A stretch of DNA of 22,924 bases, from IMG/VR virus record IMGVR_UViG_3300023174_000663, positions 1-22,924 of that record. One strand, written 5' to 3'. The notes beneath the pieces were generated by a model. The model worked only from the letters and a program-made list of their open reading frames with translations, was not told the origin of the DNA and made no database searches. Both the position numbers and the translations under genes were made by a program. Positions 1 through 22,924 of the stretch are shown here, in pieces; the first letter of the stretch is position 1; every line of letters starts with the position of its first letter. This DNA is from a virus.

Positions 1-111
1 CAGCGTTATCTAATCGTTACAAAATAAGTGCCCAATCCACTTGTTCTCTGTCAGCGCTTGTGCGTAAGGTGGAGGCATGGCAACAACGCCAGACCCCGAG
101 AGGAGCACAGC

Positions 112-312
112 ATGAACAGCACTGTTCAGGTTGGCGATACCGTGCAAGTCACATCAGGCAGTAAGCGCAACGCAACTGGTGTAGTGACTTTCATTGGTGA
201 AACACACACGAGCAAATGGTCAGTGGCACACGTCCGCTGTCTATGTGGTGACACATTCACCACTGGTCTATCAGTAATCAAGGTAATCACGAAAGGTGAG
301 GACAATGGGTAA
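112..312 (+). CDS. Small KOW/SH3-like protein, first gene of plus-strand operon
   Basis: A 66-residue protein. Residues 5-28 (VQVGDTVQVTSGSKRNATGV and what follows) have the look of a KOW or SH3-like beta-barrel segment, as found in NusG and ribosomal proteins: hydrophobic-GD-x-V-x-V-x-S-G followed by G-x-V. A Cys pair (RCLCGD) lies near residue 43. The frame is open back to a GTG at 28, but the ATG at 112 is preferred because AGAGGAG sits 8 bases upstream. The KOW resemblance is by eye and the real role is unknown. It heads a chain of overlapping genes, and its end overlaps the next start. Confidence 0.75.
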   Translation: MNSTVQVGDTVQVTSGSKRNATGVVTFIGETHTSKWSVAHVRCLCGDTFTTGLSVIKVITKGEDNG

Positions 313-457
313 GCGGATTGTCAAGTGGCAAGACCCATACGCATACCTAGACGTATGCGACAAATGCGACGATAAGAAGTGGGTTCGCGTATTGGGTGAC
401 GGGGAAAGTCAAGTTTGTTGGAAATGCGATACAGAACGAGGTAATGATGATGAGTAA
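305..457 (+). CDS. 50-aa zinc-ribbon-like mini-protein
   Basis: Short gene of 50 codons that overlaps the end of the KOW-like gene by 8 bases. It has two clean Cys pairs, C18-D-K-C21 and C38-W-K-C41, spaced 16 residues apart, the classic layout of a single zinc ribbon. Upstream AAGGTGAGGAC provides a ribosome-binding site. No enzymatic residues are evident. Proteins this small with one zinc ribbon often bind nucleic acid or another protein; that is family knowledge, not something shown here. Confidence 0.72.
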   Translation: MGKRIVKWQDPYAYLDVCDKCDDKKWVRVLGDGESQVCWKCDTERGNDDE

Positions 458-707
458 TCACCCAGACGAATGGTACGAAATCCAGACCGTGGACGGGGAG
501 GCTGAGGACATTCGTGACTACCTGTCCCTATCACGTCCAGAGGCTGAACCTACCGCTTGGTATGTTCAGTACGAGGGTGTGGAGTCAGATAGTGAACTAA
601 CCGTGTACGGAGACGTGACACGGCAAGAAGCCATTGACACGGCTACCAAAGTAATCAAGCGTGACGGCAGACTGCCTCACAACATCTACTACAAGGAGCG
701 CTCATAA
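450..707 (+). CDS. Hypothetical 85-aa acidic phage protein
   Basis: Unrecognised. The frame also offers ATGs at 396, 444 and 447. The ATG at 450 is preferred because GAGG at 438-441 is about 8 bases away and it overlaps the previous gene by only 8 bases. The middle (AWYVQYEGVESDSELTVYGD, then TRQEAIDTATKVIKRDGRL) reads as a beta hairpin followed by a helix, a small alpha-beta fold. The stop overlaps the next ATG as TAATG, indicating translational coupling. Confidence 0.75.
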   Translation: MSNHPDEWYEIQTVDGEAEDIRDYLSLSRPEAEPTAWYVQYEGVESDSELTVYGDVTRQEAIDTATKVIKRDGRLPHNIYYKERS

Positions 708-1003
708 TGCCTACCAAAATGCTCACAGCAGTGAGTTACTACGAGGTTGAAGTCCCCGAGGGATACACAACTATTCACGCCTACAATCAGGGCAACTACA
801 CATTCATTGAAAGCGAACTCGTCGCTAGCGACTCCAAAGGGCTCGCAATCTATGCCGTAGTAACACGTGATGACTACAATCAAGGCGAGTACGCAGTGCC
901 AGCCCTATTCTTCAGCGCGGTGGACGCTCGTGCCTACGCTGACAGCCTGACCCCCGATTACGAAGACGGTACGTTTATCGTCATAGAAGTACTGGTGAAC
1001 TAA
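707..1003 (+). CDS. Hypothetical 98-aa acidic phage protein
   Basis: Unrecognised. Strand-rich, acidic protein with a hydrophobic C-terminal strand (TFIVIEVLVN). The segment SKGLAIYAVVTRDDYNQGEY and the later FFSAVDARAYADSL suggest a beta-alpha arrangement. It is coupled on both sides by TAATG junctions (707 and 1003), so it lies firmly inside the operon. No Cys residues or catalytic motif are seen. Confidence 0.75.
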   Translation: MPTKMLTAVSYYEVEVPEGYTTIHAYNQGNYTFIESELVASDSKGLAIYAVVTRDDYNQGEYAVPALFFSAVDARAYADSLTPDYEDGTFIVIEVLVN

Positions 1004-1197
1004 TGAGCGCATACCGAGTCACATTCATAGCGGACTACTACGTCCTGAAGACCACCGTTGAAGTGGAGTCAGACACTGAAGTCAATGACGCTGTAATCAT
1101 CAACAAGGCTGACGAACTTGTACGACGTGAGACAGGGTTCAGCCCGTTCGCCCAATCATGGGACTTTGACATTGAAGAAGTGGAGACTGGACTATGA
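1003..1197 (+). CDS. Hypothetical 64-aa acidic beta-alpha protein
   Basis: Unrecognised function. It starts with the pattern Y-R-V-T-F-x(3)-Y-Y-V-L-K-T-T-V-E-V-E-S-D, then a helix. This beta-hairpin-plus-helix layout recurs in the gene at 4502-4684. Strongly acidic: 14 Asp/Glu against 5 Lys/Arg in 64 residues. It is joined to its neighbours by TAATG at the start and ATGA at the end. Such small acidic early proteins can be DNA mimics or inhibitors, but nothing here proves that. Confidence 0.75.
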   Translation: MSAYRVTFIADYYVLKTTVEVESDTEVNDAVIINKADELVRRETGFSPFAQSWDFDIEEVETGL

Positions 1198-1415
1198 ACC
1201 AATTCATGACCAACAAGCCCGTACCGCTGGAACTGCTACCAGCCCTGCTGGACGCGTACCGCTGTGTCCAGTACGGATACCCGAGCCACGCTATCAGGCT
1301 CCCTGAGCACACCAAGCCTCCACAAGAGGCGTTCAGGGACGAGGACGGCTGGTATGTCACAGCACTTGACCTGTTCACCATTTATGAACTACAGTTGCCT
1401 AACAGCAAGGATTAG
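1194..1415 (+). CDS. Hypothetical 73-aa protein
   Basis: Unrecognised. The start overlaps the previous stop as ATGA. Mixed composition with a Pro-rich N-terminus (NKPVPLELLPALLDAYRCVQ) and a C-terminal segment, DGWYVTALDLFTIYELQL, that looks like a strand plus helix. A second Met at codon 5 is possible but leaves worse coupling. A GAGGAGAA sequence after its stop serves the next gene. Confidence 0.72.
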   Translation: MNQFMTNKPVPLELLPALLDAYRCVQYGYPSHAIRLPEHTKPPQEAFRDEDGWYVTALDLFTIYELQLPNSKD

Positions 1416-1424
1416 AGGAGAACA

Positions 1425-1598
1425 ATGAACGCTACAAGCGAACAGTACACATACGCCAGCGAGGGCTGGCTATGCATGGACTGCAACACTGCACCAATTG
1501 ACGAGTACGGCTGTCAGGCATTTATGAAGAGTGGCGAGCCCGTGTGCGTTGATTGCTGTCACTGTGCAGACCACGACGAGAACTACAAGGAGAACTGA
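1425..1598 (+). CDS. 57-aa Cys-rich zinc-ribbon-like mini-protein
   Basis: A 57-codon gene with a strong ribosome-binding site, AGAGGAGAACA, before its ATG. Cys residues at 17, 20, 30, 41, 44, 45 and 47, including C17-M-D-C20 and C41-V-D-C44, match a zinc ribbon (WLCMDCNTAPIDEYG then VCVDCCHC). The 20-residue gap between pairs is normal for treble-clef or ribbon folds. Function unknown. The next gene starts two bases past its stop. Confidence 0.72.
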   Translation: MNATSEQYTYASEGWLCMDCNTAPIDEYGCQAFMKSGEPVCVDCCHCADHDENYKEN

Positions 1599-1599
1599 C

Positions 1600-1776
1600 G
1601 TGAATACTCACTACTTTGCCGAAGACGGCAACTATGGAGACGCTGAGGGTATCGTTATGGTGAACACTGAACTGTTTACCAGCGAAGACTGGGCTGAGAT
1701 TGAAGAAGCCTCAGACGATACACGAGCACTATTGGCAACAGACATTTGGAAACTACGTATGGAGGAGCAGGACTAG
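1600..1776 (+). CDS. Hypothetical 58-aa acidic protein (GTG start)
   Basis: Unrecognised. The GTG at 1600 is preferred over the in-frame ATG at 1531 because AAGGAGA at 1587-1593 is well placed and the upstream ATG would overlap the previous gene by 68 bases. The protein reads VNTHYFAEDGNYGDAEGIVM and then ELFTSEDWAEIEEASDDTRALLATDIWK, so a short strand followed by a long acidic helix. No motif was found. Confidence 0.65.
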   Translation: MNTHYFAEDGNYGDAEGIVMVNTELFTSEDWAEIEEASDDTRALLATDIWKLRMEEQD

Positions 1777-1777
1777 C

Positions 1778-2083
1778 ATGGCAATTATCACAGCAACATG
1801 GTCAATGAGCCTTGACGAGGAGACTCTCATCAAGGAGATGTTAGCGACAGGCGAGTACGGGCTGGGTGCACACCCAATCACTGACGAGAGTCTTATGGAA
1901 TTCTTCCGTAACTGGGCTTTCGGTCTTGACCCACTGACCTATCGTGACGAGTGGGCTCGTAACCCACTGTGTTACTACCACCTAGAAGTCAGTGAGAACT
2001 ACGCTGGCAAGCAACTATGGGTAGCCTCATACTTCCCAGACAATGCCACAGACACAATGAAAGAGGCGGTGCAGTCGCTATGA
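1778..2083 (+). CDS. Hypothetical 101-aa phage protein
   Basis: Unrecognised. The ATG at 1778 follows GGAGGAG at 1761-1767; an upstream in-frame ATG at 1700 would run through the previous gene and is rejected. Residues 11-40 (SLDEETLIKEMLATGEYGLG) look helical. The second half has several aromatic residues (FFRNWAFGLDPLTYRDEW). Its end overlaps the next gene as ATGA. The mildly acidic make-up resembles its neighbours. Confidence 0.74.
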   Translation: MAIITATWSMSLDEETLIKEMLATGEYGLGAHPITDESLMEFFRNWAFGLDPLTYRDEWARNPLCYYHLEVSENYAGKQLWVASYFPDNATDTMKEAVQSL

Positions 2084-2238
2084 AGTACAACGTGATGATT
2101 GAACTGGTCATTGACCCAGAGGTCTATGACCAGTACCAGCCCTTTGACTTGGCTGACGTAGTGTACGACGAACTACTAGACCTACTACGCACAGACATTA
2201 TGTCTGCCTGTGTAGTGAAAGAGGTGGAAGATGAGTGA
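2080..2238 (+). CDS. Hypothetical 52-aa acidic protein
   Basis: Short gene coupled to the previous one by ATGA. The frame is open back to 2017, but that start would lie deep inside the upstream gene. The protein begins MKYNVMIELVIDPEVYDQYQ and has an acidic amphipathic C-terminal half (LADVVYDELLDLLRTDIM), a beta-strand/helix unit. Function unknown. Confidence 0.68.
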   Translation: MKYNVMIELVIDPEVYDQYQPFDLADVVYDELLDLLRTDIMSACVVKEVEDE

Positions 2239-2428
2239 CAACGACCTCACTATCACAATGCGAGTGCCAGCAGATACTGTGCTGGTCAAGTGTGAGTGCA
2301 CAGATGAGAACGCCTACTGGCAAGACTGCCCAAAGCAGGGACACGAAGAGGGCTGTCACGTCAGCCTGTGCCTGTACTGTGGCGAATACGAATACGCAGA
2401 TTGCGAAGAAGACGACAGGAGACAGTAA
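2231..2428 (+). CDS. 65-aa acidic Cys-rich protein
   Basis: Contains seven Cys (21, 23, 33, 42, 47, 50, 58) plus His38 and His43, with the pattern CEC-x9-C-x8-C-x4-C-x2-C. This could hold one or two zinc ions. It is also very acidic: 16 Asp/Glu against 5 Lys/Arg, ending EEDDRRQ. GAGGTGGAAG just before the ATG is the ribosome-binding site. Acid plus zinc ribbon suggests a protein-binding inhibitor more than a DNA binder; that is inference. Confidence 0.72.
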   Translation: MSDNDLTITMRVPADTVLVKCECTDENAYWQDCPKQGHEEGCHVSLCLYCGEYEYADCEEDDRRQ

Positions 2429-2592
2429 TGAGTCAGATAGAGACACCTACAGATTTGTACGTGATGATTGGTGCACTGCTACCTAACGCAGTATTTGATG
2501 TGGACTCCTCTGGGGAAATCATTGTGGCAACAGGGTTCAGGTTCTGTGGAGACGGGGCTGAAATGACATTGGAAGAAGTGGAGGTAAAGTAA
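2428..2592 (+). CDS. Hypothetical 54-aa protein
   Basis: Unrecognised. The ATG at 2428 overlaps the previous stop (TAATG); the earlier in-frame ATG at 2368 would give an Arg-rich shadow N-terminus and is rejected. The sequence (YVMIGALLPNAVFDVDSSGE, then IIVATGF) reads as helix, strand, turn, strand. It ends in a TAATG junction with the next gene. Confidence 0.65.
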   Translation: MSQIETPTDLYVMIGALLPNAVFDVDSSGEIIVATGFRFCGDGAEMTLEEVEVK

Positions 2593-2765
2593 TGACTAAC
2601 GCCGAACTAGCGGACTTGATTGCAGAGCGCTTCACACCATTTGCTTTCACTTGTGATTGCAACGGTGCTATGTCCGAATGTCAAGACGCAAAAGAAGACC
2701 CACAAACGTGGGCTCAGTACGACACGGTTGTTCGCATCACTAAATACATCAGAGGTCTAGCATGA
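2592..2765 (+). CDS. Hypothetical 57-aa protein with Cys residues
   Basis: A 57-codon gene fitting exactly between two coupled neighbours (TAATG at 2592, ATGA at 2762). Residues 1-20 look like a helix (TNAELADLIAERFTPFAF), followed by CDC at 21-23 and C30, possibly a partial metal site. No recognised family. The perfect junctions at both ends are the main support for its reality. Confidence 0.65.
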   Translation: MTNAELADLIAERFTPFAFTCDCNGAMSECQDAKEDPQTWAQYDTVVRITKYIRGLA

Positions 2766-3094
2766 AACTATCTGATGTATCCGACCGCGACCTAGGAGTC
2801 TGGGTCACGGGAGCGACCGTGTACACAGCCGTTGAGCAGAACCTTGAGATTATCAAAGGTGCTATCAACACATGGGGCTGGTCAGCCTACGACATGAAGA
2901 CGTGGAAGACGTGGTATGACCTGTTCATCATGGACGTGCCACGCGAGCCCACCGCGGACGACCTAGAAGACCTATCGTGGATACTGGACGAGGCTGTGGA
3001 GTGGCTCACCAGCCAGTTACCTGCTGGATACTACTTCACATTCCACGAGACCGATTTCATTCTGACCCACGAAGACTACGAGGAGAACCAGTGA
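2762..3094 (+). CDS. Hypothetical 110-aa protein, Trp/Asp-rich
   Basis: Unrecognised. The first half is mixed helix (DLGVWVTGATVYTAVEQNLE, then IIKGAINTWGWSAYDMKTWK) with six Trp residues. The second half is an acidic helix (PTADDLEDLSWILDEAVEWL) and a strand. Coupled upstream by ATGA and downstream by GTGA. No catalytic signature is seen. Confidence 0.74.
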   Translation: MKLSDVSDRDLGVWVTGATVYTAVEQNLEIIKGAINTWGWSAYDMKTWKTWYDLFIMDVPREPTADDLEDLSWILDEAVEWLTSQLPAGYYFTFHETDFILTHEDYEENQ

Positions 3095-3585
3095 CTACTT
3101 GCCTACGTTGCGGTACAGGCGTATCGTTTGAGAATGTCAGCGAGGGATACTTTGCAGTGTGCCCGAAGCATGATGAAGACCTTTACGAGATTGAAGTGGA
3201 GAACACAGTGAACGAGCCCACACCGTGCGGAGCATACGCGCTTATCCGCTGGAACGACGAGGAGCAACTGACCACCACGGTCTTCTTCTCCTTTGAGCCT
3301 AACCCAGATGGAGACGACGAGTACATCTACCCACTGTCAGGCAAGTCCGACGAGCAGGTCTTCTATGGCTGTGACAACGGGCTACCTGAACTGCTATCTA
3401 TGGTGAACCCAGATGATTACCTGCACGACTTCACAGTGCTGGAAGTAGGAGACATTGTGTACCCACATACCCTTGAGGGTATCTGTGACTCCTGCACAGC
3501 GGACGCTACCGTGACACGGCACTACAAGGCTAACTACGAGCACTACGACTGGTGCACCAACTGCGACGAACAGGAGACAAACTGA
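3091..3585 (+). CDS. 164-aa protein with two zinc-ribbon ends (GTG start)
   Basis: The GTG at 3091 overlaps the upstream stop as GTGA; the in-frame ATG at 2977 would overlap the previous gene by more than 100 bases. The N-terminus carries C4-L-R-C7 and C24-P-K-H27; the C-terminus carries C132-D-S-C135 and C155-T-N-C158. The middle (about 45-125) is an acidic alpha-beta domain. This gives a zinc-binding module at each end of an unknown core. Longest of the unknown early genes. Function not recognised. Confidence 0.74.
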   Translation: MTTCLRCGTGVSFENVSEGYFAVCPKHDEDLYEIEVENTVNEPTPCGAYALIRWNDEEQLTTTVFFSFEPNPDGDDEYIYPLSGKSDEQVFYGCDNGLPELLSMVNPDDYLHDFTVLEVGDIVYPHTLEGICDSCTADATVTRHYKANYEHYDWCTNCDEQETN

Positions 3586-3926
3586 TGAAGACAGTCATCA
3601 AACTTGACACGGAGACGTGGCAAGAGAAGTACGTACTGACCAACAACGTCAATGACCGAGAGAACGCCTCGTGGCAAGATGAGGACGGCAACGGAGCCAT
3701 GTACGAGACCTACGGAGACGACCTGCTCACTATCTTTGAGGTCAATAGGGCTCTGCAAAATCACGTCTGGACGTATGGAGACGGAGACAACGGTGGAACC
3801 TACATTGTCAATGGCTACAGCCGAGTCAATGTCATTGGGTACTTCATCACCAAGAACGCGTGGGCTGACGGCGAGATAATCATTGTTGAGGTCTCACCAG
3901 AAGACTCAACCAAGGAGAGCAAGTAA
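3585..3926 (+). CDS. Hypothetical 113-aa acidic protein
   Basis: Unrecognised. The ATG at 3585 overlaps the previous TGA (TGATG); the earlier ATG at 3552 is inside the upstream gene. Strand-rich with many Trp/Tyr/Asn residues and a hydrophobic strand near the end (GEIIIVEVSPED). The C-terminal stretch has the same 'strand then short polar tail' ending seen in the gene at 707-1003. Ends in TAATG. Confidence 0.73.
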   Translation: MKTVIKLDTETWQEKYVLTNNVNDRENASWQDEDGNGAMYETYGDDLLTIFEVNRALQNHVWTYGDGDNGGTYIVNGYSRVNVIGYFITKNAWADGEIIIVEVSPEDSTKESK

Positions 3927-4138
3927 TGGAAATCATAAACACCAAATGCCTAGACTGTGGCAACACCAGCAGGTTCATTGTTCCCTACATTGACCGAGCC
4001 ATGATTGTCTACAACGAGCACGGAGACGTAGTTGATGAGTATTCAGTTAGTTACTGGTCGTATGATGACGAGCGAACTATCTGTGGCATAGATACCTGTG
4101 GCTCAGACAACCTGAACATCTACCAAGAGGAGAACTAA
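3926..4138 (+). CDS. 70-aa zinc-ribbon-like protein
   Basis: C8-L-D-C11 with GN following (a typical zinc knuckle) and C53-x4-C58-G at the far end, so four Cys in a ribbon layout around a central acidic stretch. The second pair is C-x4-C rather than C-x2-C, which is unusual but seen in ribbons with an expanded knuckle. TAATG coupling at the start. Function unknown. Confidence 0.72.
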   Translation: MEIINTKCLDCGNTSRFIVPYIDRAMIVYNEHGDVVDEYSVSYWSYDDERTICGIDTCGSDNLNIYQEEN

Positions 4139-4139
4139 C

Positions 4140-4337
4140 GTGGACATACTCACACCTAACGTAGATGTAGACCTACTACGCAACCAACGTAACTACTTAC
4201 TAGACTTAGTAGGCAGTAAAGCACTACCTGACCTCAGTGAACTATCGGATAACTGGGACGGATTGTTTGGAGAAGATGTACTAGAAGGACTAATACATCT
4301 ATTGGACTCAATGCTTGATGTAGCAGAGGAGAACTAA
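4140..4337 (+). CDS. 65-aa strongly acidic helical protein (GTG start)
   Basis: GTG start one base after the previous stop, with AGAGGAGAA upstream. Leu- and Asp/Glu-rich: 15 acidic against 3 Lys/Arg residues in 65. The sequence has the periodicity of two or three amphipathic acidic helices (LLDLVGSKALPDLSELSDNW, and VLEGLIHLLDSMLDVAEEN). No Cys. A charge mimic of DNA would look like this, but the claim is speculative. Confidence 0.72.
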   Translation: MDILTPNVDVDLLRNQRNYLLDLVGSKALPDLSELSDNWDGLFGEDVLEGLIHLLDSMLDVAEEN

Positions 4338-4338
4338 C

Positions 4339-4509
4339 ATGAACAAGCAAGAACTACTACTAGCACTACAGACTTACTTGTCTGATGTAATCAAAGAGGA
4401 CAAGGAGCGCTGGTCAGAGTTAGACGACCACGAGATTTCCCTAGACGAGACTTGGCACTTGGGCTTTGCTCGCGCAATCCAAAGAGTAACGGAGATTTAC
4501 AATGACTAG
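4339..4509 (+). CDS. Hypothetical 56-aa helical protein
   Basis: A 56-codon gene after AGAGGAGAACTAAC. Predicted mostly helical: MNKQELLLALQTYLSDVIKE, then a polar acidic linker, then LGFARAIQRVTEIYND. Both ends fit the neighbouring genes (one base after the previous stop, 8-base overlap with the next). No family recognised. Confidence 0.68.
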   Translation: MNKQELLLALQTYLSDVIKEDKERWSELDDHEISLDETWHLGFARAIQRVTEIYND

Positions 4510-4684
4510 GTACAAGGTAAGCATGCACGTTGAGTACGTCGTAGAGGCTGACTCACCCGAAGAAGCATCACAACTGGTGCGAGACGGAGCAGAGTTCCCA
4601 CTCCTCCCGTTCACTGAAACTAACTACTGCGACTGGTCAGAGGTTGCAGGAGTCCGAGTAATGCCTGAGAAGCGAGAGGTGTAA
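4502..4684 (+). CDS. 60-aa beta-alpha small domain protein
   Basis: The sequence starts R-Y-K-V-S-M-H-V-E-Y-V-V-E-A-D-S-P-E-E-A: two strands joined by a hairpin, then a helix starting at 'PEEA'. This is a widespread small beta-beta-alpha unit in phage and bacterial unknowns, and it resembles the gene at 1003-1197. AACGGAG upstream is a fair ribosome-binding site. Function unknown. Confidence 0.7.
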   Translation: MTRYKVSMHVEYVVEADSPEEASQLVRDGAEFPLLPFTETNYCDWSEVAGVRVMPEKREV

Positions 4685-4688
4685 GAGC

Positions 4689-4934
4689 ATGGCTAAGTGG
4701 CAAGCAAGTAAGAGCGACGTGTCCCCTCGCAAGGGATACATACCAGAGATTGAAATTGAAGCAGACCCATACGGCTGCGGAGCCTACAACTGTTTGAAGT
4801 GCTACCCATACCAATACTCCTGCGACTGGTGCAGTGAAGTATTCCCCAAGCGCATACCAAATGGTAGCGCCTACCAATGCGCTGAGTGCGACTATGAAGC
4901 ACCAGCAAGAGAGGACGAAGATAGCCATGTCTGA
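4689..4934 (+). CDS. 81-aa Cys-rich double zinc-ribbon-like protein
   Basis: Cys at 30, 35, 38, 45, 48, 64 and 67: YGCGAYNCLKC, then CDWC and CAEC. The CDWC/CAEC pair forms one ribbon, and the first three Cys may add a partial second site. The N-terminal 20 residues are basic, the last ten acidic (AREDEDSHV). AGAGGTGTAAGAGC precedes the start. Probable nucleic-acid or protein binder of unknown role. Confidence 0.73.
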   Translation: MAKWQASKSDVSPRKGYIPEIEIEADPYGCGAYNCLKCYPYQYSCDWCSEVFPKRIPNGSAYQCAECDYEAPAREDEDSHV

Positions 4935-5334
4935 TTACTACTTTTGGATGGCAGATGACCCCACCTACTACACGAGCCACCCAGCGCAGAGCGACCACGG
5001 CTGGGTGTGCCGTGTGTCAGTCAAAGAGCGCCACACCACCAATAAGACCTACCTAGAAGTGACACTACCTATCAGTTGGTACGGCAATGTGCTCCTGTAT
5101 GGGTACGTCTGTGCGCTCGCTGGGTATGACAACGCTCACAGCACCTACGACTTTAGCAACGCAGAGCGCGTGGCAGAGAAGCCCCACAAGTGGGGAGACC
5201 TAGCGTTGAAGTACCTTGTCCAAGAGTGCAAGTACGATAGTGTTGAGGACTTTACGGAAGCCATTGAATACTACGGTGGCACAGTCAATGAGAGTCATTA
5301 CACGGAAGATGAAGAAGAGGAGGACAGCGAATGA
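4927..5334 (+). CDS. Hypothetical 135-aa protein with acidic tail
   Basis: The ATG at 4927 is chosen over 4834 because it leaves only an 8-base overlap with the upstream gene and has AGAGAGGACGAAG before it. Aromatic-rich alpha-beta protein (DYYFWMADDPTYYTSHPAQS ... YLEVTLPISWYGNVLLYGYV), ending in a run of acidic residues (YTEDEEEEDSE). The segment HKWGDLALKYLVQECKYDSV looks helical. No recognised family. ATGA coupling to the HTH gene. Confidence 0.75.
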   Translation: MSDYYFWMADDPTYYTSHPAQSDHGWVCRVSVKERHTTNKTYLEVTLPISWYGNVLLYGYVCALAGYDNAHSTYDFSNAERVAEKPHKWGDLALKYLVQECKYDSVEDFTEAIEYYGGTVNESHYTEDEEEEDSE

Positions 5335-5585
5335 TTTACCTAAAAGAATACATTGGTAGAACAATCAGAGACGAGCGCGTCCGCCAAAACCTAGCCGTGA
5401 GAGACGTGTGCACCACCGCTGGAGTATCTGTGGGATACTTGAGTGAGGTTGAGCGTGGCATGAAAGACCCGTCAAGCAAGTTCATTTACGAAGTGTCACA
5501 CGCACTGGGTATGACTATGAGCGAGTTATTGCTACGCACACTCACCACAATAGAGATGGATAACAGGAGCAGAGCATGGCGCTAG
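5331..5585 (+). CDS. XRE/Cro-type helix-turn-helix regulator
   Basis: An 84-residue protein with a full HTH_3-type domain at about 8-68: R10-T-I-R-D-E-R, Q19-N-L-A-V-R-D-V at helix 2, and the recognition segment SVGYLSEVERGMKDPSSKF at 33-51, where Y-L-S-x-V-E-R-G is the family's hallmark. It then continues IYEVSHALGMTMSELLL. Its size suits a small dimeric repressor or activator. It is coupled to the genes on both sides (ATGA at 5331; the next gene overlaps by 10), so it may regulate this operon itself. Target site unknown. Confidence 0.88.
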   Translation: MIYLKEYIGRTIRDERVRQNLAVRDVCTTAGVSVGYLSEVERGMKDPSSKFIYEVSHALGMTMSELLLRTLTTIEMDNRSRAWR

Positions 5586-5848
5586 AGACAATCGCAGACA
5601 TTAGTATCAGTACACCGAAAGCACCGAAAGATAACTTGACCGTCAAAGACGTGAGAGAGTTTTTGGATTACCTCAGCAAACTTGGTGTAACAGATGAGCA
5701 CGTATTCTTAGATGGGTACTTGGTGTTTGATTACCAGACAACTGACGTAGACCTTATCCAGTGCCCAGCACATCACTACGACGGAGACGAAGAGAGCAAC
5801 GTAGACTTCGTTGTTTCGGCTCACTTCTGCCCGTCGCAGTGCCCGTAG
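5576..5848 (+). CDS. Hypothetical 90-aa protein
   Basis: Unrecognised. AACAGGAGCAGAGC is a good ribosome-binding site inside the end of the HTH gene. Residues 20-40 (LTVKDVREFLDYLSKLGVTD) are a helix; then strands (HVFLDGYLVFDYQ) and a Cys/His-containing C-terminal part (CPAHHYDGD ... HFCPSQCP). The three Cys and paired His at the end could bind a metal. A role next to the regulator is possible but unshown. Confidence 0.72.
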   Translation: MALETIADISISTPKAPKDNLTVKDVREFLDYLSKLGVTDEHVFLDGYLVFDYQTTDVDLIQCPAHHYDGDEESNVDFVVSAHFCPSQCP

Positions 5849-5856
5849 GAGTAGAG

Positions 5857-6111
5857 ATGCCTTACCGTATCCACATCAACAGCAACACCATACGCTCCAA
5901 TAAAAAGCACGGCACTAACAAGCCCCCTATCACTATCCGCAAGGGCAACAAAGTCATTGGCTATGTTCAGTCTTTGAAGATACTTGGAGAGAGTACGGTC
6001 GTGTACCAGCCAGACAATCCCTTGCCCTGTGGTGCTAAGGTATGGATTGAAACAGAAGCACCAATAGAGATTACAGAACTTGGAGAGATACTAAATGCCT
6101 ACACTAAATGA
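5857..6111 (+). CDS. Conserved small phage/plasmid protein of unknown function (84 aa)
   Basis: The ATG at 5857 after GTAGGAGTAGAG is preferred to the upstream in-frame ATG at 5761, which gives an Arg-rich shadow. The pattern R-I-H-x-N...R-x-N-x-K-x-G...P-P-I-T-I...V-x-Y-x-P-D-x-P-L-x-C-G-A-x-V-W-I-E-T-E matches, from memory, a small beta-rich family present in many phages and mobile elements without an assigned role. The 'PLPCGAKVWIETE' segment (about 56-68) is the most conserved part. Its stop lies inside the next gene. Confidence 0.8.
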   Translation: MPYRIHINSNTIRSNKKHGTNKPPITIRKGNKVIGYVQSLKILGESTVVYQPDNPLPCGAKVWIETEAPIEITELGEILNAYTK

Positions 6112-6358
6112 GATGCTAGTAGAGAGTGGATACGAGGGTGTCTACATGCTAGATGGATTTGACGAGGCTTTCATTGGCATGGGAGTCAGGTGCAGTAAAA
6201 CCCCACTACCAATCTATTCATGGGAAAAGATGGTAGAGGTACTTGTACAGCGTGACAGCATGGATGTAGAAGAGGCTATGGAATACATTAGCTTCAACTG
6301 TTTAGGTGCGTGGCTTGGAGACAAGACCCCAATCATCATGCTACCTCTTGATGCGTAA
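6095..6358 (+). CDS. Conserved phage protein of unknown function (87 aa)
   Basis: Features 'GFDEAFIGMGVRC' (21-33), 'PLPIYSWEKMVEVLVQRDSM' (38-57) and 'EEAMEYISFNCLGAWLGDKT' (60-79). This order of motifs (Y/F-DEAFIG, Y-x-W/Y-D/E-K, RD-x-M-x-x-EEA-x-E-Y, N-x-x-GA-x-x-G-x-x-T-P) is familiar from a small, very widespread phage family of unknown function. TTGGAGAG supplies the ribosome-binding site; the gene overlaps the previous one by 17 bases. TAATG leads into the next. Confidence 0.82.
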   Translation: MPTLNEMLVESGYEGVYMLDGFDEAFIGMGVRCSKTPLPIYSWEKMVEVLVQRDSMDVEEAMEYISFNCLGAWLGDKTPIIMLPLDA

Positions 6359-6501
6359 TGGGATACCAATACGACTTCTTCGCTGAAGAATGGTCATACC
6401 TGTGCCGTACCTGCAACACAGAGATGTTTGCACCCACTAAGAATGACTTACGTTACAATCACTGGAAACACACACACGAAACCTGCCTCGGTGGCTGGTA
6501 G
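6358..6501 (+). CDS. 47-aa zinc-finger-like mini-protein
   Basis: A 47-codon gene starting at the TAATG junction. C16-R-T-C19, then H35, H38, H40 and C43: YLCRTCNTEMFAPTKNDLRY leading to NHWKHTHETC. This is close to a classical C2H2-type finger (C-x2-C-x15-H-x2-H, or H-x4-H). Such single fingers in phage early genes usually bind DNA or host proteins. The specific partner is unknown. Confidence 0.72.
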   Translation: MGYQYDFFAEEWSYLCRTCNTEMFAPTKNDLRYNHWKHTHETCLGGW

Positions 6502-6514
6502 AAACGAGAGAGAC

Positions 6515-6820
6515 ATGACAACAGACATGGCTAAGTTTACGCTAGACGTAACAGACCTATTGGTAACAGCAGGAGATTTGTTGGTTAGTAAACAGAAAGA
6601 CTACGGACCATACAACATTAGCCGAGCCCCAGGTGGGCCACTCAATGGTCTACGGGTTCGTATCTTTGACAAGGTTAGTCGTATCAACAACTTGATTGAC
6701 TCTGGCGTAGAACCTGAGCATGAGTCATTGAGAGACTCTTTCATTGACCTAGCCAATTATGGCATCATTGCACTCATGGTACTTGACGGTAATTGGCCGT
6801 CACTAGAAAACAATGAGTAA
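6515..6820 (+). CDS. Nucleotide-modification-associated domain 1 (DUF1599)-like protein
   Basis: A 101-residue all-alpha protein. KQKDYGPYNI (26-35), then G-x-R-V-R-I-x-D-K-x-x-R-I-N-N-L (45-60), then ESLRDSFIDLANYGIIALMV (70-89). The K-D-Y-G-P-x-N-I and E-S-x-x-D-x-x-x-D-L-A-N-Y-G motifs fit the Nmad1/DUF1599 family, which is MazG-like and carries Asp/Glu metal ligands for nucleotide pyrophosphate chemistry. The family is often found in phages with modified nucleotides. Start chosen for the GAGAGAG site; the frame upstream to 6428 overlaps the zinc-finger gene. It overlaps the methyltransferase gene by 8 bases. Confidence 0.83.
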   Translation: MTTDMAKFTLDVTDLLVTAGDLLVSKQKDYGPYNISRAPGGPLNGLRVRIFDKVSRINNLIDSGVEPEHESLRDSFIDLANYGIIALMVLDGNWPSLENNE

Positions 6821-7364
6821 GTATCCTAACTGGTTTGCTTCGGCTGCCGAACCCTTCTTTGAGAACATCTGCCCTGACCTGACTGAAGACCAGCACGTCT
6901 TACAGATTGGTGCGTTCACAGGTGACGCCACGCGTTGGCTTCTAGACAACACCAAGGCTCAGATTACAGATGTAGATACATGGGAAGGTAGTGATGAAGA
7001 GGTTCACAATGCTATGGACTTCTCTGATGTAGAGGCTGTCTATGACTCTAAGGTTGGCTTTGACTCTCGTGTTACTAAGATGAAGATGACTAGCAACAAG
7101 TTCTTCCTTACCAATACTCAGCAGTTTGACTTCATCTATGTAGATGGTGACCATACTGCTAGTCAAGTAGTTATTGATGGTGTCAATGCTTTCCGCTTCC
7201 TTAAGGTAGGTGGCACAATTGCTTTTGATGACTTCACGTGGGTGTCAGGCAAAGGTCCATTCCATGACCCACGCTGGGGAGTAGAAGCTTTTTGTCACGT
7301 TGCTCAAGGCCAACTAGATGAATTACTTGTTAGTCATCAAGCATGGTTTAGAAAAAAAACCTAA
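6813..7364 (+). CDS. Class I SAM-dependent methyltransferase (Methyltransf_24-like)
   Basis: A 183-residue Rossmann-fold protein. Motif I is V-L-Q-I-G-A-F-T-G-D (29-38), binding SAM; an acidic strand end DVDTW (53-57) would hold the ribose. F-D-F-I-Y-V-D-G-D-H-T (105-115) and V-G-G-T-I-A-F-D-D-F (132-141) are hallmarks of the FkbM/Methyltransf_24 group, whose substrates are mostly small molecules, sugars or nucleosides. There is no obvious DNA target domain, so a DNA methylase is less likely. Last gene of the plus-strand operon, just before the terminator. Its use of GTT/CTT-type codons looks slightly unlike the upstream genes. Confidence 0.85.
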   Translation: MSKYPNWFASAAEPFFENICPDLTEDQHVLQIGAFTGDATRWLLDNTKAQITDVDTWEGSDEEVHNAMDFSDVEAVYDSKVGFDSRVTKMKMTSNKFFLTNTQQFDFIYVDGDHTASQVVIDGVNAFRFLKVGGTIAFDDFTWVSGKGPFHDPRWGVEAFCHVAQGQLDELLVSHQAWFRKKT

Positions 7365-7380
7365 TCAACACAAACAAAAT

Positions 7381-7404
7381 GCCCCCAGCTAATTGGCTGG
7401 GGGC
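7381..7404. terminator. Bidirectional rho-independent terminator
   Basis: A perfect 9-bp GC-rich stem: GCCCCCAGC at 7381-7389 and GCTGGGGGC at 7396-7404, with a 6-base loop TAATTG. It is followed by TTCTTG on the plus strand and, on the minus strand, by CATTTTGTTTG. It lies between the stop codons of two convergent genes (methyltransferase, plus; RNR, minus), so it can end transcription from both sides. Confidence 0.93.
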
Positions 7405-7419
7405 TTCTTGCTGTGCTGT

Positions 7420-9438
7420 TTAGGGAACTTCACACGTATCTGTGGTGCAGAACTTCTCGCCGATAGCATCAGCACCTAGTCCAGCGTACACATCTGAGAA
7501 GTCAATGCGTAGCAACTTGTGGGTGTATGCTTCGTACTCTTCCGCAGTAATCTGTGTGTATGGCATCTGTGGGTATGTCTTATTACCCATAGGCAGGAAT
7601 GATACAGACTTCAGCTTGCCATCGTACATTGACAAAACCTTGCCTACATCGCTCTTCTCACCGTCAGCATCAAACGATACTGTTACTGATACAGAGTTAT
7701 CTGACCAGAACTCCTGAGCCATGGCAGCAAGGTTAGCTTTTTCGTAGATGGATACTTCCTTTTCAGAACGCTTTGCCTGCGACTTGATAGGGAAGAACAC
7801 AACGCTAGTAGTCTTTGGGGACTCACTGGCTGGCTCTACCGTGTAACCTGCGTACTCAAAGAGAGGAAGCATTGGGTCATCATTAGCCATGCGGATTGCT
7901 CGTAGGAAGTACTCGCCACCTGGGGTCCAGTGAACACCTGGGCTCTCACCTGCAAGGATGCTTACAGTACCTGACGGCTTTACCGTAGTCATCTTGATTG
8001 ACTCACGGATACCTAACCACTCGCTGTATGTTTCATCGTGGTGCTTGATTGTTGCGTAGCCATCATTCATCCACTGGCGTAGCTTGGTAAGGTTATTGCG
8101 GTCAAAGAAGTTAGCGACACCTGACATTGACGTACCGATACGACGGTTACGCTGCATGATGGCGTTGGTCTCTTCCCAGTGGGTAGGTAGGAGCGTGACA
8201 GTCTTGGCATACAGGTACGCAAACTTCAACGTGCGCTTGTAGTCCTCTAGGCTGTCGTGGCGGTTCAAGAATGTCTCCACGAGGGTACAGCACTCAAACG
8301 ACTCTAGGCTCTGCTCTGCACAAGGGTTGTACCCAGCGGCTCGCCAATCTTTATTGGTTGGTGCGTCAGTTAGACGACCATACTGGCGTGTAACATCCAT
8401 CCATAGAACCCCAGGCTCACCATTAAGGGCAATGCCCTCTACGATGCCCGATAGGTCGTCTCCGACCTTGACCTCTACCGAGTTGTTACTCATCCACGCC
8501 CAACCTGGGCTATCAGGATGGTATGAGTTACGTACAGGAAATACTTCTGGGTTCTTAAGATTGAGGAAGTCTTGGTCATTTAGCTGTCCCATTAATAGTT
8601 CAGCGGAACGACGCACATTACCACTTACAACGCAGACACCAATTAGGTTACCAATGTCAGCAATATCTACCTTAGTAAGTAGCTGTCCTGCACGACCATC
8701 AAACAAATCACGTAACTTAACGTGCAATGCCTGCAATGGGGCTGGTCCAGCGGCAGTTCCACCAAACGTCTTAATTGGCGTACCCTCTGGACGAATGTTG
8801 CTGAAATCCATATCAACTACATTCTGTTCTGGGCGCAGGTATGAGTTGATAATTAACTTAGTTGATTCTACCCAACCCTCACGAGTATCTGGGATAACGT
8901 AAGTTACAGGGGCGTCTTCACTAGGCTTGTAAATGGTGAACTCTTTGTCTGCGCCCTTGTCATCAAACCCTACGCCTACACCTAGCATTGAGGCTTCCAT
9001 CAGGAACTCAAATGGCTTAGCAGGGTTGTGCTTGGTCATAGCATCCGTGGATACGAATGAACAGTTCTGTAGGGCGGCTGAGTTCTTGTGCTCATTAACT
9101 AGCGGTGTGCCCATCATCCATAGCCCACGACCTGGAGGTGTCCACTTCAAATTGAATAGGCGGTCAAACGCATCCTTGGCTGAGTTCTGTGCTTTCTTCT
9201 CATTCCACGGCAGACGGTTAGTCTTGCAGTGGTCTTTCTGAATGGAGTACATGCCGTTAATTACACGGGTACAAATATCTATCCACGTCTCTTTCGTGCC
9301 GTCATCTTTCTTACGCGAGTACTTTGTAAGGAATGTAATTTCCCCTACTGAATTGCCTCCAGCATCCTCGTACCCCCAAGGAACTTTCTTACCCTCGTAG
9401 GTTGCTACGAAGTCGTCGGCTAACTTAAATGACAGCAT
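7420..9438 (-). CDS. nrdJ: Class II (adenosylcobalamin-dependent) ribonucleoside-triphosphate reductase
   Basis: 672 residues. Active-site motif N371-P-C373-A-E375; redox Cys candidates C126 (ALQNCSFVS) and C383/C384 (FECCTLVE); the C-terminal shuttle pair C664-x4-C669 (FCTTDTC) matches the spacing of the Lactobacillus leichmannii enzyme. VKPSGTVSILAGESPGVH (487-503) and CVVSGNVRRSAEL (269-281) are conserved RNR segments. It converts ribonucleoside triphosphates to dNTPs in the cytosol using B12, without oxygen, and needs a host thioredoxin to recycle the disulphide. Its length suits the monomeric phage/lactobacillus type. The start follows AGGATAAGT. Two perfect palindromes lie upstream. Last gene of the minus-strand operon. 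Confidence 0.96.
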   Translation of the reverse strand: MLSFKLADDFVATYEGKKVPWGYEDAGGNSVGEITFLTKYSRKKDDGTKETWIDICTRVINGMYSIQKDHCKTNRLPWNEKKAQNSAKDAFDRLFNLKWTPPGRGLWMMGTPLVNEHKNSAALQNCSFVSTDAMTKHNPAKPFEFLMEASMLGVGVGFDDKGADKEFTIYKPSEDAPVTYVIPDTREGWVESTKLIINSYLRPEQNVVDMDFSNIRPEGTPIKTFGGTAAGPAPLQALHVKLRDLFDGRAGQLLTKVDIADIGNLIGVCVVSGNVRRSAELLMGQLNDQDFLNLKNPEVFPVRNSYHPDSPGWAWMSNNSVEVKVGDDLSGIVEGIALNGEPGVLWMDVTRQYGRLTDAPTNKDWRAAGYNPCAEQSLESFECCTLVETFLNRHDSLEDYKRTLKFAYLYAKTVTLLPTHWEETNAIMQRNRRIGTSMSGVANFFDRNNLTKLRQWMNDGYATIKHHDETYSEWLGIRESIKMTTVKPSGTVSILAGESPGVHWTPGGEYFLRAIRMANDDPMLPLFEYAGYTVEPASESPKTTSVVFFPIKSQAKRSEKEVSIYEKANLAAMAQEFWSDNSVSVTVSFDADGEKSDVGKVLSMYDGKLKSVSFLPMGNKTYPQMPYTQITAEEYEAYTHKLLRIDFSDVYAGLGADAIGEKFCTTDTCEVP

Positions 9439-9473
9439 ACTTATCCTATTCTATTAATTTCGTGGTCAGTGCA

Positions 9474-9510
9474 GTTCCATATTGGAACAAAGGCTTCCTA
9501 TAATATAGGA
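9474..9510. promoter_or_regulatory. Twin palindromes upstream of nrdJ
   Basis: In the 72-base gap before nrdJ there are two perfect inverted repeats: GTTCCA-TAT-TGGAAC at 9474-9488 and TCCTATA-A-TATAGGA at 9496-9510, separated by 7 bases. The second begins right after the stop codon of the upstream gene. They could be operator sites for a dimeric regulator, or weak hairpins. Neither has the sequence of a NrdR box. A -10-like TATATTAT is embedded in the second one on the minus strand. Confidence 0.5.
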
Positions 9511-10983
9511 CTATTCTTCAATACCTTGCTGAATGATGCGAGTAACTTGCTCTTCGCCATATCCGCCGTGAGGTAACTCCGTTAGATTTTGAGCCTTTTC
9601 ACCAAAAATTTGGGATAAAACTCCGCCCCCATTTTTAGCTTCAACAGTCATCCTAACGTATGATGATGTATCTTCCAAATCCTTCATTGTCTTCAGTAGT
9701 TTAAATAATCTATCTACTTCTTGACTAGTATTAGGGTCTGGGTATCCACCATTCATTTCTTCCGCAAACCTTGCAAATGCTATGCGTTGTCCTTGCATTT
9801 CAATAATTGCATTAAGTAAAGCTGTTAACTGTTCTTTAGTCTTTACCTCTACTGGAAGGCTAAATGCACAAGTGTTACTGACCTTAAACGCAGGACAATT
9901 AGCGGCAACAAAACAAGTGTCACACATACGCAAGCTTGTCGCATTAGACCTCATTAACGGAACATCACGAATGATATCTATACCGTTTTCATCTTTCTCA
10001 ACAACCGTCTTAATCTCGGTTCCAAACACAGGTAACATCATCATGTCTTGAGGATTACGTGCTTCAAATTTCCGCATCTGACCCCCCCTACTATCAGGTA
10101 CAACGGGGGTGTTTTCCGTGTTATCGGTATCCTGCATATTTACCGAGCTATCATATATCTCGGAATCATCTGCTTTATGGCTAGTCATGTTAAACCTCTT
10201 CTCATACTGGTCGTATGACCATAGGGCTAACTTAGCCACTTCTACTGGGTCGTCGTTTACTATTTTATCAAAATCCAGCCCAGCCTTCTCATAGACTGCC
10301 TTGTATCTTGGACGTGCTTGGTCTTTCATCTTCTTTGGGTAGCGTACTAACTTATTGCCATCCCATACAATGGTCTCTCCACGCATCATCGGACTTAACC
10401 ATGACTGCGTAGATGCAGTTGCTACTTGAATCTGACGTAAGTTATCAGGCTTGGCGCAAGCTAAAGCATGGAATGTAGTACCAAACTGCGTTGATAGTGC
10501 CCTAGTTTTTGCGGCTAGTGATACATCGGCCTCAATAATTGAATAAGGTATAGCTATATCTTTGTACTGTTGACACATCTCTACAATTTCAGCATACGAA
10601 TGGTCTTCACGCATAGTGGCCCAAAACTTTTCTTCATCAGACCATGCGGCTTCACGCTGTGCTTTTATTGCATTTTTGCTTAAAATTGGGTGGTCAATTT
10701 CAATGAATGAATTAATTCTTTCCATATTGTGCGCCAAAAAATCTTCGTAAGCTACGGCAAAAGTTTCTAACTCATCTGCACTAATTTGCGCGTTGTCTGG
10801 AAGACCTGGGTGCACATAAATATTCATGTAATTTGGAAAGTAATTATCTAGCAGGTAACGTTTATTTTTGGGCAACCCGCGTTGTGTTAAACGCCAAAAG
10901 GATACACCAACATTACGTACCCCCATTGACTCCATAATTACCCTGTTGCTGGGTACGTCTGCGCCTAAGTAAACTAAGTCCAT
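9511..10983 (-). CDS. TGT/DpdA-like TIM-barrel candidate fused to a Cys4 domain (490 aa)
   Basis: Not a firm identification. The N-terminal ~265 residues resemble, from memory, a phage protein family related to tRNA-guanine transglycosylase/DpdA: VRNVGVSFWRL (22-32), a 'FHALACAKPDNLRQ' segment (171-184), 'ASTQSWLS...RGETIVWDG' (190-209), and 'ARPRYKAVYEKAGLDFDKI' (223-241). The 'DSGAF'-type active-site Asp I would expect near residue 55 reads NIYVHPG, so the enzyme may be altered or inactive. After a polar linker (266-300), the C-terminal part has C354-x2-C357-x5-C363-x8-C372, a four-Cys metal or Fe-S cluster candidate, followed by a helical region (384-450) and a LSQIFG motif. The gene overlaps the HAD-like gene by 10 bases. 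DNA here is AT-richer than in the plus operon. Confidence 0.8.
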   Translation of the reverse strand: MDLVYLGADVPSNRVIMESMGVRNVGVSFWRLTQRGLPKNKRYLLDNYFPNYMNIYVHPGLPDNAQISADELETFAVAYEDFLAHNMERINSFIEIDHPILSKNAIKAQREAAWSDEEKFWATMREDHSYAEIVEMCQQYKDIAIPYSIIEADVSLAAKTRALSTQFGTTFHALACAKPDNLRQIQVATASTQSWLSPMMRGETIVWDGNKLVRYPKKMKDQARPRYKAVYEKAGLDFDKIVNDDPVEVAKLALWSYDQYEKRFNMTSHKADDSEIYDSSVNMQDTDNTENTPVVPDSRGGQMRKFEARNPQDMMMLPVFGTEIKTVVEKDENGIDIIRDVPLMRSNATSLRMCDTCFVAANCPAFKVSNTCAFSLPVEVKTKEQLTALLNAIIEMQGQRIAFARFAEEMNGGYPDPNTSQEVDRLFKLLKTMKDLEDTSSYVRMTVEAKNGGGVLSQIFGEKAQNLTELPHGGYGEEQVTRIIQQGIEE

Positions 10984-11471
10984 GATTCAGCCTCTTCAAG
11001 CGCTTCCTCTTCGGCAAGTCTGGCATCTTCATCGTACAAACCCTGCTGTAAATCTAACTCCCCGTTAATTTCATCCCAGCTTTTTTTACCGCTTCTTCCA
11101 TCTGGCCTGAACTCTGGACGAATGTACTGAGGGTGAACAAAAAGCATGACAAGGATGCCAACCTCTAACAACTTTTTAGCTAATTCCAAGTCATTAGTAA
11201 CAACAAAATCAATTTTTCCCTTACTTCTAAGAGTGTCTATGGCTTTCATTTCAGGTTCCCCTAAAACGTCTTCCTCAATCTGCCATAAATCATCAATATT
11301 TTTAGACAAATTATTTGTTTTTAACCACACTGAAGTTTTTTCCTTGTCAGTGGTCATTAAAATAACACGATAATTTTCATTAAACGATTTATAAATAGCT
11401 GCGCCGTCAAGGATGATAGACAGGTCTCGCTCTTTACGAATAACCCCATCAATAAACATTAGGACTGACAA
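10974..11471 (-). CDS. HAD-like (phosphatase-fold) protein, TTG start likely
   Basis: 165 residues if started at the TTG at 11471, 161 from the ATG at 11459. SVLMFIDGVIRKE resembles HAD motif I, but the usual D-x-D is only D-G here (the second Asp is absent). VILMTTDKEKT (36-46) fits motif II (S/T after a strand), and 'DFVVTNDLELAKKLLEVGIL' fits the later Rossmann strand-helix with an Asp. So it is a HAD-superfamily relative that may have lost catalysis. The TTG start keeps the first beta strand intact; the ATG start would give a TAATG junction with the tiny gene upstream. The C-terminus is a long acidic helix. Confidence 0.72.
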   Translation of the reverse strand: MSVLMFIDGVIRKERDLSIILDGAAIYKSFNENYRVILMTTDKEKTSVWLKTNNLSKNIDDLWQIEEDVLGEPEMKAIDTLRSKGKIDFVVTNDLELAKKLLEVGILVMLFVHPQYIRPEFRPDGRSGKKSWDEINGELDLQQGLYDEDARLAEEEALEEAESWT

Positions 11472-11587
11472 TCTTTACACCGCTTTCCTAATCCAGGGGT
11501 GTACATAACGTCATTTTTTAAATCATGGCACACATCGCATAATAATAATGGAGCTTCCCAACTACCGTCATCAATTATAAATGTCAT
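11459..11587 (-). CDS. 42-aa zinc-ribbon mini-protein
   Basis: A 42-codon gene that fits precisely between its neighbours: its ATG overlaps the glycosyltransferase stop (ATGA) and its stop overlaps an ATG of the HAD-like gene (TAATG). C17-D-V-C20-H and C37-K-D-C40 form one compact zinc ribbon (LLLCDVCHDLKNDVMYTPGL). No other domain. The precise fit and motif argue it is translated; the function is unknown. Confidence 0.68.
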   Translation of the reverse strand: MTFIIDDGSWEAPLLLCDVCHDLKNDVMYTPGLGKRCKDCQS

Positions 11588-12300
11588 TTTAGTTGGTCCA
11601 GACCAGTACCAGCGGCGTTGTGCTGTAGCCATGAATCATGGTGAACTGCATCTACCCAGATGCTCTTGTGGTGCTGTAGGACTGCTCCTGTATGGGCTAC
11701 CATAGGAATATTAAACTGCTGTAATTTGGCACAGAATGATAGGTCTTCGGACAGCCACTTGTTACCACCGATAGGGCCATCTTGGAACCAGCACCAGTCT
11801 TGATTGTTCTCATCATGTGATTCACGAATCTTCTGCAGTGCTTTACGGCTCAACAATAGACACCCCGTACCAGCGGCAACCACGTTTACAACGGAATCTT
11901 TTTCGTAGTCATCCATTGGCAAAATAGCGCCATCTTCAGTCTGCTTAAAAATCAAAGGGACTGGACGTAAACTAGGTCCCTCCCACAATGCGGCAAAATA
12001 CAAGCCAGCTACTACTGGTCGCTCAATTGTGTCTGCGGTGGCACATAGCAAATCAAAGGTTTCCACTGAAATACGCTCGTCAGCGTCTAGCATCAACAGC
12101 CAGTCATCTGAGGTATTGTCAAGGAAATGCTTGACCATAATATTGCGACTCTTAGCAAGTAAACCTGTGCCTTCTACGCAATAATATGAACCAACCTTTT
12201 GACCTTTTTGGCGAATGATTTCCATAATGGAAAGCGCAAACTCAGTATCAACATTTCCGCCGTGAGCCCAGCCAATAGCAACAGTTTCTTTTGTCTTCAT
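11584..12300 (-). CDS. GT-A fold glycosyltransferase (family 2-like)
   Basis: 238 residues. The D72-A-D74 motif (WLLMLDADERIS) is the metal/nucleotide-sugar site of GT-A transferases, preceded by SRNIMVKHFL (51-60), a typical helix. The later 'GTGCLLLSRKAL' and 'SEDLSFCAKLQQFNIPMVAH' fit the second half of this fold, where the E-D of 'SEDLSFC' would bind the acceptor. It probably transfers a sugar from a nucleotide-sugar; the acceptor could be phage DNA bases, virion protein or host surface, which cannot be told here. There is no membrane segment, so it is cytosolic. GGAGTAAGA lies before the start. Confidence 0.86.
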   Translation of the reverse strand: MKTKETVAIGWAHGGNVDTEFALSIMEIIRQKGQKVGSYYCVEGTGLLAKSRNIMVKHFLDNTSDDWLLMLDADERISVETFDLLCATADTIERPVVAGLYFAALWEGPSLRPVPLIFKQTEDGAILPMDDYEKDSVVNVVAAGTGCLLLSRKALQKIRESHDENNQDWCWFQDGPIGGNKWLSEDLSFCAKLQQFNIPMVAHTGAVLQHHKSIWVDAVHHDSWLQHNAAGTGLDQLK

Positions 12301-12349
12301 TCTTACTCCAAATTGTATAGTTGTTAGGATAAACCTATCACATTTAATG

Positions 12350-13273
12350 TTAGTGATGAGCGCGACGAATTAAAGCAGCCGCATCTGGTAATTCCATACC
12401 GTAAGTCTGTGTAGAAAAATTAGTTTCGGCTAAATGCTTAACGTCGTGAAGTTTTTTCATAGCCTGTACAATTCCTGAACGTTTGCCAGCTTGCCAACGA
12501 TAATTAGAATAATCTGAGTAACCTTGTCCACTTGAACTAAACGCCGCACCTCTAGACGTGTGAATATCCTCAAACAATGCTGAACCTTGCAACACTGCAT
12601 GTGACAACATGGTTTCAGCGTTTAACCGCATTGCAGTATTAGTTGCTTGTTTAACTTGGTCTAAAGCGGTCGCATAACGCTTAACAATAGTAGTTGCATG
12701 TGTTACGTCTCGTTCAGTTGCTACATCCCAATCTGGATGAAATGGTGCTTCTTGCTCTACAGGGGGAACGACCCACGTATCATTTGTGATTGAGTATGCT
12801 GCATAAGGTTTGATGGCCTCAATACTTGGGGCTAGATTCACATAAAATGTGAGCTCAAATGTATCCATAAAATTATGAGTTCGTGGATGCAATTCATTTT
12901 TAAACCCTTGATTAATTTCGTCTGCGATTTCTTTATCGCTCCAGCCTAAATATTCTTTATTAGCTTGACGAAACTTTATGCAATCTACTGCAACCAAACA
13001 ATCAAGGTCTGCTGGTTCACGATTAGCGCTCCATTGATACGAAACCCCTGAACCAGCCAAATAAGCTGAAGCCCATGCGGTTGGTTCGTTATATCCAAGC
13101 TCTAAATGATTAATCAACAATGTTAGTATTGCGTTACGAACAACGGGACGTAAATTATTGTCACTAAAAATACGTGGGTCTAATTTTTTATTAGGTTCAC
13201 TAAAATATGAACTCTCTCCAGGCTCAACTTCTACTTCTTGTGCATTTTTAACTAACGCCTCGTAGTAATCCAC
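12350..13273 (-). CDS. Nucleotidyltransferase-like protein (GTG start)
   Basis: 307 residues. AYLAGSGVSYQWSANREPAD runs into LDCLVAVD (70-97): G74-S75 followed after 13 residues by D89-x-D91, the pattern of the Pol beta/NT superfamily in which the two Asp bind metal. The third carboxylate may lie in 'FELTFYVNLAP'. This is fold-level recognition only. The rest is unrecognised and mostly helical. Its GTG overlaps the stop of the small gene upstream (TAGTG). The substrate (NMP, tRNA, sugar or DNA) is unknown. Confidence 0.72.
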   Translation of the reverse strand: MDYYEALVKNAQEVEVEPGESSYFSEPNKKLDPRIFSDNNLRPVVRNAILTLLINHLELGYNEPTAWASAYLAGSGVSYQWSANREPADLDCLVAVDCIKFRQANKEYLGWSDKEIADEINQGFKNELHPRTHNFMDTFELTFYVNLAPSIEAIKPYAAYSITNDTWVVPPVEQEAPFHPDWDVATERDVTHATTIVKRYATALDQVKQATNTAMRLNAETMLSHAVLQGSALFEDIHTSRGAAFSSSGQGYSDYSNYRWQAGKRSGIVQAMKKLHDVKHLAETNFSTQTYGMELPDAAALIRRAHH

Positions 13274-13473
13274 TAAATGTCCTTATCCTGCGCAATGTTG
13301 ATGTTAAATCGTTTTTTAGGATTAGGTAATTCTTCCATTAACGGTGTCATAAAACCACACTGAACATGAGCTGTAGTAAAACGGTTAACTAAAAGTAATG
13401 CGGCATCTTCTCTATCAACATCTACATCTACTTGGATAGTAGCGGTGCAAGAACAGTACAGTTCTATATACAT
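13273..13473 (-). CDS. Hypothetical 66-aa protein
   Basis: Unrecognised. It starts MYIELYCSCTATIQVDVDVD: beta strands with CSC near residue 8. Then a helix (REDAALLLVNRFTTAHVQC) and a basic C-terminus. AAGGCG precedes the ATG. Coupled to the nucleotidyltransferase-like gene by TAGTG. It may fold as a small beta-beta-alpha domain like those in the plus-strand operon. Confidence 0.7.
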   Translation of the reverse strand: MYIELYCSCTATIQVDVDVDREDAALLLVNRFTTAHVQCGFMTPLMEELPNPKKRFNINIAQDKDI

Positions 13474-13520
13474 AGGTATCGCCTTACTATAGGGTGTAAA
13501 TCTATTCTACTCCCTAGTTC

Positions 13521-14066
13521 CTATTTATACAGGCCCTTCTGCTCATTATGCTTCTGCATATTGAAGGATTTAACAGGGCAAAAATCGCATAAATACACCT
13601 TTGGGCCTGTAGAACCTGCTTTTTCTAGACCCGCATCCTTGCGTTCTGCATCCGTATCAGGTTTGAGTAGTTTTTTATCAGATTTATAGTCAGCGCACTG
13701 GCCCTTGGGACGGTTGTGCTCTGCGTAACAACGCATTGAGTCTTCAGCAAACTGATTCTTGGTAGCGTAGAAGTTGGTCTGGAAGGCGTCTAGACCTTCA
13801 GAACCGCCCCTAATCTGCTTTACAATCTCTTCCTGAATCTTAGGAACAGCCCAATACTTGAAGGGAAACTTCATAAGCAGACCAATATGTTCTACAGGTT
13901 TTTGGTGCTTAGCTACAAGAATGTTTAGCAATGTATCTGTAGCTGGGTCACCATCATAATCTGGTAACTCTTCAATCGTTTTACAGTTACGGCAAACCAG
14001 CACACGAATCATCGGTTCGTCTGCATTACCTTTTGCGCCTAAATCAATTGCTCCGCTAAAATCCAT
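13521..14066 (-). CDS. 181-aa protein with three Cys/His sites
   Basis: Unrecognised. Three metal-site candidates: V-C25-R-N-C28 (21-30), C113-x10-C124 (RCYAEHNRPKGQC), and C160-D-F-C163 with H173 (YLCDFCPVKSFNMQKH). The last looks like a C2H2-type finger, although a second His is not obvious. I recall similar proteins ending 'CDFCPVKS...' in actinobacteriophages of unknown role. The central part (44-110) is helical. A ribosome-binding site is weak or missing; an inverted repeat lies 5 bases upstream. Confidence 0.77.
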   Translation of the reverse strand: MDFSGAIDLGAKGNADEPMIRVLVCRNCKTIEELPDYDGDPATDTLLNILVAKHQKPVEHIGLLMKFPFKYWAVPKIQEEIVKQIRGGSEGLDAFQTNFYATKNQFAEDSMRCYAEHNRPKGQCADYKSDKKLLKPDTDAERKDAGLEKAGSTGPKVYLCDFCPVKSFNMQKHNEQKGLYK

Positions 14067-14070
14067 ACAC

Positions 14071-14094
14071 CAAGTTTACCACAAAGTCAACTTG
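14071..14094. promoter_or_regulatory. Imperfect inverted repeat upstream of the 181-aa gene
   Basis: CAAGTTTAC at 14071-14079 and GTCAACTTG at 14086-14094 form 9-base arms with one mismatch, separated by 6 bases. It is in the 36-base gap between two minus-strand genes, immediately upstream of the ATG at 14066, where a ribosome-binding site would be expected. Could be an operator, or a hairpin that shapes initiation. Confidence 0.4.
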
Positions 14095-14102
14095 ATAAGT
14101 TT

Positions 14103-14582
14103 TTAGTCGTTTGACCTTGTTTTCCAACCTCCACGGCGCTTTTTAGCCGCTTCGGAATGTGCCTGTTGGGCAGTCTTTGCAAACTGTGGGGAAACTGAAG
14201 CTCCTCGCATCTTAATAAACCCTGAACGAACTGCTTCATAATACTGTGGATTAGGGACAAAACGCTTAGTTGTAGGGTCAATTAAAGTATGGCCAATACG
14301 AATTTCTGCTGAGGCAGGGTCCCAAGTAGCACCGTATGGGGTATCTGTTGGGTCAGCACCATCAGGTAATGATGACTCTGCAATTTCTTCACCAGCTGCG
14401 CGTTGACGCCAAGATTGCTCAACGTGAGCTGCACCAGCTTCACGGGCGTGACGTGCTTCAGTAACGGGGCGTCGGTACTCAATATGCTCTTGACGCGTCA
14501 TATCTGTACTTGGCGGAGCCCCAGTACCTGGGGCACCTGGCTTTAAGTACCCACGCTCATCAACATTAGGGTTACTAGCCAT
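14103..14582 (-). CDS. Hypothetical 159-aa, partly disordered protein
   Basis: Unrecognised. The N-terminal 30 residues are Pro/Gly-rich (LKPGAPGTGAPPSTDMTRQE), followed by a charged helix (HIEYRRPVTEARHAREAGAA). Then comes a more ordered segment, 'GATWDPASAEIRIGHTLIDP ... KRFVPNPQYYEAVRSGFIKM', and a basic tail (AAKKRRGGWKTRSND). TAATG junction at 14582. Composition suggests a nucleic-acid- or virion-associated protein, but no motif supports that. Confidence 0.72.
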   Translation of the reverse strand: MASNPNVDERGYLKPGAPGTGAPPSTDMTRQEHIEYRRPVTEARHAREAGAAHVEQSWRQRAAGEEIAESSLPDGADPTDTPYGATWDPASAEIRIGHTLIDPTTKRFVPNPQYYEAVRSGFIKMRGASVSPQFAKTAQQAHSEAAKKRRGGWKTRSND

Positions 14583-14947
14583 TAGTACCCTGGCCTACGA
14601 TTCTGGTCCCCTGCACGGTCAGGCGGAGCCTGTAGAGTGTGTGATAAGGCTGTAGCTGCAGATTGATTATCTGACTGGTCTGGCCTATGCTCAGGGCTTA
14701 CATCCTGTACGCAGTATCCGCACGAACCATAGAATCTATGCCAATCATCCGTAGGTTCAGTAGTTCCACAAGACTCACAAGTACTATGACTTGGCTCATC
14801 ATAGCTTTGTTCATGTCGTAACTCATCTTGGTCATAACCATCTGTACAACTTTTACACAACTCAGTGCCGCCAGCGGCACCTTGTCGCATTTGTAAGGCA
14901 TCTTTTGTTTCGGTGCCGCATCCATCGCAGTAATTATATTTGGACAT
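14582..14947 (-). CDS. 121-aa double zinc-ribbon protein
   Basis: Two ribbons in tandem: C7-D-G-C10 with C31-K-S-C34, and C57-E-S-C60 with C76-G-Y-C79. The spacing is nearly the same in each (about 20 and 15 residues between pairs), suggesting internal duplication. A polar, probably disordered C-terminal third follows (from about 83). GGAGCATAATA precedes the ATG. Unknown partner. Confidence 0.77.
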   Translation of the reverse strand: MSKYNYCDGCGTETKDALQMRQGAAGGTELCKSCTDGYDQDELRHEQSYDEPSHSTCESCGTTEPTDDWHRFYGSCGYCVQDVSPEHRPDQSDNQSAATALSHTLQAPPDRAGDQNRRPGY

Positions 14948-14949
14948 TA

Positions 14950-15156
14950 TTATGCTCCTGGATTTACTTGATTAGTTTCCTCAGAATTAATGAAACCATA
15001 ATTCATATATGGATGTAGACCTGCGCGATTAGCTACAACGGTCTGGTCGCCCATACCCTGAGCAACAGTAGTGTTAGGGCGGCGCTTACGATACTTGCCG
15101 TCAGTACTACCTTCTTTAAGTTCAGCGTTTGGGGAACGACGATATGGAACTGTCAT
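14950..15156 (-). CDS. Hypothetical 68-aa basic protein
   Basis: Unrecognised. Basic N-terminal half (VPYRRSPNAELKEGSTDGKY, RKRRPN) and a polar end rich in Asn/Gly. Coupled to its upstream neighbour through ATGA (15153-15156). No Cys. Low complexity suggests an extended peptide, perhaps a linker or nucleic-acid binder. Confidence 0.66.
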   Translation of the reverse strand: MTVPYRRSPNAELKEGSTDGKYRKRRPNTTVAQGMGDQTVVANRAGLHPYMNYGFINSEETNQVNPGA

Positions 15157-15389
15157 TTAGGGGCCATCCTATTTCTAACGTGCTCGGTTGCATCTCGGTT
15201 ATGGCAAGGTGAACACTTTTCAGTATGCATTGCCTGAAATGGGTCAAGAAGTACACCGCACTTAGTGCACCCTTTACTACCATTGTAGAGGGTTTTCTTC
15301 ATATTTTGTTGGGCAACTAAGGAAACATCTTCTGCCCCAGACATTCCCTCGCCAGTCGCATCAGTCATTAAACCTGGATTAATAGCCAT
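15153..15389 (-). CDS. 78-aa zinc-finger-like protein
   Basis: Polar N-terminus (MAINPGLMTDATGEGMSGAE), then C41-T-K-C44-G...H55...C59-x2-C62-H63 (GCTKCGVLLDPFQAMHTEKC and SPCHNRD). This is a clean ribbon or treble-clef candidate, with a helix afterwards. Only a weak ribosome-binding site. ATGA coupling downstream. Unknown role. Confidence 0.72.
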   Translation of the reverse strand: MAINPGLMTDATGEGMSGAEDVSLVAQQNMKKTLYNGSKGCTKCGVLLDPFQAMHTEKCSPCHNRDATEHVRNRMAPK

Positions 15390-15402
15390 TACTTAACCAC
15401 AC

Positions 15403-16377
15403 TTACTGCGCAACCGTTGTGGGATTTAAGTACGCATCCCTTGGATTCCACGCAGCTCTTGCGGCGCTATTTAAAAATAAAGGGGCCCGAGATGTTTGAG
15501 TTGGGGGAGTATAATCATTATGTAGGTTAGACATATTGTATGCATCTGCAGACTCACCAGGTCCTGGTGCACCTTGTGAATATGAGTTACCGTAAGTAAA
15601 TCCTTGGTCTGCAATGTGTATAGCCCGCGGGAATGGATTAGGCAACGGCCTATCCCTGTCATTATTTTTACGAGCAAAAGCAGCTTGTGCAACCTGATTC
15701 AATGTAGCACCGCGGGTTCCAGGAACCCTCGCACCGCCTACCGCTTCATTAGCAGCTGCAACTAGCTGTGCATTAGTATACCCTCTTTTATTAGGTGTTG
15801 AGCCAGACACTCCCCTATCCGTTGAAAAATAAGTGCCATCAGCAGTGTTAGCCGAAGTAATAGGTCCGTTATTAAGATTTGGACGAAGGTTATGTATATC
15901 TCCTGGGCTAAGATTCATAATTTGAGGGATTGTAGCAGTGTTTGGAACTGACCCAAGTGGAGTATTAATCCCAAATCTTTGCGGAACAAATTGTGGACTT
16001 TTTACAATACCTGTAGGAAGTGGGTTACTGTCACTTACAGGAACAGTAGGTTGAGGCGCCCTGTACCCAGGAGTTTGATATTGACTCCAAGGCTTACCTG
16101 AAACGGACCCAGCATTGCCCACTCCCCAATTAGGAAAGCTATTACCAAATAACGGTTTACCATTATACGTAGTGGAAGGTCCTGTATAAGGTGGTGTCGT
16201 TGTTTTTGGGGTAGGAACGTTAAATGGTGCAGGACCTGCGCCTGCAGTTGTACGGTTCTGTGTAGCTGAACCCGTAGCGCCACCAACAGGGGGTGTAGGA
16301 GTTGGGCCAGGTGATGGTTTAGGTGTAGGCGACGCTAAGGTAGCGCCACCATTTGTTGAGGAACCACTTGCAATCAT
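15403..16377 (-). CDS. 324-aa Pro/Thr/Gly/Asn-rich disordered protein
   Basis: Unrecognised. Residues 16-33 are a Pro-rich tract (SPTPKPSPGPTPTPPVGG), followed by Gly/Ser/Thr/Asn-rich sequence to about 160. Later parts include 'TNAQLVAAANEAVGGARVPG', which may be helical, and 'RPLPNPFPRAIH'. It lacks a signal peptide or membrane segment. Such composition is seen in phage structural, scaffold-like or surface-exposed proteins, but no homologue is recognised. TAATG links it to the 115-aa gene upstream. Its codon use is close to its neighbours'. Confidence 0.75.
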   Translation of the reverse strand: MIASGSSTNGGATLASPTPKPSPGPTPTPPVGGATGSATQNRTTAGAGPAPFNVPTPKTTTPPYTGPSTTYNGKPLFGNSFPNWGVGNAGSVSGKPWSQYQTPGYRAPQPTVPVSDSNPLPTGIVKSPQFVPQRFGINTPLGSVPNTATIPQIMNLSPGDIHNLRPNLNNGPITSANTADGTYFSTDRGVSGSTPNKRGYTNAQLVAAANEAVGGARVPGTRGATLNQVAQAAFARKNNDRDRPLPNPFPRAIHIADQGFTYGNSYSQGAPGPGESADAYNMSNLHNDYTPPTQTSRAPLFLNSAARAAWNPRDAYLNPTTVAQ

Positions 16378-16724
16378 TAGACACCATAACCTAACGTATT
16401 TCTAGACGAACTCTGTGCTTGAGCCGCAGGATTAGCTGTATCCACCCGCTCCGTCATCGGGACATTCAACTCAATCATATCTTCTATGCTGTATTCACGG
16501 GTGTTATAACCATATTTATCTGGAAATAGCTCTATTTGAGGCAAATTAGGTCGCACATACTGCTGGATAGCGTCAGCAGGCATAGTCCACGTCTGTAAAG
16601 CCTGCGATAACATCTGTTCCTGATTACTAGGAAATGGGCCAATGTAAGCTTGAGGAGGGTAGGCGGCTTCTGGTTTAGCCACCCAAGGACGATTGCTATA
16701 CACACCACTAGGGGTATTAGGCAC
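16377..16724 (-). CDS. Hypothetical 115-aa Pro-rich protein (GTG start)
   Basis: Unrecognised. GTG start with a perfect AGGAGG 6 bases upstream. N-terminal region rich in Pro/Tyr (VYSNRPWVAKPEAAYPPQAY), then a helix (QEQMLSQALQTWTMPADAIQ) and a segment 'QIELFPDKYGYNTREYSIED'. Resembles small structural-type unknowns. Its promoter region would be shared with the divergent plus-strand gene at 16752. Confidence 0.72.
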   Translation of the reverse strand: MPNTPSGVYSNRPWVAKPEAAYPPQAYIGPFPSNQEQMLSQALQTWTMPADAIQQYVRPNLPQIELFPDKYGYNTREYSIEDMIELNVPMTERVDTANPAAQAQSSSRNTLGYGV

Positions 16725-16751
16725 TTAGGCCTCCTATGCTAATATATCTAT

Positions 16752-16925
16752 ATGTCTTATATTTTAACTAATGAACAGTATGCGCGTCTGTCTGAATACT
16801 TTGAATTAGCCCTATCCGCAATTAGTGACGATGAACAAATGCGCTTGCTTTCCATGGAACCTGGCCTGCGTGATATGCTCCGTCAGCTACGTAAACCATC
16901 ACCAAACGAATCTAATCGCTTTTGA
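16752..16925 (+). CDS. 57-aa plus-strand gene inside the minus-strand block
   Basis: Starts at the first possible ATG (a TAA stop lies at 16740-16742) and runs 57 codons to TGA at 16923, overlapping the 3' end of the 298-aa minus-strand gene by 43 bases. The product (MSYILTNEQYARLSEYFELA, then LSAISDDEQMRLLSMEPGLR, then a basic tail) has clear helical amphipathic periodicity and normal composition. No ribosome-binding site is present, but TATGCT at 16735-16740 could be a -10 element giving an almost leaderless mRNA. Only 27 bases separate it from the divergent GTG start at 16724. Function unknown. Confidence 0.55.
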   Translation: MSYILTNEQYARLSEYFELALSAISDDEQMRLLSMEPGLRDMLRQLRKPSPNESNRF

Positions 16926-17779
16926 TAAGACTGTCCCTTACGGGCATCTCCTTGAACCCTATTTTCATCAAAACCGCGCTCAATTCTTTTTCCTACAACC
17001 CATTTAACACTCTGTAGTTCAAGAGGCCTAATACCTAAAGAATCAGCAACTCGTTGATGATGACGTTCATAAGATTCATACCGAGTTTCGTTTCCACTTT
17101 GAAGGGCGGCAGAACTAATACCTCTAGAGCTAGTCCATGGGCGCATAGAATCTGTAATAATATCTGATGAACGACCATCAATTGTTACGTTTCTACTATT
17201 TTTGGGGTCCCCAATATTTCTTGCAAAAGAATTTGTTTTAGGTGCAGTCCTTCTAGAAAGAACATCCTCAACATCTTCTTTCCCATGCATCAAACGATAC
17301 GCTTTAACCAAATTAGCGTCTGTGGCCTTACTAATACTTTTTCCATGTAAAACTTCAGTAGCAGCCTGTGACCTAGGAGGTGATACAAGTTCACCTTTTT
17401 CGTTTAAAACTTTTGGTTGGTTTGCTGAAGCATGGATATGCAACCAATGTTCGGGTGTTAACTTAGCTAGTTCATCAAAAGCTGCGATGTTGTCTCGTTC
17501 CCAATCCATATTAGGAGAAACCGCGGCCACAATTCCAGCGCCAGTTCGCATATCAATACTGGTTCCACTAATCGCAGACTTTGTAGCTTCGTGTACCCTG
17601 TCATACCATTGGGAACCAAAAGTTTTTTCAGAATCTGTTGCGGCTAAATAAATATTGCGTAAACGACGAGTAACTTTTAGTGGATGTGGGTCAATATCAA
17701 CACCTATAACTTTTCCAGGCGTTTTCCCTTCTTTAGGAACCCAAAGAACACCCTTGTTATTTTCACTATTACCAGCCAT
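16883..17779 (-). CDS. Phage DUF-family protein, possibly glycosylase-fold (298 aa)
   Basis: Matches, from memory, a family of phage and plasmid unknowns marked by A-G-I-V-A-A-V-S-P-N-x-D-W-E-R-D-N (81-97), K-T-N-S-F-A-R-N-I (181-189), V-T-I-D-G-R-S-S-D-I (198-207), and a C-terminal YESYERHHQRVADSLGIRPL through ELQSVKWVVGKRIE. The 'K...SF..N...VTIDG' pattern recalls HhH-GPD DNA glycosylases (Lys and Asp catalytic), which is only a fold-level guess. DUF number not certain. TAATG coupling with the gene upstream. Its 3' end overlaps a plus-strand gene. Confidence 0.8.
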   Translation of the reverse strand: MAGNSENNKGVLWVPKEGKTPGKVIGVDIDPHPLKVTRRLRNIYLAATDSEKTFGSQWYDRVHEATKSAISGTSIDMRTGAGIVAAVSPNMDWERDNIAAFDELAKLTPEHWLHIHASANQPKVLNEKGELVSPPRSQAATEVLHGKSISKATDANLVKAYRLMHGKEDVEDVLSRRTAPKTNSFARNIGDPKNSRNVTIDGRSSDIITDSMRPWTSSRGISSAALQSGNETRYESYERHHQRVADSLGIRPLELQSVKWVVGKRIERGFDENRVQGDARKGQSYQKRLDSFGDGLRS

Positions 17780-18252
17780 TACTGGTATTCCTTTGGATAT
17801 ACGTCAGATACACGCTGTAGATGCTCATTATGTGCGCGAATAAACTTTTCTGGGTCCATATCAATTGGACCATTAACCTTAGGGTCAGGATGACTAATAT
17901 TTGTACAATCTAAAGTTCCGTGCTTATCATGAGTATGGTCAATATAGATACCGCCATGCCAAGTAGACGTCCATTTACCTGTTTTATGCTCCACATAGGG
18001 GTCACCATCTTCATCAGTCTTAACCATATGTGATGGAAAACTACGCATTCTACGTAGCGCATCAGCTTGAGCAGCAATCTTAAATCCGCCCTTCTCACCA
18101 GTTAAAGCCATCTCCAAACCATCAAAGATATGCTCCCCTAGCGCACGACCTTGCATCTCACGGGATTCACGCTCACTAATACCAAAATCTGCGGGATTAA
18201 GGTTAGGGGTACGACTATCGTCAGAACCTCTATCTTTAGGTGATTCAGGCAT
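17779..18252 (-). CDS. Hypothetical 157-aa protein
   Basis: Unrecognised. GGAGGTAAC before the ATG is a strong site that also spans the previous stop codon. Polar, probably disordered N-terminus (1-30), then a helical segment (EMQGRALGEHIFDGLEMALT), then a His-containing strand region 'TWHGGIYIDHTHDKHGTLDC' with several His/Asp that could bind a metal. Located between the 298-aa family and another unknown. Confidence 0.74.
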   Translation of the reverse strand: MPESPKDRGSDDSRTPNLNPADFGISERESREMQGRALGEHIFDGLEMALTGEKGGFKIAAQADALRRMRSFPSHMVKTDEDGDPYVEHKTGKWTSTWHGGIYIDHTHDKHGTLDCTNISHPDPKVNGPIDMDPEKFIRAHNEHLQRVSDVYPKEYQ

Positions 18253-18254
18253 TG

Positions 18255-18794
18255 TTACCTCCAGCTTGGGCGCATATTGGACAACTGAGATACTCGCTTT
18301 TCATTCATAGCGTATGGCGAGTCGCTACGAACATTAGGACCAGCTTTACCATCGTTAGGCAAATGAGGGGCTGGTACAAGCATCTGGTTCTCCACATAAC
18401 GCAAAGTTTGCCAAACCTGCCCATCATATTTAGCTTTCATTTGGCGCTGAATACCACGCTCAGGGCTTAATTCAGTTGGATAGTAGTAATCACTAGGGTC
18501 AATACGTTCGCCTCTATGCACACCGCGCTGATACCCACGTTGACCTAGACGCTGCTTCATGCTGTTCAAAACTGTGTCTGACGTGCTTGAAGGACGTCCT
18601 CGGTCATCACGACGTGAACGAATAGTGCCTAGATAGCCATCGGGGTACTCTGCAGAAGGTACGCGTCCGACACCAAGACGTAGAAAATCAAGGTCACCAC
18701 GAGCTACAGGCTGACCACCGCCACCAAAAGTGGTATTAGTACCGTATAAGCCACTGGCGCCTAAGTTTTGTACATTCTGATGAGCTTGAGGCAT
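18255..18794 (-). CDS. Hypothetical 179-aa Gly/Arg-rich protein
   Basis: Unrecognised. Gly-rich start (GTNTTFGGGGQPVARGDLDF), then a basic part with many Arg/Gly (RQRRDD-like stretches such as RSRRDDRGRPSS and RGYQRGVHRGERIDPS). 'YYYPTELSPERGIQRQMKAK' (about 108-127) is the most distinctive segment. Arg/Gly-rich sequence can bind nucleic acid; no more can be said. Confidence 0.74.
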   Translation of the reverse strand: MPQAHQNVQNLGASGLYGTNTTFGGGGQPVARGDLDFLRLGVGRVPSAEYPDGYLGTIRSRRDDRGRPSSTSDTVLNSMKQRLGQRGYQRGVHRGERIDPSDYYYPTELSPERGIQRQMKAKYDGQVWQTLRYVENQMLVPAPHLPNDGKAGPNVRSDSPYAMNEKRVSQLSNMRPSWR

Positions 18795-18814
18795 ACCCCT
18801 ATTTTACGGTTAAT

Positions 18815-19831
18815 TTACCGAATAGTTGACCTAAACTCTGTACCAGAATATACGCCCCAACCATCCATGATGTGCACGTTCTCAATGGTAAACTCGCCAG
18901 TATCCTTGTACCAAATGACACCAATACCTTGTTGCCAATTCTCGTACTGCTTTACTGGGTGCAAGTTGAGCATCGTACCACCCTTGTAAGAGGGTACCGC
19001 ACCATCAATACGGCATAGACAGCCTGGACTGTAAGCACCATTCTGAATCGCTCCACCGCTAGTATCGTGAGTCTTGTATAACAATTCCATACGATGTGAG
19101 TGCCCATAGATTGTAGATTCATGGTGATTAGAACTAACGTGCTTCAACGCAGTAGACCCATTGCTGGATGCTGCTGAACCGTGACGAGCCACGAGACGTG
19201 GGTTAATGTAATACTTATCTGCTGGATAGCCAGAGACGTGAGTTACGTTTCCGATGCTCTTCAGATTAAGTAGATGTGGAATACCAATGATTGGGTCTAG
19301 CGCCCCTACCTGACGTACCTCTGACAAGTTCTTAGCCATAGCCGTGATATACCGAGTAGGTCGGCAATCGTGGTTACCGTCAATGTAGACAATTTCAGCG
19401 TTAGGTGCAAAAGCCCGCTGGCTAGCAATATAGTCATGAGCAGCCTTTAGGGAAAGGTTTACAGTACCTTCAAATGTAGGCTCTGTAGCATACTTACCAA
19501 ACATAGGCAAATCTAGGGTATCGCCAAGATTGATAATCTTGTCAACCCCATATTCTGCTTCTAGGGCAGCAACAACCTGCATAGCTACATTGATAGCGTG
19601 TACATCATGAAACGGGTCTAGCGTCCCATCTTCGTACTTACGGAAGCCAATCTGAGTATCAGGAAGGGCTACTGCTAATTTCCAATCATTCTTTTTCTTA
19701 TTTTTTACTTTAGCCTTTGACAACTTAGGTAAAGTTGCAGCCTTAGCTTGAATAAGTGGGGTAGACGTATCTACCTGTGGGTCTGCTAGCGCTTCAAATA
19801 AAATATCTAGTAGGTCTACGCTTTTGGACAT
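18815..19831 (-). CDS. Calcineurin-like metallophosphoesterase (D-x-Q variant)
   Basis: 338 residues from the ATG at 19831, which has AAGGG 9 bases upstream; a TTG at 19837 would add two residues. Metallophosphoesterase motifs: P-D58-T-Q60 (usually D-x-H, here Q), G-D104-x-x-D (NLGDTLDLP), G-N153-H154-D (IDGNHDCR), H217 (ARHG) and G-H244-S-H246. All metal ligands but the first His are present. The N-terminal 50 residues are Lys-rich and probably disordered. It hydrolyses phosphodiesters or monoesters with two metal ions. Its substrate is unknown; phage members have been linked to DNA or nucleotide processing. Overlaps the HTH gene by 16 bases. Confidence 0.9.
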   Translation of the reverse strand: MSKSVDLLDILFEALADPQVDTSTPLIQAKAATLPKLSKAKVKNKKKNDWKLAVALPDTQIGFRKYEDGTLDPFHDVHAINVAMQVVAALEAEYGVDKIINLGDTLDLPMFGKYATEPTFEGTVNLSLKAAHDYIASQRAFAPNAEIVYIDGNHDCRPTRYITAMAKNLSEVRQVGALDPIIGIPHLLNLKSIGNVTHVSGYPADKYYINPRLVARHGSAASSNGSTALKHVSSNHHESTIYGHSHRMELLYKTHDTSGGAIQNGAYSPGCLCRIDGAVPSYKGGTMLNLHPVKQYENWQQGIGVIWYKDTGEFTIENVHIMDGWGVYSGTEFRSTIR

Positions 19832-20055
19832 GTGCAATTACCCTTCATATGGGTCTTAAAAGTTGTTAACTGAAATAAAATCTCTGAGGAGCGCAAGTCA
19901 CGATAAAGCCCTGCAAGATTAATGTTTGGTTTTGCTTTAAGTTGGTCAAACAAAGCGTTGACTTTTTCATCTTGTTCATCTAGCCATTTACCAACTAGAC
20001 ACTTTGAATGTTTTGGCTTTCCTTCTAAATGCTCTTGCAATATATCAGCAATCAT
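19816..20055 (-). CDS. Small phage HTH-type protein with C-terminal HxxGxCxC
   Basis: 79 residues. Pattern K-C-L-V-G-K-W-L (18-25), helical middle (DEKVNALFDQLKAKPNINLA, GLYRDLRSSEILFQLTTFKT), and H69-M-K-G-N-C-T-C at the end. This layout (Cys, two helices, H-x2-G-x-C-x-C) is familiar from actinobacteriophage small helix-turn-helix proteins. Exact role unclear; it may bind DNA with a zinc site made of Cys and His. AGGAGA site; a terminator and a -35/-10 pair lie upstream. Confidence 0.72.
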   Translation of the reverse strand: MIADILQEHLEGKPKHSKCLVGKWLDEQDEKVNALFDQLKAKPNINLAGLYRDLRSSEILFQLTTFKTHMKGNCTCPKA

Positions 20056-20090
20056 TTGTTCTCCTAAGTAGTAGCCGATTGATTTAGATT

Positions 20091-20118
20091 AGCATACTAT
20101 ACGACGAAGAAACGACAA
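20091..20118 (-). promoter_or_regulatory. Candidate sigma70-type promoter for the HTH gene
   Basis: On the minus strand: TTGTCG (complement of 20113-20118) and TATGCT (complement of 20091-20096) with a 16-base spacer. It starts at the edge of the terminator hairpin and points to the HTH and metallophosphoesterase genes. TATGCTAAT also occurs at 16735-16743 next to the plus-strand gene. The overlapping TATAGT is an alternative -10. Confidence 0.45.
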
Positions 20119-20145
20119 AACCCCGCCCAAAAAAGGACGGGGTTT
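20118..20145 (-). terminator. Rho-independent terminator after the 110-aa gene
   Basis: Stem AAACCCCG-C-CC (20118-20128) with GG-A-CGGGGTTT (20135-20145): 10 paired bases and one C/A mismatch around an A6 loop. On the minus strand it is followed by TTTGTCGTTTCTTCG. It lies 14 bases past the stop of the 110-aa gene at 20159 and separates that unit from the HTH and phosphoesterase genes. Because the arms begin and end in A/T tracts it may also act weakly from the other side. Confidence 0.83.
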
Positions 20146-20158
20146 CGGCTAAATGTTT

Positions 20159-20491
20159 TTAGTTATGGTCTACAGCACCCTGGTAGAAGTTAGGAGCACT
20201 ACGGTTAGTAGCAGCCGAAAAAATACGACCATTTGCTAGAGTTGCACCTGCTTCTGGAGCAGTGTGTGCCTCAAAACCTACCTGAACACCGTAGCAGGCA
20301 CCACAACGCTCTTTTGGGGCATAAGTACGGTTTGCGTAAGGTTGGAAAGCGGGGTCATTTGCCTTAGAATGCATACGAGCCATTAGTGTGGTGTAGTGTG
20401 AGTTTTCAGCAGATACAGCAACTGGATAAGCACTATCTGGGATAGCATTACCAGGAACTGGAGCCAAAGGGCTAGGATTAACTGACGACAT
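20159..20491 (-). CDS. Hypothetical 110-aa protein
   Basis: Unrecognised. The Ala/Pro/Ser-rich N-terminus (NPSPLAPVPGNAIPDSAYPV) is low complexity. The middle 'ERCGACYGVQVGFEAHTAPE' contains C-x2-C; the end is Asn/Ala-rich. GAGG 7 bases before the ATG. It stands between SpoVS and a strong terminator, with AT-rich gaps on both sides, so it may be its own transcription unit. Confidence 0.72.
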   Translation of the reverse strand: MSSVNPSPLAPVPGNAIPDSAYPVAVSAENSHYTTLMARMHSKANDPAFQPYANRTYAPKERCGACYGVQVGFEAHTAPEAGATLANGRIFSAATNRSAPNFYQGAVDHN

Positions 20492-20551
20492 TATAAAACC
20501 TCATTAATAGATAGGTACCTTAGTAAAGTCTAAATGAAAATTTGCAATAAA

Positions 20552-20830
20552 TCAGTCTGAAACAATAACAAAAACAATGGCTGAAATAGTGCCATCGTGG
20601 CTCTCAATGCTAGCAAAACCAGGAATACACTTAAGGTCTAACCCACGAGGAGCGGTGTACCCTCGGGCAATAGCAATAGCTTTTACAGCCTGATTTACGG
20701 CCCCTGCACCAACTGCGCGGAGCTTGCACGTCTTGTTGTCGTAAATGCTATGAGCAATAGCGGATGCAACGGATTGGGGGTTTGAACCAGCGCTTACCTT
20801 TAGCACTTGGTCCTCTGGTAGTTCTGACAT
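20552..20830 (-). CDS. spoVS: SpoVS-family protein (stage V sporulation protein S-like)
   Basis: 92 residues. VLKVSAGSNPQSVASAIA (9-26) and LRAVGAGAVNQAVKAIAIAR, then GYTAPRGLDLKCIPGF (37-72) are the two conserved SpoVS blocks; the family has 'LKVSA-SxPxSVAxAxA' and 'AIGAGAxNQAVKAxAIARG'. The length (about 86-92) is normal. Cellular SpoVS is an Alba-like-fold protein that influences sporulation and septation in Bacillus and is conserved in many sporulating bacteria. The molecular role is unclear, but a nucleic-acid-binding dimer is likely. GAGG site 8 bases before the ATG. It lies after the RuvC-like gene with a 61-base AT-rich gap that probably holds its own promoter. Confidence 0.93.
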   Translation of the reverse strand: MSELPEDQVLKVSAGSNPQSVASAIAHSIYDNKTCKLRAVGAGAVNQAVKAIAIARGYTAPRGLDLKCIPGFASIESHDGTISAIVFVIVSD

Positions 20831-20891
20831 TTAAATACCTCGTATAATAGAACGGTTGTTACATCTAGTATGGGGTATTAACCGAACAAAA

Positions 20892-21437
20892 TCACGGTGA
20901 AACTAGCTTATCGTACACTTCTTTTTCATATTCAAAGTCGTGAGCATTGCGAGCAATTCTGGCCAAGCCATAAGAATCTGCAGCGTTATCATCAGTAAAC
21001 TCTACGCCCCACTTTTTGTAAACAGCCAACAAAATTTGGTTTTTATCTACTCGTCCTTTACCAGTAATGTATTTCTTTAAGCTGGTAGGTGGGACTACTA
21101 AAGGAAAAGCGGCCTCTTCTGTTTGAAACCGATATTTGTCAAAAAGAGCTAAACGTATCATTCCACCCAGTTCGCCAGCCATATTAGCCATTTGGCTTCC
21201 AAACGCATAACCTTCAATAGCAATGGCTTCCACAATGAAAGTATCCAAAAAGCCGAGCATAAAAGCCCGAGCTTTATGAAGCCTTTCAACACCCGTTCCA
21301 TCAAGTTTTTTTACCTCCGTGTAGTAATTTCCAACGGCATCAATAGCAGTAATAGCAAAGCCAGAATAAGACTGGTCAATTCCTATGGCTACTGCGCCTT
21401 TAAGATTTGGTGAACCCCAAATTTTTGGATTAGGCAC
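20892..21437 (-). CDS. RuvC-like Holliday junction resolvase
   Basis: 181 residues from the GTG at 21437, preferred because it overlaps the upstream gene by only 8 bases; the frame is open to 21530. Motifs: A-I-G-I-D21-Q-S-Y-S-G-F-A-I, A-I-A-I-E75-G-Y (72-77) and D149-D-N-A-A-D154-S-Y-G-L-A. These are the RNase H-like RuvC core acidic residues. T125-G-K-G-R-V-D-K-N-Q precedes the last helix, as in RuvC. It would cut four-way DNA junctions during recombination or packaging, probably as a dimer with Mg2+. Next to the UvsY-like candidate, it fits a recombination group. Confidence 0.88.
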   Translation of the reverse strand: MPNPKIWGSPNLKGAVAIGIDQSYSGFAITAIDAVGNYYTEVKKLDGTGVERLHKARAFMLGFLDTFIVEAIAIEGYAFGSQMANMAGELGGMIRLALFDKYRFQTEEAAFPLVVPPTSLKKYITGKGRVDKNQILLAVYKKWGVEFTDDNAADSYGLARIARNAHDFEYEKEVYDKLVSP

Positions 21438-21663
21438 TTCCCAGTCCAACTCTCTGTAAGGAAGCACAAGGGTAAGCTTGAGGCTGCTCAACCCCATCAA
21501 TAAGCTCTTTACAAATACCGCAGTTACCATTCACATTTGGATGACGCTCTAAATGTCTACGCTGAATCTCTAAATAGGTTGGAAGCTGTGCTTTCTTTTT
21601 ACGAGACTGGGGGCCATATTGAGCCAACAATTCTTCTCGTTTTTTAGCGGTATCTCTACTCAT
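21430..21663 (-). CDS. 77-aa basic protein with Cys motif
   Basis: The ATG at 21663 is chosen because AGAAGATA precedes it and the upstream start at 21744 would cover the tiny neighbouring gene. Basic N-terminal half (SRDTAKKREELLAQYGPQSR, KKKAQLP). Then 'RHLERHPNVNGNCGICKELI', giving C48-x2-C51 with H37/H41, and C66 in a YPC context. It resembles the H-x3-H...C-x2-C...YPC pattern of its neighbours. Possible nucleic-acid binder. Confidence 0.7.
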   Translation of the reverse strand: MSRDTAKKREELLAQYGPQSRKKKAQLPTYLEIQRRHLERHPNVNGNCGICKELIDGVEQPQAYPCASLQRVGLGSA

Positions 21664-21760
21664 TATCTTCTGCAACCTCGGCGTAACATTCCCAACAATT
21701 AATAATAGCGGCACGACCGCCGTGCCTACGGCAATTAGAAACATCTACATCATCTATCAT
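21656..21760 (-). CDS. 34-aa Cys-pair micro-protein
   Basis: A 34-codon gene between two coupled neighbours: its ATG overlaps the stop of the 73-aa gene (ATGA at 21757-21760) and its stop lies inside the next gene's start. NCRRHGGRAAIINCWECYAE holds C10, H13, C22 and C25, a compact zinc-binding candidate. The ribosome-binding context is the repeated GGTGAGCAAGA tail of the gene upstream. Very short, so moderate confidence. Confidence 0.55.
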   Translation of the reverse strand: MIDDVDVSNCRRHGGRAAIINCWECYAEVAEDNE

Positions 21761-21978
21761 TCTTGCTCACCATCTAACGCTTTGATAGTTGGGCAAGGAT
21801 ACAGCATACAGCAGTAATCACAAATCTCATAGGACTCAGCATCTTCTTCTTCTCGTGCATGCAACTCACGCACACGCTGGATGGCTTCAGTCTTTTGCTT
21901 GTTTAGTTCCATGTACTGAACAGCAGTTGCGTTCCAGTTCACTTCACCGACGTCAATAGTTTCAATTTTGTCACTCAT
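21757..21978 (-). CDS. 73-aa 'YPCPT' Cys protein, copy B
   Basis: Helical N-terminal part with E-A-I-Q-R-V-R-E-L-H (31-40), then C53-D-Y-C56-C57-x4-C62 and the tail YPCPTIKALDGEQE, which is identical in the next gene upstream. Small Cys proteins ending in W/Y-P-C-P-T-x3-L are familiar in actinobacteriophages; role unknown. ATGA junctions at both ends. Confidence 0.75.
   Translation of the reverse strand: MSDKIETIDVGEVNWNATAVQYMELNKQKTEAIQRVRELHAREEEDAESYEICDYCCMLYPCPTIKALDGEQE
21758..21801. repeat. Direct repeat copy 1 (gene tail and next start)
   Basis: CATTCTTGCTCACCATCTAA continuing to 21801 matches 21976-22019 at about 40 of 44-45 positions. It encodes the shared TIKALDGEQE tail plus the ATGA start of the following gene. 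Part of a tandem duplication; see the second copy. Confidence 0.8.
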
Positions 21979-22259
21979 TCTTGCTCACCGTCTAATGCTT
22001 TGATAGTTGGACAAGGGTAGTCTGAGTAGCAGTCTTGACACATAGTCCAGTCCTCAATGTACTCTCCACAACAGTCAGGGTCACCACACACACTGTCGTT
22101 GGCATCCACTTCTTTGTGCAACTCACGCACACGCTTAACAGCCTCAACTGCTTCATCAAGGGTAGGCTCATCTTCATACAACCCAGCCTCTTCAGCAATA
22201 CGAATCATGTCTGCTAGTGCCTCTTTACGGATAGCCGCTTGGCTACTGTAATCGCACAT
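21975..22259 (-). CDS. 94-aa 'YPCPT' Cys protein, copy A
   Basis: Longer paralogue of the 73-aa gene. Same 'RVRELH' (43-48) and the same tail, YPCPTIKALDGEQE, with an extra Cys block: C58-x4-C63-C64, C74-x2-C77 and C83. The N-terminal helix is different (RKEALADMIRIAEEAGLYED). TGATG junction with the UvsY-like gene, ATGA junction with copy B. Two genes in a row from one duplication. Confidence 0.77.
   Translation of the reverse strand: MCDYSSQAAIRKEALADMIRIAEEAGLYEDEPTLDEAVEAVKRVRELHKEVDANDSVCGDPDCCGEYIEDWTMCQDCYSDYPCPTIKALDGEQE
21976..22019. repeat. Direct repeat copy 2 (gene tail and next start)
   Basis: Second copy of the 44-base repeat. In addition, TGCAACTCACGCACACGCT is identical at 21860-21878 and 22117-22135. 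So both the RVRELH segment and the tail are duplicated, with about 39 extra bases in the longer gene between them. Confidence 0.8.
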
Positions 22260-22735
22260 CAGGTTGTGAACTTACTGACTCGGCTGAAGTTACCAGACGT
22301 ACGGCGAGTCAACTCACGGCTAATAAAAGCACAGTCACGCTCAACGTTAATATGAAGCATCTCCATACCTTTGCGGTAGTTATGCTGAACTTCATACCTG
22401 TACTCAGCCTCCTGAACCGTATCCTCTACGGCTACCAAAGCTTTAATAGCGGCTACGGTCATTTTAGGTTGAGTATGCTTAGCCGTAAACTCTGCCTCAA
22501 TAAGGTCCAACTGCTTCTTAGCAGACGACTCATCCATAGCCGCTACAGTAACCTGAGCAAGGATAAAAGATAAGTAAGCGTTGTACTCTTGCCATAACCT
22601 CATTACACCCAAATCATCAAGGTCAGTAATATCAAAAGGCATATCTGGAATGATACCTTCAAACTCAGTATCAATCCCAAATCCTTGACTACGCATAGTA
22701 TCTAACGCCAAGTTAGCACTATCTCCCAAACGCAT
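22259..22735 (-). CDS. Helical protein, possible UvsY-like recombination mediator
   Basis: 158 residues from the ATG at 22735; a GTG at 22759 is the alternative. All-helical, with 'LWQEYNAYLSFILAQVTVAA' (about 47-66), 'KMTVAAIKALVAVEDTVQEA', 'EYRYEVQHNYRKGMEMLHIN', and 'FISRELTRRT' near the end. The last motif and the 'A-E-x-x-Y...L' helix pattern recall T4-type UvsY-like proteins, which load recombinase on ssDNA. This is weak recognition. Its position upstream of the RuvC-like gene is consistent. It could also be a generic phage coiled protein. Confidence 0.7.
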   Translation of the reverse strand: MRLGDSANLALDTMRSQGFGIDTEFEGIIPDMPFDITDLDDLGVMRLWQEYNAYLSFILAQVTVAAMDESSAKKQLDLIEAEFTAKHTQPKMTVAAIKALVAVEDTVQEAEYRYEVQHNYRKGMEMLHINVERDCAFISRELTRRTSGNFSRVSKFTT

Positions 22736-22736
22736 A

Positions 22737-22924
22737 TTAATTGTCACTGTACACTTCACACTTCTTGCACATCGTGCCGTTGTTAACGTTACAAGCAGGT
22801 GGAGTGTCGTTCTTTACTGCCTCAACGATAGATAGAGCAGCGTCAAACAACTCAGTAACACCAAAGTCAGACTTACTAACCACAAGTTCTTTACGCTTCT
22901 GGTCTACCTTGGATTCGTAAATAA
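22737..22924 (-). CDS. Partial Cys-containing protein, 5' end outside window
   Basis: 62 residues to a TAA at 22737, open to the end of the window with no start seen inside. Helical region (IYESKVDQKRKELVVSKSDF, TELFDAALSIVEAVK), then CNVNNGTMCKKCEVYSDN with C-x7-C-x2-C, again a Cys motif near the C-terminus. Function unknown. It lies immediately upstream of the UvsY-like gene. Confidence 0.66.
   Translation of the reverse strand, partial: IYESKVDQKRKELVVSKSDFGVTELFDAALSIVEAVKNDTPPACNVNNGTMCKKCEVYSDN

Follow-up and report, generated by a model that had tools for sequence, protein, structure and literature searches.

SpoVS is part of the core gene set in one group of large actinobacterial phages, and not a stray host gene. 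One such gene is found in the window, the 22.9 kb stretch of viral DNA analysed here (Table 1). On a slight balance of probability the encoded protein belongs to a phage-owned SpoVS subfamily, core in large Borockvirus-related actinophages, which would use Alba-type nucleic-acid binding in DNA processing, and the leader of the gene would set its timing in many metagenomic relatives.

Table 1. Features of the window and the evidence for each
Feature	Position	Strand	Evidence or remark
SpoVS-family protein, phage subfamily, 92 aa, ATG start	20552..20830	(-)	Pfam, PHROG, AlphaFold2, dN/dS
Shine-Dalgarno GAGG of SpoVS	20838..20841	(-)	sequence
Leader between RuvC and SpoVS	20831..20891	(-)	inverted repeat pairing with the Shine-Dalgarno in many relatives, weak in the window
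Candidate promoter GTGATT-17-CATACT, overlapping the RuvC end	20867..20895	(-)	position of the element in relatives
RuvC-like resolvase, directly upstream of SpoVS	20892..21530	(-)	phrog_159, E=8.3e-26
166-aa gene homologous to LuckySocke gene 160, itself annotated 'SSB protein'	22259..22759	(-)	32% identity, E=2e-19
x110, 110-aa protein, conserved next gene downstream of SpoVS	20159..20491	(-)	ORF, recurrence in relatives
Intrinsic terminator, 13-bp stem, after x110	20116..20147	(-)	terminator prediction
Metallophosphoesterase, two genes beyond x110, not constant among relatives	18815..19837	(-)	phrog_20266, 1.6e-65
Queuine tRNA-ribosyltransferase-like gene	9511-10983	(-)	phrog_887
Ribonucleotide reductase, end of the minus-strand block	7420-9438	(-)	phrog_367, E=1.2e-137

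Identity and predicted fold of the window protein

The window ORF matches the Pfam SpoVS profile (PF04232) at E=1.2e-29 with 102.3 bits, the curated cut-off being 24 bits. Residues 8-89 align to positions 1-82 of the 83 in the profile, and the name given to the gene in the first-pass annotation is therefore sound. PHROG 35646, a family labelled 'sporulation protein', is matched as well (E=9.1e-26). Sequence matches in the PDB are restricted to 2eh1 and 2ek0, both T. thermophilus SpoVS (E=1.4e-15). The AlphaFold2 model of the protein has a mean pLDDT of 90, and its predicted fold matches first 2eh1 (TMq 0.89, Foldseek E 2.8e-11, Z 16.7). Alba proteins rank next after the SpoVS structures in the search with the model, at Z about 10-11 (1h0x: Foldseek E 5e-5, Z 10.4), and the matches to the predicted fold include also the Alba-RNA complex 3wbm and RNase P/MRP subunits. 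This order of matches speaks for the Alba-like fold that had been proposed from the sequence. SpoVS is placed in the Alba superfamily in the retrieved passages of PMC11621453, a paper in which the words 'phage' and 'virus' are absent from the main text.

The dN/dS ratio of spoVS, about 0.04 and the lowest among six genes (nine of twelve chosen relatives yielding a value), is a rough figure because dS is close to saturation, and points to a functional gene under strong purifying selection. Among ten local genes compared in loci chosen by the p179 gene, SpoVS features also the highest median identity (81%). The protein would act as an Alba-type nucleic-acid-binding protein, either in recombination, in replication or as a DNA/RNA chaperone.

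Distribution of SpoVS genes in phages

By tblastn, SpoVS was found in 14 of 50,697 phage records. Six are Streptomyces phage records (five phages, BRock occurring twice); the rest are Lysinibacillus, Bacillus, Stenotrophomonas, Bacteroides and faecal records. A scan of IMG/VR revealed at least 595 SpoVS relatives among the 599 candidate stretches listed, the best 80 of which were retained. In the best 80 of the at least 595 relatives, homologues of the window neighbours were identified for the 166-aa gene in 77 loci, x110 in 76, RuvC in 75, p179 in 72 and the metallophosphoesterase in 49, counts lowered by loci that end short.

SpoVS is similarly found when relatives are chosen by other genes. 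It is present in all 74 loci chosen by the p179 gene that have at least 4 kb upstream (80 loci were sampled, and six were too short to judge), and in 12 of 12 records of at least 80 kb chosen by the major capsid protein, a sample drawn from the best 80 matches in each of two longer lists. Adding two shorter fragments, one of them with SpoVS, the gene is carried by 13 of 14 capsid-chosen records. Since SpoVS occurs in every judgeable relative of two samples drawn with other genes, it is a lineage gene and not an occasional acquisition. The phage setting first described for it is confirmed.

The 156 loci of the first metagenomic set correspond to 104 distinct SpoVS sequences, and the 80 loci retrieved with the SpoVS of BRock (the BRock SpoVS set) to 63; some contigs recur. 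The most constant of seven SpoVS neighbours tested is x110, located near SpoVS in 152/156 first-set loci, 75/80 loci of the BRock SpoVS set and 4/4 Streptomyces phage loci. The SSB-like gene is near SpoVS in 151/156 and 69/80 loci of the two sets, and was not found within 3 kb of SpoVS in the four Streptomyces phage loci. RuvC is near SpoVS in 144/156 first-set loci, in all four Streptomyces phage loci, and in only 9/80 loci of the BRock SpoVS set. The notion that RuvC and SpoVS form an inseparable pair was rejected on this last count: either their adjacency is common yet not universal, or RuvC is in these loci too diverged for detection.

The seven actinophage neighbour genes were found in none of 90 cellular spoVS loci and in none of 17 Stenotrophomonas-type loci. 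The latter belong to a separate set of SpoVS phages (L275-L291 plus L083), comprising 17 loci found with the SpoVS of Stenotrophomonas phage TS-12; these lack the actinophage neighbours, and their SpoVS proteins fall among cellular forms in the tree described below. No relative was found scanning with the Lysinibacillus phage SpoVS.

Gene neighbourhood and kinship with Streptomyces phages

The RuvC-like neighbour reported in the first-pass annotation is upheld by its PHROG match; the score against Pfam RuvC alone is below cut-off (E=0.041), and the protein is 36% identical to the RuvC-like product of LuckySocke gene 173. The small uncharacterised gene noticed on the other side of SpoVS is x110, which is without a Pfam or PHROG match at E 0.1. 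The window copy of x110 carries a CxxC motif. A search for defence families with five window proteins gave no match.

Mapping of two relatives, 96.5 and 95.5 kb long, showed collinearity with Streptomyces phage LuckySocke from the terminase through SpoVS. Their identities to LuckySocke are 53-54% for the terminase, 56-59% for the portal and 71% for the capsid protein, and the common order continues with tail sheath, helicase, polymerase, RecA and SpoVS. Given the tail sheath homologue, the group is myovirus-like. The genes preceding SpoVS in the two relatives match LuckySocke genes for RecA, Holliday junction resolvase, WhiB, Cas4 exonuclease, SSB and a RuvC-like protein, all names being taken from the LuckySocke annotation. 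Within this block Pfam confirms RecA and WhiB only; RuvC is below cut-off (E 0.0015), and nothing was found by Pfam for the Cas4-like, SSB-like and resolvase-like proteins, apart from a spurious 0.08 match of the last. The window contains only the SSB-like and RuvC-like genes of the block. The queuine tRNA-ribosyltransferase-like gene of the window is 30% identical to a LuckySocke gene at the corresponding place, and has homologues in both mapped relatives. The annotated ribonucleotide reductase of LuckySocke sits near the polymerase gene, unlike that of the window.

Of the 22 long records tested, 21 encode WhiB; ten of the 22 had been picked up by way of SpoVS or p179. The whiB gene lies upstream of SpoVS, at about 3 kb in the relative G007 and at 6-7 kb in BRock and LuckySocke. 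In the retrieved passages of PMC10914622 and PMC6802176, whiB is used as a sign of actinobacterial hosts. Both the kinship with Streptomyces phages and the frequency of WhiB bear out the link to actinobacteria that had been guessed from the window.

That an Alba-like SpoVS coats phage DNA, or is packaged with it, is very improbable: the predicted fold is close to that of the archaeal chromatin protein Alba (Z about 10-11), and small conserved uncharacterised genes come after spoVS, but in LuckySocke the gene is surrounded by genes of DNA metabolism, and some 58 kb separate it from that of the capsid.

The PDB model 9a7h is a YunD-SpoVS complex, and the metallophosphoesterase encoded near SpoVS in the window is a possible partner. 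YunD is a metallophosphoesterase of B. subtilis. The link prompted by 9a7h was found to be unsupported, as a PDB search with the phage enzyme gave no relevant sequence match. No mention of YunD was found in the open-licence PMC literature searched for such a link.

Phage and cellular SpoVS proteins

In a SpoVS tree of 93 rows and few columns, in which the bootstrap is not settled and the root is for drawing only, actinophage proteins, metagenomic and Streptomyces together (33 rows), are split off from the rest by a branch of length 0.97 and support 100/99. The other side hosts all 47 cellular rows, 12 rows from other phages and TS-12. The cellular rows derive from the best 80 of 526 matches of one scan plus ten Actinomycetota loci. 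Nesting with cellular SpoVS, a prospect raised in the first-pass annotation, is thus not seen: the phage proteins stand apart, opposite to the 47 sampled cellular rows. Among the rows sampled, phage copies do not nest with cellular copies, as those of a host-derived auxiliary metabolic gene would with the copies of the host.

SpoVS is above cut-off in 122 of 396 Actinomycetota genomes. It was found in none of the 19 genomes that bear SsgA (hypergeometric P 7e-4, ignoring relatedness) and in none of the 44 that bear rhodopsin (hypergeometric P 3e-8, similarly ignoring relatedness). The SsgA family is typical of sporulating actinomycetes such as Streptomyces, and the genomes with SsgA are relevant to the Streptomyces phages in culture. 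The rhodopsin set is a stand-in for planktonic lineages, a guess at the hosts of the metagenomic phages. Both marker-defined sets may represent phage hosts. As SpoVS is absent from them, a role in sporulation is unlikely. In the control set, SpoVS was found in Thermus, Deinobacterium and Thermotoga genomes. Since these bacteria are not known to sporulate, the label of sporulation factor is too narrow; the SpoVS identity given earlier stands.

Viral spoVS genes have been reported as sporulation genes in soil (PMC6172770) and in a marine oxygen minimum zone (PMC8940887), and are mentioned in the same terms in PMC9765229, according to the retrieved passages of the three papers. The term 'spoVS' is absent from PMC10294663, which deals with sporulation genes of gut phages. 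Viral spoVS is therefore already in print; no description of its core status in actinophages or of its leader was found in the portions of the open-licence PMC literature searched.

The view that the phage blocks or forces host differentiation through SpoVS is improbable. It would agree with the origin of the family name in sporulation, with the reports that count viral spoVS as a sporulation gene, and with the presence of WhiB upstream in relatives, WhiB being tied to host septation in the retrieved text of PMC6172770. It is opposed by the lack of SpoVS in the SsgA-bearing and rhodopsin-bearing genomes, by the separation of phage copies from cellular SpoVS in the tree, and by the occurrence of SpoVS throughout both the metagenomic and the Streptomyces phage samples. 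The direct link to host development put forward in the first-pass annotation is not supported. Phage SpoVS is likelier to bind nucleic acid in phage DNA processing than to steer host sporulation, and for this lineage the sporulation reading of viral spoVS looks wrong. Because spoVS is fixed in the phage lineage while the marker-defined genomes tested lack it, survey counts should not by themselves be read as evidence of viral dormancy control.

What SpoVS does at the molecular level is poorly understood even for Bacillus, and a 2008 analysis reportedly called the protein uncharacterized. For this reason, a phage with a laboratory Streptomyces host offers a direct route to the role of the family.

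Promoter and leader of spoVS

A promoter of its own had been deemed probable for spoVS. In the window considered by itself this does not hold, as a consensus scan of the minus strand from 19800 to 21600 revealed no promoter-like site; the support for an own promoter comes only from relatives, which retain a promoter-like element at the corresponding position. By this position, the candidate -10 element of the window is at 20872-20867, and the predicted start at about 20860. In the aligned upstream DNA of the relatives, CATAAT-like elements are found, frequently preceded by a -35-like hexamer at a distance of 17 bases, and promoter scores of spoVS exceed those of seven control genes. The elements are enclosed by inverted repeats. 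The right arm of these is the Shine-Dalgarno (SD), and the left arm changes along with the right one between clades. In the window leader the only repeat recognised by eye is AATACC (20879-20874) facing GGTATT (20839-20834); this leader folds no better than shuffled sequences (z +0.67), and its own arms pair as swapped ones do (-6.1 vs -6.2).

Leaders of 98 dereplicated phage spoVS genes have a mean z of -1.63, with 60 below -1 and 36 below -2. For seven neighbour genes of the same loci z ranges from -0.43 to +0.05, and it is -0.12 for cellular spoVS (n=81) and -0.11 for spoVS of other phage lineages (n=12). Of the eight genes of these loci put to the test, only spoVS showed the signal. When arms were swapped between leaders, the native arm paired better than those taken from other leaders in 70 of 90 cases, by 2.5 kcal/mol on average (p=1.1e-10), and this arm-swap test is null for the seven neighbour genes and for cellular spoVS; P values ignore relatedness, which is equal in the control genes. 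By group, the own arm is better in 54/66 leaders of the first metagenomic group (p=1.9e-9), in 11/14 of the second (p=1.5e-3) and in 5/10 of the Streptomyces-type group, a null result (p=0.38).

Predicted pairing of the SD is 0.77 in the read-through RNA and 0.37 in the RNA from the internal promoter, being lower in the latter in 89 of 97 leaders; shuffled leaders give 0.60 and 0.47, respectively. In 86 of 95 leaders, the bases that pair with the SD precede the predicted start. Many metagenomic relatives may thus share one device. The mRNA reading through from the upstream block would sequester the SpoVS SD in a hairpin, and a promoter located within the hairpin would give rise to a shorter mRNA lacking the 5' arm. 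SpoVS would be made mainly after the internal promoter fires, and its production would come later than that of the upstream recombination block, or separately from it.

Several results set bounds to this picture. RNAalifold found 0, 0 and 4 pairs in three MAFFT leader alignments, pairs being scarce because arm spacing varies; in the clade nearest to the window, column-wise covariation is not seen because the right arm does not vary. The mean z of eight new leaders, of which two are identical, is -0.38, and one of them is below -1. Judged by eye from the predicted structures, L515, L517, L520 and L521 have a mostly or fully paired SD, and L523, L524, L525 and L527 an unpaired one. SD pairing alone was rejected as a decisive sign, as the SD of x110 leaders is also largely paired (0.67 vs 0.74 for spoVS). 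A genome-wide regulatory element is unlikely: G003 has a single copy of the strict motif CCTCATAAT, located at spoVS, G007 and the window have none, and a looser form is present 29, 24 and 9 times in the three, respectively. No Rfam match at gathering score was found in the window, L003, L125, L300 and L331. TS-12 (L083) is included as one foreign row in the leader alignment, the neighbour-gene z values, the SD comparison with x110, the control swap and the G-U sets, and is left out of the 98-leader z, the 90-leader swap test, the promoter scores and the SD pairing in 97 leaders; the SD pairing result is unchanged when this row is included. The motif-based leader subset left out L038, L043, L045, L062, L063, L076, L133, L164 and L270. 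A 14-pair inverted repeat spanning both Shine-Dalgarno and start codon (z -6.1) was observed in the 88-kb record L297, at 5879-5961 (+).

The repeat could alternatively be a DNA operator, bound by a repressor at the SpoVS promoter, and not an RNA hairpin. This reading, which concerns the leader only, is unlikely. In its favour, G-U pairs are not enriched (0.87 vs 1.19 per leader), and many relatives have the -10 element between the arms of the repeat; yet the SD is where pairing with bases before the predicted start is strongest (0.75, vs 0.20-0.39 at four to twelve bases off-centre) though SD sequences differ between clades, and several nested arms, judged by eye, have no common centre.

SpoVS may itself bind RNA, like some members of the Alba superfamily, as a post-transcriptional regulator of phage or host mRNAs, perhaps repressing its own synthesis at the leader. 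The modelled fold matches the Alba-RNA complex and the RNase P/MRP subunits, Alba is described as DNA/RNA-binding in the retrieved text of PMC11621453, and the leader signal is confined to spoVS among the eight genes tested. Such a regulator is nonetheless rather unlikely, as the signal is missing in leaders of cellular spoVS and of other phage lineages, and the right arm varies between clades, so that no conserved binding motif is seen. The preferred reading remains that of an Alba-type protein engaged in DNA processing. In its broadest form, in which SpoVS would be an old, fixed DNA-processing part of widespread actinophages, independent of sporulation, with hosts lacking SpoVS and a T4-like hairpin timing in many, this reading is tentative and short of probable.

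Comparison with known systems

T. thermophilus SpoVS (2eh1, 2ek0) shares with the window protein a match over the whole length of the profile and the same predicted fold, and differs in being only 46% identical to it. Alba proteins (1h0x, 3wbm) have the overall fold in common with the model; identity to the window protein is about 10-20%, and nucleic-acid binding of the latter is putative. All cellular SpoVS proteins sampled are separated from the phage group by a branch of 0.97 changes per column. The viral spoVS genes treated as auxiliary metabolic genes in the retrieved parts of PMC6172770 and PMC8940887 belong to the same family and are similarly found in viral contigs, but are read there as sporulation genes, and not as core phage genes as here.

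The closest cultured relatives are the Borockvirus-like Streptomyces phages BRock, LuckySocke, Alone3, GiJojo and pSt2308, the SpoVS proteins of which are 52-54% identical to that of the window. In BRock, LuckySocke and GiJojo, SpoVS comes after a gene annotated as RuvC-like, as in the window, and LuckySocke has many collinear homologues in the metagenomic relatives, with the capsid identity to two of these given above. In the Streptomyces-type group the leader pairing signal is unsupported, unlike in many metagenomic relatives.

In phage T4, an RNA helix masks the ribosome site of genes e, soc, 49 and I-TevI; in e and I-TevI the site becomes accessible through a late promoter situated within the region (retrieved passages of PMC3014915 and PMC2988022). 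The SD is hidden in the longer transcripts of the T4 genes, and is predicted to be likewise hidden in many metagenomic relatives. The systems differ in that the T4 promoter is a late one whereas the element found here is sigma-70-like in look and known from sequence alone, its window copy being weak. If the leader is real, a classic timing device of T4 extends to actinophages.
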